The notes under the pieces are model-generated. The model searched no databases and was not told the DNA's origin. It was given only the letters and a program-made list of their open reading frames with translations. From positions 38,748 through 102,747 of the forward strand of contig JAGQRV010000004.1 in assembly GCA_020425125.1 (NCBI GenBank): 64,000 nt of DNA, in the 5' to 3' direction. The position numbers and the translations under genes were made by a program. Shown here in pieces: positions 1-64,000 of this stretch (its first letter is position 1; each line of letters opens with the position of its first letter). The DNA comes from Paracoccaceae bacterium. Its GTDB lineage: Bacteria > Pseudomonadota > Alphaproteobacteria > Rhodobacterales > Rhodobacteraceae.

Positions 1-1537
1 TCGGATCGTAGCCGACCAGGACCGTGCGGCCGTCATGGTCGAGCATCCACGATTGCGTGACCTCGGTGCCGTAATAGCCGACGCCCTGCACGATCACCCG
101 GCCTTCAGGTCGGACCTTGAGCGGCTTCCACCTGAGCTTGCAGCGGCGACGCTGAAGGGGCGTGACCTGTCGCTTGATGCGGCCCTGGTGAAGCCTGTCG
201 AAGGCCGCATCGCGGGAGCCGCCGCGAGCCTGTTGCGCACGGCAGGGCTCGGCATTGAACGCGGCGATCTCGCGTTCGAGAACCGCCTCAAACAGCTCCA
301 ACGAAATCGGATCGGGGTTCGGGTTCGGCGGGTCGTTCGGCCCGCTGCGCTGTGCGCCATGAAATTCCGGCGCGTTGTCGACGTGGCGCAGAGCCGAGTA
401 GATGCTCTCTGGCAGCTTGGCCTTCCCGTTCTTGATTCCGGTGTTCCGAAGCTCGATCTGGAGGATCTTGAACACCCCCGGCGCATCCCACATAGCGCTT
501 TTTTGCTGCGTCGTCAGATATGTAGGCGCAAGGCCCCCGGCCATGCGCTGGCCGTTGAACGCCACACCGTTGTCGGTTACCACCAGGTCGGGAATGCCGT
601 ACGTCTCGCACATGTGGAGCGTTGCCCGCGCCGCCGCCTCGGCGTTCTCCGACTTGTCCACGGCCCAGCCGAGCACCTTCGAGGAGGCCCGGTCCGCATA
701 GAGAATGACCCAGGGACAGCCCACGTTGCCGTCCGGCCAGCGCACCAGGACCTTGAACTCGCGCCCGTCAAGCTCGACCTGCTCCATTGCTTGAAGCAGC
801 TCGGTGCTGCGCGGTTGGTACATGTAGAGCGATGCCGCGGCCGCATCCTCGCCGTGCCGGAGGGTCCGCTGCTCTTCGGCGGGCAGCGCGAGAAACCGCC
901 GCCGGACAGTCGCGAAGGAAGGGATGGCCCAGCCCTCTTCCTCGGCCTTTCGTTTTGTGCGCAGGAAGGCGCGCTTCAGGGGCAGGCCGGTCCCGTTCTT
1001 GCCCCCCGTGAAGACCATGTTCTTGAAGAACTCGACTGCCTCGGGCGCCATGTCGGCCATCGGGGCAACGCCCTCGAAATCGGGAGCAAGCGCCGGCTCC
1101 CAGTTCGCGGGCTCAAGGCCTGCGACGGCCTTCTTCCACCGCCAGATGGTCTGCCGGGACGGCAGATCGGAGAACTCTTTCGCCGCCTTCCGCAGAATGT
1201 CCCCCGGGGCGATGCCCTGTGCTTCGTGCGCCGCAAGGAACAGCATGATCCTGAAGCGTCGGTGCGCCCGGTCCTGAACGCTCTGCGGCCGCTTCAGGAA
1301 GGCGAGCCACGCCGCATCGTCTGGGGTGCCCAGTGATACCCGGTACTGCTCGGCAAGCCGCTCCCGGTAGGCGAGTTGTTCGGGGGCGGGAAGGTCGGAG
1401 AGGTTGACAATAGCCCTCTTCCCGCCGTTGCCTTCAGCCCATGAGATCGGCACTCCATGACGCGTGAGCCAGTCGGTGGCGCTCTGCCTGTGTCTCGGTA
1501 TGGACCCAAGTCCAGCCAATTCGCGAACCGGGATCAT
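1..1537 (-). CDS. Mu-type DDE transposase A (5' part; 3' end outside the window)
   Basis: This frame is open from the ATG at 1537 to the left edge, giving about 512 residues of a protein that continues outside. The first 60 residues look like the Mu-type winged-helix DNA-binding domain. A second helical DNA-binding region lies near residues 80-140, with SRQTIWRWKK at 127-136. The catalytic core has the DDE triad at D257 (VELDGREF), D322 (VTDNG) and E377 (LPESIY). Around it are segments typical of MuA, such as KVLGWAVDKSEN and the proline-rich GPNDPPNPNP. The start overlaps the stop of the Ner-like gene in an ATGA, so the two are translationally coupled. All three catalytic residues are intact, so the enzyme may be active. 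Its role would be strand transfer of the prophage ends. Confidence 0.88.
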   Translation of the reverse strand, partial: MIPVRELAGLGSIPRHRQSATDWLTRHGVPISWAEGNGGKRAIVNLSDLPAPEQLAYRERLAEQYRVSLGTPDDAAWLAFLKRPQSVQDRAHRRFRIMLFLAAHEAQGIAPGDILRKAAKEFSDLPSRQTIWRWKKAVAGLEPANWEPALAPDFEGVAPMADMAPEAVEFFKNMVFTGGKNGTGLPLKRAFLRTKRKAEEEGWAIPSFATVRRRFLALPAEEQRTLRHGEDAAAASLYMYQPRSTELLQAMEQVELDGREFKVLVRWPDGNVGCPWVILYADRASSKVLGWAVDKSENAEAAARATLHMCETYGIPDLVVTDNGVAFNGQRMAGGLAPTYLTTQQKSAMWDAPGVFKILQIELRNTGIKNGKAKLPESIYSALRHVDNAPEFHGAQRSGPNDPPNPNPDPISLELFEAVLEREIAAFNAEPCRAQQARGGSRDAAFDRLHQGRIKRQVTPLQRRRCKLRWKPLKVRPEGRVIVQGVGYYGTEVTQSWMLDHDGRTVLVGYDP

Positions 1538-1746
1538 CGCAGCGGTTCCCGAATGCCTGATGCCTTCAGTACGGCCGAACGGACCTCGCTGGCCTTTTGG
1601 CCGGACCACTCACCGTTGAGCGCCTTGTAAACATTGGATCGCTGGTACCCGTTCTCTCTGCACCAAGATGCTAAGGTCGTTCCTTGCGATAGGAAGCCGC
1701 TCCTTATAAGGTGCAGAGGTACGTCGCTATGTCGTGAAGCGCCCAT
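1534..1746 (-). CDS. Ner-like small DNA-binding protein of the Mu-like prophage
   Basis: This is a 70-residue protein with a single helix-turn-helix region at about residues 20-50 (LASWCRENGYQRSNVYKALN). Its length and its place just before transposase A match Ner of Mu-type phages. Ner is an early regulator that binds between the divergent repressor and early promoters. Its stop overlaps the transposase start (ATGA). A possible early promoter on the minus strand is TTGCGT (1805-1800) with CATTAT (1781-1776), spacing 18, overlapping the operator palindrome. The identity comes from position, size and the HTH, because similarity to Mu Ner itself is modest. Confidence 0.65.
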   Translation of the reverse strand: MGASRHSDVPLHLIRSGFLSQGTTLASWCRENGYQRSNVYKALNGEWSGQKASEVRSAVLKASGIREPLR

Positions 1747-1759
1747 CGATCAGCCATTG

Positions 1760-1786
1760 TGCTCCAAACTGAGAGCATAATGCTCT
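1760..1786. promoter_or_regulatory. Operator region between prophage repressor and ner/transposase genes
   Basis: The 58-bp divergent spacer contains a perfect 15-bp palindrome at 1772-1786 (AGAGCAT, A, ATGCTCT). A further TGCTC half-site at 1760-1764 pairs with GAGCA at 1773-1777. The short motif TGCTC/GAGCA therefore occurs three times in 26 bp. CATAAT/CATTAT -10-like hexamers on both strands sit inside the palindrome. This is what a repressor/Ner operator controlling a lysogeny switch would look like. Binding is inferred. Confidence 0.6.
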
Positions 1787-1804
1787 ATTCATGGAGTATA
1801 CGCA

Positions 1805-2302
1805 ATGTCTAATTCCGACTGGATTGAAGGGTTCGTCGAGCGCTTGACAGTGCTTCAGGAAAGGTTCGGCCACTCGAAGGCCGAGATGGCTCGGAGGTGT
1901 GGGTTGCCACCTCGGACGCTGGAAAACTACTTCAAGGGGCACAAGCCAGGGGTTGAAGCGCTGATCGCCATCTCACGCGGGATGGATGTCGATATCGATT
2001 GGCTGATTGGCGAGGCAACGGAAGCAAAGAGCTTCAACGTCGATATGGTCGGAGAGGCCACACATAGAGTGCTCGTCCCCTTCCTTGAAGCTCTTGTTCA
2101 TAGAGTGGATGAAGGTGCCACTCCGATCCGCGATGGCAAGATCTTCGGGAAGAATCCACTTGCCATAGCCTCCGAACTAGAATGGCGGATCCGCGACGAG
2201 TACGCCCAGCTTCGGACAGACTATGCCCAACCAACCCTGCGTGAGGCACAGACACGTAGCCGTACCCGCGACGCTGCGCTGCGCCGAACCTCGGAAGGTT
2301 AG
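1805..2302 (+). CDS. Prophage repressor, XRE-type helix-turn-helix
   Basis: This 165-residue protein has an N-terminal XRE-type HTH at about residues 18-55 (GHSKAEMARRCGLPPRTLENYFKG). It is followed by a conserved-looking segment ending DIDWLIGE and a C-terminal half that is rich in charged residues and lacks a recognisable Ser/Lys self-cleavage motif. GGAG at 1793-1796 lies 8 bases before the ATG. The gene faces the prophage end and is divergent from the ner/transposase genes, as the c repressor gene is in Mu. I infer that it maintains lysogeny by binding the operator at 1760-1786. It could also be a generic phage regulator. Confidence 0.75.
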   Translation: MSNSDWIEGFVERLTVLQERFGHSKAEMARRCGLPPRTLENYFKGHKPGVEALIAISRGMDVDIDWLIGEATEAKSFNVDMVGEATHRVLVPFLEALVHRVDEGATPIRDGKIFGKNPLAIASELEWRIRDEYAQLRTDYAQPTLREAQTRSRTRDAALRRTSEG

Positions 2303-2318
2303 GTCATCAAGGTGTGCG

Positions 2319-2340
2319 GTGTGCGCGAAATCGCGCACAC
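2319..2340 (+). terminator. Hairpin after the prophage repressor gene
   Basis: A perfect 10-bp inverted repeat (GTGTGCGCGA and TCGCGCACAC separated by AA) lies 17 bp after the repressor stop. It could fold as a 9-10 bp stem. There is no immediate T-run; ATTTTT follows about 30 bp downstream. It probably ends the repressor transcript before the prophage terminus, but it could be a protein-binding site instead. Confidence 0.5.
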
Positions 2341-2343
2341 CTT

Positions 2344-2513
2344 CGGAAACCGCCAATTGAAAACAAACGATTTTTCTTGCGGCCCGCGCGCCTAATCAAC
2401 GCCGAAGAGCCCGAAATCGCGGCTCCGGTTTCAAACCGCCTGAAATCGTTATCCGCTAACCCATTGAAATCGCTGGGCCGCAAAATCGACCTGTTTCAAA
2501 CCAGTTGAACGCG
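2344..2513. repeat. Four degenerate repeats at the prophage end (transposase-binding-like)
   Basis: Read inward from the end on the minus strand, the motif CGnTTTCAnnnGGTTTGAAAC or its halves recur four times. The copies lie at about 2491-2513 (GTTCAACTGGTTTGAAAC), 2458-2472 (CGATTTCAATGGGTT), 2427-2448 (CGATTTCAGGCGG then TTTGAAACC) and 2344-2369 (a weaker copy). Length, layout and the TTTCA/GAAA cores resemble the MuA end-type sites, whose published consensus has GTTTCA and CGAAA blocks. This is pattern matching by eye, so the exact limits are approximate. Confidence 0.55.
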
Positions 2514-2558
2514 CTCAGAAAGGCGGACTCGACTCCGGGCCGGCACTGCCGCATATTA

Positions 2559-2573
2559 GAACAAATATAGAAC
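2559..2573 (+). promoter_or_regulatory. LexA box (GAAC-N7-GAAC) upstream of imuB
   Basis: GAAC at 2559-2562 and GAAC at 2570-2573 are separated by exactly seven bases (AAATATA). This direct repeat is the reverse complement of the GTTC-N7-GTTC box known for alphaproteobacterial LexA. It ends 18 bases before the imuB start, so a bound repressor would cover the promoter. It predicts induction of imuB by DNA damage. Confidence 0.85.
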
Positions 2574-2591
2574 ATTCTTGCTGCCACAGGA

Positions 2592-4265
2592 ATGCGACCC
2601 CGGCGAATTCTTTCCCTCTGGTTCCCTCGTCTGGGCGCAGAGCGGGCATTGCGTGCAAGCCGCGAACCGCTGAAGCGCCCGTTCGCCGTGACCGATACGG
2701 TGGGGAACATGCAGATCCTCGTCAGCCTCGCGCCCGGGGCCGAGGCTGCGGGACTGCGCGCGGGACAGCCCCTGCGCGAAGCCAGAGCGATATGCCCCGA
2801 TCTGCTGACCCATCCCCGCGACGCCAAGGCCGAGGCCGCGATGCTGGCGGCGCTTTGCCGCTGGGCCGGGCGGTTCTCGCCCTGGATCGCCGAGGAACCG
2901 CCCGATGGTCTGCTCGTGGATCTGACCGGCTGCGCCCATCTCTTCGGCGGCGAGGCGGCATTGATGGCGCAGATCGATGTCGAGTGCGCCGGTTTCGGCC
3001 TCAGCGTCTGCGCAGGGCTGGCCGATACGGTGGGCGGGGCCTGGGCGCTCGCGCGCTTCGCCGAACGCGACGCCGCAACCGCGCGGTCGGGCGATGCCAT
3101 CGACCAGGAGGCCCGCGCCACCCGGTCCCGCGCCGCCCGGCGGCCGCTCTGGAGCCTTGGCAACTCGACCGTGCAGGCGGACACGGCCCCGGTGGACGGG
3201 ATGGGCCGGATCGCCCTGCCCGGCCGGACCCGGGCAGCCCTCGACCCCCTGCCCGTGGCGGCACTCCGGCTCGAACCCGAGGCGGTGGCGGGACTGACCC
3301 GGCTCGGGTGGCGGCGCATCGGCGATCTTGCCGGCCAGCCCCGTGCAGCACTGGCGCGGCGATTCGGCCGGGAGCTGGTCAGGCGGCTCGACCAGGCTTT
3401 CGGGCTCGAGCCCGAGCCGGTCTCGCCCACCGGACCGACGCCCCGCTTCGCGCTGCGCCTGTCGCTGCCCGATCCGATCGGGCTGGAGGAGGACCTCATG
3501 GCCGCGATCGACCGGCTCCTGCCGGAATTCGCGGCGCAGCTCGCGAAGGCCGGGCGCGGCGCGCGGCAGGTCCGGCTCGAGGCGCTGCGCTGCGACGGTC
3601 AGGCGGCGGTGATCGAGGTCGGGCTCGCCCGTCCCGGCGCCGAGCCGGACCGGATCCGGCCGCTTCTGGCGCTGAAGCTGGGCGGAATCGACGCCGGCCC
3701 CGGCATCGATGCGCTGCGCCTCAGCGCGCCGCGGACCGAGCCGTTTCGGACCCGCCAGCACGAAGGCCGCGTGGATGCCGCGGACGATGTTTCGGCCGGG
3801 CCGGCGGCCGGCACCGCGCTCGACGACCTGCTGGCGCGGCTCGGCACACGGATCGGGCTCGAGGCGCTGACCCGGCTGCATCCGGCCGACAGCCACATCC
3901 CCGAAAAGACCGCGACGGTGATGGCGGCCGCGTGGTCCGTACCGGCCGGGTCCTGGCCGCCCCCGTCATCCGCGCGCCCGGCACTGATCTGGACACCCGA
4001 ACCGGTCACCGCCCCCGATGGTGCCGCGCTGACCGGGTCGGACCCGCCGGCCCGCTTCCGCTGGCGGCGGCGTGCACATCGCTGCCGCGCCGCGACCGGC
4101 CCCGAGCGCATCGCCCCCGAATGGTGGCTCGACGATCCGCGCTGGCGCAGCGGGGTCCGCGACTACTGGCAGGTGACGACGGAAGAAAGGGAACGGCTCT
4201 GGCTCTACTACGCCCATGGCGGACAGGCTTCGGCAGGCTGGTACTGCCAGGGTGTCTTCGACTGA
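2592..4265 (+). CDS. imuB: ImuB, Y-family polymerase-like mutagenesis protein
   Basis: This 557-residue protein starts with the ImuB-type RRILSLWFPRL. It carries the LTGCAHLFGGEAAL segment and the helix-hairpin-helix-like LTRLGWRRIGDLAGQPRAAL at about residues 235-255, and ends GWYCQGVFD, as ImuB proteins do. ImuB is a Y-family polymerase homologue that lacks the catalytic acidic residues. It links ImuA and the error-prone polymerase DnaE2 to the beta clamp during SOS mutagenesis. The usual partners imuA and dnaE2 are not next to it. Upstream is the prophage end, and downstream, on the same strand, is a DUF2794 gene. The gene has its own LexA box. Confidence 0.9.
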   Translation: MRPRRILSLWFPRLGAERALRASREPLKRPFAVTDTVGNMQILVSLAPGAEAAGLRAGQPLREARAICPDLLTHPRDAKAEAAMLAALCRWAGRFSPWIAEEPPDGLLVDLTGCAHLFGGEAALMAQIDVECAGFGLSVCAGLADTVGGAWALARFAERDAATARSGDAIDQEARATRSRAARRPLWSLGNSTVQADTAPVDGMGRIALPGRTRAALDPLPVAALRLEPEAVAGLTRLGWRRIGDLAGQPRAALARRFGRELVRRLDQAFGLEPEPVSPTGPTPRFALRLSLPDPIGLEEDLMAAIDRLLPEFAAQLAKAGRGARQVRLEALRCDGQAAVIEVGLARPGAEPDRIRPLLALKLGGIDAGPGIDALRLSAPRTEPFRTRQHEGRVDAADDVSAGPAAGTALDDLLARLGTRIGLEALTRLHPADSHIPEKTATVMAAAWSVPAGSWPPPSSARPALIWTPEPVTAPDGAALTGSDPPARFRWRRRAHRCRAATGPERIAPEWWLDDPRWRSGVRDYWQVTTEERERLWLYYAHGGQASAGWYCQGVFD

Positions 4266-4300
4266 TGACCGGAAGCGAACGCAAATCCCTCCGCCGAGGG

Positions 4301-4348
4301 TCCCCCCGGCGCCACGCTGTGGGGGCGATTGGCCGGCGCCGGGAGGGA
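4301..4348 (+). terminator. Long inverted repeat downstream of imuB
   Basis: TCCCCCCGGCGCC (4301-4313) pairs almost perfectly with GGCGCCGGGAGGGA (4335-4348) around a loop of about 21 bases that is itself G-rich. It begins 35 bp after the imuB stop. It lacks a T-tract, so it may act as a Rho-assisted terminator or mRNA stabiliser rather than a classic intrinsic terminator. Confidence 0.4.
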
Positions 4349-4518
4349 TAGCGACAGACGCTACACTCCGTTCATACACGTAAACAGGGCAAAAAATAAG
4401 GAGGTCGGCGCCGCAAATCTGCGCACGATTCAAGACAGATTCACGACGAAGCTGACGCAAATCGCGCCCCGCCCCGCCTGCGCTTGATTTCGCCCGACCG
4501 GCACCGCACACTCGCGCC

Positions 4519-4863
4519 ATGACAGTGCAGCCGCCAACGCCGTTTCCCGATCCCCGCGTTCCGGTCGATCAGGTCGCCTTCGAGCGGGCCGAACTGAATC
4601 TCATCCTCGCCCTCTACGGACGCATGGTCGCCGCCGGCGAATGGCGCGACTACGGCATCTCGCATCTGCGCGACCACGCGGTCTTCGCGATCTTCCGGCG
4701 TACTGCGGAACACCCGCTCTACCGGATCGAGAAACACCCGCGGCTGCGCCAGCGTCAGGGGATGTATGCGCTCATCGGGATGGACGGGCAGATCCTGAAG
4801 CGCGGGCACGATCTGCGGACGGTTCTGCGGCTGCTGGAACGCAAGCTCATCCGCGCCATCTGA
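4519..4863 (+). CDS. DUF2794 family protein
   Basis: This 114-residue soluble protein has no signal peptide or membrane segment. The body, residues 15-114, matches the alphaproteobacterial DUF2794 family as I know it: a conserved early segment FERAELNLILALYGRMVAAGEWRDYGI, then RHPLYRIEK-like and GMYALIGMDGQILKRGHDL. No biochemical function is established for the family. It stands alone between imuB and a minus-strand gene, with which it converges (23 bp between stops). Confidence 0.8.
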   Translation: MTVQPPTPFPDPRVPVDQVAFERAELNLILALYGRMVAAGEWRDYGISHLRDHAVFAIFRRTAEHPLYRIEKHPRLRQRQGMYALIGMDGQILKRGHDLRTVLRLLERKLIRAI

Positions 4864-4885
4864 CGCCCGCGGGCGTCCGCACCGC

Positions 4886-5656
4886 TCAGTCGACCAACAG
4901 TCGACGCCGCGCGATCAGCCGCCCGCCGCCCTGCTTGGCGATCCGGCGCACCGCCTCTTCGGCGAGTTCGAACACCACCGCCATGTGATGGGCATTGGCA
5001 TGGATCAACCGGTCCGGCGCCACCGCCATCGCCACATGCCCGTCCCAGAACAAGAGGTCGCCGCGGGCCAGCGGCACCTCGATGCCGACCGGCGTGCCGG
5101 CTTCGCGCGCCTGATCGCCGCTGTCGCCCGGACAGGGAATGCCGCAGGCATGGCAGGCGATCTGCACCAGCCCCGAACAGTCGAGCCCGAGACGACTGTT
5201 GCCGCCCCAGAGATAGGGCGTGCCGAGGAACAGCTCCGCAACCCCGGCAGGATCGCGGAAATGCCGGCCCACCCGGGTGACATGGACCTTGGGCACGTAG
5301 CGTCCGTCATGCGTACGAAGGAATCCGTCCGAATCGCCATCGAGGGTCAGGCGGGAGCCGAAGGACAGGCCTTCGGTATCGCGCGCCTTGATGTCGGGCG
5401 CGGCGTAAAGGTGGGTGCCAAGCGCGATGACCCTGTGGGTGGCCTCCTGCGCCGGGGCCAGATCGGTCGGCTTCATCACGCCGCGATAGCCGTCCCGGAC
5501 CGCCCTGACGGCAATCCAGCCCTCCCGGTCGCCGATCTGCTCCACGGTCTCGCCATAGACCAGCTGCCGCAGCCGCGCGCCGCCAGGCTCGTCGCGGATA
5601 TCGGCGACCGGCACCGTCACCTGGTGCAGTTTCGGATTCGGATCGGCGGAGAGCAT
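4886..5656 (-). CDS. NlpC/P60 family peptidase with N-terminal SH3-like domain
   Basis: This 256-residue protein probably cleaves peptide stems in cell wall fragments. An SH3-like segment covers residues 12-65 (VADIRDEPGGARLRQLVYGE, GWIAVRA). The catalytic domain runs from about 130 to 250, with the nucleophile C160 in GLDCSGLV, H207 in FWDGHVAM and a third polar residue at H219 in LIHANAHH. No signal peptide is seen, so it may act on recycled muropeptides in the cytoplasm, like DipeptidylPeptidase-VI-type relatives. It lies 41 bp downstream of a leucyl aminopeptidase on the same strand, which fits a joint role in peptide turnover. Confidence 0.85.
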   Translation of the reverse strand: MLSADPNPKLHQVTVPVADIRDEPGGARLRQLVYGETVEQIGDREGWIAVRAVRDGYRGVMKPTDLAPAQEATHRVIALGTHLYAAPDIKARDTEGLSFGSRLTLDGDSDGFLRTHDGRYVPKVHVTRVGRHFRDPAGVAELFLGTPYLWGGNSRLGLDCSGLVQIACHACGIPCPGDSGDQAREAGTPVGIEVPLARGDLLFWDGHVAMAVAPDRLIHANAHHMAVVFELAEEAVRRIAKQGGGRLIARRRLLVD

Positions 5657-5697
5657 GGACGGGTTCCCGGTCTGTGGTCGCGCCCCGCGTGCCTATC

Positions 5698-7092
5698 TCA
5701 TGGGTCGGAAAGGTCAAGCAGGCCGGGCAGCGCCGCGAGGAGCGCACGCGCACCCTGACCGACACCGCCCACGGGTCGACCGGGCGCCGCCGCCGGCTGC
5801 CAGCCGAATATGTCGAAATGCACGAAGCGCGGCGTACCGGTGACGAAGCGGTGCAGGAACAGGGCGGCGGTAACGGCACCGGCAAACCCGCCCTTGGGGG
5901 CGTTGTCGAGATCGGCAATGCCGGGCTCGATCATCGCTTCGTAGGGGGTATGAAGCGGAAGGTGCCAAACCGGATCGCGCGACGTCTCGCCGGCTTCGGA
6001 AAGCGCCCGGGCAACGGACGGATCCCGCGTGAAGAACGGCGCAATGTCCGGCCCCACCGCGACGCGGGCCGCGCCGGTCAGCGTCGCCATGGACACCAGC
6101 AGGTCCGGCGTTTCCTCGTCGGCGAGGGCGAGCGCGTCGGCCAGAACCAGCCGCCCCTCGGCATCGGTATTGTTGATCTCGACCGTGAGCCCCTTGCGCG
6201 AGGTCAGGATGTCCTGCGGCCGGAAGGCGGCGCCGCCGACCGAATTCTCGACCGCCGGGATCAGCACCCGCAGCCGCACCGGCAGCTCGAGCGCCAGGAT
6301 CATTCGCGCCAGCCCCAGCACCGTCGCGGCACCGCCCATGTCCTTCTTCATCAGACCCATGGACGAAGCGGGCTTGAGGTCGAGGCCGCCGGTGTCGAAG
6401 CAGACGCCCTTGCCAACCAGGGTCAGGCGCGGGCCGTTGCGGCCGTGGCGCAGATCGATCAGCCGCGGCTGCCGCGGCGAGGCACGGCCGACCGCGTGGA
6501 TCATCGGCAGGTTCCCGGTCAGGAGGTCGGCGCCCTCGACAACTGAAATGCCCGCGCCGAAGCGGTCGGCAAGATCACGCGCGGCCGCCTCCAGTTCGGC
6601 GGGTCCCATGTCGGATGCCGGAGTGTTGATCAGATCCCGCGTCAGACATTCGCCGACGGCGATCGCTTCGAGACGCCGGACATCGACAGAGGCAGGCGGC
6701 GCCAGCCGTGCGAGAACCGGCGGCTTTCCGCCATAGCGGGTGAAGCTGTAGCCGCCCAGCAGCCAGCCCAGCGCCGCCTCGTCGGCCTCCGCCGGATCAA
6801 GCGGGGTGGCGAGATGCCAGTCGCCTTCGGGAAGAGATGCGGGCGCAGAGCCGAGAAGGAACCGGACCCGTCCGCGCCGGGCCGCCGGCCCAAGCCCGAA
6901 CGCGGCCCCGGCACAGGCCCCATCCGGCCCGGGCAGCAGCAGAATTTCGCCGGCCGCGGCCGCGAACCGGCTGCTCGCGACCCACGCGGCGACCTGCGGC
7001 GGCTGTGCGTCGCGCCAGCCGGCCAGCGCCTCGGCGGATACAAGATGAAGCGGGCGGGACGGGCTGTCTGAGGGGGCGAATGCGAGGCTCAT
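5698..7092 (-). CDS. Leucyl aminopeptidase family protein (M17)
   Basis: This 464-residue cytosolic metallopeptidase removes N-terminal amino acids. The catalytic domain has the expected residues: K228 and D233 in LVGKGVCFDTGG, D251 in LMKKDMGG, and D310, E312 and R314 in NNTDAEGRLVLADAL. The N-terminal 150 residues are the poorly conserved M17 N-domain. I chose the ATG at 7092 (MSLAFAPSD), because the frame is open further upstream but that stretch is arginine-rich and does not look like protein. It is probably cotranscribed with the NlpC/P60 gene that follows. Confidence 0.9.
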   Translation of the reverse strand: MSLAFAPSDSPSRPLHLVSAEALAGWRDAQPPQVAAWVASSRFAAAAGEILLLPGPDGACAGAAFGLGPAARRGRVRFLLGSAPASLPEGDWHLATPLDPAEADEAALGWLLGGYSFTRYGGKPPVLARLAPPASVDVRRLEAIAVGECLTRDLINTPASDMGPAELEAAARDLADRFGAGISVVEGADLLTGNLPMIHAVGRASPRQPRLIDLRHGRNGPRLTLVGKGVCFDTGGLDLKPASSMGLMKKDMGGAATVLGLARMILALELPVRLRVLIPAVENSVGGAAFRPQDILTSRKGLTVEINNTDAEGRLVLADALALADEETPDLLVSMATLTGAARVAVGPDIAPFFTRDPSVARALSEAGETSRDPVWHLPLHTPYEAMIEPGIADLDNAPKGGFAGAVTAALFLHRFVTGTPRFVHFDIFGWQPAAAPGRPVGGVGQGARALLAALPGLLDLSDP

Positions 7093-7211
7093 GGCGGTCC
7101 TTCGGCTGCACGGATCGGACCGGCCGAAGACTAGGCATTCCCACCGGACCCGCAAGGCGGGAGCATGGGACAGACAGGCCAGGCCAGGTGCCGCAGCCTG
7201 TCTGTCCCCTT

Positions 7212-7583
7212 CTACATGCTGGCGTCCTTCGGATCCCAGATCGCGGCGAGCGACAGATCGCCGATCCGGGCCAGCCGCGCCAGCGTCGCTTCCAGCGCGG
7301 CGCCGGGTCCGGCCGCGGCACAGCACCGGACATCCGCCGCCACCCGGCGCAGCTTTTCCAGGCCGACCCGCGCACCGATCTGTTCGAGGATCAGCGTCTG
7401 TTCGGCCACCGTGGCCAGATCGTCCTGGGCCTTAGCGCGCGAAACGCGGGCCAGCGCCAGCGCCAGATCTTCCATGGCGTCGCAGATCAGCAGATCGGCC
7501 TCGCGGTCCCCGAGATGGCGGTAGAGAAAGGCCAGCTTGTTCGCGTCGAGGCCTGCGCCCTCGCGATAGATCAGAACGTGCAT
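7212..7583 (-). CDS. Conserved hypothetical protein, helical, 123 aa
   Basis: I do not recognise a named family. The protein is soluble, mostly helical and acidic, without a signal peptide. It has regular heptad-like patterns (DAMEDLALALARVSRAKAQDDLATVAEQTLILEQIGARVGLEKLRRVAADV) and a small C-terminal domain ending AAIWDPKDASM. Codon use matches its neighbours. It lies 119 bp upstream of the aminopeptidase gene on the same strand and could be the first gene of that operon. Its size and the start MHVLIYREG are consistent with a real gene, but the role is unknown. Confidence 0.6.
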   Translation of the reverse strand: MHVLIYREGAGLDANKLAFLYRHLGDREADLLICDAMEDLALALARVSRAKAQDDLATVAEQTLILEQIGARVGLEKLRRVAADVRCCAAAGPGAALEATLARLARIGDLSLAAIWDPKDASM

Positions 7584-7699
7584 TCACCACACCCACTTGT
7601 GCCGAAACATGCGGCGTCGCGCAGGCTAGGTGCGCCAGGGTCAAGGAATCGTTGTTCCGCGACAGAATTCTCGCTCGAACTTTCATCGGATTGGTCCTA

Positions 7700-8380
7700 A
7701 TGCACGGAGTCATGGCGAGCACACCCCCAGACCCGCATCCTTTCCGGCCCCTGCCGAGCTTTCTGCTCCAGCGCTACCGCGGCTGGATGGCGACCACCCA
7801 TGCCGAGAACAAGGCGTGGTATCGTCGCCTGGCGACCGAGGGCCAGCGCCCGCGCGCGATGGTCATCGCCTGCTGCGACAGCCGGGTCCACGTCACGTCC
7901 ATCTTCGGTGCGGATCAGGGCGAGTTCTTCATACACCGCAACATTGCCAATCTGGTCCCGCCCTATGAACCGGACGGCGCCCAGCACGGCACGTCGGCTG
8001 CGGTGGAATACGCCGTGACCGCGCTGAAGGTGCCGCATCTTCTGGTCATGGGCCATTCCAATTGCGGCGGCGTGAAGGGATGCCATGACATGTGCACCGG
8101 CCACGCGCCCGAACTCGAATCCTCGTCGAGCTTCGTAGGCCGCTGGATGGACATTCTGCGTCCCGGCTATGACCGGGTGAGCGACATCCCGGACGAGGAC
8201 GCCCGCACCCGTGCACTCGAGGAGCAGGCGGTGCTGATCTCGCTCGACAACCTTCTGAGCTTTCCGTTCGTGCGCGAAGCAGTGGATTCCGAGACGCTGA
8301 GCCTGCACGGGCTCTGGATGGACATCGCCGAAGGCAAGCTCAACGTGTACGTTCCCGGACAGGGGTTCGCGCCGGTCTGA
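7700..8380 (+). CDS. Beta-class carbonic anhydrase
   Basis: This 226-residue enzyme interconverts CO2 and bicarbonate in the cytoplasm. Numbered from the ATG at 7700, the zinc ligands are C58 (CCDSR), H119 and C122 (GHSNCGGV), with the catalytic pair D60/R62. The segment FIHRNIANLVPPY is typical of beta enzymes. A second ATG at 7712 (MASTPPD) could be the true start, and neither has a strong ribosome site. It is divergent from the 123-aa gene and convergent with the outer-membrane gene that follows. Confidence 0.92.
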   Translation: MHGVMASTPPDPHPFRPLPSFLLQRYRGWMATTHAENKAWYRRLATEGQRPRAMVIACCDSRVHVTSIFGADQGEFFIHRNIANLVPPYEPDGAQHGTSAAVEYAVTALKVPHLLVMGHSNCGGVKGCHDMCTGHAPELESSSSFVGRWMDILRPGYDRVSDIPDEDARTRALEEQAVLISLDNLLSFPFVREAVDSETLSLHGLWMDIAEGKLNVYVPGQGFAPV

Positions 8381-8416
8381 CCCGAGGCGGCGCCGCAAAG
8401 ACCGCCATTGTCCCTT

Positions 8417-9049
8417 TCACGGCAGCACACTGCGATCCCAGCGAATTCCGATCAATACCGCGTTCGACCCGGTATCGGCGTCGAACGTGCCCCAGGCGTC
8501 CGACCGGTGGTGCAGCCTGACATACGGGCGCCACACCGAACTCGCGCGGCCGAACTCGATCTCGAAGAACCAGTGAGCCAGCAGATTCGTGCTGCTGCCG
8601 GTCCGGGCGATCTCGGTTTCCGAGGGACGGGTCGCAAACGACAGACCGGCTCCGTAGGCGAAGGACGGGATGAGCGGGTTTTCGAAGCGCGGCGTGCGGT
8701 AGAAGATCGGCAGCGTGAATTCCAGATGGGTCTGCTCGCCGAAATGGCCGAGCGCATCGATCTCCACTCCGACGAAACCGGGGCCGATATGGCCGGGCCG
8801 CGCCAGCGACCATTCCCGCGACACACTCGCGGCCAGCTGCCAGGCATTGCGAGGGCGGACCGAGCCCCAATCGTCGAAGAGCTCGCCCCATTCGTTGTCG
8901 GTCATCTGGCCGGCAGCGGCCGAGACATAGCTGCGCCCCTCGGCCCCGGCCGGATCGCCGAGGCTCACCGCCCCGGCGAGAACGGCTGCGGCAAGTTCAG
9001 CCCTTGCGCAGCACCCGGTTGCCAAGCGTTTCGGCAATCTGCACGGCAT
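8417..9049 (-). CDS. PagL-like (lipid A deacylase / acyloxyacyl hydrolase-like) outer membrane protein
   Basis: This 210-residue protein has an N-terminal hydrophobic stretch with an AGA-EG cleavage site at about residue 37, then alternating beta-strand patterns ending in aromatic residues (a small beta barrel). The segment YVRLHHRSDAWG contains the H181-x-S183 pair of PagL-type lipid A deacylases, and the protein ends with GSNAVLIGIRWD. Similar proteins in Rhodobacterales are often called acyloxyacyl hydrolases. The start at 9049 overlaps the 3' end of asd by 53 bp; a TTG seven codons downstream is an alternative. Activity on lipid A is inferred, and a general barrel role is possible. Confidence 0.55.
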   Translation of the reverse strand: MPCRLPKRLATGCCARAELAAAVLAGAVSLGDPAGAEGRSYVSAAAGQMTDNEWGELFDDWGSVRPRNAWQLAASVSREWSLARPGHIGPGFVGVEIDALGHFGEQTHLEFTLPIFYRTPRFENPLIPSFAYGAGLSFATRPSETEIARTGSSTNLLAHWFFEIEFGRASSVWRPYVRLHHRSDAWGTFDADTGSNAVLIGIRWDRSVLP

Positions 9050-10019
9050 TCAGGGCAGCCCCCTTGCGCAGGTTGTCGCTGACGCACCACAGGTTCAGCC
9101 CGTTCTCGATCGTGCTGTCCTGCCGGATCCGGCTGACGAATGTCGCGTAGTCGCCAACGCATTCCACCGGCGTGACGTAGCCGCCCGGCTCGCGCTTGTC
9201 GACGACCATGATCCCCGGCGCCTCGCGCAGGATATCACGCGCCTCGTCCTCGTCGAGGAAATCCTCGAACTCGATATTGACCGCTTCGGAATGGCCTACG
9301 AAGACCGGCACCCGCACGCAGGTCGCCGTGACCTTGATGTTGGGGTCGAGGATTTTCTTGGTCTCGGCCACCATCTTCCATTCTTCCTTGGTCTGGCCGT
9401 CCTCCAGAAAGACGTCGATGTGGGGGATCACGTTGAACGCGATCTGCTTCGGATAGACGCTGGGCTCAACCTCCTGACCGGGCACGAAGATGCCCTTGGT
9501 CTGGTTCCACAGTTCGTCCATCGCTTCCTTGCCCGAGCCCGAGACCGACTGGTAGGTCGAGACGACCACGCGCTTGATCCGGGCGCGGTCATGCAGCGGC
9601 TTCAGCGCCACCACCATCTGCGCCGTGGAGCAGTTGGGGTTGGCGATGATGTTCTTGTTCTTGTAGCCGTCGACTGCCGCGGCATTGACCTCGGGCACCA
9701 CAAGCGGGACCAGCGGGTCGTAGCGGTAGAGCGAGGAATTGTCGATCACGACGCAGCCCGCTGCCGCAGCCTTCGGCGCAAAGGCCTTGGTTGCGTCCGA
9801 GCCGATGGCGAAAAGCGCCATGTCCCAGCCCTTGAAGTCGAAGGTTTCCAGATCTGCGGTGGTCAGGGTCTTGTCGCCGAAGCTCACCTCGGTCCCGAGA
9901 GACCGGCGCGAGGCGAGGGCGGCGATCCGGTCGACCGGAAAGGCGCGCTCCGCCAGGATGTTGAGCATTTCGCGGCCCACATTGCCCGTGGCACCGACGA
10001 CGGCGACATTGTAGCCCAT
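8997..10019 (-). CDS. asd: Aspartate-semialdehyde dehydrogenase
   Basis: This 340-residue enzyme reduces aspartyl phosphate to aspartate semialdehyde with NADPH, in the pathway to lysine/diaminopimelate, threonine and methionine. The Rossmann motif VGATGNVG is at residues 8-15, the active-site cysteine is C130 in NPNCSTAQM, and the substrate loop has YQSVSGSGKEAMDEL. It is full length for the family. Its 3' end overlaps the start of the PagL-like gene, which suggests cotranscription. Confidence 0.97.
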   Translation of the reverse strand: MGYNVAVVGATGNVGREMLNILAERAFPVDRIAALASRRSLGTEVSFGDKTLTTADLETFDFKGWDMALFAIGSDATKAFAPKAAAAGCVVIDNSSLYRYDPLVPLVVPEVNAAAVDGYKNKNIIANPNCSTAQMVVALKPLHDRARIKRVVVSTYQSVSGSGKEAMDELWNQTKGIFVPGQEVEPSVYPKQIAFNVIPHIDVFLEDGQTKEEWKMVAETKKILDPNIKVTATCVRVPVFVGHSEAVNIEFEDFLDEDEARDILREAPGIMVVDKREPGGYVTPVECVGDYATFVSRIRQDSTIENGLNLWCVSDNLRKGAALNAVQIAETLGNRVLRKG

Positions 10020-10098
10020 CGTGGGGACTCCTTCTCTTCACGGGGTGCCTGTTAGCCGAGGTCCGCCTCGGGGGGAAGAGGGTGCAGCCCGAGCAGGC

Positions 10099-11235
10099 TC
10101 AGCGCACCGCCGGCGTGGGGAGTTTCGGCCGCACGAGATCGGGCACAACCTGCGGCCGGCCGTCCGGTCCGGGCTCGACCGAAGGATAATAGACCTGGTC
10201 GAGGTAGTTCATGAAGGCATTGCGCAGGGCCGCATCGAAGCCGATCCGGTCCGCGTCCGCAAAGCTCTGCGCCAGCTCAGGCTGGCCGTCCACGGGTGTC
10301 ACGAGGCCGGGAATGCGAAAGAAGGCCTGCCCCAGCACGATCACCGGCTTGTCGAAGAAGAACGCCTGCAGACCGACCGAGGAGTTCAGGGTGACGACGG
10401 CGCGAGCGCTGTCGACCTGGTGGAACGTGTCGGTCCGGTTGTCGATCACCACCCGGTCGCCGTGGCGATTGGTCATCGCGGCGAGGAGATGGCCCAGCGG
10501 GATCCGCGAAGAAGGGTGCTCCTTCAGGCGCAGGTGCCAGCCCTCGGGAAGCGCGGGCACGGCATCCGAGAGGTGGGCGAGATAGCTCTCGATCGGTCCG
10601 ACCCAGCCGCTGAACTGCCGGATCTGGGTGTCGTCGGGAACCTGCAGCGGGCAGAACACGAAGGGCGTAGCTGCCAGATCGTCGCTGGCCGCCCCTTGCG
10701 TGACATCGCCTCGTTTCGGCGCGCGCGCCACCAGCTTCTGTTTCAGCGCCATCCAGCCCCGCCCCTGGCGATCCGGGTCCTGCGACGCCCAGTCGAGATA
10801 GAACGCGGCATCCCGCGGCAGCGAGTTCTCCTGGTTGACGCCGGCCGAATCCACCGTGACGCGCCCCGGCAGCGGCGCCCGTTCCAGGAAGACCGTCGGC
10901 CGGCCGGCATCGCGCGCCGCGCCCATGAACGCCCGCCGCGTCCCCTTGATCCCGTTCCATGACACGGCGACGGCATCCGGATTGTCGTCGAAATACTTGC
11001 GGAAGGCGTTGTACTGCACGCCGTAGAGCGCGCGCTTCAGCGTCCGGACCAACCCGTTCCGCGGCGGCCGCTTGGCGGTGGCCAGAGACTGGTCGACGCG
11101 CGCCTTGGTTTCCGGATAGCCCGAGAAGCGGAGGCTGGCATCCGTCAGATGCGCCACGTCGCCGCCAAGCGCGCAGACGGAGGCGAGCATCGCGTCGATC
11201 TCGGGATCGCCGTCCTTCAGATAGGTGTACTTCAC
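10099..11235 (-). CDS. Capsular polysaccharide biosynthesis/export protein, KpsS-like
   Basis: This 378-residue protein resembles the KpsS/KpsC Kdo-transferase-like family, which builds the lipid-linked base of capsules. Recognisable parts are FVFCPLQVPDDTQI (about residue 190), HLRLKEHPSS, and the late motif VVTLNSSVGLQAFFFDKPVIVLG, which is the family nucleotide-sugar-binding signature. It has a GTG start at 11235 with GGAAGGAG about 10 bases upstream. No other capsule genes are adjacent, so it is an isolated member. It could instead modify lipopolysaccharide or exopolysaccharide. Confidence 0.7.
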   Translation of the reverse strand: MKYTYLKDGDPEIDAMLASVCALGGDVAHLTDASLRFSGYPETKARVDQSLATAKRPPRNGLVRTLKRALYGVQYNAFRKYFDDNPDAVAVSWNGIKGTRRAFMGAARDAGRPTVFLERAPLPGRVTVDSAGVNQENSLPRDAAFYLDWASQDPDRQGRGWMALKQKLVARAPKRGDVTQGAASDDLAATPFVFCPLQVPDDTQIRQFSGWVGPIESYLAHLSDAVPALPEGWHLRLKEHPSSRIPLGHLLAAMTNRHGDRVVIDNRTDTFHQVDSARAVVTLNSSVGLQAFFFDKPVIVLGQAFFRIPGLVTPVDGQPELAQSFADADRIGFDAALRNAFMNYLDQVYYPSVEPGPDGRPQVVPDLVRPKLPTPAVR

Positions 11236-11501
11236 GCGGCGCGCTCCTTCCGGCGGGCCCCGGTCCGGCCCGCGCTCCCGCAGAAGATGGGGTCAGGGCC
11301 GCAAATGCAAGGGGCGCTCGGGTCCTGCGCCGGCGGGCCGGACGGCAAGCAAGGCTCGCCATCCGCATCCTGCGTCAGGGCGACGCGGCAGTCCGGATAC
11401 CGTGCGGGCGCGTCGGACACCCGGCTTCCCACACACGTCGTCGGTGCGGCCCGGCGCCTACCGGTCACAGATCCGGGAACGGTCTTGGCGGAATGCTCAG
11501 T

Positions 11502-13781
11502 TTACTGCGGGGACGCTGCGGCATTCAGGACGTCCTGCGCGAAGGTCCGCAGGGCCTCGCTCTGGTCGATCCAGCCCGACGCTTCGGCCAGCGTCGGCAC
11601 GCCACCGCTGGTACCGGCCCCCGCCGCGAGCTGCGCGGTCCCATCCGCCGCGGTGACGCCGCCAAGCGGGGCCGGTGCTTCCCCGATGAGCAGAGCCGCG
11701 ATGCGTTTGCGCTGCGCATCCATGGTCAGGCGCTCGGCATCCCGCCACAGGCCGGCCTGCCAATAGGCATCGGCGGCAAGCTCCCGTTCGTCCAGGGATT
11801 CGTATGCCTGGGCCGCTTCAGGATAGGCACCGAGTTCCATCAGCGCATCGGCCTTCAGGCGCATGGCCTCGTCATCGGTCTGGCTGGCCAGGCGTGCCAG
11901 TGTCTCGCTCGGACGCCCTTCCCGCAGGGCGCGGATAGAAAGCGCCCGCTGCCGGTGCGCATCCATCCGCGGATCGGCGGAATCGTCATAGCCCTCCGCC
12001 TCCGTGAGGAACCCGAGGGCTGTCAGTCGCTCCGAAATCTCTCCGGCCTGCTCGGGCGACAGCAGGTCCCGAAGCGGCCCGGCCGCGAAGGCCCGCGCCT
12101 CGACCAGAAACGTCCCCTCGCTCGGATCCGCAGTCACCGCCTGCATCACACGGTTGGTATCGCCCGACAGGTCATAGGTTCCGGCATGTCCGGAGTCCCG
12201 CAGACGCGCGAGCAGCGCCAGCGCATCATCGTAGGCCGCACTGCTCGCCAATGCCGCGACATAGGCGTCGACCAGATCCGCGGATTCCGGCGATCCCTTG
12301 CTCTCGTGAATCTGCGCCTCGACCTCGTGACGCTTTTCTTCCACTACCGGCGTGCGGTTGCGGGCGAGACGGGTCAGAAGCTCGGTCTGCGCCGCCAGCG
12401 CGACCGGCTCGTTGCCGCGCGCGGCATCCTCGACAGCAGCGACAACCTCCGGCGCGGCGGCGTCGCCTTCTGCGCGGGCCTCTTCGACCTCAAGTTCGGC
12501 TCCGGGCTCGTTCGTCGCCCGGAACAGCGTTTCCCGCGCCGCCTGGGCCTCGTCTCCGTGACCCGCACGGCGCAGCCGCTCGGAGACCGCCGGGGCAAGC
12601 TGCCGCCTCAGATGAAGCGGCATGGCGCTGAGACTTCTCAAGATCGCCTTCGAGTCGATAATTGCGGTTCCCAGGTCGGCGGTCGGCATCGCCAGAAGCG
12701 CCCAGAGTGCCGCCGGCGTATCGCACCCGGTCTGCGTTCGCAGGACCTGGGGGCCCGGCTGTTCCGGATTGTCCACCACACGGGCCAGGGCCGCGGTGAC
12801 CGCACCTGCCGGGTCGCCTATCGGGTAAGCCGCCAGAAGCTGCACGGCTTCGGCACCGAAACCGAGATACACGTATGTCCGGGCGAGATCGAGAACCGCG
12901 GCATCCGTCGGCTCCACGAAATCCTTCAGGAAATTCGCCCGCGCCGCTTCGAGAGCCGCAAGCGGCGTCGGACTGGCTGCCCCCCAGGCGGTGACATCGA
13001 AGATCGCGCCGTCCAGGCAAGCCGACCGTGCCGCGTCTTCGGCAGGTGCCGTGCCCGTGGCAATCTCGACGCCCGATCGGACGTCAATTCCCGGAACCGC
13101 TGCGGAATTGCCAGACCGCTCGCCGGTGGCATGGGCATCCGGGTCGCGCGGGGTTGCAAGCCCGTAGGCTACGGCTCGGCCGATCCCCTCGCCCAGCTCG
13201 GCTCGCAGCGCCGCACCGGTATCGGGCACCGGTTCGGGCGTCGGCGGCGGCGCGGGCGGTGGCGTGTGGCCGGCTGGCACGGCATCGGGGAAGGTTATCG
13301 GCAGTTGCAGGAACGTGCCTGCACCACCAGTGGGCATCCTCACCGACACATGCCGCGTCGGGCCTGCAATTGGCGCAGGTCTGTCCTCCGGCGTATCGAG
13401 CACGGTCTCGAACTGGCCGCCGGGCCGGGCGGCGCCATCCTTGATGTCGATCACGACAATTCCCGGCCGGTACTCGAACGCATTCGCATGACATTCGCAG
13501 GTCACCTCGAGATCAAGCCCCTCCGGCACCTTGCGCACCTCAAGCAGACGCGTGCGCGGCAGAAAGTCGAAGACCTGAGACGTGTCGAACCGGGTATTCG
13601 GCTCCATGGGTTCCAGCCGGTAGCCGTCGGCGATCCGCCCCAGCCTCCATTCGGTCGGCGCATCGAAATACAGCACCAACCGCGAGAAATCGGCATGCTC
13701 GCCTGACTTGATCACGACCTCTCTGGCCGTGGCCGGCGCCGCGAGCGAGATCAGAGCGACGGTGATCGCCACCCGGATCAT
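11502..13781 (-). CDS. Large secreted protein of the flagellar locus, possible MotC analogue
   Basis: This 759-residue protein has a clear Sec signal peptide (MIRVAITVALISLAAPATA, cleavage after residue 19). Residues 20-125 form a beta-rich domain (VLYFDAPTEWRLGRIADGYRLE). A proline-rich linker follows at about 170-190 (PPPAPPPTPEPVP). The rest is an alanine-rich helical repeat region, like tetratricopeptide or HEAT repeats. The start overlaps the motA stop in an ATGA, and a motE-like chaperone gene lies just beyond motA. In rhizobia, MotE assists the periplasmic motor protein MotC. By position I infer a periplasmic motor-associated role, but no sequence family is recognised. Confidence 0.7.
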   Translation of the reverse strand: MIRVAITVALISLAAPATAREVVIKSGEHADFSRLVLYFDAPTEWRLGRIADGYRLEPMEPNTRFDTSQVFDFLPRTRLLEVRKVPEGLDLEVTCECHANAFEYRPGIVVIDIKDGAARPGGQFETVLDTPEDRPAPIAGPTRHVSVRMPTGGAGTFLQLPITFPDAVPAGHTPPPAPPPTPEPVPDTGAALRAELGEGIGRAVAYGLATPRDPDAHATGERSGNSAAVPGIDVRSGVEIATGTAPAEDAARSACLDGAIFDVTAWGAASPTPLAALEAARANFLKDFVEPTDAAVLDLARTYVYLGFGAEAVQLLAAYPIGDPAGAVTAALARVVDNPEQPGPQVLRTQTGCDTPAALWALLAMPTADLGTAIIDSKAILRSLSAMPLHLRRQLAPAVSERLRRAGHGDEAQAARETLFRATNEPGAELEVEEARAEGDAAAPEVVAAVEDAARGNEPVALAAQTELLTRLARNRTPVVEEKRHEVEAQIHESKGSPESADLVDAYVAALASSAAYDDALALLARLRDSGHAGTYDLSGDTNRVMQAVTADPSEGTFLVEARAFAAGPLRDLLSPEQAGEISERLTALGFLTEAEGYDDSADPRMDAHRQRALSIRALREGRPSETLARLASQTDDEAMRLKADALMELGAYPEAAQAYESLDERELAADAYWQAGLWRDAERLTMDAQRKRIAALLIGEAPAPLGGVTAADGTAQLAAGAGTSGGVPTLAEASGWIDQSEALRTFAQDVLNAAASPQ

Positions 13782-14647
13782 GCGGCGTTGCTCTTGGCGG
13801 CCTTCAACGCCTCTTCAAGCTCGGCAAAGGTCGGGCGGCACCGGCCCGGCGTATTCTGGCGCCCCACCTCGATGCAGATATTGGTGGCGTGATTGTGCAG
13901 GTTGGCAACCAGCACTTCCCGGATCAGCTGGTAGAAATGAGCGTCCTCCTCGACCACCGTCTTCAGGCGGCTGGCGAAGGGTCCGACCAACCCATAGGCG
14001 AGGAAGACCCCGAGGAAGGTGCCGACCAGTGCCCCGCCGATCAGTTTGCCCAGGATCTCGGGCGGCTGGTCGATCGAACTCATCGTCTTGATCACGCCGA
14101 GGACGGCCGCGACGATCCCGAGTGCGGGAAGGCCGTCGGCCATGGTCTGGAGCGCGTGGCTCGAATGCAGGGCGTGGTCCAGCTCGGCCTGCATCCGCTT
14201 TTCCAGAACTTCCTCGACCTGATGCGGATCGTCGAAGTTCATCGAAGCGGACCGGAGCGTGTCGCAGATCAGTCCGACCGCCTCGTGGTCGGCCTGAATT
14301 TTCGTGTAGCGCCCGAAGATCGCCGAGGATTCCGGCGCCTCGATATGCTCTTCGAGCGCGACCGGGCTCTGGCGGGCGACGCGGATCAACTCGAACAGCA
14401 GACAGAGCAGATCGCGATAATCCGCGGGCTTCCAGTGCGGCCCCTTGAACACCTTCGCGATGTCGCGAAGCGCGTGCTTGATCGCGCTCATGTCGTTCGA
14501 GATCGTGAACGCGCCGACCGCCGCGCCGCCGATGATGATGAGCTCGTGGGGCAGCGACTTGACGATGATCGCCATCTTGCCGCCGGAGGACAAGTAGCCG
14601 CCGAACACCATCCCGAAGATGATCACAATTCCGATGATCCCGATCAT
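13778..14647 (-). CDS. motA: Flagellar motor stator protein MotA
   Basis: This 289-residue inner membrane protein forms the proton- or sodium-driven stator with MotB. Membrane segments are near residues 1-22, 33-50, 165-190 and 200-225. The conserved MotA parts are GLPALGIVAAVLGVIKTM and the GALVGTFLGVFLAYGLVGP loop. The cytoplasmic region between them contains the helices that touch FliG. Its stop overlaps the start of the large secreted protein. motB is not adjacent and must lie outside this window. Confidence 0.95.
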   Translation of the reverse strand: MIGIIGIVIIFGMVFGGYLSSGGKMAIIVKSLPHELIIIGGAAVGAFTISNDMSAIKHALRDIAKVFKGPHWKPADYRDLLCLLFELIRVARQSPVALEEHIEAPESSAIFGRYTKIQADHEAVGLICDTLRSASMNFDDPHQVEEVLEKRMQAELDHALHSSHALQTMADGLPALGIVAAVLGVIKTMSSIDQPPEILGKLIGGALVGTFLGVFLAYGLVGPFASRLKTVVEEDAHFYQLIREVLVANLHNHATNICIEVGRQNTPGRCRPTFAELEEALKAAKSNAA

Positions 14648-14719
14648 TCAGATCTCTCCGCCTGGGTCGCCACTCACGCGGCATCTGACGATACCGACGG
14701 TGAAAATCGCCTTACCGAG

Positions 14720-15319
14720 TCATTCCGTCGGCACGTTCACGTTGCGCCCGGCCAGAATGACGCTGATCGAATAGGCCTTGGTCGGGCTGAGACCGGTCAC
14801 GATCTGCGCCGCCGCTTCGGGCCGCATCCGTCCGAGGAATCCCGCGGCGAAGCCCGGATCCATCTCTTCGAACACCTTCGCGGCCTCCTTGGGCTTCATG
14901 TTCTCGTAGACGGCCGTGAGCTGTTCCAGATCGCCTTCCGCAGCTCCCTGTGCCAGCGACATGACCTTGCGCAAGCTGGCTTCCGCTTCGCCAAGACGCG
15001 CGATCTGCTGTTCGACCACGGTCGCGACGGCGCGAAGGTCCTGTTCCCGCAGGGCAAGGTCCGATTCGCGCGAGGCCAGCGCCGCCTCGCGCTGGCGCAA
15101 CTCGAATAGGATCGTGTCGACCTGCTGCGCCAGCTCGGCATCGGCCGACGGTGCGCTACCTTCGCCGGCGGACGCCCCCAGATCGCCCAGTTCCCGCGCG
15201 ATCGCTTCGGCGGTCCCGCCGAAGAACCGGACCACCGCCGACGCGAGAAACAGCCCGACCAGCACCGTGCTGACGGACATCGCGGGCCGCGCGGCGCGTG
15301 CAGGTCGTTTCGCCGTCAT
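14720..15319 (-). CDS. MotE-like flagellar chaperone (MgtE N-domain-like)
   Basis: This 199-residue protein has an N-terminal hydrophobic segment (VSTVLVGLFLASAVVRFF, about residues 16-34), a coiled coil at 60-125 (FELRQREAALASRESDLALREQDL), and a C-terminal domain of the MgtE intracellular N-domain type (YENMKPKEAAKVFEEMDPGFAAGFLGRM). This architecture is that of rhizobial MotE, a periplasmic chaperone for MotC. It overlaps the upstream 137-aa gene by 4 bp and precedes motA, so it is part of the fliL-motA operon. The partner is probably the 759-aa secreted protein, but that is inferred. Confidence 0.75.
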   Translation of the reverse strand: MTAKRPARAARPAMSVSTVLVGLFLASAVVRFFGGTAEAIARELGDLGASAGEGSAPSADAELAQQVDTILFELRQREAALASRESDLALREQDLRAVATVVEQQIARLGEAEASLRKVMSLAQGAAEGDLEQLTAVYENMKPKEAAKVFEEMDPGFAAGFLGRMRPEAAAQIVTGLSPTKAYSISVILAGRNVNVPTE

Positions 15320-15729
15320 TCGGCGGCCTCGCGGCGCGAGGCCCCGAAACTGCGTCGGAAGGTCGGGCCGGCTGGTTGCGGCTGCGTCTGAGACTGCGCC
15401 TGGGGCTTCGCGGGCGCAACGGCGTCCGGTTCCTCCCGCTCGCGGGCCGGAAGGTCGTGCAGCGAGGCCAGAAGAAGTTCAAGCTTGCGCGCCGCAGCTT
15501 CGGCCCGCCGGGTGCTTTCCTCGAGCGATCCCGCCGAGGCACGGGCCTCGCCATGGGCGCGGTCGAGCGCATGGGTCATTTCGGCGACCTGTTGCGAGAG
15601 TCCGGCAACCGCCCCGCCGACCCCGTCTTCCAAACTGGTGAAACGGCTCAGCCGGCGTGAGAGAACCAGGCAATAGAATGCGGCGCCCAAGGCGGCGGCG
15701 ATCAGGAGAATGTCGGAAATCAGCGCCAT
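15316..15729 (-). CDS. Membrane-anchored coiled-coil protein of the fliL-motA operon
   Basis: This 137-residue protein has one membrane segment at residues 4-22 (ISDILLIAAALGAAFYCLVLS), then an amphipathic helical region (VGGAVAGLSQQVAEMTHALDRAHGEA) and a low-complexity Q/P-rich tail. It lies 10 bp after fliL and overlaps the motE-like gene by 4 bp. It resembles the short DUF6468-type proteins found between fliL and motA-type genes in alphaproteobacteria, although I am not sure of that family assignment. The function is unknown but is presumably flagellar. Confidence 0.6.
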   Translation of the reverse strand: MALISDILLIAAALGAAFYCLVLSRRLSRFTSLEDGVGGAVAGLSQQVAEMTHALDRAHGEARASAGSLEESTRRAEAAARKLELLLASLHDLPAREREEPDAVAPAKPQAQSQTQPQPAGPTFRRSFGASRREAAE

Positions 15730-15739
15730 CTTTGTCCTC

Positions 15740-16252
15740 TCAATTGATCAGAAAGGTTGTCACCAGCAAATCCTGGACGCGGCCTTCCCCGGATACGACC
15801 TGAACCCGGCGCAGCATCTGCGCCCGGATCCGCAGAAGCGCCGCGGGATCGCGGAGGTCCTGGATTTCCACCGCGCGCAGATACGTGTTCATGACGTCCA
15901 TGATCCGCGGCATCATCGCCTGCACTTCGGCGGCATAGGCCGGCACAACCTCAAGATTGCCTTCGAAGCGCAGCTGTGCCGGCGGGTCGATCTGGCTGAG
16001 ACTGACGAGGACGGGCTGGATCGGCACGAAGCTGACCTGCGGCATCGGCGCGACCTCGGCCTCGGCGGCATGGGAGTCTCCGCCGCCATGCGCCTCGCCG
16101 CCATGGCCGCCGCCGCCCGCGCCGTCTCCGCCGCCGATCAGCCCGGAATAGACCGCGTAGAATCCGCCGCCCCCAAGCGCAAGCGCCAGGACGGCCCCCG
16201 CGACCAGTGGCAGTTTCGATTTCTTCGGCTTGCTTTCTTCCGTCGCGGCCAT
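15740..16252 (-). CDS. fliL: Flagellar basal body-associated protein FliL
   Basis: This 170-residue single-pass membrane protein has a short basic N-terminus (KPKKSK), a membrane segment at residues 16-38 and a Gly/His-rich linker (GGGGHGGEAHGGGDSH). The periplasmic FliL domain contains the typical FEGNLEVVPAYAAEVQAMMPRIMDVMNTYLRAVE and ends with VQDLLVTTFLIN. FliL supports the stator and modulates torque. It heads the minus-strand operon with motA and is divergent from fliF. Confidence 0.9.
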   Translation of the reverse strand: MAATEESKPKKSKLPLVAGAVLALALGGGGFYAVYSGLIGGGDGAGGGGHGGEAHGGGDSHAAEAEVAPMPQVSFVPIQPVLVSLSQIDPPAQLRFEGNLEVVPAYAAEVQAMMPRIMDVMNTYLRAVEIQDLRDPAALLRIRAQMLRRVQVVSGEGRVQDLLVTTFLIN

Positions 16253-16298
16253 GTCGGCCTCCGTGATTTCCGCTGCAGCCGCATTACCACCAACGAGA

Positions 16299-16313
16299 CT
16301 AACCGATTGTTAA
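16299..16313. promoter_or_regulatory. CtrA-like box between fliL and fliF
   Basis: CTAA (16299-16302), seven bases (CCGATTG) and TTAA (16310-16313) match the CtrA binding pattern TTAA-N7-TTAA at seven of eight fixed positions. The site lies in the 124-bp divergent spacer, 64 bp before fliF and 47 bp before fliL. CtrA or its homologue controls flagellar class genes in many alphaproteobacteria, so it may drive both operons. Binding is not shown. Confidence 0.6.
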
Positions 16314-16376
16314 GTCGAGCTGGCGCAGGTTCCACCGGACAGGACGGGCCCCCCCTCGCCCTGGAAGGAGCCGCCG

Positions 16377-18014
16377 ATGCAGAATGTAAGAGCGCTGTGG
16401 ACACAACTCGACCCGATGCGGAAGGCCGTGGTCGCGCTGGCGGTCGCTGCGGTCTTTGCTGCCGTGCTCGGACTGGGCCGGATGGCTTCGGCGCCGTCCA
16501 TGTCGCTGCTCTATGCAGGGCTTGACGGACCGCAGGCGGGCGAGGTGATCGCCGCTCTCGACCGTCAGAATGCAGCCTACGAAATTCGCGGCGACGCAAT
16601 CTTTGTCGATTCGAGCACGCGCGATGCGCTGCGGATGCAGCTCGCCGGTCAGGGGCTGCCGGCCAATTCGGGCGCCGGCTACGAGCTTCTCGACAGCCTG
16701 ACGGGCTTCGGCACCACCTCGCAGATGTTCGACGCGGCCTATTGGCGGGCCAAGGAAGGCGAACTGGCACGCACGATCCTGGCAAGCCCAAATGTTCGGC
16801 AGGCGCGCGTGCACATCGCGAATCCGGCCCCGGGGCCGTTCCAGCGCGGCAAGAACACCACGGCATCGGTCACCATCACGACCCGCGGCGGCGCGCTGAC
16901 CGAAGACAATGCGAAGGCATTCCGCTACCTCGTCGCGTCCGCGGTTCAAGGGCTCGATCCCGCCGACGTGGCGGTGATCGATGCGACGACCGGCAGGGTC
17001 ATCGGACTAGAGGGCGATCCAGCCGCGGCCACCGCCGGCTCCGGGCGGGCCGAGGAACTCAAGGCCAATGTCGAGCGCCTGCTCGAAGCGCGCGTCGGAC
17101 CCGGCAATGCCGTCGTCGAGGTCAGCGTGGAGACCGTGACCGAATCGGAATCGATCCGGGAACGGCGCATCGATCCCGAGTCGCGGGTCGCAATCAGCAC
17201 GGACGTTCAGGAAACCGCCGGGTCCGAGACCAATTCCGGGGGCACCGGCGTGACTGTCGCCAGCAACCTCCCCGACGGTGCTGCGGGTTCTGGAAACGGC
17301 AACTCGCAAAGCCAGAACAGCGAATCGCGGGCACTGACCAATTTCGATCTGTCCGAAACGACACGCGAGGTCGAGCGGAAGCCGGGGGCGATCAAGCGCC
17401 TCAGCGTCGCCGTCCTTTTGAACGCGTCGCGTGCCGGCGCCGGGGGCGCTGCCAGCGATCCGGCCGAGATCGCGGATATGCGCGAACTCGTCGCGTCCGC
17501 CGTCGGATTCGACGAATCCCGAGGCGATCGGATCACGGTCAAGTCAATGGCATTCGAGCCGCGCCCTGAACTTGGCACGGTCGCAACCCGGGGCCTGTTC
17601 GATTCGCTGCACCTCGATCCGTTGCGGCTGCTCCAGATCGGAGTTCTGGCGCTCGTGGCGCTCGCCCTCGGGCTGTTTGTGGTCCGGCCCGTCCTGCGTG
17701 GATCGGCGCGGGCCGGGAACGAGCTGGACCAGTATCCGCTCATCGACGGCCGGTCGGGCGAGATGCTGACTGCCGAAGCCGACGGCACGGCGGGCGTCGC
17801 ATCGATTGCTGATGCGCGTTCGGGGACAGCCGAGGACGGCACCCTGCCGGCCCTTGCCAACCCGGCCCCCGCAACGAATTCCGCCGGCAACCGGCTTGAA
17901 CTGGCCGACGCGCCGGTCGAGAATCTCAAGCGCCTGATAGAGGAGCGCCAGCCCGACACGATCGAGATCCTGCGAGCTTGGCTTGAGGACGACAGCATCG
18001 AGGAGACCGCCTGA
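16377..18014 (+). CDS. fliF: Flagellar MS-ring protein FliF
   Basis: This 545-residue protein forms the membrane ring on which the basal body is built. It has a first membrane segment at about 18-38 and the YscJ-like ring-building domains at 40-220 (SLLYAGLDGPQAGEVIAALD, VRQARVHIANP). A Ser/Asn/Gly-rich disordered stretch follows (NSGGTGVTVASNLPDGAAGSGNGNSQSQNSE, near 290-325), then a second membrane segment near 420-440. The C-terminal FliG-binding tail ends with LKRLIEERQPDTIEILRAWLEDD. It starts a fliF-fliH-fliN-fliP operon. Confidence 0.96.
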   Translation: MQNVRALWTQLDPMRKAVVALAVAAVFAAVLGLGRMASAPSMSLLYAGLDGPQAGEVIAALDRQNAAYEIRGDAIFVDSSTRDALRMQLAGQGLPANSGAGYELLDSLTGFGTTSQMFDAAYWRAKEGELARTILASPNVRQARVHIANPAPGPFQRGKNTTASVTITTRGGALTEDNAKAFRYLVASAVQGLDPADVAVIDATTGRVIGLEGDPAAATAGSGRAEELKANVERLLEARVGPGNAVVEVSVETVTESESIRERRIDPESRVAISTDVQETAGSETNSGGTGVTVASNLPDGAAGSGNGNSQSQNSESRALTNFDLSETTREVERKPGAIKRLSVAVLLNASRAGAGGAASDPAEIADMRELVASAVGFDESRGDRITVKSMAFEPRPELGTVATRGLFDSLHLDPLRLLQIGVLALVALALGLFVVRPVLRGSARAGNELDQYPLIDGRSGEMLTAEADGTAGVASIADARSGTAEDGTLPALANPAPATNSAGNRLELADAPVENLKRLIEERQPDTIEILRAWLEDDSIEETA

Positions 18015-18613
18015 TGGGCCGTACGCTTGTCCTCGAGGATTTCGGCGGCCCGCTGGACGCGCTCACTGCTGCCGGCCGCGGTGCCGCGCTTCCCGAAGAG
18101 CAGCGCCTCGCCGCCTTCGAAGACGGCTACCAGGCCGGTTGGGACGACGCGGCGCGCGCCCTGAGCGAGTCGCACCAGAAGCTCTCGGCGGATCTCGCGC
18201 AGAATCTCGGCGATCTGGCCTTCACCTTTCACGAGGCGCGCGCCCATGTCCTCAAGGGTGTCGAGCCGCTGCTGCGGCAGATGGTTTCGCGCATTCTGCC
18301 CGACGTGGCGCGCCACGCCCTGCCCGGTCTGGTCGTCGAGATGCTCGACGACATGGTCAAGACCTCGGCGTCGGCACCGGTCATTCTGAAGGTCTCGCCC
18401 GAGTCGCGCGCGGAAATCGAAGCCGTGCTCCCCACCAAACCTGGCTTTCCGCTGGAAGTACGCGAAGAGCCGACGCTGGCGGAAGGCCAGGTCTTCATCC
18501 GCACCGGCGAGGTCGAACAGGCCGTCGACCTGACCGCGGCCCTGACCGAGATCGAGGCCGCCGTGGACGATTTCTTCAACCTGAACGACGAAAGGCTGCA
18601 GGCCCATGGATAA
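18014..18613 (+). CDS. fliH: FliH-like flagellar export regulator
   Basis: This 199-residue soluble protein takes the FliH place between fliF and fliN. Residues 30-60 have the FEDGYQAGWDDAARALSES pattern of FliH N-termini, and the C-terminal half (SRILPDVARHALPGLVVEMLDDMVK, APVILKVSPESRAEIE) resembles the FliH/V-ATPase E-subunit fold. FliH holds the FliI ATPase at the export gate. The ATG overlaps the fliF stop by one base (TGATG), and the gene overlaps fliN by 8 bp. The family assignment rests on weak similarity plus position. Confidence 0.75.
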   Translation: MGRTLVLEDFGGPLDALTAAGRGAALPEEQRLAAFEDGYQAGWDDAARALSESHQKLSADLAQNLGDLAFTFHEARAHVLKGVEPLLRQMVSRILPDVARHALPGLVVEMLDDMVKTSASAPVILKVSPESRAEIEAVLPTKPGFPLEVREEPTLAEGQVFIRTGEVEQAVDLTAALTEIEAAVDDFFNLNDERLQAHG

Positions 18614-18905
18614 ACCCGCCGGACAGGCACCGGGCACGCTCGGCGACCAGGGCGCGAACCCGTTCACGCGGGTTCCCATCGTGATTCGCGTCACGGTCGG
18701 TCATGCCCGGCCGACGGTCCGCGATCTCCTTTCGCTCGCGCCGGATTCCGTTCTGGCGCTCGACAAGACGGTGGACGATCCCGTCGACCTTTATGTGGGC
18801 GACAAGCTGATTGCGCGGGGACAGCTGGAAGAGCTCGACGGCGACCAGGCCGGGCAGCTCGCGGTTCGGCTCACCGAGGTCGCGAGCGGGAATGACGCGC
18901 TCTAA
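18606..18905 (+). CDS. fliN: Flagellar motor switch protein FliN
   Basis: This 99-residue protein is a single SpoA/surface-presentation domain, with VPIVIRVTVGHARPTVRDLLSLAPDSVLALDKTVDDPVDLYVGDKLIARGQL, of the FliN type. It forms the C-ring base with FliM and FliG. It overlaps fliH by 8 bp and fliP by 14 bp. fliM and fliG are not in the window. Confidence 0.92.
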   Translation: MDKPAGQAPGTLGDQGANPFTRVPIVIRVTVGHARPTVRDLLSLAPDSVLALDKTVDDPVDLYVGDKLIARGQLEELDGDQAGQLAVRLTEVASGNDAL

Positions 18906-19656
18906 CGGTGGCGTCCGAACGAAGGCCGCGACGGTCGCGGCCTGTCTTCTGGCCGCATGCATTTGCCTGACTGCAGGCGCGGCCAGTGCCCAGGGGCTCA
19001 ACGACCTGCTGCTGAGCCCCGATTCCATTTCCGCGCGCACCATCCAGCTGTTCCTGCTGGTAACGGTCCTCAGCCTCGCACCCGCGCTCGCCATCATGGT
19101 GACCTGCTTCCCGTTCATCGTGACGGTGCTGTCGATTCTGCGTCAGGCGATCGGGTTGCCGCAGGCGCCGCCCAACATGCTGATCATCAGCCTGGCCCTG
19201 TTCCTGACCTATTTCGTGATGGACCCGGTCTTTCAGGCCGCATGGTCGCAGGGAATCTCGCCGCTGATCGACGGGCGGATAGACGTCGAAACCGCCTTCA
19301 CCGCGACGCTGGTTCCGTTCCGCGGCTTCATGGCGAACCGGATCGACCCCGGCACCTTCGAGGCGCTGGCCGAGCTGCGCGGGCCCGCGACCGCCACCGC
19401 CATCACACCCGACGCGGCGCTGTCGCTCCTGATCCCCTCGTTCCTGCTGTCCGAGATCGCGCGCGCCTTCGAGATCGGGTTCCTGATCTACCTGCCGTTC
19501 CTGATCATCGATCTGGTCGTCGCCGCCATCCTGATGTCCATGGGCATGATGATGGTGCCACCCGCCGTGGTGTCGCTGCCGTTCAAGCTCGCCTTCTTCG
19601 TGGTCGCCGACGGATGGACACTGGTATCGAGCGCCCTTGTCCGCAGCTATTTCTGA
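18892..19656 (+). CDS. fliP: Flagellar export gate protein FliP
   Basis: This 254-residue membrane protein is part of the export channel with FliQ and FliR. It has a signal-like N-terminal segment (residues 12-32), then membrane segments with the FliP signatures FPFIVTVLSILRQAIGLPQAPPNMLIISLALFLT and LLIPSFLLSEIARAFEIGFLIYLPFLIIDLVVA, ending PFKLAFFVVADGWTLV. I chose the ATG at 18892 (MTRSNGG), because it overlaps the end of fliN by 14 bp in another frame. It is the last gene of flagellar block 1. Confidence 0.95.
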   Translation: MTRSNGGVRTKAATVAACLLAACICLTAGAASAQGLNDLLLSPDSISARTIQLFLLVTVLSLAPALAIMVTCFPFIVTVLSILRQAIGLPQAPPNMLIISLALFLTYFVMDPVFQAAWSQGISPLIDGRIDVETAFTATLVPFRGFMANRIDPGTFEALAELRGPATATAITPDAALSLLIPSFLLSEIARAFEIGFLIYLPFLIIDLVVAAILMSMGMMMVPPAVVSLPFKLAFFVVADGWTLVSSALVRSYF

Positions 19657-19683
19657 CCGCGCAGCTCCGCCGCATGGCCGCCG

Positions 19684-20562
19684 TCAGGCGCCGTCGATGA
19701 GACCCAGCAGGTACTTTCCGTAATCGTTCTTCCGGTAGCTTTCGCCCGCCGCCTGCAGGGCGGCACGGTCGATCCAGCGCTTCTGGAAGGCAATCTCCTC
19801 CAGGCAGCCGACCTGCTGCCCCTGGCGAAGGGTCAGCGTCCGCACGAAGTTCCCGGCATCGAGCAGGCTGCCATGGGTGCCGGTGTCGAGCCAGGCGTAG
19901 CCACGCCCCATCTGTTCGACACTGAGACGCCCCTCGTGAAGATACATTTCGAGCAGCGTGGTGATCTCGAGTTCGCCGCGGTCGGAAGGCTTGACCTGCC
20001 GCGCCCGTTCCGGTGCGGATCCGTCAAGGAAATAGAGGCCGGTGACGGCGTAGTTTGACGGCGGAACCGCAGGCTTCTCGATGATCTGCTGCGCCCGGCC
20101 GTCCGCATCGAATTTCACCACGCCGTAGCGCTCGGGATCCGCGACGCGATAGCCGAACACGGTCCCGCCTTCGGACTTCGCGTCGGCGCTTGCCAGCAAT
20201 TCCGGCAGGCCATGCCCGAAGAAGATGTTGTCGCCCAGCACCATCGCCGAGGCTGCGCCGTCCAGAAACGTCTCGGCCAGCAGATAGGCCTGCGCCAGCC
20301 CATCGGGCGACGGCTGGACGATGTAGTCGAACGAGATCCCCCACTGGCTGCCGTCGCCCAGCGTGCGCTTGAACTGTTCCTGATCGACTGGAGTGGTGAT
20401 GATCGCGATCTCGCGGATCCCGGCCAGCATCAGAACCGAAATCGGAAAGTAGATCATCGGCTTGTCATAGATCGGGAGAAGCTGCTTCGACACGCCCCGC
20501 GTGATCGGGTAAAGCCGCGTACCCGAACCGCCCGCCAGAATGATGCCCTTGCGCTTGCTCAT
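19684..20562 (-). CDS. rfbA: Glucose-1-phosphate thymidylyltransferase RfbA
   Basis: This 292-residue enzyme makes dTDP-glucose from dTTP and glucose 1-phosphate, the first step to dTDP-L-rhamnose. The signature GIILAGGSGTRLYPIT is at residues 6-21, followed by KQLLPIYDKPM and LGDNIFFGHGL. Length is normal. The start at 20562 (MSKRKG) overlaps the rfbD stop by 4 bp (ATGA). It is the last gene of the rfbCBDA operon and converges with fliP, with 27 bp between stops. Confidence 0.95.
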   Translation of the reverse strand: MSKRKGIILAGGSGTRLYPITRGVSKQLLPIYDKPMIYFPISVLMLAGIREIAIITTPVDQEQFKRTLGDGSQWGISFDYIVQPSPDGLAQAYLLAETFLDGAASAMVLGDNIFFGHGLPELLASADAKSEGGTVFGYRVADPERYGVVKFDADGRAQQIIEKPAVPPSNYAVTGLYFLDGSAPERARQVKPSDRGELEITTLLEMYLHEGRLSVEQMGRGYAWLDTGTHGSLLDAGNFVRTLTLRQGQQVGCLEEIAFQKRWIDRAALQAAGESYRKNDYGKYLLGLIDGA

Positions 20563-21422
20563 CGTGCCAGCACTCCCAGATCGTCGAGGATGTCGCGAAG
20601 GCCCGCCCGCCAGTCGGGACGCGGGACGCCGAACACCGCCTCGGTCCCGGTGCAGTCCAGACGCGAATTGAGTGGCCGCTGCGCCGGGGTCGGATAGGCC
20701 GATGTCGGAATCCCGGCAACCTCGCAGCGAAGTCCCGCCTCGCGGAAGATCTCGCGGGCGAGGTCCGCCCAGCTGGCATCCGGCGAGCCGCTGAAATGAT
20801 AGGTTCCCGACTTCGCCGGAGCGGCCACAAGCTGCGCGGCGATGGACAAGCACGCATCGGCGATGGCCGCTGCCGGTGTCGGCCCGCCGACCTGATCGGC
20901 GACGATTGTCAGTCGGTCGCGCTCCGCCCCCAGTCGCAGCATGGTCTTCACGAAATTCTTTCCGTGGCAGGAAACCACCCACGACGTCCGCAGGATGGCG
21001 TGCGGACCGCCGGCATCGCGCACCGCCCATTCCCCGGCAAGCTTGCTGCGGCCATAGGCACCAAGCGGTCCGGTCGGCGCATCGACCGGCCAGGGCGCCT
21101 CACCCCTGCCGTCGAAGACATAGTCGGTTGAGATCTGCACGAACGGCACTCCGCGGTCGGCCGCCGCCTCGGCGATGGCCCCCGGTGCCGCGGCATTGAC
21201 CATGAGCGCGGCGTCCTCATCCGTCTCGGCCGCGTCGACCGCGGTGTAGGCGACGGCATTGATCACCGCATCGGCATCGGTTGCGCGCACCAATGCCGCG
21301 CAGGCTGCGGGATCGGTGAAGTCGGCCGCCTCGCGGCCGCGGATGTCGAGCCGGATGTCGCCGGCCCGCCGCGCGAGTTCGCGGGCTACCTGTCCGGATT
21401 CGCCGAAGACAAGAACCTTCAT
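20559..21422 (-). CDS. rfbD: dTDP-4-dehydrorhamnose reductase RfbD
   Basis: This 287-residue short-chain reductase catalyses the last step to dTDP-L-rhamnose with NAD(P)H. It has the Rossmann loop [13 protein letters not shown] at residues 4-16, the [11 protein letters not shown] segment, and the catalytic YGRSKLAGE (Tyr-x-x-x-Lys). The start at 21422 ([10 protein letters not shown]) overlaps the rfbB stop in ATGA. The frame is open further upstream, but that part is only shadow sequence. Confidence 0.95.
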
Positions 21423-22483
21423 GCGCCGGTTCCGGTCGCCGCCAATCCGGCGGACCCCAGCCGCTGGCCCACCCCGTCGCGGGCCTGCAGCGCCCGCCAC
21501 CATGTCTCGTTGTCGAGAAACCACTGCACGGTCCGCTCCAGCCCTTCGTCCAGCGTGACCGACGGACGCCAGCCCAACTCGCTGCGAATCCGGGACGGGT
21601 CGATCGCATAGCGCAGGTCATGCCCCGGACGATCGGCAACGAAGGTGATGAGATCGCCGTGCGGCGCGCCCTCGGGGCGCTTGGCGTCGAGGATGGTGCA
21701 GATCTTCCGGACGATATCGATGTTCGTCGCCTCGTTCTCGCCGCCGATATTGTAGCTCCGCCCGACCGTGCCGTGTTCGAGTACGCAGAGCAGCGCATCG
21801 GCGTGATCCTCGACGTAGAGCCAGTCGCGCACGTTCTCGCCGGTCCCGTAGACGGGAATCGGCTGCCCCGCGACCGCCTTCAGGATCACCACCGGGATCA
21901 GCTTCTCGGGAAAATGGAACGGACCGTAATTGTTCGAGCAGTTGGTCAGCACCACCGGCAGGCCGTAGGTTTCATGCCAGGCCCGGACCAGATGGTCCGA
22001 CCCAGCCTTCGAGGCCGAATAGGGCGAGTTCGGCGCGTAGGGGGTCTCTTCCGTGAACTTGCCGGTCGCGCCCAGCGTGCCGAAGACCTCGTCGGTCGAG
22101 ATGTGATGGAAGCGGAAGCTTTCGGGCCGGCCTTCGGCCTCCCAGAAGACCCGCGCCGCGTTGAGCATCTCGAAGGTGCCGTTCACGTTGGTCTCGATGA
22201 AGGCGCCGGGCGCGTCGATGGAGCGGTCCACATGGCTTTCCGCCGCCAGATGCATCACCGCGTCCGGCCGGTGCGTGGCGAGGATGCGCTTCAGCGCGGC
22301 ACCGTCCCGGATATCGGCGTGCTCGAACGCATAGAGCGGGCTCGACGCGACCGAAGCGACATTGTCGAGGCAGGCGGCGTAGGTCAGCGCATCGAGATTG
22401 ACGACCGCGTGGCCCCGCGACACGGCAAGCCGCACCACGGCCGAGCCGATGAACCCGGCACCGCCGGTGACAAGTATCTTCAT
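21419..22483 (-). CDS. rfbB: dTDP-glucose 4,6-dehydratase RfbB
   Basis: This 354-residue extended SDR enzyme converts dTDP-glucose to the 4-keto-6-deoxy sugar. It has the NAD-binding [12 protein letters not shown] at residues 7-18, [12 protein letters not shown], the catalytic STDEVFGTL and [13 protein letters not shown], and the substrate loop [14 protein letters not shown]. The C-terminal extension after about residue 330 is Gly/Ala-rich and probably disordered. Confidence 0.97.
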
Positions 22484-22486
22484 GGC

Positions 22487-23053
22487 TCAGCCCTCATAGA
22501 CGAACGGAGACGAGAAATCCTTCAGCAGCGGCGCCTTGGCATCCTTGTCGGACAGGATTGCGCGGGACAGGTCGATCCCCCAGTCGATGCCGATATCCGG
22601 ATCGTCGAAGCGTACGGCGCCGTCGCATTCGGGCGCATAGAAATCCGAACACTTGTAGAGCAACTCCGAGTTCGGCTCGAGCACCGCAAACCCGTGCAGG
22701 AAGCCCGCAGGGATGAAAAGCTGGTTGCCTGCTTCGGCCGAAAGCTCCACCCCGACCCACCTGCCATAGGACGGAGAGCCCCGCCGAATATCGACGGCGA
22801 CGTCCAGAACCCGACCTGCGCCCACGCGCACGAGCTTGGCCTGAGCGTGCGGCGGTGCCTGGAAATGCAGCCCCCGGACCACGCCCACCTCGCATGACAG
22901 CGAATGGTTGTCCTGTACGAACTCGACGCCGATCCCCAGCGCAGCAAAGGAGTTCCGGTTGTACACCTCGGAAAAGAAACCGCGGGCGTCACCAAACCGC
23001 CTGGGCGTCACGACCACGACGCCGGGCAGTTCCGTCTCGCTGATCTCGACCAT
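22487..23053 (-). CDS. rfbC: dTDP-4-dehydrorhamnose 3,5-epimerase RfbC
   Basis: This 188-residue cupin-type epimerase has the conserved DARGFFSEVYN, FVQDNHSLS, GVVRGLHFQAPPHAQAKLVRV (with the catalytic His) and FIPAGFLHGFAVLEP. I chose the ATG at 23053 (MVEISETELPG) over one five codons upstream, because the family begins near this point. It is the first gene of the rfbCBDA operon, with rfbB 3 bp downstream. Confidence 0.95.
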   Translation of the reverse strand: MVEISETELPGVVVVTPRRFGDARGFFSEVYNRNSFAALGIGVEFVQDNHSLSCEVGVVRGLHFQAPPHAQAKLVRVGAGRVLDVAVDIRRGSPSYGRWVGVELSAEAGNQLFIPAGFLHGFAVLEPNSELLYKCSDFYAPECDGAVRFDDPDIGIDWGIDLSRAILSDKDAKAPLLKDFSSPFVYEG

Positions 23054-23283
23054 TGCCCCTCTTACCACGTCACACTGATTACGCCGGATATCTAACCCGC
23101 AAGTTGCGGAAGGTCACACAGGAAAATAGACGCAGACGGATGATGGCGGCCGGGAGCTGTGCAGTTCGTACCACGAGGGCCCGAAAACCCGGCGACCTGA
23201 GCGGGATTGCCGCGGCGTGACGCTCTGCGCTGGCAATTCACGGATGCCGCGATAATCTGTCCCTCGGGCAGAGGGGCAAGAAC

Positions 23284-25554
23284 TTGGCGCACGAAACCGA
23301 ACACCCTGAATCCTGGCGGTCGCCGGCAGGCATCCTGCCGCCCTTAATCGCGGCCGTACTCTTCGGCCTCTTTCTTCAGGCGGTGCCGGAGATCAGCGGC
23401 GGCGGCACACTGCGGTTCGCGCTGCCCTGGGTGCCGAGCCTCGGCACCGAGCTCGCCTTCCTGATCGACGGCCTCAGCCTGACATTCGCGCTGCTGATCT
23501 CGGGCATCGGCGTGCTGGTGATGCTGTTCGCCGCACGCTACATGGCCGGACATCCGCAGCATGGGCGGTTCTCGCTTTATCTCACGTCCTTCATGATGGC
23601 GATGCTCGGGCTCGTGCTGGCGGACGACCTGATCAGTCTCTTCGTCTTCTGGGAATTGACCACCCTCACTTCGTATCTGCTGATCGGCTTCACCCACACC
23701 TCGGCCGAAGCGCGCCGTGCGGCGCTGCAGGCGCTGCTTGTCACCGGGACCGGAGGTCTGGCGATGCTTGCAGGGTTCCTGGTGATCGGCTCGGTGACAG
23801 GCACCACGGAACTGTCGGCGATCCGCGCGCAGGGCGACATCCTGCGCGCGAGCCCGCTCTACCTGCCGATCCTGGTGCTGATCCTGGCCGGGGCCTTCAC
23901 CAAGTCGGCGCAGGTCCCGTTCCATTTCTGGCTGCCGAACGCGATGGCCGCACCGACGCCCGTCAGCGCGTATCTGCACTCGGCGACAATGGTGAAGGGC
24001 GGCGTCTACCTGCTCGCCCGCTTCTGGCCCAGCCTGTCGGGCACCGATGCCTGGTTCTGGTCGCTGATGATAGCGGGCGGCGTGACGACCGTTTTCGCCT
24101 CCATTATCTCGATGCGGCAGACCGACCTGAAGCAGACCCTCGCCTATACCACCCTGATGGCGCTTGGCGCTCTGGTGCTGTTCCTGGCGGCCCCCAACCC
24201 CTACGCCGTCACCGCGGCGGTGACCTTCCTGGTGATCCATTCGTTCTACAAGGCCGCACTGTTTCTGGTGATCGGCTGCGTCGATCACGCCTGTGGCACG
24301 CGGGACGCGCGGCGTCTGGGCGGGCTCTGGCGCGCAATGCCGCTGACCGCGCTGGCGGCGGCGCTGGCGGCGGCCTCGATGGCCGGCCTGCCCCCGTTCC
24401 TCGGCTTCATCGGCAAGGAGCTTCTCTACAAGGGCGCCCTCGATACCGGTGTGCCAGAAACCTTCACGGCCTTCATCTTTGCCGCCAGTGCACTGATGTT
24501 TGCGGTTGCCGGCATCGTGGCGCTGAAGCCCTTCTGGGGGTCGGCCGCCAACATGCCCGATCTCAACCGGCCCTTGCGCGAGGCACCGTGGCAGATGCTG
24601 GCCGGTCCTCTCGTGCTCGGCGCACTCGGGCTGTTTTTCGGATTGCAGCCCGCGCTGCTTCAGCACGTCGTCGTCGATCCCACCGTCGCAGCGGTCAGCG
24701 GCATGGCGGATTACGCGAAAGAGCTGCATCTCTGGGCGGGGGTCAATACCGCACTCTATCTGAGCGGCGCGACCTATCTGGTCGGTCTTGTCCTCTACCT
24801 CGTCCACGTGCCGCTTCGCAGCGCCCTCGACGGTCTCGGCAAGCGGCTGATGAGCTTCGACAGGCTCTGGGACGGGGTGCTGGCCGGCCTGCGGTCTCTC
24901 GCCGGCGGCGTGACGGCGATCCTGCAATCGGGCGACCTGAACCGCTACCTGCTGACGGTCTTCGCGGTGATCGCCGCGGGTCTCGGGCTCACCGCGTTGA
25001 GAAGCGGGTTCGATCTCGGGCCGATCAGCTTCGGCGACGTCGAGATCAAGTACATCGCCATCTTCCTGCTCGCGCTTCTCGGGACCGCGCTGGCCGTCGC
25101 GACGCGGTCGCGCATCGCTGCGATCGCGGGCCTTGGCGCCGTTGGGATCGGCGTCGCCCTGGTCTTCCTGCTGTTCGGTGCGCCCGACCTGGCCATCACA
25201 CAGCTTCTGGTCGAGATGCTGGTCGTCGTCCTGTTTGCGGTCGCGGCACTCCGCCTGCCGCTCCTTGACCAAAAGTCGGTGCGCTTTCGCCCGCTTCATG
25301 CGGCGCTGGCCACGTTCGTCGGCGGACTGGTGACGGCGATTCTGCTGGCGGCCACGTCCCGCCCGCTCGACCTCCGTCTGACGGAGTTCTTCGAAAAGGC
25401 CAGCTATCCCGAGGCGCACGGCCGCAACGTTGTCAACGTCATTCTCGTCGACTTCCGCGCCTTCGACACGTTCGGCGAGATTTCGGTGGTAACGGTCGCA
25501 GCCCTTGCCGCAGTCGCGCTCCTGCGTCAGCGCCGAGGGGGAGATCGCACATGA
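23284..25554 (+). CDS. mrpA: Na+/H+ antiporter subunit MrpA
   Basis: This 756-residue multi-pass membrane protein is the large subunit of the Mrp cation/proton antiporter and is homologous to complex I NuoL. The family core is seen in [56 protein letters not shown] and [17 protein letters not shown]. The C-terminal part ([24 protein letters not shown]) is the DUF4040/MrpB-like domain. The start codon is TTG at 23284. It is the first of seven mrp genes with overlapping or near-touching ends. Confidence 0.95.
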
Positions 25555-25970
25555 ACTCGATCATCCTGTCCACTGGCGCCAAGATCGTCGTGGCCATCCT
25601 GCTGGTGTTCTCGGTCTTCATGCTTCTGCGCGGCCACAATGCGCCGGGCGGCGGCTTCATCGGCGGGCTCATCGGGGCCAGCGGCTTCGTCCTCTATACC
25701 ATCGCCTGCGGCACCACCGAAGCCCGGGTGGCGCTACGCCTGAAGCCCGAGACCATCGCCATCATCGGCCTCGGGATTGCACTTCTCGCCGGTCTCTCCG
25801 CCGCCTTCTTCGGCGAGCCGCTCTTTACCGGGCAGTGGCTGATCCTGGGCGGCGGCGAGGATGGCAAGGGGCTGCCGCTCTCCACGGTGCTCGCGTTCGA
25901 CATCGGCGTCTATCTCGTGGTCATGGGGGCGATCCTCGCGCTCGTCTTTGCCCTGGAAGAGGAGATCTGA
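25551..25970 (+). CDS. mrpB: Na+/H+ antiporter subunit MrpB
   Basis: This 139-residue membrane protein has four predicted helices and the MnhB-type signatures [32 protein letters not shown] and [21 protein letters not shown]. It overlaps mrpA by 4 bp. In the complex it sits beside the MrpA C-terminal domain. Confidence 0.95.
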
Positions 25971-25973
25971 GCG

Positions 25974-26339
25974 GTGGAGGTCCTGCTACCTCTCACGGTC
26001 GGCTGCCTTGTCGCCGCTGCGATCTATCTGATGCTCAGCGGCCACCTGCTGCGGTTCCTGTTCGGGCTGACGCTGATCTCGAACGGGATCAACCTGCTGA
26101 TCTTCGCCTCGGGCCGCCTGTCCGGCGGCCGGCCGCCGCTGGTTCCCGAAGGCGCCAAGGCCCCGCTCGGCGAGGTGGCGAACGCCCTGCCCCAGGCGCT
26201 GGTGCTGACCGCGATCGTGATCGGCTTCGGGCTTTTCGCCTTCTCGCTCGTGCTCGCGATGCGCGCCTGGTCCGATCTCGGTACCCTCGACCTGGCCGAA
26301 ATGCGCGGGGCCGAGACGCAAGCGGACACCGACGCATGA
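25974..26339 (+). CDS. mrpC: Na+/H+ antiporter subunit MrpC
   Basis: This 121-residue protein with three helices is related to complex I NuoK. It shows YLMLSGHLLRFLFGLTLISNGINLLIFASGR and DPLPQALVLTAIVIGFG-type sequence (here NALPQALVLTAIVIGFGLFAF). The start codon is GTG at 25974, 3 bp after mrpB, and its end overlaps mrpD by 4 bp. Confidence 0.95.
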   Translation: MEVLLPLTVGCLVAAAIYLMLSGHLLRFLFGLTLISNGINLLIFASGRLSGGRPPLVPEGAKAPLGEVANALPQALVLTAIVIGFGLFAFSLVLAMRAWSDLGTLDLAEMRGAETQADTDA

Positions 26340-27832
26340 GCTGGTATCTCACTCTTCCCCTCGCCGTGCCCTTTGCGACGGCGGTCCTGGCCTTCCTCTT
26401 CCGCGAGAGCGGAGCAGGACGCTGGATCCCGGTTCTCGGCTCGGCGCTCGGCGTCGCGGCATCGGCGCTTCTCTTCGAGAAGGTGCTGACGGACGGCGTG
26501 CTTGTCGGCCAGATGGGCGACTGGCCCGCACCGTTCGGGATAACCCTCGCCGCCGACCTGCTATCGGCGGTGATGGTCCTGCTGACCGCGGTGGCGGGAC
26601 TGGCGGTCACGATCTATTCGCTGGGCGAGGTCGGGCCCGAGCTCCAGCGGCTCGGCTATCATGCCGTGGGCCAGGTGCTTTTGGGCGGTGTCACCGGCGC
26701 CTTCCTGACCGGCGATCTCTTCAACCTCTACGTCTGGTACGAGGTGATGCTGATTGCGTCTTTCGGCCTGCTGATCCTGGGCGGGCGTCGGGCGCAGATC
26801 GACGGCGCAGTCCGCTACGTCACGCTCAACCTTGTCTCGACGGCGATGTTCCTCTCCGGGATCGGGCTACTCTACGGCGTCACCGGCACGCTCAACATGG
26901 CGGATCTGCGCGGCGCGGTGGATGCAAGCCCGCAGCAGGGGCTTCTGACCGTCATCGCGATGTTCTTCCTGATCGCCTTCGGCATGAAGGCGGCGGCCTT
27001 TCCGCTCTTCTCATGGCTGCCGGCCTCCTACCACACCCCCGCCTACGGGGTGTCGGCGATCTTCGCGGGTCTCCTGAGCAAGGTCGGCGTCTATTCGCTC
27101 TACCGGACCTTCACGCTGATCTTCGACAACGATATCGGCTACACGCACCAGATCCTGTTCTGGCTCGCAGGTCTGACCATGATCACCGGCGTCCTCGGCG
27201 CCCTCGCCCAAACCGAGATCCGGCGCATCCTGTCGTTCCAGATCATCAGTTCGATCGGCTTCCTGCTGCTCGGCCTCGGGATCTACACGCCAGCCGCGGT
27301 TGCCGGGGCGGTCTTCTACCTGATCCACAATATTCCGGTCAAGGTGACGCTGTTCCTGGCCGCCGGCACCGCCGACCGGCTGACCGGTTCGGCCGAGACG
27401 CCGAAAATGGGAGGGCTCTACCGGACGGCGCCGTTCCTGTCGGTCCTGTTCATGATCCCCGCCCTGTCGCTCGCCGGCTTTCCGCCACTGTCAGGCTTCT
27501 GGGCGAAGGTGCTTCTGGTCAAGGCGAGTCTCGACGCGCAAGCCTTCGTGATGGCCGGAGTGGCGCTGGCAGTCGGACTGCTCACGCTCTGGTCGATGGC
27601 GACGCTCTGGGCCGAGGCGTTCTGGAAGGCACATCCCGAAGACCGCTTTCCGACGCTGGAGGATCTGGGGTCCACCCAGGTGACCTCGATCGTGCCGATC
27701 GCCGGACTCGCGCTTGTCACCCTGGCGATCGGGCTTTTCCCCGGACCCGTCATCGCCCTGGCCGACGGGATCGCCGCACAACTCCTCGATCCCGCGGCCT
27801 ACGTCGCGGCCGTACTCGGAGGCACGCCGTGA
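26336..27832 (+). CDS. mrpD: Na+/H+ antiporter subunit MrpD
   Basis: This 498-residue membrane protein is the second large ion-translocating subunit, related to NuoM/NuoN. It contains FNLYVWYEVMLIASFGLLILGG, FGMKAAAFPLFSWLPASYHTPAYGVSAIFAGLLSKVGVYSLYR and SFQIISSIGFLLLGLGI. These hold the conserved lysine and glutamate residues of the proton path. The ATG at 26336 (MSWYLTLPL) overlaps the mrpC stop in ATGA. Confidence 0.95.
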   Translation: MSWYLTLPLAVPFATAVLAFLFRESGAGRWIPVLGSALGVAASALLFEKVLTDGVLVGQMGDWPAPFGITLAADLLSAVMVLLTAVAGLAVTIYSLGEVGPELQRLGYHAVGQVLLGGVTGAFLTGDLFNLYVWYEVMLIASFGLLILGGRRAQIDGAVRYVTLNLVSTAMFLSGIGLLYGVTGTLNMADLRGAVDASPQQGLLTVIAMFFLIAFGMKAAAFPLFSWLPASYHTPAYGVSAIFAGLLSKVGVYSLYRTFTLIFDNDIGYTHQILFWLAGLTMITGVLGALAQTEIRRILSFQIISSIGFLLLGLGIYTPAAVAGAVFYLIHNIPVKVTLFLAAGTADRLTGSAETPKMGGLYRTAPFLSVLFMIPALSLAGFPPLSGFWAKVLLVKASLDAQAFVMAGVALAVGLLTLWSMATLWAEAFWKAHPEDRFPTLEDLGSTQVTSIVPIAGLALVTLAIGLFPGPVIALADGIAAQLLDPAAYVAAVLGGTP

Positions 27833-28308
27833 ACCTCTTTTCGGTCAATCTCGTCCTCGCGCTGGTCTGGACTGCGCTGACCGATTCCTTCACCGTATCG
27901 GGCTTCCTGACCGGCTATGCCATCGGACTGGGCGCCCTTTGGCTGACCCAGCCGCTTTACGGAGAGACCGGCAACTACTTCATGCGCAGCGTGCGCATCG
28001 TCGAGCTTGCGGTCTACTTCGTCTACGACCTCGTCGTCTCGAGCCTGCGGGTGACATGGGACGTGATCACGCCGCAGGATCTCTCCTGCCCGAAGATCAT
28101 CGAAGTGCCGTTGCAGGCCGAAAGCGACCTCGAGATTCTGCTGGTCACCAATCTGATCTCGCTGACGCCGGGTACGCTGAGCCTCGACGTCTCGCCAGAC
28201 CGCAAGACCTTGTTCGTCCATGCCATGTTCGCAGAGCACCCCGAAGAGGTGATCGAGGGACTGCAGGACGGCATGGAATACCACGTACGGAGGGTGTTCA
28301 CCGCATGA
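27829..28308 (+). CDS. mrpE: Na+/H+ antiporter subunit MrpE
   Basis: This 159-residue protein has two N-terminal membrane helices and a cytoplasmic domain with the MnhE pattern YFVYDLVVSSLRVTWDVI and LLVTNLISLTPGTLSLDVSPD. The GTG start at 27829 overlaps the mrpD stop (GTGA), and its end overlaps mrpF by 4 bp. Confidence 0.94.
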   Translation: MNLFSVNLVLALVWTALTDSFTVSGFLTGYAIGLGALWLTQPLYGETGNYFMRSVRIVELAVYFVYDLVVSSLRVTWDVITPQDLSCPKIIEVPLQAESDLEILLVTNLISLTPGTLSLDVSPDRKTLFVHAMFAEHPEEVIEGLQDGMEYHVRRVFTA

Positions 28309-28676
28309 CCCCCGACGGCTTCTTCGCATTTTCGCTGCAGATCGGCTTCGTCCTGATCCTCGTCTCGCTGCTTCTGGGCTTTGCCCGCCTCGCACGGGGG
28401 CCGACCTTTTCGGATCGTGTCGTCGCGCTCGACATGATGTCCACCTCGGTCGTGGCCTTCTGCGCGGTCGACGCCCTGCAGACCGGCACGCCGGCCTATC
28501 TGGACGTGGCCATCGTTCTCGCGCTCATCAACTTCCTCTCCACCCTCGCGCTCGCCCGCTTCGCGGAGCGCGCACTCGACCGGCGCAGGGACCATCCGAC
28601 GCTTCCGGCCGAGCGGCTGGACCACGTGACCGAGACCCACAGCCCCGAGGGAAGCCCGCCGGAGACCCGCCCATGA
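28305..28676 (+). CDS. mrpF: Na+/H+ antiporter subunit MrpF
   Basis: This 123-residue protein has three membrane helices. The MnhF signature RLARGPTFSDRVVALDMMSTSVVAF is at about residues 28-52, followed by PAYLDVAIVLALINFLSTLALARF and a hydrophilic C-terminal tail of about 35 residues that is longer than usual. It overlaps mrpE and mrpG by 4 bp each. Confidence 0.93.
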   Translation: MTPDGFFAFSLQIGFVLILVSLLLGFARLARGPTFSDRVVALDMMSTSVVAFCAVDALQTGTPAYLDVAIVLALINFLSTLALARFAERALDRRRDHPTLPAERLDHVTETHSPEGSPPETRP

Positions 28677-29002
28677 CCGAGATCATCGCAGGCATCTTCG
28701 TGCTTCTGGGCGCGGGCTTCGTCTTCATCGCGGCGCTTGGCGTCTACCGGCTTCCGGACGTCCTGAACCGGATGCACGCTTCGACCAAGGCGGGAACTCT
28801 GGGCTGTGCGCTGGCCCTCACGGCGGCGGCAATCCAGTTCGGGTCCACGGCCATCACGGCGAAGGTGATCGCCACAATCCTGTTCCTGATGCTGACCGCA
28901 CCGATCGCCGCGCACATGATCGGTCGCGCCACCGTGCAGCTGCGCGCGTTCCGCGAAGCCTTGCGCGAGCAGGAGCGTCAGGAGCGGCGGAACTCGTCGT
29001 AG
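28673..29002 (+). CDS. mrpG: Na+/H+ antiporter subunit MrpG
   Basis: This 109-residue protein has three membrane helices and the MnhG signature GVYRLPDVLNRMHASTKAGTLGCAL, followed by a conserved ILFLMLTAPIAAHMIGRA. It completes the mrpABCDEFG operon. Its end overlaps the 3' end of the minus-strand GST gene by 25 bp. Confidence 0.93.
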   Translation: MTEIIAGIFVLLGAGFVFIAALGVYRLPDVLNRMHASTKAGTLGCALALTAAAIQFGSTAITAKVIATILFLMLTAPIAAHMIGRATVQLRAFREALREQERQERRNSS

Positions 29003-29754
29003 AGACGCTGGATGAATTGACCGGCCGGGCGGTTGCGCAGGGGGCCGATGACTGCTCGCATCTCTGCCGGACAGGCGTCCAGCGACGGCAAGTGCCCGCC
29101 ATAGCCCCGGGCCAGCACCATCGGTGCGCCGGAAGTCGCAAAGGCGAGATCCGCAATCGTCAGGCGCCCGCCGCAAAGAAAGCGTCGCCCGTCGGCAAGC
29201 CGTGCGTCGATCTCGTCCCAGGCGGCATGGATCCGGGCAAGCGCCCGGGCGGCGTCCTCCGGTCCCAGTTTCAGCTTCTGGAACATGATCCGCCGGACGA
29301 GCGGATAGAGAAAGGTCAGAAGAAACTTCTCGGACCTGGGTACGCCGGTGGTGAAGCTCGGCCAGACCAGACGGCGGTGCTGCAGGAAATGGAAATAAGC
29401 CCAGTGGACGGTCCCGTCGCCCATGTCCCAGCGCATCCGGTGCTGCAAATCCATGACGTCGGCGCGCAGTTCGGGCTCGGCCTCGGCATCGGGAACCAGC
29501 CGCCGTTCGGGCGGCGTTTCGGGATCGAGCCGGGCGACCAGTCCCTCGACCATGACGATCTTCTCGTCGCCCCTGATGAACAGCGGAAACTCCGGCTTCT
29601 TCAGCCCGCGCTCCTTGAGTGCGCGGATGTGGAAGATCGGAGCGTGGGGCTCCTCGACATAGTCGATCCCCCAGAGCTGGAGCATCCAGCGCGCCATGTC
29701 CACGTCGGTGGAGGGCAGCAGTGTCACCAGGACGGGCCGATCGGTCATCGGCAC
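28978..29754 (-). CDS. Glutathione S-transferase family protein
   Basis: This 258-residue protein has a GST fold. The N-terminal thioredoxin-like domain (residues 1-85) contains the cis-proline segment KKPEFPLFI and ends GLVARLDP. An all-helical C-terminal domain follows, with the N-capping-box-like DGRRFLCGGRLTIADLAFAT, as in GSTs. The usual catalytic Ser/Tyr/Cys near residue 10-15 is not obvious (LLPSTDVDMARW offers S and T). It is the last gene of a five-gene operon with a P450 and a DyP peroxidase, the P450 stop being 3 bp upstream. I infer that it conjugates or isomerises a product made by the operon's oxidative enzymes. Confidence 0.8.
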   Translation of the reverse strand: MPMTDRPVLVTLLPSTDVDMARWMLQLWGIDYVEEPHAPIFHIRALKERGLKKPEFPLFIRGDEKIVMVEGLVARLDPETPPERRLVPDAEAEPELRADVMDLQHRMRWDMGDGTVHWAYFHFLQHRRLVWPSFTTGVPRSEKFLLTFLYPLVRRIMFQKLKLGPEDAARALARIHAAWDEIDARLADGRRFLCGGRLTIADLAFATSGAPMVLARGYGGHLPSLDACPAEMRAVIGPLRNRPAGQFIQRLYDEFRRS

Positions 29755-29757
29755 GAC

Positions 29758-31116
29758 CTAATCGAAAAGGACGGTGAAGTGTTGTGGGAAAGGGGTCCCG
29801 CCCGTATCGATCCGACCGGCCGCCCCGTCGGCGCGTCGCAGATTCGGCTGCGCCAGCACCGGCTTCAGGATCGCCGGGATGACCGCGGCATTGATCGCCG
29901 CGCCAAAACAGGTGTGCATGCCTGTTCCCCAGATGATGTGATCCTCGAACCGGCGGTTGCCGCGGAAACTTCCCGGCGCGTCGATATCGAAGCGGTCGTA
30001 CATCGCCGAAAGCGTCGCGGCGAACACGATCTGCCCCTTCTTCACGTGCAGTTCGCGCAGGGTGGATCTGGCAATCACCGTGTTGCGGGTCGCGCGCCGA
30101 TAGATCACCGGGTTGTGGGGATTGTGGCGCAACGCCTCCCAGACGACGCCGGCCAGCCGGGTATCGTCCCCCGCGCGGGCTGACTTCTGTGCCAGTTCGA
30201 GGGCTTCGGGCCGGTCCAGGATCGCATCGAGCGCGAGGCAACTCGCCTTCGAGATCGTCGGAATGGCACCGATCAGCAGGCCGAGAAGGTTGTTGCGGAT
30301 ACCGAGATCGGACATGCCCGGCGTTCCCGCGCTCTGAAGCGCGAGGCACCTGTTCAGCAGATCCGGCGCTTCGGTCGGTGCAGCCTTGCGGCTGGCGATG
30401 GCCTCGTCAAGCCAGGTGCGCATGTCGGCCGCATGGCCAAGCGCCTTCGCCTCCAGTGCCGGATCGGCACCGAGATCGCCGAACAGGTACCAGAACATCG
30501 TCGTGGTCCAGTCCTGCATCGTCGCCTTGTCCGGACCGCCGGCGCCGAAATAGGTCTCGGTCATGTCCCAGGGGATTTCCAGGGTCAGCTGCGGCGGCAG
30601 GTCGAGGCGGCCGAAACTGCCGCCCACGATGTCGTCGGCCAGTGCGGTGGCCCGCGGCAGGACAATCTCCTCGACATCCGGGCGCCGCGCGGCGAGCCGC
30701 ATGGCCGAAACGTCCCGCGTGTAGTCCCAGCCCGGCTGCATCCCGAGGAAGAAGTTCTCGCCCTCGGTCAGCTTGCGCATCCGCGGCTCGTAGACGACCT
30801 CGAAATCAGCGTCGCGGCTAAGCACGTCGAGCACGTCCTCGCGCCGCGTCACGATGACGGTACCGGTATTCTCGTAGGCTTTCACCAGTTGCCGTTTCAG
30901 CGAGATGTTCGGCGCAAAGGCACGCAGCACGGCCAGCACCTGCCGCTGTCTCTCCGGCTCCGCCAGGAGCGACCCTGCATTGCCCTTCAGGCCGCCGGGC
31001 GCGCGCGCGGCCCGCAGGCCGGCCCCGGCCAGCCGGGTGGCCGAACCGATCCCCTCGGCCCAGGTCAGGATCACCGCCCAGGAGGTAGTCAGAAGATTTG
31101 CGAGCGACGACAGCAT
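29758..31116 (-). CDS. Cytochrome P450 with atypical I-helix
   Basis: This 452-residue haem-thiolate protein has C403 in WGTGMHTCFGAAIN as the haem ligand and E327-x-x-R330 in VVWEALRHNP (K-helix). In the I-helix, at residues 281-290 (LIGAIPTISK), the acid of the usual AGx(D/E)T is replaced by proline. Such a loss is typical of P450s that use or rearrange peroxides, such as peroxygenases and hydroperoxide lyases, rather than O2-activating monooxygenases. The N-terminal 30 residues are hydrophobic enough for membrane association. No redox partner gene is nearby. It lies between the DyP and GST genes. Substrate unknown; a lipid hydroperoxide is my guess. Confidence 0.9.
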   Translation of the reverse strand: MLSSLANLLTTSWAVILTWAEGIGSATRLAGAGLRAARAPGGLKGNAGSLLAEPERQRQVLAVLRAFAPNISLKRQLVKAYENTGTVIVTRREDVLDVLSRDADFEVVYEPRMRKLTEGENFFLGMQPGWDYTRDVSAMRLAARRPDVEEIVLPRATALADDIVGGSFGRLDLPPQLTLEIPWDMTETYFGAGGPDKATMQDWTTTMFWYLFGDLGADPALEAKALGHAADMRTWLDEAIASRKAAPTEAPDLLNRCLALQSAGTPGMSDLGIRNNLLGLLIGAIPTISKASCLALDAILDRPEALELAQKSARAGDDTRLAGVVWEALRHNPHNPVIYRRATRNTVIARSTLRELHVKKGQIVFAATLSAMYDRFDIDAPGSFRGNRRFEDHIIWGTGMHTCFGAAINAAVIPAILKPVLAQPNLRRADGAAGRIDTGGTPFPQHFTVLFD

Positions 31117-31139
31117 TGCGGGTCCTCCGGGCGGGCAGT

Positions 31140-32813
31140 TCAGGTCGGGTCGACGATGCCGATGGCCATCATCTGAAGCGCTGTGAGGGACGGCAGGAAG
31201 AAGTAATCACCGCCCCGGCACTCCACGAAGGTCTTGAGACCGCTCATGAAATAGGGCGGCTTCCCGCTCTTCGGGTCGGACGGGATGGTATAGCGCCGGT
31301 GCATGTCGTGGTTGCCGACGAGCGGACAGGTCAGGTTGCCCTGGTTGAAGTCGAGCCCATACTGCAGCCATTGCTGCTGCACGAATTCGAACTGCCGGAA
31401 GATGCTGGCACCGATGGTCATCATGATGACCCCCTGCTCGGTGTCATCGCGCCGCCCCTCCGGGATCGTCGGGCCGTAGGGCAGGCCGCGGCGCAGCACC
31501 CGCCGCCGCTTATTGAGCTGGGAAGTGGCTTTCGGGTTGGCACCTGTGGGACTGTTGAGCGGGTCCAGGTAGTCGCGCGTATTCACCCGGCGCAGGTGCG
31601 CGCCGCCGGGGCACTTGTACCCCGCCATGTCGTCGGCATAGCGGAAGTCCGACGCCGCCCGCGACCCGAGATAGTCCCGCTGCGCCAGAAGCGCCTTGAT
31701 CGGATCGGGATCGTCCATGCCCGTCTCGCTGCGCACCCTGTGCCAGTCTGCGACGGTCGGCGCCACGGACAACGGGACACCGTCGGACCAGCGTCCCACC
31801 ATCTTGGCTTTCAGGGTTTCCGCCGCCTCGTCTTCACTCACCCCCATCACGCGGGCAAACCGTGCCGCCTCGTCGGCAATGACCGCGTCGAACGTACCCA
31901 CGTTCTCATGCAGCTTGCGGTAGGTCATGAAGCTGCCATTGCGGCTGAAAGACGGCGGCATCGCGGTCGGCGGGAGTTCCTGACTTTCGTCGGGATAGCC
32001 GAGGATGAACTCTCCCGCCGCGATCGGCTGCCAGCCCTTGTCGGCCTGCATCCACTTGCCGCGGCCGATCACCGCGTCCTTTTCGGCCTCCGGTGGGTAC
32101 TGCCCGTCGAACACCGGATCGCCGATGCCGTCGGTGAAGCCGAAATGCTCGCGCGGGGTCGGCACACGCAGCCCGCCGATTTCGGTGAAGACTGCCGATG
32201 CGCCCTGATATTCCTCGTTGCCGGCAGATCCGTTCGCGGCCAGGATTCGGACGCGGTTTCCGAGTTCGCCGCAGATCCCGCGCAGCCAGTCACACTGCGC
32301 GTCCAGTTCCGGCGCCGGAATGTCGGAGCCTTCGCCGGCAGCCTGGGCGTTCATCGAAATCCAGACGTGGACATCCTCGCCCTTGCTCTCGCGGTTCTGC
32401 TGCCAGATCGGATCCCAGTGCCGGCACCAGGCGCCGACCTCTTCCTCGGTCTTGGTCGGATCGCGGTCGCCCAGGATGAAGGCGCGCGCCTTCATTCCGT
32501 CGATGAATTCCTCTGGCATTGTCTTCAATGTGCGGGTCGGCAGGCCGAGCGCGTAAAGACCGAAGAAGGTGAAGCCGATGTTCAGCGTGACCTTGGGCTT
32601 GGTGTCGCCCCAATAGGCCGCCGTGGTGACCCGAGGGCGCACCAGTTCGATGAATCGCCGTCCCGCGTCGGCGTCGGCAATGTTGAGGAAGAAATAGCGC
32701 GCGAAGGGAAACGAGAACCGCCCATAGGCGCGGGTGATGTTTCCCTGGATATCATCCAGATTGAGGATCCGCGTCATCGTCGCGGCTTTCCCGCCCGTGC
32801 TGCTTCCGTCCAT
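31140..32813 (-). CDS. DyP-type haem peroxidase
   Basis: This 557-residue enzyme is of the long DyP type. The family motif GFTDG is at 225-229, with the catalytic D228, and the proximal haem histidine is H406 in CPGGAHLRRVN. The distal arginine probably lies in RRGLPYGP, farther along. The first domain begins DIQGNITRAYGRF and has the ARYFFLNI ferredoxin-like strand. No signal peptide is present, so it is cytoplasmic. The ATG at 32813 overlaps the preceding stop by one base (TGATG); MTRILN at 32777 is an alternative start. It would oxidise a substrate with H2O2, or another hydroperoxide, upstream of the P450. Confidence 0.9.
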   Translation of the reverse strand: MDGSSTGGKAATMTRILNLDDIQGNITRAYGRFSFPFARYFFLNIADADAGRRFIELVRPRVTTAAYWGDTKPKVTLNIGFTFFGLYALGLPTRTLKTMPEEFIDGMKARAFILGDRDPTKTEEEVGAWCRHWDPIWQQNRESKGEDVHVWISMNAQAAGEGSDIPAPELDAQCDWLRGICGELGNRVRILAANGSAGNEEYQGASAVFTEIGGLRVPTPREHFGFTDGIGDPVFDGQYPPEAEKDAVIGRGKWMQADKGWQPIAAGEFILGYPDESQELPPTAMPPSFSRNGSFMTYRKLHENVGTFDAVIADEAARFARVMGVSEDEAAETLKAKMVGRWSDGVPLSVAPTVADWHRVRSETGMDDPDPIKALLAQRDYLGSRAASDFRYADDMAGYKCPGGAHLRRVNTRDYLDPLNSPTGANPKATSQLNKRRRVLRRGLPYGPTIPEGRRDDTEQGVIMMTIGASIFRQFEFVQQQWLQYGLDFNQGNLTCPLVGNHDMHRRYTIPSDPKSGKPPYFMSGLKTFVECRGGDYFFLPSLTALQMMAIGIVDPT

Positions 32814-33808
32814 CACGACACCAATCCCTTCGCTGCCCGGCTGGAAATCACGCCCGGCGCCTGGCTGGGGGCCATCCGGTTGTCTGGCCTGTGCTGCGCC
32901 AGAAACTCGCCGAATGCGCGATGCAGGTCTTCGGGGGACGCGCCCTGGTGATCGACCACGAAATCCGCGAAATTCTGTTGCACATAGAGCGACTTCAGCA
33001 CAGAGGGCAGGCTGCCGTAGCGCTCGGGCGGCAACGGCTTCTGCCCGTTGGCCAGGACGTAGCGGTAGAGCGCATAGACCACCGCCGCCGTCGCAACGAG
33101 GCCGCCGACGATGCCCCAGCCACCCCACCAGCCGACGATGAGGCCCAGAAGCGTGATGATCACCGGAACCGAGACTGCCACGATCATCTCGTTGACCGGA
33201 AGGTTCTTCAATTCGGGTGGAGTGATCCAGTAATCGTGGAACGGCATGGTCGTCTCGATCTGGCAGCGCGCCATGTAGCGGGCGAAGCTGTCCGCGTCCG
33301 TGACCTCGTCGAAGCCCCAGCAATTGCTGTAGATCGAGCGCAATTCGGGCTCCATCGTCGTCCAGAGCCGGCGGAGATAGGCGTCGCGCACGAGATTCTG
33401 GCGTTCCGGGGTCAGGGCCGCCGGCAGATCGTCGCCTTCGTCCATCACGGCATCGATATCGGCCGCGAAAAGCAGGTATGACGAGGTCAGCTTGTCCACC
33501 GGCTGCGGAAAGATCGGATCGCCCCCGGAAATCGAGGTCTCGATCGCGTCCCGTGGATTGCGGCCGTTATAGATCACGTCGTCGAGCACCATGAAGCGGC
33601 AGAGATGCGTTTGCCGGTTCCGCGCGAAGGGGCTGGTTTCGCCGATGCGTTGGGTCGCCGGCGATTGCAGCGCCGTGGGAAGCAGTGCCAGGATGATCCT
33701 GAGCCGCTGCTCGAAGGAGACCGGCTTGCCGGTGACATCGTCCGTCGCACCCAGCCGGATCGGCGTCAGGAACGTCAGAAACAGGTGGCCGGTGTCGAAA
33801 TTGGGCAT
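32813..33808 (-). CDS. Unknown membrane-anchored protein linked to DyP/P450
   Basis: I recognise no named family. The 331-residue protein has a soluble N-terminal domain of about 200 residues with the segments GHLFLTFLTPIR, THLCRFMVLDD (67-77), YLLFAADID (111-119) and IYSNCWGFD (159-167). Two close membrane helices follow at about 208-252 (a long Gly/Trp-rich stretch), then a soluble tail that includes NFADFVVDHQG. The H-L-C-R-F-M-V and L-L-F-A-A-D motifs recur in the next-upstream gene, so the two are probably related and may have a ferredoxin-like fold. It may hold the enzymes at the membrane or bind substrate. It is coupled to the DyP gene by TGATG. Confidence 0.65.
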   Translation of the reverse strand: MPNFDTGHLFLTFLTPIRLGATDDVTGKPVSFEQRLRIILALLPTALQSPATQRIGETSPFARNRQTHLCRFMVLDDVIYNGRNPRDAIETSISGGDPIFPQPVDKLTSSYLLFAADIDAVMDEGDDLPAALTPERQNLVRDAYLRRLWTTMEPELRSIYSNCWGFDEVTDADSFARYMARCQIETTMPFHDYWITPPELKNLPVNEMIVAVSVPVIITLLGLIVGWWGGWGIVGGLVATAAVVYALYRYVLANGQKPLPPERYGSLPSVLKSLYVQQNFADFVVDHQGASPEDLHRAFGEFLAQHRPDNRMAPSQAPGVISSRAAKGLVS

Positions 33809-33811
33809 CGC

Positions 33812-34489
33812 CTAATCCTCTCCGTCCCGCTCGTAATCGTAGATCTGCGCCAGGTTGCGGACAGCGTTCCGGCGGTTGATATCGGCCCTCTCGGTGTCGA
33901 GACTCGCCACCGGTCCGAATCCGGGATCGCCGAGGCATCCCTGAACGCTGGACATCTGGGCAAGATAGGTTTTCGCGAACTCCTCCGGCGTTTGCGCGCC
34001 ATGCGCCGCGGCCAGCGCCTCCACCGCGCGGTAGACCCGCATCGCGCACTTCACGTCGCGCTGCGCCGAACCGGGTGTGGCGTTGTAGTAATAGTCGGTC
34101 ATGACCTGGTTGTAGGTGATGTAGTTCTTGAACGTCGTGACCGGGATCGACTGCGGATACTTGGTCGCCGTGTACCAGAACAGGTTGAGACCGTTCGGTA
34201 TGCCGTCCGAAAAGGCGTCGATGTACTGGTCCCACGTGCCGTTGAAGTTCGAGCAGAACAGCATGTAGTCGTTCGCGAGGACCTGCTTGCCCTGTCCGAG
34301 ATCGGGCCATTCGTCTCGCCGGATGATGACCCAGCGCGCGAAATGGATAAGCGAGAGGCCGAGAAGACCGCTCAACGTCTTCGGCAATCCGCGGGCCACC
34401 ATGAAGAGCAGGCGGTTGGCCCAAGTCAGATACGGCTTGCTCGGCGTCACGACGTTCATCGCGTACGCCTTGCCGGCGATGTTCGACAT
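33812..34489 (-). CDS. Unknown protein, first gene of the DyP/P450/GST operon
   Basis: I recognise no named family. The 225-residue protein carries a weak hydrophobic segment near residues 38-50, then HFARWVII (49-56), YMLFCSNFNGTWDQYIDAF (75-93) and LFWYTATKYP (103-112), followed by a Tyr/Asn-rich helical part (YITYNQVMTDYYYNATPGS). These motifs parallel those of the 331-residue neighbour. A strong purine-rich ribosome site (GGGGGGGAGGG) sits directly before the ATG at 34489. It is divergent from sltF. Function unknown; it may bind a substrate or haem-enzyme partner. Confidence 0.65.
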   Translation of the reverse strand: MSNIAGKAYAMNVVTPSKPYLTWANRLLFMVARGLPKTLSGLLGLSLIHFARWVIIRRDEWPDLGQGKQVLANDYMLFCSNFNGTWDQYIDAFSDGIPNGLNLFWYTATKYPQSIPVTTFKNYITYNQVMTDYYYNATPGSAQRDVKCAMRVYRAVEALAAAHGAQTPEEFAKTYLAQMSSVQGCLGDPGFGPVASLDTERADINRRNAVRNLAQIYDYERDGED

Positions 34490-34693
34490 CCCTCCCCCCC
34501 TTCGGCTGTCTTCGTATCGGTGCCTGTAGCGGGACTATACGCGCCGCGGTTGACCTGTCTAAGCCTTTTGCCCCTGCGTCAGAAGAATTGCCGGAATGCC
34601 TGACCCTGGCCAGGTCAAGGCGCCGCTTACCAAATCTCAATGCGAAGGCGCGAAGACGGAATCCGGTCGGCAAGAATTGCGACGGGAGCGGGG

Positions 34694-35467
34694 ATGAATC
34701 GGCGGAACTTGCGCTGGGTCCGGAAGGGGCCTTTCGGGCTTGCCGTCTGCCTGATCGCGGCAATGGCGACGGTCCGCCCCGCGGCAGCCTTCGCGCCGCC
34801 CGGCGGCGATCCGCCGTCGCTCTGTCTCGCGGCCGCGCAACGGGCCTCGCGGGCTACCGGCGTCCCCCTCGAAGTCCTGCAGGCAATCTCGCTCACCGAA
34901 TCCGGGCGCCGGACCGAAGGGCGCTTCGCGCCATGGCCCTGGACGCTCAACATCGCCGGAAAAGGCTATTTCTTCCAGACCCGCCAGGAGGCATTGGCGC
35001 GCGCGCGAAGCACGCTGGCCGGCGGTCAGACGAGCTTTGACCTCGGCTGCTTTCAGGTCAACTTTCGCTGGCACGGCGACGCCTTCGCGTCGCTCGACGA
35101 CATGCTGGATCCGGACCGGAATGCGCTCTACGCGGCGCGGTTCCTCTCCGGGCTTTACGCCGAGACCGGAAATTGGTCCGCCGCGGCGGGCTATTACCAT
35201 TCCCGTACGCCTGCACATGCGGACGGCTACCGCCAGATCTTCGACCGCCATCTGGCTCAGCTTGGCGGCGGACCGCTGACCGCAATGGCGCCGAGTCCGT
35301 CGGCTCCGGCGCCCGAGATCGCCCGCACCGCAATGCGGATCCGCGAAAACCGCTTCCCGTTCCTGCAAGAGGGCGAGGCGCCGCGGACGATGGGATCTCT
35401 CGTGCCGGCAACGGAAGCGCGTGGCGGCCTCCTCGACACCTCCGCCCGCAGCCTGTGGGGGGGCTGA
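34694..35467 (+). CDS. sltF: SltF-like flagellar lytic transglycosylase
   Basis: This 257-residue periplasmic enzyme cuts the peptidoglycan so that the flagellar rod can pass. A signal peptide covers residues 1-33 (ending RPAAAFA). The SLT domain covers about 45-180 with VLQAISLTESGR (catalytic Glu), SFDLGCFQVNF and YAARFLSGLYAETGNWSAAAGYYHS. The C-terminal tail is disordered. I chose the ATG at 34694 (MNRRNLRW) with a purine-rich site before it. It overlaps flhA (TGATG). The assignment to SltF, rather than a general transglycosylase, comes from its place before flhA and the separate FlgJ-like gene in this locus. Confidence 0.8.
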   Translation: MNRRNLRWVRKGPFGLAVCLIAAMATVRPAAAFAPPGGDPPSLCLAAAQRASRATGVPLEVLQAISLTESGRRTEGRFAPWPWTLNIAGKGYFFQTRQEALARARSTLAGGQTSFDLGCFQVNFRWHGDAFASLDDMLDPDRNALYAARFLSGLYAETGNWSAAAGYYHSRTPAHADGYRQIFDRHLAQLGGGPLTAMAPSPSAPAPEIARTAMRIRENRFPFLQEGEAPRTMGSLVPATEARGGLLDTSARSLWGG

Positions 35468-37560
35468 TGCTCAAGCTCGATGCGCGGACCCTGTTCCAGC
35501 CCACCATCCTCATGGCGCTCGCGCTGATGGCGGTCATCGTGATGATGATCCTGCCGATGCCAGCCTGGGTCCTTGACGTCGGCCTCGCCGGGTCCTTCGC
35601 GCTGGCGATCCTGATCTTCACGGTGACCCTCTTCATCGAACGTCCGCTCGATTTCTCGGCCTTCCCGACAATCCTGCTGGCCTCGCTGATGCTGCGGCTT
35701 GCGCTCAACGTCTCGTCGACAAAACTGATCATCGGTCAGGGCCATACCGGCACCCGCGCCGCTGGCGGCGTGATCGAAGGATTCGCCCAGTTCGTGATGG
35801 GCGGGAGCCTGTTTCTGGGCCTGGTGATCTTCTGCGTGCTGCTGATCGTCAACTTCATGGTGATCACCAAGGGCGCCGCGCGGATGGCCGAGGTCAGTGC
35901 GCGCTTCGCCCTGGACGGGATGCCGGGCAAGCAGCTTGCCATCGACAGCGACGTCGCCGCCGGCGCGATCACCCACGAGGAAGCGAAGCAGCGCCGCGCG
36001 ACCGAGCAGGCCGAGACGACCTTCTTCGGCTCGCTCGACGGCGCGTCGAAATTCGTCAAGGGCGACGCCATCGCCGGTCTGCTGATCACCCTTCTGAACA
36101 TCGTGATGGGCATCATCATGGGCGTCGCGGTCCACGGCATGCCCTTTGGCCAGGCCGCCGAGACCTATGCGGTTCTGACCGTGGGCGACGGGCTGGTGAC
36201 CCAGATCCCCGCGGTCATCATCTCGATTGCTTCCGCGCTGCTGCTCGCGCGCGGCGGGTCCACCGGCACCACCGATTTCGCCGTCTTCAGCCAGCTTGGC
36301 CGCTATCCTGCCGCCCTCGGCACCGTGGCGCTGCTGCTCGGCCTGTTTGCGCTCGTTCCGGGACTTCCATTCCTGCCCTTCGTCGCCGGCGCCGGCGCGC
36401 TGGCCGCGGCCGCCTACTGGGGTTTCCGGCGGCGCAAGAAGATCGCGGACGACGAGGCGCACGCGGCCGCGCTGAAGGCCGCGGAGCCGGCACCGAAACG
36501 GTCCATGGGCGACATGCTCGACATCGACGACATCCATGTGGAGTTCGCGCCCGATCTCGTGGACATGGTGCTGGACCCGGCGACCGGCCTCGACGCCCGC
36601 ATTACCAGCATGCGTACCCATGTCGCCGAAAACTTCGGCCTGATCCTTCCCGAAATGCGCCTGACCGACAACGGCGCGCTGCCCGCCGGGATCTATGCGA
36701 TCCGTATCCAGGGCGCGGAACGCGTGCGCGACCGGCTGCGCAAGGATCGCGTGCTGGCGCTTCTTCCCGAAGGCGTGGATCCGCCCGCCGAAGGGCTCGA
36801 CGTGCGCGAGCCGGTCTACGGCGCACCGGCGCGCTGGATCGATCCGCGGCACGAGGAGGCCTTCTCGCTTGCCGGCGCGACCGTCGTCACTCCGTCCGAG
36901 GTGCTTGCAACGCATCTCCTGGAGGTGATCAAGGACAATCTGGGCAAGCTGATCACGCTGAAGACACTGCGGCGCCTTCTCGACGAGATGACACGGCTGT
37001 CGGACACCACGCGCGCCGACGCCAACAAGCGCCTCCTCGACGAACTCATTCCCGACAAGGTGCCGCAGGATCTGCTTCTGGCCGTGCTGCGGCTCCTGCT
37101 TGAAGAGCGGGTCTCGATCCGCAATCTGCCCCTGATCCTCGAAGCGATTGCCGAAGCGCGCCCGTTCCACGGCGCGCCCGAAGCCGTCTGCGAGCATGTG
37201 CGCCAGCGGCTCGGCTTCCAGATCATTGCCGGCCTGCGCCGGTCGGACGGGACGCTGCCGCTGATCCAGCTCGCCCCGGAATGGGAAAAGCGGTTCCAAT
37301 CCCACACGCTGGAACACGACCGCGGCCTGCCCGACGTCGCCCTGCCGCCGGACGAGTTCAACCGCCTGGCCACCGCCATTGCCGACCGCTACGCGCGCGT
37401 CGCAGGTCAGAGCGACAGCCCGGCGCTGGTTACCTCGACGCGGCGCCGGCGGTTCCTGAAGACCGTGGTGGCGACACGCGGTCTGCACCTGCCGGTCCTG
37501 TCCTTCGAAGAGATCGGACTCGACGCCAAGCCCGCCGTCGTCGGCGTGGTGGCGGCGTGA
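35467..37560 (+). CDS. flhA: Flagellar export gate protein FlhA
   Basis: This 697-residue protein has eight predicted membrane helices in the first 330 residues and a large cytoplasmic docking domain. The family signature is in FSAFPTILLASLMLRLALNVSSTKLI and MVITKGAARMAEVSARFALDGMPGKQLAID. The C-terminal domain includes EVLATHLLEVIKDNLGKLITLKTLRRLLDEM. FlhA accepts chaperone-substrate complexes at the export gate. The ATG overlaps the sltF stop by one base, and its end overlaps fliR in GTGA. Confidence 0.97.
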   Translation: MLKLDARTLFQPTILMALALMAVIVMMILPMPAWVLDVGLAGSFALAILIFTVTLFIERPLDFSAFPTILLASLMLRLALNVSSTKLIIGQGHTGTRAAGGVIEGFAQFVMGGSLFLGLVIFCVLLIVNFMVITKGAARMAEVSARFALDGMPGKQLAIDSDVAAGAITHEEAKQRRATEQAETTFFGSLDGASKFVKGDAIAGLLITLLNIVMGIIMGVAVHGMPFGQAAETYAVLTVGDGLVTQIPAVIISIASALLLARGGSTGTTDFAVFSQLGRYPAALGTVALLLGLFALVPGLPFLPFVAGAGALAAAAYWGFRRRKKIADDEAHAAALKAAEPAPKRSMGDMLDIDDIHVEFAPDLVDMVLDPATGLDARITSMRTHVAENFGLILPEMRLTDNGALPAGIYAIRIQGAERVRDRLRKDRVLALLPEGVDPPAEGLDVREPVYGAPARWIDPRHEEAFSLAGATVVTPSEVLATHLLEVIKDNLGKLITLKTLRRLLDEMTRLSDTTRADANKRLLDELIPDKVPQDLLLAVLRLLLEERVSIRNLPLILEAIAEARPFHGAPEAVCEHVRQRLGFQIIAGLRRSDGTLPLIQLAPEWEKRFQSHTLEHDRGLPDVALPPDEFNRLATAIADRYARVAGQSDSPALVTSTRRRRFLKTVVATRGLHLPVLSFEEIGLDAKPAVVGVVAA

Positions 37561-38336
37561 GCGCGGTCGCCGCCCAGCTTCTCGACATGGCCGGCGGCTG
37601 GGCCTGGCTCGGCTGGGTGGTGTTCCTGCGGGTGGCCGCAGCCATGGCGCTGCTGCCGGCCTTCGGTTCGCAAAGCGTGCCGCTTCGGGTGCGACTTGCG
37701 CTCGCCTGCGCGTTCGCGGCAGTGGTGGCACCCGCGGTCGCCGACCGGGTCGTGCTGCTGCCGCCGGACTGGCCCGCGCTCCTGCGCTACACCGCGACCG
37801 AGACGCTGGCGGGGCTGTCGCTCGGCTTTTCGGCCCGGTTGCTGCTATGGCTTCTCCATGTCGCCGGGACCATGGCGGCGCAGGCGACGTCGCTGGCGCA
37901 GCTTCTCGGCGGCGCGACGGCCGAACCGCAGCCCGCCATCGCCGAGATTCTCGTGGTCGCCGGCCTGGCCCTGGCCGCCGCCGCGGGCCTCCACATCCGC
38001 GTGGCCCAGGCGTTCATCCTGTCCTATGACACGATGCCTGCTGGGACGGTGCCGCTCGCCGCCGATCTGTCGTCCTGGGCCGTCGGGCGCGTCGCGGCCA
38101 TGTTCGCGACCGCGTTCACCTATGCCGCGCCGTTCCTGATCGCGTCGCTGATCTACAATCTCGCCCTCGGCGCGATCAACCGGGCCATGCCGCAGCTGAT
38201 GGTGGCCTTCGTGGGCGCCCCGGCGATCACCGCGGCCGGCTTGGTGATCCTCCTTGTTTCCGCGCCGGTGATCCTGTCTCTCTGGCTGGGGTTGATCGAC
38301 CTGCGGCTGGCCGATCCGTTCGGGATGGGTCCGTGA
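37557..38336 (+). CDS. fliR: Flagellar export gate protein FliR
   Basis: This 259-residue membrane protein has six predicted helices. FliR-type segments are FLRVAAAMALLPAFGSQSVPLRVRLALACAFA and GLHIRVAQAFILSYDTMPAG, and the end is NRAMPQLMVAFVGAPAITAAGLVILL. GTG at 37557 is the start and overlaps the flhA stop. It forms the export channel with FliP and FliQ and overlaps flhB in GTGA. Confidence 0.95.
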   Translation: MSAVAAQLLDMAGGWAWLGWVVFLRVAAAMALLPAFGSQSVPLRVRLALACAFAAVVAPAVADRVVLLPPDWPALLRYTATETLAGLSLGFSARLLLWLLHVAGTMAAQATSLAQLLGGATAEPQPAIAEILVVAGLALAAAAGLHIRVAQAFILSYDTMPAGTVPLAADLSSWAVGRVAAMFATAFTYAAPFLIASLIYNLALGAINRAMPQLMVAFVGAPAITAAGLVILLVSAPVILSLWLGLIDLRLADPFGMGP

Positions 38337-39421
38337 GCGGCGAGGGCGACGAGGACGGCGACAAGTCGTTCGAGCCGACCCAGCGGAAGCTCGACGAGGC
38401 GCGCAAACGCGGCGAGATCCCGCGCTCGACGGATGTGATCGCGGCGTCGGCCTATGGCGGGCTGCTGCTCACCACCGCAGTCTTCGCGCCGGCCTCGATC
38501 GCCACCATCGGCACAGCTCTGACCGTCCTTCTCGATCAGCCCGACCGGCTTGCCCCTCTCGTGCTCGGCGATGGTGGCCGCGCGCTTGCCGGCGGTCTCA
38601 TGGGGCGGATCGGACTCGGGCTGGTTCCCTGGTTCGCGCTGCCGGCGCTGCTCGCCATCGCGGCGATCATCGCGCAGCGCAGCTTCGTCGTCACCGGCTC
38701 CAAGCTCGTCCCGAAGCTGAGCCGAATTTCCCCCCTGTCGAATGCGAAGCAGAAATTCGGTCGCGGCGGCCTGTTCGAATTCGCCAAGAGCTTCGCCAAG
38801 CTGTTGGTCTACACCATCGTTCTGGGCGTGTTCGTGACCCGGAAGATGCCAGAAATGGTCGCCGCGGCACGGCTGGACGCCGGACCTGCCGCCGCACTGA
38901 TGGGGAACATGGCGGTCACCTTCCTGACGCTGGTCCTCGCGGTCGCCCTGCCGATCGGCGCCATCGACCTGTTGTGGCAACGGGCCGAGCACCACCGGCG
39001 CCTGATGATGACCCACAAGGAGATGATGGACGAACTGAAGCAGACCGAAGGCGACCCGCACATGAAGCACAAGCGGCGCCAGCGCGGCTACGACATCGCC
39101 ACGAACCGGATGCTCGCCGATGTGCCGAAGGCCGACGTGGTGGTGGTGAACCCGACCCATTATGCGGTGGCGCTGAAATGGTCGCGGAAGCGCGGAAGTG
39201 CGCCCGTCTGCGTCGCGAAGGGCGTGGACGAGGTCGCGGCGCGGATCCGCGAAGCCGCTGCGGTGGCGGGCGTCCCGGTCCACCGCGACCCGCCGACCGC
39301 GCGGGCGCTTCATGCCTCGGTCGAGGTCGGACGCGAGATCACCCGCGAGCACTACAAGGCCGTTGCGGCGGCGATCCGCTTTGCCGACCGGATGCGCGCC
39401 AAGCGGAAGGGACGGGCCTGA
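38333..39421 (+). CDS. flhB: Flagellar export switch protein FlhB
   Basis: This 362-residue protein has four membrane helices (about 35-210) and a cytoplasmic domain that cleaves itself at N273-P274-T275-H276 in VVVVNPTHYAV. The cleavage switches export from rod/hook to filament substrates. The N-terminus DKSFEPTQRKLDEARKRGEIPRS is typical. The start is GTG at 38333, overlapping the fliR stop. A 109-aa gene follows after 1 bp. Confidence 0.97.
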   Translation: MSGEGDEDGDKSFEPTQRKLDEARKRGEIPRSTDVIAASAYGGLLLTTAVFAPASIATIGTALTVLLDQPDRLAPLVLGDGGRALAGGLMGRIGLGLVPWFALPALLAIAAIIAQRSFVVTGSKLVPKLSRISPLSNAKQKFGRGGLFEFAKSFAKLLVYTIVLGVFVTRKMPEMVAAARLDAGPAAALMGNMAVTFLTLVLAVALPIGAIDLLWQRAEHHRRLMMTHKEMMDELKQTEGDPHMKHKRRQRGYDIATNRMLADVPKADVVVVNPTHYAVALKWSRKRGSAPVCVAKGVDEVAARIREAAAVAGVPVHRDPPTARALHASVEVGREITREHYKAVAAAIRFADRMRAKRKGRA

Positions 39422-39422
39422 C

Positions 39423-39752
39423 GTGGACCCCCGGCTTCCCCGGCTGGTCCGACTGGCCGAACTGGTCGAGGCGCGCGATACGGCCGCGCTTGCGGAACTT
39501 GCGGCCGAAGCCCGCACGATCGAGGCGGAGATTGCCCGGCTGCGGGACACTTCGCCACCGTCGGAGCCCGAGGCCTTCATGCTCGGAGGACACGGCGCGC
39601 TGTGGGACAGCTGGCGGCAGCGTGAACTGGCGCGGCTGAACCGGGCGCTGGCCGACCTGCGCGCCCGTCAGGAACCCTTGCGCGAAAAGGCAGCGCGGGC
39701 CACGGCACGGGCCCAGGTTCTCAACCGTCTGGCGGGTACGGATCGCGCCTGA
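39423..39752 (+). CDS. Short coiled-coil protein after flhB (possible FliJ-type factor)
   Basis: This 109-residue protein starts with GTG at 39423 directly behind flhB. It is nearly all charged helix (LVRLAELVEARDTAALAELAAEARTIEAEIARLRD, then LARLNRALADLRARQEPLREKAARATARAQVL), which predicts a two-helix coiled coil. Size and shape fit FliJ, the coiled-coil factor that links FliI with FlhA. No other fliJ is present in the window. Similarity to known FliJ is not evident, so this is by position and structure only. Confidence 0.6.
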   Translation: MDPRLPRLVRLAELVEARDTAALAELAAEARTIEAEIARLRDTSPPSEPEAFMLGGHGALWDSWRQRELARLNRALADLRARQEPLREKAARATARAQVLNRLAGTDRA

Positions 39753-39764
39753 CGCGCCGCCGCG

Positions 39765-40268
39765 TCAGACCTGCTGCTTGACGAGATCGACGATCAGCAC
39801 ATCCCGGATCGACGGCCCGACCGATGTCACCGCCGCTTCGAGCAGCGCCTTGCGGAGATCGTCGAGCCGCGCGCTGAGAAGGAAGTTGCCATCGAAACCG
39901 CCGGCATTGGCGTGATCGAACAGCACACGCAGGAAGGTATCGCGCAGCTTCGGTTCAAGCGCAAAGACGGCCTCCTGCGAGCCCTCGGTCACTTCCAGAC
40001 TGAGCGAGACGATGACCGTGGATTCCACCGTCTTCTCGCCCATGATCGGGACAATGAACTGGTTGGGAAGCTTCACGTAGGCCGGGGGCGTCGTCGGCGC
40101 AGGCAGCTCCGGCTCTGCGGCCTCGTGCGCAGGTGCGGCACAGTCCACCGCAGCGTCCTCGTGGCTGGTCTGCGCCGCGCTTTCCGGCGCCGGACGCAGC
40201 ATGAAGCCGGCGCCCGCACCGGCTCCGAGTCCGAGAAGCGCAAGGATGACGGGAAGCAGCTTGCCCAT
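39765..40268 (-). CDS. Second FliL-like protein
   Basis: This 167-residue protein has a membrane segment at residues 4-24, an acidic linker (APAHEAAEPELPAPTTPP), and a periplasmic FliL-type domain with KLPNQFIVPIMGEKTVESTVIVSLSLEVTEGSQEAVFALEPKLRDTFLRVLF. This is the family layout, but the sequence differs from the FliL at 15740-16252. I chose the ATG at 40268. It lies 10 bp downstream of flgH in the same operon. Its role may be distinct, for example near the L ring or the stator. Confidence 0.75.
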   Translation of the reverse strand: MGKLLPVILALLGLGAGAGAGFMLRPAPESAAQTSHEDAAVDCAAPAHEAAEPELPAPTTPPAYVKLPNQFIVPIMGEKTVESTVIVSLSLEVTEGSQEAVFALEPKLRDTFLRVLFDHANAGGFDGNFLLSARLDDLRKALLEAAVTSVGPSIRDVLIVDLVKQQV

Positions 40269-40278
40269 GCGCCGCGCC

Positions 40279-41007
40279 TCAGAACGGCAGGATGATGTCG
40301 GCGATCTGCTGGCCCCAGCGCGGCTGCTGGAAGTCGCTGATCTGGCCACGGCCGCCATACGAAATGCGGGCCGATGCGATCTTGTCGTAGGTGATCTCGT
40401 TGTTGCGCGAGATGTCCTCCGGGCGGACGTAGCCCGAAACGAGGAGTTCGCGGAGTTCGTAGTTCACGCGCACTTCCTGGGACCCCTCGATCCGCAAGAC
40501 CCCGCTCGGCATCAGGTCGGTGACCGTGGCCGCGATGCGGAGCGTCAGTTTCTCCTTGCGCCGGACCGATCCGTCGCCGTCGCTTTCGCTTTTCGATTTG
40601 AGTTCCACCGCGTCGGCCATGCTCGCACCTTCCGGCATGTGCTGGTCGATCCGCTGCGGCAGGCCGAGAAGCTCCGGTACCTGCATCCGTTCGTCGGCCG
40701 ACCGCGACCGCGACGTCGAATTCGAGATCTCGGCCTTTTCGTCGATCTGGATAACGACCGTCAGGATATCGCCGGGATTGCTGGCACGCGGGTCGCCGAG
40801 AAGCGAGCTGCTCGAGGCGCTCCAGAGCGACGCCTGGTCGACGACGCGCTGCTTTTCAAGCGTCCGAGGCAGACCTGTCGCCGCCATGGCAAGATGCTCT
40901 CGGCTGTTCTCCGATGAGCTGAAGCTCGGCGGCCGGCCGAGATGGTCCAGGCGGCCACAGCCGGAGACGGCAAGGATCAGGGTGGCAGCGGCGATGGCGG
41001 TACGCAT
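40279..41007 (-). CDS. flgH: Flagellar L-ring protein FlgH
   Basis: This 242-residue outer membrane lipoprotein has the signal MRTAIAAATLILAVSGC, with a lipobox ending at C17. The mature part has the conserved LWSASSSSLLGDPRASNPGDILTVVIQI and VSGYVRPEDISRNNEITYDKIASARISYGGRG. FlgH forms the outer ring around the rod with FlgI. flgI is not in the window. Confidence 0.95.
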   Translation of the reverse strand: MRTAIAAATLILAVSGCGRLDHLGRPPSFSSSENSREHLAMAATGLPRTLEKQRVVDQASLWSASSSSLLGDPRASNPGDILTVVIQIDEKAEISNSTSRSRSADERMQVPELLGLPQRIDQHMPEGASMADAVELKSKSESDGDGSVRRKEKLTLRIAATVTDLMPSGVLRIEGSQEVRVNYELRELLVSGYVRPEDISRNNEITYDKIASARISYGGRGQISDFQQPRWGQQIADIILPF

Positions 41008-41022
41008 CTGGAACTCCTCGAA

Positions 41023-41460
41023 CTAGTTCTTGGTCGGAGCGACGTTGACCGTGCCGTCCACCATCACCACGCCGGTGACCGTAGTCCGCGACGCAAGGTT
41101 CATTACCCGAATCCGGTCGCCCGGACCGCCTCGGTCGAGCGCCCGCACGTCCGTGGCAATATTGAGGCCGGCATAGCTGTAGTTCAGCGTGACGACCTGG
41201 TTCCGGTCGATGATTGCCGGCGCCGCCAGATCCTCGGGACGGACCGGTCGACCAGCATAGATCGTGACGCGGACTTCCTTGCCCACGGCCTGCGCCGGGT
41301 CGGTCAGGGCTCCGGGAATGTCTTCGCCATTGAGCGTCAGGTCGTCGGCCTGGATCACCGTCTCGCTTCTCAACAGCCGCGTGGCCACGACCGAATCGGC
41401 CTTGGCCGGCACCATTGTCAGCACGACGAGAAGGCAGGGGACGGAAAGCAGGCTTTTCAT
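41023..41460 (-). CDS. flgA: FlgA, P-ring assembly chaperone
   Basis: This 145-residue secreted protein has a signal peptide (cleavage near AKA-DS, residue 21). The SAF-like domain has TVIQADDLTLNGED and GRPVRPEDLAAPAIIDRNQVVTLNYSYAGLNI, as in FlgA proteins. It is short for the family because the N-terminal domain is absent, which is usual in Rhodobacterales as I recall. It lies 15 bp before flgH. Confidence 0.9.
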   Translation of the reverse strand: MKSLLSVPCLLVVLTMVPAKADSVVATRLLRSETVIQADDLTLNGEDIPGALTDPAQAVGKEVRVTIYAGRPVRPEDLAAPAIIDRNQVVTLNYSYAGLNIATDVRALDRGGPGDRIRVMNLASRTTVTGVVMVDGTVNVAPTKN

Positions 41461-41464
41461 CGGA

Positions 41465-42250
41465 TCAGCGGATCTGCGAGTTGGTCGCCATCATCTCGTC
41501 GGACGCGGTGATCACCTTGGCGTTGAGCTCGTAGGCGCGTTGCGCCTCGATCAGATCGGTCACCTCGCGCACAGCATCTACCGAGGAATCCTCGAGGTAT
41601 CCCTGGCGCAGCACGCCCAGCCCTTCGGTGCCAGGATCGCCCACGGTCGGAGCGCCTGACGCTTCGGTCTCTTTGAACAGGTTGTTCCCCATCGCTTCGA
41701 GGCCACGCTCGTTCGCGAAGGTCGCGAGCGTGAACTGGCCGAGCAGCTCGGCATCGGGACGGTCGGCGAAATAGGCGTAAACTTCGCCATCCGCGTTGAT
41801 CGACAGGCTGGTCGCATCTTCGGGAATGGTGATATCCGGGACGAGCGGGTAGCCGTCCGACGTCACGATCTGCCCTTCGGCCGACCGCTTCAGCCCGCCG
41901 TCGCGGGTATAGGCGGAGTCGCCGCTCGGCAGAGTGACCTCCAGATAGCCCCGGCCTTCGATGGCGAGGTCCAGATCGCCGTTGGTCTGGGTAAGCGAGC
42001 CCTGCGCCAGGTTCACCGAGACTGCGACCGATTTCACCCCGAGGCCGAGCTGGACGCCCGTCGGCACGACCGTACCGTCCGAAGCGTTGATCGATCCGGG
42101 ACGCTGCAATTGCTGATAATGCAGGTCTGCAAACTCTGCCCGCCGCGTGTTGTAGGCGGTGGTGCTCATGTTGGCGAGGTTGTTGGAAATGACCTCGACC
42201 CGCATCTGTTGGGCGGTCATGCCGGTGGCTGCGATCTTGAGCGCGCGCAT
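41465..42250 (-). CDS. flgG: Flagellar distal rod protein FlgG
   Basis: This 261-residue protein begins MRALKIAATGMTAQQMRVEVISNNLANMSTTAY, with the rod signature NNLAN. It has the middle segment GSLTQTNGDLDLAIEGRGYLEV and ends with the C-terminal helix VREVTDLIEAQRAYELNAKVITASDEMM. It builds the distal rod to which the hook attaches. It follows flgF (11 bp) and precedes flgA (4 bp). Confidence 0.96.
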   Translation of the reverse strand: MRALKIAATGMTAQQMRVEVISNNLANMSTTAYNTRRAEFADLHYQQLQRPGSINASDGTVVPTGVQLGLGVKSVAVSVNLAQGSLTQTNGDLDLAIEGRGYLEVTLPSGDSAYTRDGGLKRSAEGQIVTSDGYPLVPDITIPEDATSLSINADGEVYAYFADRPDAELLGQFTLATFANERGLEAMGNNLFKETEASGAPTVGDPGTEGLGVLRQGYLEDSSVDAVREVTDLIEAQRAYELNAKVITASDEMMATNSQIR

Positions 42251-42261
42251 GGGGGCTCTCC

Positions 42262-42981
42262 TTAGCGTCCGAGAATTTCGATCACGTTGCGGATGCGATC
42301 GTTTTCGTGGTCGAGCAGCGATCGCCCGCTTTCGTAGGCCCGCTGGACTTCGATCATGCGGGCGACTTCCAGAACCGGATCGACGTTCGATGCCTCGACG
42401 AAGCCCTGCGCCAGAGAGGGCTCTTCGACTGCCTTGGTTCCGCCCGACTCGACCGAAAAGCGCACGTCGCCCGCCCGCGTCATCTGCGTCACGTCATTGG
42501 GAACGAAAATCCCGACCTGCCCCAGCAGCCGCCCATCAGCGCTGAGTGTTCCGTCGGATGCGAGATGCACCGTCACCGCGTCGGGTGGAATGAAGATCGG
42601 CGCCTGCCCGGCATCAAGAAGCTGCGCCCCGTCGGCCGCAGACAGGTTGCCCTGGGAATCCGGGAAAAAGTGGCCGGCGCGGGTCAGACGGTTGCCCTGG
42701 GGCGTCGCAACCATGAAATAGCCGTCGCCTTCGATCGCGAAGTCGAACTGGCCGCCGGTCTGCGTGAGCTGCCCTTGCGTACGGTCCAGCACCCGCGCGC
42801 GGGCCGCCGCCATCGACAGGGAAGAATCCGCGTCTTCGAGCTTGCTGACGAATTCAGAGAAGACCAGGCCTTCCTTCTGGTAGCCGTCGGTCGAGACGTT
42901 GGCGATGTTGTTGGCAAGGACCTGCATCTCGTTCTGCAGGCCGCTCTGCCGTGTCAGCGTGGCGTAGGTCGCGTTGTCCAT
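42262..42981 (-). CDS. flgF: Flagellar proximal rod protein FlgF
   Basis: This 239-residue rod protein has an N-terminal LQNEMQVLANNIANVSTDGYQKEGLVFSEF. The middle, TGGQFDFAIEGDGYFMVATPQGNRLTRAGHFFP, and the C-terminal VARMIEVQRAYESGRSLLDHEND are typical. I chose the ATG at 42981 (MDNATYATL), one base from the fliQ stop, over an ATG five codons upstream inside fliQ. Confidence 0.94.
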   Translation of the reverse strand: MDNATYATLTRQSGLQNEMQVLANNIANVSTDGYQKEGLVFSEFVSKLEDADSSLSMAAARARVLDRTQGQLTQTGGQFDFAIEGDGYFMVATPQGNRLTRAGHFFPDSQGNLSAADGAQLLDAGQAPIFIPPDAVTVHLASDGTLSADGRLLGQVGIFVPNDVTQMTRAGDVRFSVESGGTKAVEEPSLAQGFVEASNVDPVLEVARMIEVQRAYESGRSLLDHENDRIRNVIEILGR

Positions 42982-42982
42982 G

Positions 42983-43249
42983 TCAGCCTCCGGCAATCAG
43001 AGGGATCAGCGTCTCGGTGAAGAACCCGGTCAGCGTCTTGGTCATGAAATCCATGCTCACCCAGAACACGACGAGGATCGCGATGAGCTTGGGGACGAAT
43101 GTCAGGGTCATTTCCTGGATCGACGTGAGCGCCTGAAACAGGCCGACGGTCACACCCGCAAGAAGCGCCACCGACAGGATCGGGACCGAGATGACGACGG
43201 CGACCCACAGACCCTGCCGAAGCGTGTCGAAGAGGACCGCCTCGGTCAT
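42983..43249 (-). CDS. fliQ: Flagellar export gate protein FliQ
   Basis: This 88-residue protein has two membrane helices and the typical ISVPILSVALLAGVTVGLFQALTSIQEMTLTFVPKLIAI. It forms part of the export channel with FliP and FliR. It lies between fliE (3 bp) and flgF (1 bp). Confidence 0.95.
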   Translation of the reverse strand: MTEAVLFDTLRQGLWVAVVISVPILSVALLAGVTVGLFQALTSIQEMTLTFVPKLIAILVVFWVSMDFMTKTLTGFFTETLIPLIAGG

Positions 43250-43252
43250 CGT

Positions 43253-43543
43253 TCAGACCGGCATCCGCAGGATTTCCTGGTAGGCTTCGACCACCTTGTC
43301 CCGCACGGTAACGGCGGTCTCAACCGCAAGCTGCGTCTGGGCCAGCGCTTCGACCAGCGTATGCGGATCCGCGCCTTTCACCAGCGTGTCCTGCGCCGCC
43401 TTGTCCGTCGCATTGAGCGAAGCGGCAAAATCTCCGGCAAGGTCGCCCGCCAGTTCACCGGCACTCTGGCCCGACGGAACGGCTTCGGTCGCCGGTCGGG
43501 CCTTGGCATAGTTCTGCACCGCGTGGGTGAATTTCACGTCCAT
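43253..43543 (-). CDS. fliE: Flagellar hook-basal body complex protein FliE
   Basis: This 96-residue protein has the FliE core DFAASLNATDKAAQDTLVKGADPHTLVEALAQTQLAVETAVTVRDKVVEAYQEILRMPV. FliE joins the MS ring and the rod and is one of the first exported subunits. It is 33 bp after flgC. Confidence 0.94.
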   Translation of the reverse strand: MDVKFTHAVQNYAKARPATEAVPSGQSAGELAGDLAGDFAASLNATDKAAQDTLVKGADPHTLVEALAQTQLAVETAVTVRDKVVEAYQEILRMPV

Positions 43544-43576
43544 TCTGGACCTCCTTCTTTCGCTTCGGCTGCAGCG

Positions 43577-43957
43577 TCAGCGCCGGAGCAGATCGAGCAG
43601 CGACGACGACATCTTCCGCGCCTGGTCGAACATCCGCAGATTGGCTTCGTAGCTGCGCTGCGCTTCGCGGGAATCAGCAATCTCGAGGACCGCGTTGACG
43701 TTCGATCCCTTGTAGTGGCCGGTCTCGTCGGCCAGCGGACTGCTCGGATCGTAGACCAGCGGCAGATCCGAACGGTCGAGCTGGACCTTTCCGGTACGCA
43801 CTTCGCCGTCGGAACCGTCGGCCATGAACGGCACCGTCTTCCGCCGGTAGCCGGGCGTATCGGCATTGGCGATATTCTCGGATACATGCCGCAGACGGGT
43901 AGCCTGCGCGCGCATGCCGCTGGCTGAAATGTCGAGGCTCTGGAACAGATCGTTCAT
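43577..43957 (-). CDS. flgC: Flagellar proximal rod protein FlgC
   Basis: This 126-residue protein begins SLDISASGMRAQATRLRHVSENIANADTPGYRRKT and ends VLEIADSREAQRSYEANLRMFDQARKMSSSLLDLL, both hallmarks of FlgC. It is 9 bp downstream of flgB. Confidence 0.95.
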   Translation of the reverse strand: MNDLFQSLDISASGMRAQATRLRHVSENIANADTPGYRRKTVPFMADGSDGEVRTGKVQLDRSDLPLVYDPSSPLADETGHYKGSNVNAVLEIADSREAQRSYEANLRMFDQARKMSSSLLDLLRR

Positions 43958-43966
43958 GGCGGGCTC

Positions 43967-44371
43967 CTATCGTCCGCGGCCCAGGGCCGTGCGCAGCAGG
44001 TCGAGACCGCCGCGATAGGTCGCGAGGGCCAGGTCGTGCTGCTGCCGGATTTCGGCGGATTTGATCATCTCGGTCTCGAGCGACACGGTGTTGCCGTTGG
44101 GCGAGGCATCGCCGGCGAGTTCGGCTTCGACAAACGTCGGATCCGTGCCGAACCGCGCATGGGCGACGTGCCCGGGCCGAGTGGTTCTGAGGGTTCCGTC
44201 CGGTCCGACCGGCTGAGCGTTCTCATAGGTTTCCGAGAACGGGCTCAGATCGCGGGCGACATAGCCCGGCGTGTCGGCATTGGCGATATTGCGGGCCACG
44301 ACGGACTGTCTTGACATGGCGTGAGAGGCCAGCGCGGACGCCGTCTTAAAGATTGCTAAACCATTGAACAT
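43967..44371 (-). CDS. flgB: Flagellar proximal rod protein FlgB
   Basis: This 134-residue protein has the N-terminal helix MFNGLAIFKTASALASHAMSRQSVVARNIANADTPGYVARDL and ends IRQQHDLALATYRGGLDLLRTALG. I chose the ATG at 44371, because the frame is open nine codons further up but family members start here. It heads the flgBC-fliEQ-flgFGAH operon and is divergent from fliI. Confidence 0.94.
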   Translation of the reverse strand: MFNGLAIFKTASALASHAMSRQSVVARNIANADTPGYVARDLSPFSETYENAQPVGPDGTLRTTRPGHVAHARFGTDPTFVEAELAGDASPNGNTVSLETEMIKSAEIRQQHDLALATYRGGLDLLRTALGRGR

Positions 44372-44405
44372 CGGGGCTTCTCCCTCGACTTTACGCAACC
44401 TTGGC

Positions 44406-44424
44406 TTAACCGCGATTCGTTTAG
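44406..44424. promoter_or_regulatory. TTAACC-containing regulatory segment between flgB and fliI
   Basis: The 84-bp divergent spacer contains TTAACC at 44406-44411, a GATTC site at 44414-44418 and TTTAG at 44420-44424. The TTAACC half-site resembles CtrA motifs elsewhere in this locus, but the spacing to the second half is not the standard seven bases. This is a weak candidate control site for both operons. Confidence 0.3.
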
Positions 44425-44455
44425 AAAGGGTTGTCCAGCGCAGACCGGAGACCCC

Positions 44456-45805
44456 ATGTCAGAACCCCGATTCGAAGCCCTCAGCGCGCGCGTAGCCCGC
44501 ATCGAGCCGAGCTACGCAGTCGGCCGGGTCGCCGGTCTGAACGAAGCGATTCTGCGCGTACAGGGACTTGCCGGACACGCTGCCCTGGGCGATCAGGTCG
44601 AGATCCGTCCCTTGGCGCAGGAGCCGATTGCGGGCGAGATCCTGCGCATCGACGCGGTCGGTGCGGATGTCCTGGCCGGCGACGGTCTTGGCGGGGTCGC
44701 GCTCGGCGATCTTGTCGCCCTCCGGGGACCGGCGACGCTTGCGCCGGACACGAGTTGGGTGGGACGGGTGATCGACCCGCTCGGCCGGCCGCTCGACGGC
44801 CGGCCGCTGATGCCGGGACCGCAAACCCGCAACCTCAAGTCACCGCCGCCGCTTCCGGCGCATCGCCGTGCCATGGGCGCACGGATCGAGGCCGGCTTCG
44901 CGGCCTTCAACACGGTCCTGCCGATCGTGCGCGGCCAGCGGATCGGTCTCTTTGCGGGATCCGGCGTGGGAAAGTCGACGCTGATCGGAGGCTTGGCGCG
45001 GCGGCTCGACGCAGATGTCGTGGTGATCGCGCTGATTGGCGAGCGCGGCCGCGAAGTCGGCCATTTCGTTCGCGATGTTCTGGGTCCCGAGGGCATGGCG
45101 CGCGCCGTCGTTGTGGCAGCGACTTCGGACCAGTCGCCGCTGAACCGGCGGCGATGCGCCTGGAGCGCCATGGCCGTTGCGGAGCACTTCCGCGACCAGG
45201 GACAGCACGTGCTGTTGATCGCGGATTCGATCACGCGCTTTGCAGACGCCCATCGCGAGGTCGCGCTTGCCGGGGGTGAGGCGCCGACGATGCAGGGCTA
45301 TCCGGCGACACTGGCGCACCAGATCATGGCGCTTGCCGAGCGCGCCGGCCCGGGGGCCGGGACGGCGGGCGATATCACCGCCGTCTTCAGCGTTCTTGTC
45401 GCGGGTTCCGACATGGACAGCCCGGTGGCCGACATCCTTCGGGGCGTGCTCGACGGTCATGTGGTGCTCGACAGGCGGATCGCGGAGCGCGGCCGCTTCC
45501 CCGCCATCGACCTGCTCCGCTCGGTCTCGCGCAGCTTGCCGGCAGCGGCAACCGAAGAGGAAAACCGGCTGATCGCCGACGCGCGCATGCTGCTCGGAGC
45601 CTATGACCGGGCCGAACTTATGATACAGTCGGGACTGTACGCCGCGGGCAACGACCCGGTAACCGATCGCGCCATCCGCTGCTATTCTGCGCTCGACGCA
45701 TTCCTAGCGCGGGTTCAGGACGAGAGCGTCGCCGAGAGTTTCGAAGCTCTGGCGCGATGTCTGGGGGATGCGACGCCGGCCGGGCAGGCTCCTCAGAGCC
45801 CGTAG
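44456..45805 (+). CDS. fliI: Flagellar export ATPase FliI
   Basis: This 449-residue ATPase, related to F1 beta, powers export. The Walker A motif GSGVGKST is at 168-175. The segments LIGERGREVGHFVRDVLG, LLIADSITRFADAHREVAL (Walker B region) and the FliI signature GGEAPTMQGYPATLAHQIMALAERAG follow, and then ILRGVLDGHVVLDRRIAERGRFPAIDLL. Its 3' end overlaps the convergent DUF1217 gene by 13 bp. Confidence 0.96.
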   Translation: MSEPRFEALSARVARIEPSYAVGRVAGLNEAILRVQGLAGHAALGDQVEIRPLAQEPIAGEILRIDAVGADVLAGDGLGGVALGDLVALRGPATLAPDTSWVGRVIDPLGRPLDGRPLMPGPQTRNLKSPPPLPAHRRAMGARIEAGFAAFNTVLPIVRGQRIGLFAGSGVGKSTLIGGLARRLDADVVVIALIGERGREVGHFVRDVLGPEGMARAVVVAATSDQSPLNRRRCAWSAMAVAEHFRDQGQHVLLIADSITRFADAHREVALAGGEAPTMQGYPATLAHQIMALAERAGPGAGTAGDITAVFSVLVAGSDMDSPVADILRGVLDGHVVLDRRIAERGRFPAIDLLRSVSRSLPAAATEEENRLIADARMLLGAYDRAELMIQSGLYAAGNDPVTDRAIRCYSALDAFLARVQDESVAESFEALARCLGDATPAGQAPQSP

Positions 45806-46623
45806 AGCGTGGCCAGAATCGAAGATGACGAAGTTCCGCCGGACAGGATCGAGAGCGCGGGGGAGGTTGCGGTCGGACCGCCGCTTCCGGTTGCTTCTGC
45901 CACGATGAGAAAGCGCGTCCGCAGCTTGTCCATGACTTCGGGAGCTGTGAAGTCCCCGACCTCGCCTACTCCGAAAACCTGCTTCGCACGGGTGCGGAAC
46001 ACATCGAGCTGCTTGTCGATGTCGAGACTGCCGAAACTCGAGGGAAGCCCGAGAGCCGTTTCGAAGACTTCGCGCAGCGGTCCGCTCCCCATCACGCCAA
46101 ACCAGCGCGCATCGTCAGATTTCGTGCGCCCGACGAGCTGAGCGAGCTCGGTCTCCAGGGACAGCGCCAGACGCATCGTCGGATCGACATCGCCGACCGC
46201 AACCTCGAAATCGCGGTCGATATAGGCGTTGATGATCTTGTCCGGGAAGTCGCTGAGGCCGGTGCTGGGCACCGAGTAGTCGCCGAAGCCGAAAGCCTTG
46301 GACAGTGCCGCATAGCGCGGATCGGTCATGCGGTTTGCCAGGCTGTCGGTTGAGAGGACGCCGCCCTCGAGAATCTTCTGGATGAAGTACTTGTTGGGCA
46401 GGTCGTCCTGAAGATTGAAGGCCCCCAGCGCGACCTTGAGCAAAGTCCGGTCGGCAACAAGATCGGCCGCAGTCGTGATATTGCCGATCTTCTCGCGGAA
46501 ATACTGGGTCTCGCGATCGAGCTGCGTGTTGGCCGCATGCGCTGCCTTCTGCGTCGGCAGCGTCCGGCTCAGAAACTGCCAGCCCGCAACGCCACCCAGC
46601 GGCAGGGTGGGCTGGAAGGTCAC
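45793..46623 (-). CDS. DUF1217 flagellar protein
   Basis: This 276-residue protein is of the DUF1217 family, which in alphaproteobacteria is found almost only in flagellar loci. Recognisable parts are FREKIGNITTAADLVADRTLLKVALGAFNLQDDLPNKYFIQKILEGG and RYAALSKAFGFGDY. No signal peptide is seen, and the C-terminus is Ser/Gly/Thr-rich. It overlaps flbT by 4 bp, so it belongs to the flaF-flbT operon. It may be an exported structural or regulatory protein. The exact role is not known to me. Confidence 0.85.
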   Translation of the reverse strand: MTFQPTLPLGGVAGWQFLSRTLPTQKAAHAANTQLDRETQYFREKIGNITTAADLVADRTLLKVALGAFNLQDDLPNKYFIQKILEGGVLSTDSLANRMTDPRYAALSKAFGFGDYSVPSTGLSDFPDKIINAYIDRDFEVAVGDVDPTMRLALSLETELAQLVGRTKSDDARWFGVMGSGPLREVFETALGLPSSFGSLDIDKQLDVFRTRAKQVFGVGEVGDFTAPEVMDKLRTRFLIVAEATGSGGPTATSPALSILSGGTSSSSILATLYGL

Positions 46624-47027
46624 GTCGGTCTCCGTGCGGCCAGGAGGCGCTCTTCGCGCGGAAGCAGGGAGCGGAGCGACTTGAGCGCTCCGTAGAACTG
46701 ACGCGCTTCGGTGGCCGTTGTCGCCGCAGACAGGAGGCGCCGGCTGTCGGGGTCCGTCAACACCTGGCTCAATTGCTCGATCCCGCGCAAAAGCTGAAGC
46801 CGGGCCTCTTCGGGATCGGCGTCGCCGGAAAGGACGAGTTGCGCGATGTAGCAGACCCGACGGACCGGCGTGTTGACCTCATCGGGATGAATCGCGTCCT
46901 TCAGCCTCAGGATATTGGCATTGGGCGTGACGATGTTGAGGCGGCTGCGGCGATCGCCATTTTCGATGACGGCGCCGTTGATCAGGATCCGCTCGTGTGG
47001 CCCGAGCTTGAGCACAAGGCCAGTCAT
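46620..47027 (-). CDS. flbT: Flagellin regulator FlbT
   Basis: This 135-residue protein starts GLVLKLGPHERILINGAVIENGDRRSRLNI, the FlbT signature, and continues with a helical RRVCYIAQLVLSGDADPEEAR. In Caulobacter, FlbT binds flagellin mRNA and limits its translation until the hook is complete. It overlaps flaF and the DUF1217 gene by 4 bp each. Confidence 0.94.
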   Translation of the reverse strand: MTGLVLKLGPHERILINGAVIENGDRRSRLNIVTPNANILRLKDAIHPDEVNTPVRRVCYIAQLVLSGDADPEEARLQLLRGIEQLSQVLTDPDSRRLLSAATTATEARQFYGALKSLRSLLPREERLLAARRPT

Positions 47028-47398
47028 GACTGCCCCTCTTGCATGCGCAGTCCCCGCATGATCGCGGAGTTGACCTCGACGAGGACAGCGGTTCCCGCCT
47101 CTCCGCGCAGGATGCGGCGGGTTTGCACATCGGTAAATTCGGCAAGATAGAAGAGCCGTGCCCGCAGATCGGCCGGCAGGGCGTTGTCCGAATCCGCGAC
47201 ACTTGTCGCGACATAAGTCCAGAGCCGCCGGTTGTCATGCAGCGCCTCGACGAGTTCCGGGTACGGCACGCCCGGTCGGTCTGCAGCCTTCAGTCTGCGG
47301 GTGACCCGGACAAAGGCTTCGTGTTCGGTACTTTGCGGCGTACGTACCGCGGCGTTGACGGGGCTATAGGCCGTTCGGGCCATGTCGAAAGCGTTCAC
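47024..47398 (-). CDS. flaF: Flagellin synthesis activator FlaF
   Basis: This 124-residue protein is of the FlaF family (YSPVNAAVRTPQSTEHEAFVRVTRRL, LHDNRRLWTYVATSVADSDNALPADLRARLFYLAEFT). FlaF promotes flagellin production and acts with FlbT. I chose the GTG at 47398 (VNAFDMART), with GGAAGGAC seven bases upstream, rather than a TTG five codons earlier. It lies 92 bp beyond the flagellin stop on the same strand. Confidence 0.9.
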   Translation of the reverse strand: MNAFDMARTAYSPVNAAVRTPQSTEHEAFVRVTRRLKAADRPGVPYPELVEALHDNRRLWTYVATSVADSDNALPADLRARLFYLAEFTDVQTRRILRGEAGTAVLVEVNSAIMRGLRMQEGQS

Positions 47399-47454
47399 GT
47401 CAGGTCCTTCCAATGACCGTTTTGGTTCATTCCGGCACGAGGCCGGTCAAGGAT

Positions 47455-47478
47455 GGGGGCGCCCCTGAAGGCGCCCCC
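47455..47478 (-). terminator. Hairpin between flagellin and flaF
   Basis: A 9-bp perfect stem (GGGGGCGCC / GGCGCCCCC) with a 6-base loop lies 12 bp after the flagellin stop. There is no long T-run after it. It probably ends or stabilises the abundant flagellin transcript, with partial read-through to flaF. Confidence 0.65.
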
Positions 47479-47490
47479 AGAAGGGCCGGA

Positions 47491-48702
47491 TCACCGGAAC
47501 AGGGAGAGGATGTTCTGCGGCGCCTGGTTGGCGATCGAAAGCGACTGGATGCCGAGCTGCTGTTGCACCTGAAGCGCCTGCAGGCGTGCCGAGGCTTCTT
47601 CCATGTCGGCGTCGACCATCGAGCCGATGCCCGCTTTCATCGCATCGGTCAGCTTCGAGACGAAGTTGGCCTGGATGTCCACCTGCTTGGCTGACGAACC
47701 GAACGCCGCGGCCGCGTCGATCGCGGTGTCGGTCAGGTTCTCGATCGTGCCGAGTGCGGTCTGTGCGCCGGCCAGAGTGCTCACATCGAGGCTCTGAAGT
47801 GCCGCAAGTGCGCCCGACCCGCTGTTGGTGTAGCTTGCGGAGATCGAGATCGTGCTTGCACCACCATTCGTGAACACGAGGTCGCCCGAGTTGGCGCTGT
47901 CGTAGTCGACCGTAAGGTTCGACACGCCAAGCGCCTCGACCTCGGCCTTCAGCGCAACGGCGATCACGTCCTGCGGCGTGGTGGACGCGAGGTCGTTCGC
48001 AGTCACCTGATACGACGCAGTCTGGCTGCCGACGCGAATGGTGATCTTGTCACCGGCCGACAGGTTCGAGGCGTCGATCGTCAGGGTGTCGTTGTCCGAA
48101 CCGCCGCTGACGTCGAGCGACATGGACGCCGCATCACCCGCAGTCGAGGCATAGCCGTTGGCAACCGAAAAGACGCTCTGCGCCACATAGCCGGTGGTCG
48201 AGAGATCCTGGCCAGTGACCGTGATGTAGGACGGCGTGACGTTGCCGGCCGAGTCACGGTCGAGCGAGGACAGGATGTCGGTGCTGGATGTGCTGCCGTC
48301 GACAAGGTTCAGACCGTTGAACTGCGCCGAACTGACGACCGATGCGATCTGGTCCTTCAGCTTGGTGACATCCGTGTTCAGCTTGGTGCGGTCCACATTG
48401 CCGCCGGTTGCGGCGACGATCTTTTCCTTGATCTGACCCAGAAGGTCCGTGATCGTTTCCGCCGCCTGCTGGGCGACCGCAACGGTCGACTGGCCCAGCG
48501 CCAGGCTGTCCGAGATCGCACCGAACCCGGTCACATCCGACTCCATGACCTTGGAAATCGCCCAGATGGCCGAGTTGTCCTTGGCGGTGGCAATGCTCTT
48601 GCCGGTGGAGATTTCGTTCTGGGTCTTCTCAAGGCCCTTGTTCACCCCTTTCAGGGTCTGCAGCGCGACCATGGCGCTGGTGTTCGTCAGAATGCTGGAC
48701 AT
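47491..48702 (-). CDS. fliC: Flagellin
   Basis: This 403-residue filament protein is the only flagellin in the window. The N-terminal D0/D1 region is MSSILTNTSAMVALQTLKGVNKGLEKTQNEISTGKSI, and the C-terminal helix is QVDIQANFVSKLTDAMKAGIGSMVDADMEEASARLQALQVQQQLGIQSLSIANQAPQNILSLFR. The middle, about residues 150-300, is Ser/Thr/Asp-rich and beta-type, exposed on the filament surface. The transcript has a 213-bp upstream gap with a CtrA-like site. Expression is presumably tuned by FlbT and FlaF. Confidence 0.96.
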   Translation of the reverse strand: MSSILTNTSAMVALQTLKGVNKGLEKTQNEISTGKSIATAKDNSAIWAISKVMESDVTGFGAISDSLALGQSTVAVAQQAAETITDLLGQIKEKIVAATGGNVDRTKLNTDVTKLKDQIASVVSSAQFNGLNLVDGSTSSTDILSSLDRDSAGNVTPSYITVTGQDLSTTGYVAQSVFSVANGYASTAGDAASMSLDVSGGSDNDTLTIDASNLSAGDKITIRVGSQTASYQVTANDLASTTPQDVIAVALKAEVEALGVSNLTVDYDSANSGDLVFTNGGASTISISASYTNSGSGALAALQSLDVSTLAGAQTALGTIENLTDTAIDAAAAFGSSAKQVDIQANFVSKLTDAMKAGIGSMVDADMEEASARLQALQVQQQLGIQSLSIANQAPQNILSLFR

Positions 48703-48855
48703 TGGTGTGTCATCCTGTGTTCGGGTGCTTTTGCACCGGGTCTCGTTCGCCGCGCCTGACGACGCGGTGTTCCTTGCCCTTCTGACACCTGCGGATCGGG
48801 TCTATCCGCGCCACCCCGAGTTCCGGGATGCAGGCGCACGCTAGACGCGACGCCC

Positions 48856-48870
48856 CTAAAGGATTGCTAA
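48856..48870. promoter_or_regulatory. CtrA-like box upstream of flagellin
   Basis: CTAA (48856-48859), seven bases (AGGATTG) and CTAA (48867-48870) lie about 154 bp upstream of the flagellin start. The site matches the fliL/fliF box in CTAA-N2-GATTG-yTAA. It fits a degenerate CtrA TTAA-N7-TTAA site. Binding is inferred. Confidence 0.5.
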
Positions 48871-48915
48871 CCCACTCAGGAAAAAACGGAAAATTGTCCG
48901 CATCTGCATCCCGTC

Positions 48916-49266
48916 CTAGAATCGACGGGTAATCCGGCTCGGCTCGAGCGGCGTGGCCCGAACACCCCCCTCATCATAGGTGCCGCGACCGTGGTGCAGG
49001 TTCTGCAATTCGGCCACGCGGCGCATCACCGTCCTGAGCCCCTCTGCCGCCGCGAGCAGGAGCGCCTGATTGCGCTCGGCCGCCTTGCGCAACCGCTCCG
49101 ATGCGTCGACGCCCTTCCCGCTGCGCTGCCTGGAAATCCGGTTGATGAGGTCCGCCTTGCGGTCCGCCAGGAGCTCAAGTTCGGCGAGTTCGCCTGCCAG
49201 AAGATGCCGGCGCTCCAGATCGAGAACCGCTTCCAGTTCGTCCATGTCCTGCGCAATCATTTGCAT
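48916..49266 (-). CDS. FlgN-like coiled-coil export chaperone
   Basis: This 116-residue helical protein (MQMIAQDMDELEAVLDLERRHLLAGELAELELLADRKADLI, then AAERNQALLLAAAEGLRTVMRRVAELQ) has the size and helix layout of FlgN, the chaperone for hook-associated proteins FlgK and FlgL. The ATG at 49266 overlaps the flgJ-like stop by one base (TGATG). Its C-terminal tail is basic. The assignment rests on structure and location. Confidence 0.65.
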   Translation of the reverse strand: MQMIAQDMDELEAVLDLERRHLLAGELAELELLADRKADLINRISRQRSGKGVDASERLRKAAERNQALLLAAAEGLRTVMRRVAELQNLHHGRGTYDEGGVRATPLEPSRITRRF

Positions 49267-49541
49267 CAATCGCGTGCCTTCAATGACTGGTAGATGACTT
49301 CTGCGAGCCCGAGACCACCGGCCTGGGCGATCTTGTCCGCCTGCGCCTCGCGCAGGAATGACGCGAACTGTTCTTCGCCCGGTCCACCACCGAAGCTCTC
49401 CGAGGTTTCGCCGACGCCCGAGCACTTCAGCATTTCTGCAAGAAAACTCGCTTCGAGCTTCTCAGCCGCCTGCCGCAGCGCTGCATCCTGATCTGGCGCC
49501 TTCAGGGGCCCCTGCCCCGGCACATTCGAACTGACTTGCAT
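49266..49541 (-). CDS. FlgJ-type rod-binding protein (no muramidase domain)
   Basis: This 91-residue protein covers the rod-binding half of FlgJ: LRQAAEKLEASFLAEMLKCSGVGETSESFGGGPGEEQFASFLREAQADKIAQAGGLGLAEVIYQSL. The C-terminal muramidase domain of enteric FlgJ is absent; the separate SltF-like enzyme at 34694-35467 would supply it. I chose the ATG at 49541 (MQVSSNV). It is coupled to the FlgN-like gene. Confidence 0.8.
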   Translation of the reverse strand: MQVSSNVPGQGPLKAPDQDAALRQAAEKLEASFLAEMLKCSGVGETSESFGGGPGEEQFASFLREAQADKIAQAGGLGLAEVIYQSLKARD

Positions 49542-49593
49542 GTCCTTGCCCTTCCGCAATTGGGAACGCTGCCTGATCCTTGCCGCCGTCACG

Positions 49594-49608
49594 GTAAACA
49601 TCTGGTAA
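49594..49608. promoter_or_regulatory. CtrA-like degenerate box between flgJ-like gene and fliK
   Basis: GTAA (49594-49597), seven bases (ACATCTG) and GTAA (49605-49608) form a direct repeat with the spacing of a CtrA site (TTAC-N7-TTAC on the minus strand). It lies in the 113-bp divergent spacer. The half-sites differ from consensus, so the support is low. Confidence 0.35.
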
Positions 49609-49654
49609 GGCTGATCGTCCAATGTTCGGCACGTCCGCCGTTACGAGGTACCCG

Positions 49655-50935
49655 ATGCAACCCGATCCACTCAGACCCGCGATTCTCGCCGGACCGGCTC
49701 CGAAGCCGGCCTCAGCATCCCATGCGGCCGAGCTGGCGGAAACGCGGGAAGACGAGGACGCCTTTGCCGACGAACTCAAGGAAGGCGAAGACGCGAAGCC
49801 GGAGTCCAAGCCGGCCAAGAGTGCGGATGACAAAACCGATGAAAGCGGCGCGGAGTCCAAGCAGACAAGGGATAGCCTGGTTACGGCCATGGTATCTGCC
49901 GCCATTCAGCCCTCCGCAGCGACACAGACCGTGCCGGAGACGGGTACCGCCGCCGAAGTGACTCGCGCCGCACCCGAAACGGTTCCCGCACCCGCGCCGC
50001 CGCTCATGCCCGAACCGGCCGCGGCGGGTGCCGTGCGGGCGCAGGCGAAGACCGCTGCAAACGATCTCGCACAGCCGGCGCCTCAGCAGCCAGCTGAACC
50101 CGTGGATGCCGGTACCTCAGCGCAAGAGGAGTCGGCAGAGGTCAAGCCGACCAATACGGCTCCCGCGCTTCCGGCATCCGAGTATGGGAAAGCGGCCGCG
50201 TCCGATCAGACCAAAGCCGCGCCGACGGGCACACTCGCCGCGGGGACCGTTCCCACAGAAATCAGGAAGCCCGAGCCACCCCGTCCGGCACCGGCAGCCG
50301 CGCAGGCTGCCGCCGCGGACCAGCCCGAACAGCCTCAGAATACCGTACAGACCGCCGCCGCAGCTCAGGACTCCACAGCAAAGCGCCCGGGCGAGAGCCG
50401 GTCGGTTGAACCGGCAATACACGGCGCGACGGTCATCGATGATGCGTCCATGCCTCAGACCGGACCGGGAGGCGATGTCCGCGGCACCGCTTCCGTGCAT
50501 GTCGATCCCGCACGGAGCGACCTTCGCCCTACTGACGCAACTCGCCACGTTCTCGCTCAGGTAGTCGACGGCATCCGCCATAGCAACGATGGCCGCGTCG
50601 AAGTCTCGCTCAGTCCCGAGGAACTGGGACGCCTGCGTCTCACGCTTCATGGCAGAGGCGATGGCATGCATGTGACCATTCAGGCAGACCGTCCCGAAAC
50701 CCAGGATCTCCTGCGCCGCCATATCACACAGCTCCAGCAGGATATCCGCGCCCTCGGCTATTCCGACGTGTCGTTCGATTTCGGCACACGTCAGGAGCGC
50801 CCGCAGCTTCCGAGCGCGGACTGGACCGTTCCGAGCGCAGCCGACACCGAAACGGAAACCGGAACCGCGACCGCTCCGGTCACCAGCGGCGCCGTCCGGA
50901 TGGCGTCGGGCCGCGGGCTCGATCTCAGGCTCTGA
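49655..50935 (+). CDS. fliK: FliK, hook-length control protein
   Basis: This 426-residue exported ruler protein has residues 25-290 that are Ala/Pro/Glu/Thr-rich and disordered. The conserved C-terminal Flg_hook domain, about residues 310-370, has HSNDGRVEVSLSPEELGRLRLTLHGRGDGMHVTIQADRPETQDLLRRHITQLQQDIRALGYSDVSFDF. The ATG at 49655 (MQPDPL) has GAGG seven bases upstream; an ATG 11 codons earlier is less likely. It is 11 bp before flgD. Confidence 0.93.
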   Translation: MQPDPLRPAILAGPAPKPASASHAAELAETREDEDAFADELKEGEDAKPESKPAKSADDKTDESGAESKQTRDSLVTAMVSAAIQPSAATQTVPETGTAAEVTRAAPETVPAPAPPLMPEPAAAGAVRAQAKTAANDLAQPAPQQPAEPVDAGTSAQEESAEVKPTNTAPALPASEYGKAAASDQTKAAPTGTLAAGTVPTEIRKPEPPRPAPAAAQAAAADQPEQPQNTVQTAAAAQDSTAKRPGESRSVEPAIHGATVIDDASMPQTGPGGDVRGTASVHVDPARSDLRPTDATRHVLAQVVDGIRHSNDGRVEVSLSPEELGRLRLTLHGRGDGMHVTIQADRPETQDLLRRHITQLQQDIRALGYSDVSFDFGTRQERPQLPSADWTVPSAADTETETGTATAPVTSGAVRMASGRGLDLRL

Positions 50936-50946
50936 AAGGAGACCCC

Positions 50947-51624
50947 ATGTCCATAAGCGCAACCTCCGCCTCCACTGGCACTACCGGATCGATCCAAGCC
51001 GCCGCCGATGCCGCGACGAAGAACAGCGCGTCGGCCATCGCGTCGGACTTCGAGACGTTCCTGAAAATGCTGACGACCCAACTTCAAAACCAGGATCCGC
51101 TCAATCCGATCGATTCGTCCGACTACGCGGTGCAGCTTGCGACCTTTGCGGGTGTGGAGCAGCAGGTGCAGACCAACGATCTTCTCAAGTCGCTCGGCGC
51201 CGGTGGTGCGATGGGCGGGCTGGCACAATATTCCGGGTGGGTCGGAATGGAAGCGCGGGTCGAGGACAAGGTCCAGATCGACGGTGCACCGGTCGAGTTG
51301 AACTTCGATCTCCCCGCGGGGACCCAGAAGGCCGAACTGGTCGTCAAGACCACGTCCGGCCTCGAACTCCACCGGCGTGACCTGACCAACGCCACGTCCC
51401 CGTATATCTGGGATGGCAAATCGCCGAGCGGGGACGATCTCTTACAGGGCGAATACGATCTGTCGATCGAGACCACGAGCTCATCCGGCGCGACCGATAC
51501 CATTCCGGTCAGCACCTATTCGAGGGTCAGCGAAGTGCGCAGCAGCGCTGACGGGGCCGAGATCGTGCTGACGAACGGACAGGTGGTGGCCCCGACCGAA
51601 ATCACGGCCCTGCGAGGAAGCTGA
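50947..51624 (+). CDS. flgD: Hook assembly scaffold protein FlgD
   Basis: This 225-residue protein has the FlgD signature ASDFETFLKMLTTQLQNQDPLNPIDSSDYAVQLATFAGVEQQVQTNDLL at about 35-80, followed by a two-domain beta-rich part (LPAGTQKAELVVKTTSGLE). It forms the temporary cap for hook assembly. flgE, the hook gene, does not follow here. Confidence 0.94.
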   Translation: MSISATSASTGTTGSIQAAADAATKNSASAIASDFETFLKMLTTQLQNQDPLNPIDSSDYAVQLATFAGVEQQVQTNDLLKSLGAGGAMGGLAQYSGWVGMEARVEDKVQIDGAPVELNFDLPAGTQKAELVVKTTSGLELHRRDLTNATSPYIWDGKSPSGDDLLQGEYDLSIETTSSSGATDTIPVSTYSRVSEVRSSADGAEIVLTNGQVVAPTEITALRGS

Positions 51625-51840
51625 CCACGTCAGGCTCACGCTCTGAAGCAACACCCCTCACGCGAGCTAGGTGCGGAGCGGTCCCGAGGCAGATGAGCCG
51701 CGACTTGGCGACGCGAAATGACCGGCGCTTCCGGGTCTGCTACGGCCCGCAGACTGGCTGCACGACCTGACGTCCAGCGACAATTCGTACGCCGCGATCG
51801 AACGTGTCTGAATGACCGCGCTCTCTCCGCCTTGTCCCAT

Positions 51841-52815
51841 ATGGCGAGCGACCCTATGAGGTGGGCCGACGCCCAGCCCCGAGGCGCGGATACCCAGCCC
51901 GTGACGCCAGAGTCTTCCGACCCCCTCGCGCCGCCACCCGCCTTGCGCCGACGTCTTGCAACGCTTGACCTCGTGCCTGCTGCGGCCCGCTGGAGCCTTC
52001 CCGGAGGCGGTCGCACCAGCCGCGTCTTCATTGCCAGAGGCGCGTATCGGTCCGTTGTGGTCAAGCTCGCCCGACGCCAGCGCGGCGGACCGCATTTCGC
52101 CCTCGACCCCGTCGCCGAGTTCCGGACCCTTCGTGATCTTGCGCTGCTCGGGCTCACCCCGGTCCCGCTTGGACATCTCGCATTCGGAATGGATCATTGT
52201 CTGGTCTACCGCCATGTCCCGGGCGTGTCCCTTCGCACGGCGTCACCCGATCTGGCACGCGTCCTCGGCGCACTTCATGGCCTGCCGACCGGGCAATGGC
52301 CACGCGGCCTGTCCAGACGTCCGACATTTTCGCTCACGCTCCTCGCAAGAGCGCGGTCCCATCTCGCGTCCCAGGGCTGGCCTGAACGGGCGCTCTGCCA
52401 CGTCCAGTGCCTGGCCGCATCCGAACCGACCGGATCCCCACGGCTCGTCCACGGCGACCCGGTCCCGGCGAACGCACTCGCTGGGCCGACCGGGCTGGTG
52501 CTGATCGACTGGGCGTCCGTCCATCTGGGCGACCCGGCGCGCGACCTCGCAATTGCGCTGTCGCCAGCGATGCATACGGTCTACGGCAACGGCCCTCCCG
52601 CTCCGGCGACAATCACGGCCTTTCTCGATGCCTGTCCGGACCGATATTTTCCTGACCGGTTCCGGCGTCTTGCCCCGGCATTTCACCTTCAGATGATCGG
52701 ACATTGCCTCTGGCGCATCGAACGCGGCGCCAAGGAATATTCCGCCGCACTCGCCGCGGAAACCCGGGCGTTGCGCGACGTCCTTCAGGTGCCGGTCAGA
52801 CAGGCGATCAGATGA
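51841..52815 (+). CDS. APH/choline kinase-like phosphotransferase
   Basis: This 324-residue protein of the aminoglycoside phosphotransferase/choline-thiamine kinase fold has the ATP lysine K75 in SVVVKLA, the catalytic loop H204-G-D206 and N211 in LVHGDPVPANAL, and the metal-binding D223 in LIDWASV. The substrate is not predictable. The start is uncertain, since ATGs at 51841 and 51856 are both possible and lack a clear ribosome site. It converges with ubiB, overlapping by 8 bp. Confidence 0.8.
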   Translation: MASDPMRWADAQPRGADTQPVTPESSDPLAPPPALRRRLATLDLVPAAARWSLPGGGRTSRVFIARGAYRSVVVKLARRQRGGPHFALDPVAEFRTLRDLALLGLTPVPLGHLAFGMDHCLVYRHVPGVSLRTASPDLARVLGALHGLPTGQWPRGLSRRPTFSLTLLARARSHLASQGWPERALCHVQCLAASEPTGSPRLVHGDPVPANALAGPTGLVLIDWASVHLGDPARDLAIALSPAMHTVYGNGPPAPATITAFLDACPDRYFPDRFRRLAPAFHLQMIGHCLWRIERGAKEYSAALAAETRALRDVLQVPVRQAIR

Positions 52816-54340
52816 GAAGGTGCGCGACCGCTGCTCCGGCAAGCGCCACGGCCGCGCCTGCAAGCGCCCAGACCGTCCGGGTCCAGACCAGCGACTTCGA
52901 CTCTGGCAGCTTGCCGTGCCCGTGGCGGATCAACGCCTGCTCGACCATCCCCGGCAAGAGCGGCCCGAATCGCGCCATCACCTGCAGGGTCCTTGCCAGA
53001 TCCCGCGCCAGCGCCTTGGGACCGATATTCTTGGCGATGTAATCCTCGACCACGGGGCGCGCCACGTCCCAGATGTTGATATGCGGATCGAGCGACCGGG
53101 CCACGCCCTCGACCACCACCATGGTGCGCTGGAGCAGGATCAGTTCGGTTCGCGTCTCCATCCCGAAGCGCTCGGTCACCTCGAAAAGATAGTTGAGAAG
53201 ACGCGCCATCGAGATCCGCGTGGCATCCATCCCGAAGATCGGCTCGCCCACGGCTCTCAGCGCGCGCGCGAATTCGTCGATATCGCGGTCGGCCGGCACA
53301 TAGCCGGCCTCGAAATGGACTTCGGCAACGCGGCGGTAATCGCGACGGATGAAGCCGTAGAGGATCTCGGCATAGACGCGCCGGGTGTAGTCGTCGATCC
53401 GCCCCATGATGCCGAAATCCATGGCAACGATATCGCCGTCGGGCGCGACCTTCAGATTGCCCTGATGCATGTCGGCGTGGAAATAGCCGTCTCGCAGCGC
53501 CTGGCGCAGGAAGTCCTGCAACACCCGCCGCGCAAGATCGCCGCGGTCGTGCCCGGCCGCGTCAATCGCGGCGAGGTCGCTCATCGCCGCCCCGTCGACC
53601 CATTCCAGGGTCATGATCCGGCGCCCCGACAGCATCCAGTGAATCGCCGGGACGCGGAAGCCCTTGTCCCTTGCGGTCGTCGCGGCAAATTCCGCCGCGG
53701 CCGACGATTCGAGCCGCAGATCCAGTTCGCCCTTCACCACCCCCTCGAAATGCCGGATCACGTCCATTGGCCTGAGGCGCCGCGAGGATGGCGATAGAAT
53801 CTCGATCATCGACGCCGCGAGGTAGAAGGCGTCCACGTCCTTGCGGAAAGCACGCTCGATTCTCGGACGCAGCACCTTGACCGCCACCCTTTCGCCGGTT
53901 TCCACCAGCCGGGCACAATGCACCTGGGCGATCGAGGCGGCCGCGACCGGCCCCGAGAACTCGGTGAAGACCGTATCCACGTCGAGCCCCAGTTCGCGCG
54001 CCACTTCGGCCTTCGCCACTTCGACCGGGAAAGGCGGAAGCTTGTCCTGGAGCACGGACAACTGTGCCGCCAGGTCATCGCCGACAACATCGGGCCGGGT
54101 CGACAGGAGCTGTCCGAACTTGATGTAGGCCGGCCCCAGCGCGGTCAGCGCGCGCGTCAGGGGCGGCATCGACGGATCGCCCTTCATTCCCAGCGGCGCA
54201 AATGGCCAGCCGAGGATCCGTGCCACCAGACGCAGATGTGCGGGCGCCCCGAATGCGTCGAGAACCACCCGCATCGCGCCGGTACGCTCCAGCGTCGCGC
54301 CGGTCCGGACCAGCCGCCAGATGTTGTGAGGTCCGCGCAC
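52808..54340 (-). CDS. ubiB: UbiB, ubiquinone biosynthesis ABC1/ADCK-type kinase-like protein
   Basis: This 510-residue protein is needed for ubiquinone synthesis. It has the atypical-kinase features KFGQLLSTRPD (KxGQ motif), AAASIAQVH, VAVKVLRP and FHADMHQGNLKVAPDGDIVAMDFGIMG. A C-terminal membrane helix pair lies near residues 485-510. The start is GTG at 54340, directly adjacent to the ubiE stop, so ubiE-ubiB form an operon. Confidence 0.95.
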   Translation of the reverse strand: MRGPHNIWRLVRTGATLERTGAMRVVLDAFGAPAHLRLVARILGWPFAPLGMKGDPSMPPLTRALTALGPAYIKFGQLLSTRPDVVGDDLAAQLSVLQDKLPPFPVEVAKAEVARELGLDVDTVFTEFSGPVAAASIAQVHCARLVETGERVAVKVLRPRIERAFRKDVDAFYLAASMIEILSPSSRRLRPMDVIRHFEGVVKGELDLRLESSAAAEFAATTARDKGFRVPAIHWMLSGRRIMTLEWVDGAAMSDLAAIDAAGHDRGDLARRVLQDFLRQALRDGYFHADMHQGNLKVAPDGDIVAMDFGIMGRIDDYTRRVYAEILYGFIRRDYRRVAEVHFEAGYVPADRDIDEFARALRAVGEPIFGMDATRISMARLLNYLFEVTERFGMETRTELILLQRTMVVVEGVARSLDPHINIWDVARPVVEDYIAKNIGPKALARDLARTLQVMARFGPLLPGMVEQALIRHGHGKLPESKSLVWTRTVWALAGAAVALAGAAVAHLLI

Positions 54341-55093
54341 TCAGAGCTTCCAGCCGGAATGCAGCGCGGCGATGCCCATCGACAGGTTCCGCACCTTCAC
54401 CATGTCGAAGCCGGCGGCCCGGATCATTGCGGCGAAGCGGTCCTGATCGGGAAACTTGCGAATCGATTCGACGAGATACTGGTAGCTGTCCCGGTCTCCG
54501 GCGATCGTCTGGCCCATCGCCGGAATCACGTTGAATGAATATCGGTCATAGACCCATTGAAGTGCCGGATTTGTCATCGTGCTGAATTCCAGCACCATTA
54601 GCCGGCCGCCCGGTCGCAGTACCCGGAACGCCTCTGACAGAGCGACCTCGATGCGGGTGACGTTCCGGATCCCGAACGAGATCGTGTAGACGTCGAAGCT
54701 CGCGTCGGCGAAAGGCAGCTCCATGGCGTCGCCGACGATCCAGGTCAGGCGATCCGCCATTGCTTCGGCCTCGGCCCTGCGCCGCCCTTCCTCCAGCATC
54801 GACGCGGTCATGTCCAGCACCACGGCTTCGGCCTCCGGCGCGCGCCTGAGGAAGCGGAAGGCGACGTCGCCGGTGCCGCCGGCCACGTCCAGAAGCCGCT
54901 GGCCCGGGCGCGGCGCCAGCCAGTCCAACATCGCGTCCTTCCACAGCCGGTGAACACCCGCCGACATCACGTCGTTCATCAGGTCGTAGCGCGATGCGAC
55001 CGAGGTGAAGACACCGTGGACCAGCCCCGCCTTGTCGGCTTCTGGGACCTCGCGATTGCCGAAATGCGTCCGGGACGCGCCGTCGTCGTTCAT
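54341..55093 (-). CDS. ubiE: UbiE, C-methyltransferase of ubiquinone biosynthesis
   Basis: This 250-residue SAM-dependent methyltransferase has the UbiE signature [24 protein letters not shown], the SAM motif [14 protein letters not shown], and later SFGIRNV and [12 protein letters not shown] chose the ATG at 55093 (MNDDGAS). It is divergent from mutM, the usual alphaproteobacterial arrangement. Confidence 0.96.
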
Positions 55094-55194
55094 GGCTTGC
55101 CGTTCCTTGTCCTGCCCCCCCTTATAGGCCCGCGCCACGCGTTACAACGCGCCGCGCCGTCCCGCCTTCCGAGCTGCTCGAGGAGCCGCCCAAG

Positions 55195-56058
55195 ATGCCC
55201 GAACTCCCCGAGGTCGAAACCGTCCGCCGCGGACTCGCCCCGGTGATGGAGGGGCGCGTGATCCGTCGCGCCGAAGCCCGCCGTCCCGACCTGCGATGGC
55301 CGCTGCCGCCCGACATGGCCGCCCGCCTGACCGGCGCGCGCGTCCTAAGCCTCAGGCGACGTTCGAAATATATCCTTGCCGATCTCTCCACTGACGAGAC
55401 TCTGCTGATCCATCTCGGGATGTCGGGCCGGATCGTGATCGCGATGGGCGCGGCGCGCGCTGTTCCGGGCGGCTTTCACCATGACCACCCGGCGCCGGCC
55501 AAGCACGACCATGTTCTTCTCGACCTCGACGGCGGGGCACGGGTCACCTTCAACGATGCCCGACGCTTCGGCGCGATGGACCTGATGGCGACCGCCACTG
55601 CGGCGTCCCACCCGCTCCTGGCCGGACTTGGGCCCGAGCCCCTGGGCAATGCCTTCGACGAACCCTATCTGGTTGCCGCGCTGCAGGGACGCCGGACACC
55701 GATCAAGGCGGCGCTGCTCGATCAGCGGCTGGTGGCCGGGCTCGGCAACATCTACGTCGCCGAGGCCCTACACCGCGCTGGAATTTCGCCGCAGCGCCTG
55801 GCGGGACGGATCTCCGCCAGGCGCGCCGCCACGCTGGTCCCGGCGATCCGTGCCGTGCTGACGGAGGCGATCGACGCGGGCGGCTCGACCCTGCGCGACT
55901 ACCGCAAGGCCGACGGCGATCTCGGATATTTCCAGCACGCGTTCCGCGTGTACGGCCGGACCGGCGCCCCCTGTCTGCGCCCCGGCTGCGGCGGAACGGT
56001 GGCACGGATCGTCCAGTCAGGGCGCTCCAGCTTCTATTGTCCGGCCTGCCAAAGATAG
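55195..56058 (+). CDS. mutM: Formamidopyrimidine-DNA glycosylase MutM
   Basis: This 287-residue base-excision repair enzyme removes 8-oxoguanine and ring-opened purines. The N-terminus [14 protein letters not shown] supplies the catalytic proline and glutamate. Lysine lies in RRRSKYIL and the H2TH region in [24 protein letters not shown]. The C-terminal zinc finger is CLRPGCGG...FYCPACQR. Full length. Confidence 0.97.
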
Positions 56059-56123
56059 CTTGAACCTCATCCGAGCCCGCTGCTAAGGCGTTGGGCTGGT
56101 GCAACAGGAATTGGCTGGACCCG

Positions 56124-56900
56124 ATGGCCTACGAGACGCTGATCGTCGATGTCGAGGACCATGCCGGCCTCATTCGCCTCAACCGCCCCGAGGCAATGAA
56201 CGCGCTCAACACCCAGTTGATGGGTGAAATGTGCGATGCCTTGCAGATCCTCGAGGCCAACGACCGCGTGCGCTGCATCATCCTCACCGGCTCCGACAAG
56301 GTCTTCGCCGCCGGCGCGGATATCGGCGAGATGGCCGAAAAGACCTTCGTCGACGTCTTCCTCTCGGATCATTTCGGCGCGCTGACACATCAGTTCAAAT
56401 CGTGCCGCAAGCCTCTGATCGCCGCGGTGGCCGGCTACGCCCTTGGTGGCGGATGCGAGCTCGCGATGCTCTGCGACATCGTCATCGCCGCCGATTCCGC
56501 ACGGTTCGGTCAGCCCGAGATCAGCCTCGGCATCATCCCTGCGCTCGGCGGCACCCAGAGACTGACCCGTGCCATTGGCAAGGCGAAGGCGATGGACATG
56601 TTGCTGACCGGTCGGTCGCTGAATGCCGAGGAAGCCGAACGCGCCGGTCTGGTCAGCCGCGTCGTTCCGGCCAAGAAGCTGATGGAAGAGACCCGCAGCG
56701 TGGCCCAGAAGGTGGCCGAGAAATCCCGTCTCGCTACCCTCGCAGTCAAGGAAGCGGCCGATGCGAGCTTCGAGACCCCGCTTGCGGACGGGCTGCTGCA
56801 CGAACGCCGCTTGTTCCATTCCCTTTTCGCCACGGCCGACCGGGCCGAGGGAATGGCCGCATTTCAGGAAAAGCGTGCGCCGCAGTTCCGCGACAAGTGA
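56124..56900 (+). CDS. Enoyl-CoA hydratase
   Basis: This 258-residue crotonase-family enzyme hydrates trans-2-enoyl-CoA in fatty acid beta-oxidation. The oxyanion-hole segments are KVFAAGADIGEM and AVAGYALGGGCELAM, and the catalytic glutamates are in FGQPEISLGIIPALGGTQRL. I chose the ATG at 56124 (MAYETLI). A hairpin at 56914-56929 follows. Confidence 0.92.
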   Translation: MAYETLIVDVEDHAGLIRLNRPEAMNALNTQLMGEMCDALQILEANDRVRCIILTGSDKVFAAGADIGEMAEKTFVDVFLSDHFGALTHQFKSCRKPLIAAVAGYALGGGCELAMLCDIVIAADSARFGQPEISLGIIPALGGTQRLTRAIGKAKAMDMLLTGRSLNAEEAERAGLVSRVVPAKKLMEETRSVAQKVAEKSRLATLAVKEAADASFETPLADGLLHERRLFHSLFATADRAEGMAAFQEKRAPQFRDK

Positions 56901-56913
56901 TCCGCTTGCCGCA

Positions 56914-56929
56914 CCGGCCGCACGGCCGG
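56914..56929 (+). terminator. Hairpin after enoyl-CoA hydratase gene
   Basis: CCGGCCG-CA-CGGCCGG forms a perfect 7-bp stem, with GATTTGTT close behind. It lies 13 bp after the stop and 20 bp before the rpsT promoter, so it probably separates the two transcripts. Confidence 0.5.
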
Positions 56930-56948
56930 GATTTGTTGCAGCCGGGTG

Positions 56949-56977
56949 TTGACTTGCCGGCGAGTCGGCCATAGAGG
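56949..56977 (+). promoter_or_regulatory. Sigma-70-type promoter of rpsT
   Basis: TTGACT (56949-56954) and TAGAGG (56972-56977) are separated by 17 bp. The site lies 43 bp before the rpsT start, in an intergenic gap after a hairpin. The -35 is close to consensus; the -10 is moderate. Confidence 0.55.
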
Positions 56978-57020
56978 TCCGGCTTCATCGAATTTCACCC
57001 CGCAGTTGGGAAGAACCGTC

Positions 57021-57284
57021 ATGGCTAACACGCCCCAGTCCAAGAAGCGCGCCCGCCAGACCGTGCGCCGCAATGCCGTGAACCGGTCGCGCCGGTCCCG
57101 GATCCGTACGTTCCTACGCAAGGTGGAGGAAGCGATCGCATCGGGCGACAAGGATGCCGCGTCCGCTGCGCTGCGTCTGGCCCAGCCGGAAATGATGCGG
57201 GGAGTGACGAAGGGCGTCCTGCACAAGAACACCGTGGCGCGCAAGATTTCGCGGCTGTCCTCCCGGGTGAAGGCGATCGTCTGA
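57021..57284 (+). CDS. rpsT: 30S ribosomal protein S20
   Basis: This 87-residue basic helical protein begins [39 protein letters not shown] and ends [19 protein letters not shown], as bS20 does. It binds 16S rRNA. The gene has its own promoter and a terminator at 57334, ahead of the dnaA spacer. Confidence 0.97.
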
Positions 57285-57942
57285 CCCTAGGTTCGGTCCT
57301 GCACTGATTCCATCCTGACCGACTTTTGACCGAGGGCGCCGCATGCGGCGCCCTTTCCCGTTATGCGGGAATGTCAACCGGCACCCGGAAGTTGACCTGA
57401 CAATTTTCGCGGCAGTGACGCACGCGATTCATTAACCAATGAAAAGAAAAGAATTAATCTTCTTCACCAGATTCGTTGGCGTTCAATCAATATGTCAATG
57501 TGTAAGTTCTGTTGCACCGCGCGAGACCCGATTGCTAGTGTCTCCCTGCGATTCACATCGTCTTTGGGGGACATGAGACACGCACGCGTCACGAGGAATA
57601 AGCCGCAGGTGGTTTTGCGGCGAGTTGGAGGTGTTGTTTCGTGACGTTGACCTGCAGTGTGCGCCTGCCGCGTCGAAGGGCAATTCGACGCGCGGGTGGG
57701 TTGTAACCGGACCAGGCATCCGGTCGAATCAGCCGTGTCCGATGCAATGCACCCCGCGCGGGACCGTTGATCCCTTGGATCTTCCGGTTCTGAACGCGGA
57801 TGGGACGGCTTGTCCGGGCCGCGCAGCAGTCGCTGCGCATCTCCATGGGCAATTCCGGTGCATCAACCCGATGGCGTCGTGGACCGACAATTAGGGGCAG
57901 CCGCGGCACCAGGCCTGCGGAACATCGACGGACGGCGGGATA
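57285..57942. other. 658-bp non-coding spacer before dnaA, possible replication origin
   Basis: The spacer holds the rpsT terminator, then an AT-rich tract (about 57405-57515, unlike the GC-rich surroundings) and a GC-rich leader before dnaA. In it I see five GANTC sites (57306, 57426, 57470, 57550, 57726), two DnaA-box-like 9-mers with 7 of 9 matches (57499-57507 and 57549-57557), an IHF-like AATCAATATGTCA (57485-57497) and a GCCGCA/TGCGGC hairpin (57602-57621). No perfect TTATCCACA is present. Short open frames here look non-coding. The origin role is a guess. Confidence 0.35.
57334..57353 (+). terminator. Intrinsic terminator of rpsT
   Basis: GGGCGCCGCA and TGCGGCGCCC form a perfect 20-bp palindrome (10-bp arms), immediately followed by TTTCCCGTT, 49 bp after the rpsT stop. 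It is a standard stem with a short T-run. Confidence 0.75.
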
Positions 57943-59382
57943 ATGACGAACGAGATTTGGGGCGAGGTCCAGAGCGCGCTGCTGCAAACAGTGGGCGAGC
58001 ACAATTACCGGACCTGGATACGCCCTCTCGAATTCGCCGCCTTCGAAGACGGCGTCGCGCATTTCAGCGTGCCGACCAACTTCATCGGCAACTGGGTAAA
58101 CAGGAACTACGGCGACCAGATCCTGCGGCATCTGCATTCGGCCGGTGCCGAGGTGCGTCGGATCGAGTTCGACGTTCGATTGCCGAACGGCGTGATGGCA
58201 TCGCAGACCGCGCTCAATGGCGCGAGCGCGGCCAACCAGCCGGTCCCGCCCCGGGCCGCCGGGTCACCGTCACCGGCCAAGAGCCAGGCGGAAGCAGAAG
58301 CGGCGACCGCCGCTGAAGTTGGAGATCCGGTCGCGGAATCACTGCCAGGCGGAGCGCTCGACCCGCGCTACACCTTCGATACATTCGTGGTCGGTCCGCC
58401 GAACGAGCTGGCCCATGCGGCCGCCCGCCGCGTCGCCGAGGGCGGTCCTGTCGGCTTCAATCCGCTCTTCCTCTACGGGGGTGTCGGCCTCGGCAAGACC
58501 CATCTGATGCACGCGATCGCCTGGGAGATGCGGGTCCGCGATCCCGAGAAGCGAATCGTCTATCTGTCTGCCGAGCAGTTCATGTACCGGTTCGTTCAGG
58601 CGCTGCGCGACCGCGACATGATGAGCTTCAAGCAGCTCTTCAGGTCGGTCGACGTGCTGATGGTGGATGACGTCCAGTTCATCGCCGGCAAGGATTCAAC
58701 TCAGGACGAATTCTTCCACACCTTCAATGCGCTGGTGGACCAGCAGAAGCAGATCATCATTTCTGGCGACCGGGCGCCGGGCGAGATGAAGGACATGGAG
58801 GAGCGGATCAAGTCGCGGCTCCAGTGTGGCCTTGTGGTCGATCTGCATCCCACCAACTACGAACTGCGCCTCGGCATCCTGCAGCAGAAGGTGGAGCTGT
58901 ATTCCCGCCAGTATCCCGGGCTGAAGATCGCGCCCGGCGTGCTGGAATTCCTGGCGCACCGGATCTCGACCAACGTCCGGGTTCTGGAAGGCGCGCTGCT
59001 GCGGCTTTTCGCGATGGCAAGCCTCGTCGGGCGCGAAATCACGCTCGACATGACCCAGGACTGCCTCGCCGACGTGCTGCGCGTATCGGAACGCAAGGTG
59101 ACGGTCGAGGAAATCCAGCGCCGGGTGTCCGAGCATTACAACATCCGTCTCAGTGAACTGATCGGCCCGACGCGCGTGCGCACTGTGGCCCGGCCGCGGC
59201 AGATGGCGATGTACCTGTGCAAGACGCTGACATCGCGGTCGCTGCCGGAAATCGGTCGGCGCTTCGGCGGCCGTGATCACACCACCATCATGCATGGTGT
59301 AAAGAAGATCGAGGAGCTCAAGGCGAAGGACAGCCAGGTCGCCGAGGATCTCGAACTTCTGCGCCGCGCTCTGGAGGCCTGA
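57943..59382 (+). CDS. dnaA: Chromosomal replication initiator protein DnaA
   Basis: This 479-residue AAA+ protein opens oriC. Domain I is residues 1-80 (WGEVQSALLQTVGEHNYRTWIRPLEF), and domain II is an Ala/Pro-rich linker, about 90-140. Domain III has the Walker A GGVGLGKT (179-186) and LMVDDVQFI. Domain IV has the DnaA-box binding signature GGRDHTTIMHGVKKIEEL. It is long through the linker, as in other alphaproteobacteria. A 432-bp gap separates it from dnaN. Confidence 0.98.
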   Translation: MTNEIWGEVQSALLQTVGEHNYRTWIRPLEFAAFEDGVAHFSVPTNFIGNWVNRNYGDQILRHLHSAGAEVRRIEFDVRLPNGVMASQTALNGASAANQPVPPRAAGSPSPAKSQAEAEAATAAEVGDPVAESLPGGALDPRYTFDTFVVGPPNELAHAAARRVAEGGPVGFNPLFLYGGVGLGKTHLMHAIAWEMRVRDPEKRIVYLSAEQFMYRFVQALRDRDMMSFKQLFRSVDVLMVDDVQFIAGKDSTQDEFFHTFNALVDQQKQIIISGDRAPGEMKDMEERIKSRLQCGLVVDLHPTNYELRLGILQQKVELYSRQYPGLKIAPGVLEFLAHRISTNVRVLEGALLRLFAMASLVGREITLDMTQDCLADVLRVSERKVTVEEIQRRVSEHYNIRLSELIGPTRVRTVARPRQMAMYLCKTLTSRSLPEIGRRFGGRDHTTIMHGVKKIEELKAKDSQVAEDLELLRRALEA

Positions 59383-59814
59383 GCGCGGCCGGCGGGAACT
59401 GTCGTCCGGAGAACTGTCGTGGCAAAGCTGGCGGCGTCTGCGGTGGGGGCATTTCCGAACGCCAGGTCGTGACTTCGAACCGGATCCAAACCGCCGCCGG
59501 CTGGGGCCGGACCGGCACGCCGCCTGCCAAAGGGGTGCTCCGTCGCGTTCTCCCGGATCAGGACATCGTGCCTCCGTCTGCTCGCAAGACGCCCGCATCC
59601 GGGTCGCGTTCATCGAGTGTCCTTTGGTGCCGCTCGACACGTCTTGCGCGGCGGACTTTGCCTCCCGTCTCGTAGTTTCATTCGGATCGCTCCACGGCGG
59701 CAGGACCGTGCGACCAGATTCCCGCCTTGCGGGCATCATCCGCGCAGGAAGGGGCTTGTGCGGGGCCGAGAATCGGCTAGCGTCACAGTCCCTTCTGGTC
59801 AGAGGATCGGGCGC
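59383..59814. other. 432-bp spacer between dnaA and dnaN
   Basis: No convincing gene is present. It contains a 10-bp direct repeat GAACTGTCGT at 59396-59405 and 59411-59420 (period 15), shortly after the dnaA stop. The rest is GC-rich without clear hairpins. The dnaN promoter probably lies near the end (around 59750-59790), but I cannot pick hexamers with confidence. Confidence 0.4.
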
Positions 59815-60936
59815 ATGAAACTCAGCATCGAACGGGGGACGCTGCTCAAGGCGGTGTCCCAGGCGCAATCGGTGGTCGAACGCCGCAACACCATCCCGAT
59901 CCTGTCCAATGTGCTGATCGAGGCCGAGGGCGACAAGGTCCGGTTCCGCGCCACGGATCTCGATATCGAGGTCGTCGACGAGGCCGTCGCCCAGATCCAT
60001 CAGGCCGGCGCCACGACCGTCAACGCGGTGATGTTCCACGAGATCGCCCGCAAGCTTCCCGACGGCGCGCTGGTCGAACTTGCGACCGACACTGCGTCGA
60101 ACATGCTCGACGTCACCGCCGGCCGCGCCCATTTCAAGCTCGCCACGCTTCCCAAGGAAGATTTCCCGGTGATGGCCAGCAGCGAATATTCCGCCAATTT
60201 CAGCGCACCCGCCCCTGCCTTGCGGCGCCTTTTCGACAAATCGAAATTCGCCATCTCGACCGAGGAGACACGTTATTATCTGAACGGCGTCTATCTCCAC
60301 GTAGCCGATGCCGGCGGCGGCAACATGGTGCTGCGCTGCGTGGCAACCGACGGTCACCGCCTTGCCCGCATCGACGCGCCGCTGCCCGAGGGGGCCGAGA
60401 ACATGCCCGGCGTGATCGTTCCGCGCAAGACGGTCGGCGAGCTTCGGAAGCTCCTCGATGATGACGAGACCAAGATTGCCGTTTCGGTGTCCGAGACCAA
60501 GATCCGCTTCGCGGCGCCGGGCCTGACGCTGACATCGAAGGTCATCGACGGCACCTTCCCGGATTACAGCCGGGTGATCCCGACGCAGAATTCCCGCAAG
60601 CTCGAAGTCGATGCCGCGGACTTTGCCAAGGCAGTCGACCGTGTGGCGACCGTCTCTTCCGAACGCTCCCGTGCGGTCAAGATGCTCCTCGACGAGGACC
60701 GCCTGACCCTCTGCGTCAATGCCCCGGACAGCGGCGCGGCGGAAGAGGAACTGGCGGTCGCCTACGGCGACGAGCACCTGGAAATCGGCTTCAACGCCAA
60801 GTACCTCCTGGAGATCGCGAGCCAGGTCGACCGCGAGAATGCGGTGTTCCTGTTCAACTCGGCCGGCGACCCGACGCTGATGCGCGAGGGCACCGACGAC
60901 AGTGCCGTCTATGTCGTCATGCCGATGCGGGTGTAG
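59815..60936 (+). CDS. dnaN: DNA polymerase III beta subunit (sliding clamp)
   Basis: This 373-residue clamp protein forms the ring that holds DNA polymerase III and binds RecF, ImuB and others. It begins MKLSIERGTLLKAVSQAQSVVERRNTIPILSNVLIEA and has ATDGHRLARIDAPLP and the C-terminal end YVVMPMRV. I chose the ATG at 59815; an in-frame extension upstream is rich in Arg/Pro and looks non-coding. Confidence 0.98.
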   Translation: MKLSIERGTLLKAVSQAQSVVERRNTIPILSNVLIEAEGDKVRFRATDLDIEVVDEAVAQIHQAGATTVNAVMFHEIARKLPDGALVELATDTASNMLDVTAGRAHFKLATLPKEDFPVMASSEYSANFSAPAPALRRLFDKSKFAISTEETRYYLNGVYLHVADAGGGNMVLRCVATDGHRLARIDAPLPEGAENMPGVIVPRKTVGELRKLLDDDETKIAVSVSETKIRFAAPGLTLTSKVIDGTFPDYSRVIPTQNSRKLEVDAADFAKAVDRVATVSSERSRAVKMLLDEDRLTLCVNAPDSGAAEEELAVAYGDEHLEIGFNAKYLLEIASQVDRENAVFLFNSAGDPTLMREGTDDSAVYVVMPMRV

Positions 60937-60945
60937 ACAGATCCG

Positions 60946-60962
60946 GCCCGGTACATCCGGGC
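60946..60962 (+). terminator. Hairpin after dnaN
   Basis: GCCCGG-TACAT-CCGGGC forms a perfect 6-bp stem, 9 bp after the dnaN stop. No T-tract follows, so termination would be weak or Rho-assisted. Confidence 0.4.
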
Positions 60963-61150
60963 AGGTCATTGCGGCGCTCCGCCAGGCGAGCCGGTGTCAT
61001 TCTGCACCTGCACGACCAGAATTTGACGAATCGGCGCGGCAGGCGCACCTTTATGACTGGCCGGCCTCTGGAGACCGACCACATACAGACCCCGTATCGG
61101 GGCCTTCGGACCCACCGGAGCCTATTGCGACACGCGGTCCGATGCAGAGG

Positions 61151-61172
61151 GACCCCGCCAGAAGGCGGGGTC
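61151..61172 (+). terminator. Intrinsic terminator in the dnaN-recF spacer
   Basis: GACCCCGCC-AGAA-GGCGGGGTC is a perfect 9-bp stem with a tetraloop, followed by TTTCCGTTTCC. It is the best-formed intrinsic terminator in the window, but it lies 214 bp after dnaN with no gene between. Confidence 0.7.
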
Positions 61173-61248
61173 TTTCCGTTTCCTCGGCGTGCCGTTCCCC
61201 CTGCATTTCCGGTGGCGGGTCGGTCCTGACGGCGCTACCCCAACCTGC

Positions 61249-62364
61249 ATGCATCTTGCCCTCACCCGACTGGACCTTTCGCACTTCCGCTCGCACCGCC
61301 GGACTGTGCTCGAGTTCGACGGCCGGCCGGTCGCGATCCACGGGCCCAACGGCGCCGGCAAGACCAATCTGATCGAGGCCGTGTCGCTGCTTTCTCCCGG
61401 GCGCGGGCTTCGCCGGGCGGTCGCTGCCGATCTCGCGCGGCGGCAGGAAGCCCTCGGCTGGCGCATCGGCGCCGTGCTCGACGGCGACGGACCCCCGCGC
61501 GAGATCGACCTTCGTGCGGAGTCGGGACAACCCCGCGCGCTCAGAATCGACGGCAAGGCGGCAACCCAGACCGCGCTGGGGCGCCTCATCCGCATCCTGT
61601 GGCTGGTGCCGGCGATGGACCGTCTCTGGACCGAAGCGGCCGACGGCCGGCGCCGTTTCCTCGACCGGATTGCACTCAGCTTCGCCCCGGACCATGCCGA
61701 GGCGTCGCTCAGCTACGATCGCGCCCTGCGCGAACGCAACCGCCTTCTGCGCGATGACATCCATGACTCGCGCTGGCTCGACGCGCTGGAAGCGCGCATG
61801 GGCGTGTCAGGCGCGGCGATCACACATAACCGGCGGACCGCGCTTGACCGCATCGCGGCCGCCCAGGACGGGGCCGCGACGGCCTTCCCGGCCGCCGGGC
61901 TGTCGCTGGTTCAGGCTGACGACGCGCACGCGGAAGATGCTGACGCCTTGCGCGCGGCCCTCGCACGCGGCCGCGCCGCCGATTTCCGCGCCGGGCGCAG
62001 CCTGATCGGTCCGCACCGCGCCGATCTGGACGCGGTCTATGCCGCGAAGGGGATCGCAGCGGCGCAATGTTCGACCGGCGAGCAGAAGGCGTTGCTAATT
62101 TCGCTCGTACTCGCCAATGCGCGCGCGCTGGCCGAGGATTTGGGCGCGCCACCGATCCTTCTGCTCGATGAAGTGGCCGCCCATCTCGACACAGACCGCC
62201 GCGCCGCGCTCTTCGATGAAATCGTCGCCCTCGGTGCGCAGGCGCTTCTGACAGGGACCGGACCCGAGTTGTTCGACGATTTCGGCGCACGCGCCCAGTA
62301 CCTTTCGGTAACGGAGACGGGGGGAGAGAGCGAGGTAACTCCGACTGTGTTACCGCCCACCTGA
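61249..62364 (+). CDS. recF: DNA replication and repair protein RecF
   Basis: This 371-residue ABC-type ATPase helps load RecA at gaps. The Walker A GPNGAGKT is at 32-39. The signature region is CSTGEQKALLISLVLANARAL, and the Walker B is PPILLLDEVAAHLD. I chose the ATG at 61249 (MHLALTRLDLSHFR), the usual RecF N-terminus. Confidence 0.95.
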   Translation: MHLALTRLDLSHFRSHRRTVLEFDGRPVAIHGPNGAGKTNLIEAVSLLSPGRGLRRAVAADLARRQEALGWRIGAVLDGDGPPREIDLRAESGQPRALRIDGKAATQTALGRLIRILWLVPAMDRLWTEAADGRRRFLDRIALSFAPDHAEASLSYDRALRERNRLLRDDIHDSRWLDALEARMGVSGAAITHNRRTALDRIAAAQDGAATAFPAAGLSLVQADDAHAEDADALRAALARGRAADFRAGRSLIGPHRADLDAVYAAKGIAAAQCSTGEQKALLISLVLANARALAEDLGAPPILLLDEVAAHLDTDRRAALFDEIVALGAQALLTGTGPELFDDFGARAQYLSVTETGGESEVTPTVLPPT

Positions 62365-62494
62365 CTGACCGGCGTTCCGCCCGTCAGTCCACACCCACGG
62401 CGGATCGAGTCCGGCCGAAGTCCACCGGATCGACCGGCACCACCCGGCCCACCAATCGGATACACGTCCACCCCGAACCAGAAGGATCTCGCCG

Positions 62495-62914
62495 ATGAAG
62501 GCGCAGCGCATCACCCTCATCACCCTCGGTGTCGACGATCTCGACCGCGCCAAGGCATTCTACGCGGCTCTTGGATGGGAGCCAAGCGAAGCCACCGAAG
62601 GTGTCGCCTTCTATCGGATGGGCGGCTTCGCGCTCGGTCTCTTCGGACGGGCCGATCTGGCCAAGGATCAGGGACGGCCGGACGCCACTCTCGGCACAGG
62701 TGCGGTGACGCTGGCGCAGAACTTTCCCGACAGGAAAGCCGTCGACGCAGCCTTCGACCGCGCCATCGCCGCAGGTGCCACTCCACTGAAGCGGCCCGAG
62801 CCGGTCTTCTGGGGCGGCTATTCGGGCTATTTCGCCGATCCGGACGGCCATGTCTGGGAACTTGCTCACAATCCGTTCTGGCCGCTCGACGACGACGGCT
62901 GGCTGGCGGGCTGA
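62495..62914 (+). CDS. VOC (glyoxalase/bleomycin resistance-like) family protein
   Basis: This 139-residue protein of the vicinal oxygen chelate fold has ITLGVDDLDRAKAFYAALGWEP at the N-terminus and GYSGYFADPDGHVWELAHNPFW at the C-terminus, which carries the E/H metal-binding pattern. The reaction is unknown. It stands alone between recF and lysE. Confidence 0.85.
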   Translation: MKAQRITLITLGVDDLDRAKAFYAALGWEPSEATEGVAFYRMGGFALGLFGRADLAKDQGRPDATLGTGAVTLAQNFPDRKAVDAAFDRAIAAGATPLKRPEPVFWGGYSGYFADPDGHVWELAHNPFWPLDDDGWLAG

Positions 62915-62999
62915 CGCGACCCGTCCATCGGGAACGCCGGCGCAGGGATACCGGTCGGAGCCTCTTGCCGTGTGCATGCGGGGGGCCTAATGCGCGCGA

Positions 63000-63620
63000 A
63001 TGACCGTCTCCATCGCCGATCTCGCCCTCTATGCAGCCGCGCTGCTCGCGCTCTTCCTGACCCCGGGTCCGGTCTGGCTGGCCCTTCTCGCCCGGGCGAT
63101 CTCGGGCGGCTTCGCCGCGGCCTGGCCGCTCGCCTTCGGGGTCGTTGTCGGCGATATCCTCTGGCCCCTCCTCGCGATCCTCGGCGTGAGCTGGATCACC
63201 TCGGAAGTCCACGGCCTGTTGCTTGGCCTGCGGCTGCTCGGCGCGGCGATCTTCCTCTGGCTCGGCTGGTCGCTGATCGCCCATGCCGATCGCCCCATCG
63301 CCGCTGACAGCCGCCTGACCCGACCGGGCGCGCTGGCCGGCTTCCTGGCCGGCGTGGCGGCCATCCTCGGCAATCCGAAGGCGATCCTTTTCTACATGGG
63401 CGTGTTGCCGGGGTTCTTCGACCTGACCCGGGTGACGTCCCGCGACATCGCCGCGATCGTCGCCCTCTCTGCCGCCGTTCCGCTTTTCGGGAACCTCGTG
63501 CTGGCCGCCTCGGTCGGCCGTCTTCGGGTCCTTTTCGGCTCGCCCCGGGCGCGGGCACGGATGAACCGGACGGCCGGCTCCATGCTGATTGCTGTCGGCC
63601 TGCTGATCCCCTTCGTCTGA
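63000..63620 (+). CDS. LysE family amino acid exporter
   Basis: This 206-residue inner membrane protein has six predicted helices and the family motif [26 protein letters not shown] at about residues 18-43, plus [19 protein letters not shown]. LysE/RhtB proteins export amino acids or homoserine lactones; the substrate is unknown. The ATG is at 63000. Confidence 0.88.
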
Positions 63621-63642
63621 CGTGGTTTTCCGGCCCGGAGGC

Positions 63643-63671
63643 GTGACATTGCCGCCCCCGCCGTCTATAAG
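63643..63671 (+). promoter_or_regulatory. Sigma-70-type promoter of gyrB
   Basis: GTGACA (63643-63648) and TATAAG (63666-63671) are separated by 17 bp. The -10 ends 28 bp before the gyrB start. Both hexamers are close to consensus. Confidence 0.6.
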
Positions 63672-63699
63672 CCGCATACAAGATAAAGGACTGATCCGA

Positions 63700-64000
63700 A
63701 TGGCCGAACCGCTTTCGTCCCCGACCGATTACGGTGCCGATTCAATCAAGGTTCTCAAAGGTCTGGAAGCGGTCCGCAAACGTCCCGGAATGTATATCGG
63801 CGACACGGACGACGGATCCGGCCTGCACCACATGGTGTATGAGGTCGTCGACAACGGTATCGACGAGGCGCTCGCCGGCCATGCCACCCGCGTCGAGGTC
63901 AAGATCCACGCGGACAACTCGGTTTCGGTGACCGACAACGGCCGCGGCATCCCGGTCGGCATCCACGAGGGCGAAGGCGTCTCGGCGGCCGAGGTGATCA
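63700..64000 (+). CDS. gyrB: DNA gyrase subunit B (5' end only)
   Basis: The first 100 residues of GyrB run off the right edge. [47 protein letters not shown] carries the ATP-binding GHKL motif (E-x-x-D-N), followed by DNGRGIPVG. The start is ATG at 63700. It completes the dnaA-dnaN-recF-gyrB series. Confidence 0.97.

Follow-up and report, generated by a model that had tools for sequence, protein, structure and literature searches.

Within the window, a 64,000-nucleotide stretch of a contig from a Paracoccaceae bacterium, five genes lie in series on the minus strand with spacings of 3, -1, 23 and 3 bp. They encode A225 (34489-33812; 225 aa), which carries an unnamed domain referred to here as the A domain (IHFARW ... 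SNFNGTWDQYIDAF ...), B331 (33808-32813), which combines an A-type domain with a membrane segment at about residues 208-255, a DyP-type haem peroxidase (32813-31140; 557 aa, ATG at 32813), a divergent cytochrome P450 (31116-29758; 452 aa) and, as an optional fifth gene, a GST-family protein (29754-28978; 258 aa). The ORF coordinates bear out the tight same-strand packing reported in the preliminary description. The 3′ end of the GST gene overlaps mnhG (28673-29002, plus strand) by 25 bp. Six ORFs flanking the operon encode Mrp antiporter subunits, a 275-aa product without a Pfam match and flhA/fliR-type export proteins; a scan of these six revealed no lipid genes.

A225 gave zero matches at E 1 when searched against Pfam and NCBIfam, and the best family match of B331 in these collections was a sub-threshold hit to PhoR over residues 216-278 (17.5 vs 27.1 bits), consistent with the original listing of both proteins as unrecognised. 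A225 is 66-82% identical to 22 relatives (alignment A1, the window plus 22 loci), whose neighbouring genes include DyP genes. A225 and B331 have one domain in common, the A domain. Direct profile-to-profile comparison of the two proteins detected nothing, and their kinship emerged only through a Granulicella protein matching both profile A1 (1.4e-15) and profile A2 (B331, the window plus 23 loci; 1.8e-23), together with the broader profile A6, which includes this intermediate and matches A2 (96%, E 4.7e-9). AlphaFold modelled A225 poorly (pLDDT 48), a fold search with the B331 model gave zero matches at E 0.001, and comparison of profiles A1, A2 and A6 with the PDB returned weak unrelated matches or none. 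The idea that the A domain is half of a DyP fold was rejected, as profile similarity was absent. Part of B331 is strongly hydrophobic, with a Kyte-Doolittle mean of 2.64 over 19 aa at residue 208, and the best such segment reached at least 2.2 in 24/24 aligned sequences, the copy studied here among them, supporting a membrane segment, in line with the membrane anchoring proposed for this protein.

The third protein fell just below the curated cut-off of PF21105 (26.8 vs 27.5) and further below that of TIGR01413 (75.1 vs 100.5). Nevertheless, it matches solved DyPs strongly (8re3, E 1.2e-41) and carries Asp228 of the GxxDG motif, the proximal His406, Arg441 as the distal arginine, and Arg341. 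D228, H406 and R441 are invariant in alignment A5 (the window plus 20 loci), and all four residues are kept in 90/90 aligned DyPs, a set that includes the window's copy and was not de-duplicated. Based on these residues and the similarity to solved structures, the protein is a divergent DyP-type member, the missed family cut-offs notwithstanding.

The P450 scored 27.2 bits against PF00067 (cut-off 22.8), a divergent match in keeping with its earlier description as atypical. Its ExxR motif (327-330) and Cys403 are present, with E327-R330 and C403 invariant in alignment A3 (the window plus 24 of 31 loci). In the I-helix, Pro286 occupies the acid position of the acid-alcohol pair found in O2-activating monooxygenases, while the alcohol, Thr287, is kept. 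Proline was found at this position in 25/25 sequences of A3 and in 27/31 of a diverse set; among these diverse DyP-linked P450s the threonine is kept in 27/31 and Asp-Thr is retained in 2/31. Glutamate is retained at the acid position by the genome's other two P450s and by a ferredoxin-linked P450 at locus L136. Loss of the I-helix acid is compatible with the suggestion that this P450 can use peroxides. In CYP152 H2O2 peroxygenases the acid-alcohol pair is replaced by Arg-Pro; a CYP152-like I-helix was considered here and rejected, because alignment with canonical P450s gives Pro-Thr. Among the best 60 solved matches to the P450 profile, none bore the names CYP74, TXS, PGIS or fungal LDS-AOS. 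The N-terminus is moderately hydrophobic (Kyte-Doolittle maximum 1.23; 0.71-2.51 in 24 relatives).

The absence of a redox-partner gene, also proposed initially, agrees with the annotation and the flanking genes, but the motif scan missed its positive control. Motif-bearing ORFs were detected in 4/94 loci, a count in which, as in that of the 90 DyPs, some genomes apparently appear twice (e.g. L015/L093, L031/L083). A second scan, which missed the annotated ferredoxin of L136, flagged 16/68; these seem to be fortuitous ORFs read in different frames. No ferredoxin was annotated near the P450s of L046, L047, L049, L124 and L138-L140, where the plasmid gene tables are incomplete.

The fifth protein exceeded the cut-off for GST_C_2 (39.1 vs 24.9) and fell below that for GST_N_3 (12.6 vs 22). 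While the GST is present in the window, as had been proposed, it is an optional operon member, occurring in 21/31 loci retrieved with the P450 (alignment A4, the window plus 18 loci). It was also found at L103, in a genome of another class.

The remaining four genes form a conserved unit. A225, B331, DyP and P450 occur in identical order in 30/31 loci fetched with the P450, and among 248 genomes of the family A225 was found in 12, the DyP in 11 and the P450 in 10, with the P450 and DyP (E <= 1e-40) confined to A225-bearing genomes. This conservation rules out chance assembly and runs against the possibility, raised at the outset, that the genes are rarely linked elsewhere. Across 349 genomes of the phylum the A domain was present in 23, with a DyP gene adjacent in 23/23; this type of P450 accompanies it in 14 of these genomes, a catalase-family gene in 6 and neither in 3. 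At several A-DyP loci (e.g. L088, L090, L091, L108, L120) no P450 or catalase-type gene was in view. Some DyP and A225 rows in the locus table contain extension artefacts ('stop inside'), the L008 gap of -1020 among them. The operon is also carried by Salipiger bermudensis HTCC2601 (L009), a laboratory strain of the Rhodobacteraceae. In a literature search that covered a minority of subscription papers, neither this gene combination nor its logic was found described.

The association extends to gene fusions. In 8 loci the P450, A domain and DyP are joined as one polypeptide, with the P450 first and A-domain modules between, and L097 encodes a DyP-P450 fusion in reversed order. One of the natural P450-A-DyP polypeptides is encoded on pNL2 of Novosphingobium aromaticivorans. 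Moreover, a catalase-family protein can stand in the place of the P450 beside A-DyP. The profile of these proteins best matched 3e4w (3.4e-10), the catalase-related MAP_2744c, and also matched the true catalase 2isa (5.8e-9) and coral 1u5u (3.2e-5). A rule that P450 and catalase-family proteins never occur together proved false, as both are carried by L132 (an unannotated record) and L136; the P450s at these two loci are canonical (AGHETT), and that of L136 adjoins an annotated ferredoxin and FAD-dependent oxidoreductase at a catalase-type A-DyP locus.

Exchange is also seen on the DyP side, on three plasmid loci. RoxA-like proteins lie near relatives of the window P450 at L138 and L139, and at L140 such a relative adjoins a COX-like haem peroxidase (prostaglandin synthase-2, E 4.7e-57), the sole occurrence of PF03098 among the proteins scanned. 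DyP annotation is absent at these loci. The COX- and RoxA-linked P450s keep Glu-Thr, indicating that loss of the acid is not required for that pairing.

Records were examined for 13/41, 4/31 and 7/10 members of the respective record sets and for 3 more of 8. Neighbours of some relatives include oleate hydratase, 3-hydroxyacyl-CoA dehydrogenase, patatin, an LCAT-like lipase, FadL, phospholipase and thioesterase. Such lipid genes were found in 6/13 annotated catalase-type plasmid regions (L051, L123, L127, L131, L133, L134) and in 3/8 P450-type loci scanned, namely L106 (patatin and FadL inside the operon), L094 (LCAT-like) and L099 (phospholipase); named lipid genes were absent from the other 7/13 and 5/8. 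The proposal that the operon handles a fatty-acid hydroperoxide is independently backed by the lipid neighbours of some relatives and by the COX/RoxA exchange, but not by the window copy, whose six scanned flanking ORFs include no lipid gene.

Judging from these sequence comparisons, we consider it an even call that the operon encodes a membrane-associated module for lipid hydroperoxides of the oxylipin type. In such a module, B331 would tether A225 and DyP to the inner membrane, a role suggested by its membrane segment, by the A-domain genes adjoining DyP genes and by the module fusions. The DyP, with its A-domain partners, would first oxygenate an unsaturated fatty acid or lipid, thereby filling the slot held elsewhere by COX-like or RoxA-like proteins, as the exchange suggests. 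The P450, lacking the proton-relay acid, would then take the hydroperoxide as its substrate without an electron-transfer partner, and may rearrange it, cleave it or transfer its oxygen. In the weakest step, the GST, where present, might conjugate or isomerise an electrophilic product. The classic residues of the DyP are a counterpoint, as they would also suit ordinary peroxidase chemistry.

Those same retained peroxidase residues would suit a system of peroxide defence, in which photo-oxidation or oxidative stress gives rise to lipid hydroperoxides that the DyP reduces, the P450 or catalase-family protein removes what is left by peroxygenase or peroxidase activity and the GST clears reactive aldehydes. 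The use of a catalase-family protein as the alternative partner, the occurrence of one version in Deinococcus radiodurans and the presence of katG at a distance of some 4 kb from the copy in Granulicella all agree with this. However, the distribution is sparse (12/248 family genomes), the oleate hydratase, FadL, phospholipase and thioesterase neighbours fit fatty-acid use better, and the D. radiodurans DyP is reported, in the available part of PMC10820274, to be inactive at physiological pH; we regard defence as rather unlikely. A conventional monooxygenase reaction on a specialised lipid-like or aromatic substrate, in which the P450 draws on a ferredoxin and a reductase shared within the cell and the DyP oxidises the product, appears less probable still. 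Thr287 is kept and Asp-Thr persists in 2/31 relatives, the two other P450s in the genome imply that shared redox partners may exist, and L136 offers a canonical P450 with an annotated ferredoxin and oxidoreductase beside a catalase-type A-DyP locus; against this stand the proline at the acid position (25/25 close and 27/31 diverse relatives), the direct fusion of P450 to DyP and, at the loci named above, the absence of annotated ferredoxins from incomplete gene tables. An optional GST and varying neighbourhoods would suit a mobile tailoring cassette for a secreted secondary metabolite, with radical-type oxidation by the DyP, tailoring by the P450 and conjugation by the GST, but no PKS, NRPS, terpene or RiPP synthases were seen in the annotated regions and flank proteins scanned, which cover part of the neighbourhoods, and this origin is very improbable.

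The lipid-hydroperoxide module has several partial counterparts. Fungal dioxygenase-P450 fusions (linoleate diol, allene oxide and epoxy-alcohol synthases) and the cascade from COX to TXS or PGIS likewise pair a peroxidase-type with a thiolate P450 haem, and the one-polypeptide form is shared by the fungal fusions and relatives of the window operon. The P450 of the fungal fusions is self-sufficient, according to the portion of PMC13049297 consulted. Here, in contrast, a DyP replaces the COX-like dioxygenase, the giants are P450-first with A-domain modules between, and where fungal DOX-CYP proteins link a COX-like PF03098 domain to the P450, the window has a DyP. In thromboxane synthase it is the other member of the acid-alcohol pair that deviates, making the analogy with the window P450 loose. 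In Pseudomonas aeruginosa, the oleate diol synthase and oxylipin signalling system (PA2077/PA2078, di-haem FadCcp) also combines a bacterial fatty-acid oxygenase with a hydroperoxide-converting enzyme, as proposed here, and RoxA-like proteins occur near relatives of the window P450; the RoxA-like PA2077 is reported to be an oleate 10S-dioxygenase (PMC4496055, in part). However, the window operon has no adjacent RoxA-like gene, and the DyP, A, B and P450 proteins are unrelated to that system. The FadL-family gene within the L106 operon recalls ExFadLO, an exporter of oxygenated fatty acids described in a paper cited in the accessible text of PMC6377657.

The closest solved relative of the DyP by sequence is that of D. 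radiodurans (DrDyP, PDB 8re2/8re3), which is the DyP of L123. There, an A-domain gene precedes and a catalase-family gene follows, matching the A-DyP-partner arrangement here, whereas the locus differs in having the catalase-family gene instead of a P450, in lacking B331 and in an upstream 3-hydroxyacyl-CoA dehydrogenase gene. Catalase-family partners also recall the coral fusion of a catalase-related allene oxide synthase, a hydroperoxide-converting haem protein, to a lipoxygenase; however, no lipoxygenase was seen, the window operon has no catalase-family protein and the partner profile also matches true catalases.

The gene set may thus represent an undescribed bacterial way to make or process oxidised fatty acids. 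A bolder and distinctly tentative extension is that class C-like DyPs of this kind form a new class of DyP-fold fatty-acid oxygenase, acting, rather than as free-standing peroxidases, as the catalytic subunit of an A-domain complex whose lipid hydroperoxides pass to oxylipins through a swappable P450 or catalase-related haem enzyme, an independently evolved bacterial counterpart of COX-TXS and fungal DOX-CYP. If the DyP does act as a subunit of such a complex, this would account for the inactivity of the isolated D. radiodurans enzyme at neutral pH. In the part of PMC10820274 available, what DyPs do physiologically and which substrates they use is called unclear. For one group of DyPs, our analysis adds an invariable partner family that no Pfam or NCBIfam model was found to cover, a physical connection to a P450 through fusions and, among several relatives, lipid genes nearby, making the substrate question directly testable. 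If true, the proposal would add a further bacterial haem route to oxylipins, beside those of the RoxA-like and COX-like oxygenases.

The five minus-strand genes of the preliminary description were confirmed in their placement: A225 (225 aa; 33812-34489), B331 (331 aa; 32813-33808), DyP (31140-32813), P450 (29758-31116) and GST (28978-29754), separated by gaps of 3, -1, 23 and 3 bp. The DyP, P450 and GST are divergent but still recognisable, and no usable model in Pfam or NCBIfam matched A225 or B331. By profile comparison A225 and B331 are paralogous, with B331 carrying an added membrane segment: a Granulicella protein matches both the A225 profile (1.4e-15) and the B331 profile (1.8e-23), and a broader profile of the domain common to the two proteins (A domain), which contains the Granulicella protein, matches B331 at 96% probability. 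Direct comparison of A225 with B331 without this intermediate found nothing. The reading frames scanned on either side of the operon encode Mrp antiporter subunits and flhA/fliR-type export proteins, one has no Pfam match, and no lipid-gene neighbour was found among them. The GST gene and mnhG overlap tail to tail by 25 bp at their 3′ ends (28978-29002).

Scanning genome contigs with the window P450, which as bait is present by construction, yielded 31 loci, mainly from Rhodobacteraceae and allies, and also from one genome of Maricaulaceae, one of Nisaea and two further Alphaproteobacteria. The search for the same gene set and order elsewhere, called for in the preliminary description, recovered A225-B331-DyP-P450 on a single strand in 30/31 of these loci; in locus L028 the P450 is frame-shifted into two pieces and the order is otherwise kept. 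In the sole exception, L015, a fragment of A225 and the P450 are all that is left. There, on the same contig as locus L093, the P450 continues the reading frame of the first ~70 residues of A225 (L015:7797-9425), with B331 and DyP gone, an apparent operon collapse. GST follows the P450 in 21/31 loci (21 of the 30 testable, L029 being excluded as its sequence stops 209 bases past the P450), and locus L007 carries a tandem pair of GST genes downstream of the P450 (9341-10894). Flanking genes vary, except in small groups sharing synteny, one of which comprises the window, L002, L003, L014 and L021.

Linkage was assessed without this bias in a survey of 248 family genomes (cut-offs: A225 E 1e-3, P450 E 1e-40, DyP E 1e-40). 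A225 was detected in 12 genomes, P450 in 10 and DyP in 11, and both the P450-positive and DyP-positive sets fell wholly within the A225-positive set; genomes G001 and G240 were without P450, and G221 without DyP, though A225-positive. In genome G094 three of the genes, A225, B331 and P450, appear intact, but DyP (L085:5264-6912) is split over three frames. The broader A-domain profile matched in 23/349 phylum genomes, and flanks were examined in 22 fetched genomes and, for G000, in the window itself. DyP was adjacent to the A domain in 23/23, and the third gene was a P450 of the window family in 14 (including divergent members L121 and L122), a catalase-family gene in six and neither in three. 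Across 94 loci checked (not de-duplicated), DyP was absent only from L015 and L093, which by length are one contig. Searching plasmids with A225 (tblastn) returned 10 records, and in those opened its relatives adjoin DyP genes or sit within very large proteins. In Sinorhizobium medicae (L141), an A-like stretch lies beside an IS630 transposase, with no peroxidase in the gene annotation.

In eight loci (L046, L047, L109, L110, L113, L114, L115, L124) a single open frame of ~1400-1630 aa encodes P450, A domain(s) and DyP together, and five of these loci fall among the 23 surveyed A-domain genomes; L097 encodes a DyP-P450 fusion in the reverse order. Among 30 diverse loci, pairwise identities correlated at rho 0.83 for DyP versus A domain, 0.47 for P450 versus DyP and 0.39 for P450 versus A domain (maxima of 500 permutations 0.22, 0.24 and 0.15, respectively), with kinship of the genomes still contained in these values. 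The core is A-DyP, to which the third enzyme is added as a swappable module. Three of the giant genes are immediately preceded by an adenylate/guanylate cyclase gene (L109:3864-5645, L113:3685-5460, L047:1815-3578), which in L109 and L113 also encodes TPR repeats.

The third module in A-DyP loci is a P450 or a catalase-family protein, and in L132 and L136 both are present, the P450 being canonical. This P450 in L136 has an annotated ferredoxin and FAD-dependent oxidoreductase as neighbours (L136:995-6968; ferredoxin, oxidoreductase, P450, catalase-family protein, A-domain protein and DyP are encoded consecutively, with a transposase alongside). The catalase-family profile matched 3e4w best, then true catalases, with coral allene oxide synthase lower. 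Searching plasmids with the window P450 gave eight records, including two from Skermanella and one from Pararhizobium; loci L049 and L047 were DyP-type, and from the five remaining records three were examined, one per genus (L138, L139, L140). Against the window family, the P450s of all three score 5e-61 or better, and none of the three loci has a DyP in its gene annotation. A RoxA-like di-haem protein lies near the P450 in L138, with a regulator gene between, and in L139, where an oleate hydratase is encoded 5 kb upstream of the P450. In L140, a cyclooxygenase-like haem peroxidase (best solved match prostaglandin synthase-2, 4.7e-57) begins 20 bases downstream; this Rhizobium etli plasmid pair (6872-9774) is a bacterial counterpart, as two genes, of fungal DOX-CYP. 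Because of these RoxA-like and COX-like neighbours, relatives of the window P450 accompany three unrelated haem proteins, and two of these families include proven fatty-acid oxygenases; the RoxA-like PA2077 of P. aeruginosa is reported as an oleate 10S-dioxygenase (PMC4496055; also PMC5155153, PMC6377657). Separately, contig C28 of the window's genome encodes tandem RoxA-like di-haem proteins with two CxxCH each (L150:2828-4348 and 4785-6260), resembling the PA2077/PA2078 arrangement and possibly a second fatty-acid oxygenase system. A RoxA-like cytochrome gene also lies near the A-DyP pair of L111 (4743-6137).

DyP residues D228, R341, H406 and R441 were kept in 90/90 aligned sequences (not de-duplicated). 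At the canonical acid position the P450 has Pro286, shared by 25/25 close relatives and 27/31 of a diverse set (the other four: Asp 2, Ala 1, Gly 1), in which Thr287 was kept in 27/31. The other two P450s of the window's genome, and the COX- and RoxA-linked relatives, keep Glu there. An unusual I-helix (e.g. TXS Ile345, PGIS Asn287) is also found in self-sufficient P450s whose reaction is the rearrangement of hydroperoxides or endoperoxides (PMC13049297). As we read the motifs printed there, TXS has lost the alcohol but still has the acid, whereas the window P450 shows the opposite pattern, so the analogy is loose. Acid loss is compatible with peroxide-driven chemistry, although not proof of it.

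Lipid genes accompany several relatives. Among the 13 annotated catalase-type plasmid regions examined (L048, L051, L123, L126, L127, L129, L131, L133-L137, L142), six encode oleate hydratase, 3-hydroxyacyl-CoA dehydrogenase, thioesterase or patatin within ~6 kb (L051, L123, L127, L131, L133, L134), a count that includes the close relatives L127 and L133 and leaves out L126, where the opposite strand encodes acyl-CoA dehydrogenase and electron-transfer flavoprotein. Flanks (10 proteins) were scanned in eight P450-type loci: in L106 a patatin gene separates DyP from the P450, which a FadL-family gene immediately follows, and L094 has an LCAT-like gene immediately 3′ of the P450 and L099 a divergent phospholipase gene; no such genes were found in the scanned flanks of L101, L103, L109, L113 and L116. 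The region joined to A-DyP in L112 weakly resembles GDSL lipases (27.0 bits, short of the 32.9 cut-off).

We propose, with confidence evenly balanced, that the operon is a membrane-associated lipid-hydroperoxide module, in which the A-domain proteins and DyP would occupy the oxygenase slot, the P450 would act as converter, with the GST as an optional member. The main rival, lipid-peroxide defence, we consider rather unlikely. A search found the DyP of Deinococcus radiodurans (L123) to be identical to PDB 8re2/8re3; its gene lies on a plasmid between an A-domain gene and a catalase-family gene, with 3-hydroxyacyl-CoA dehydrogenase preceding the A-domain gene (L123:4903-9129). This enzyme is reported in PMC10820274 to have a low-spin haem and to be inactive at physiological pH; the words 'operon' and 'catalase' do not occur in the main text of that paper. 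One idea is that the A-domain partner activates it. The literature searched, in the parts accessible, held no description of the gene combination or its logic, and 'DyP' and 'dye-decolorizing' are absent from the searched part of a 2024 octadecanoid review. What would be new here is an arrangement of the dioxygenase-plus-hydroperoxide-P450 type with an unnamed protein family.
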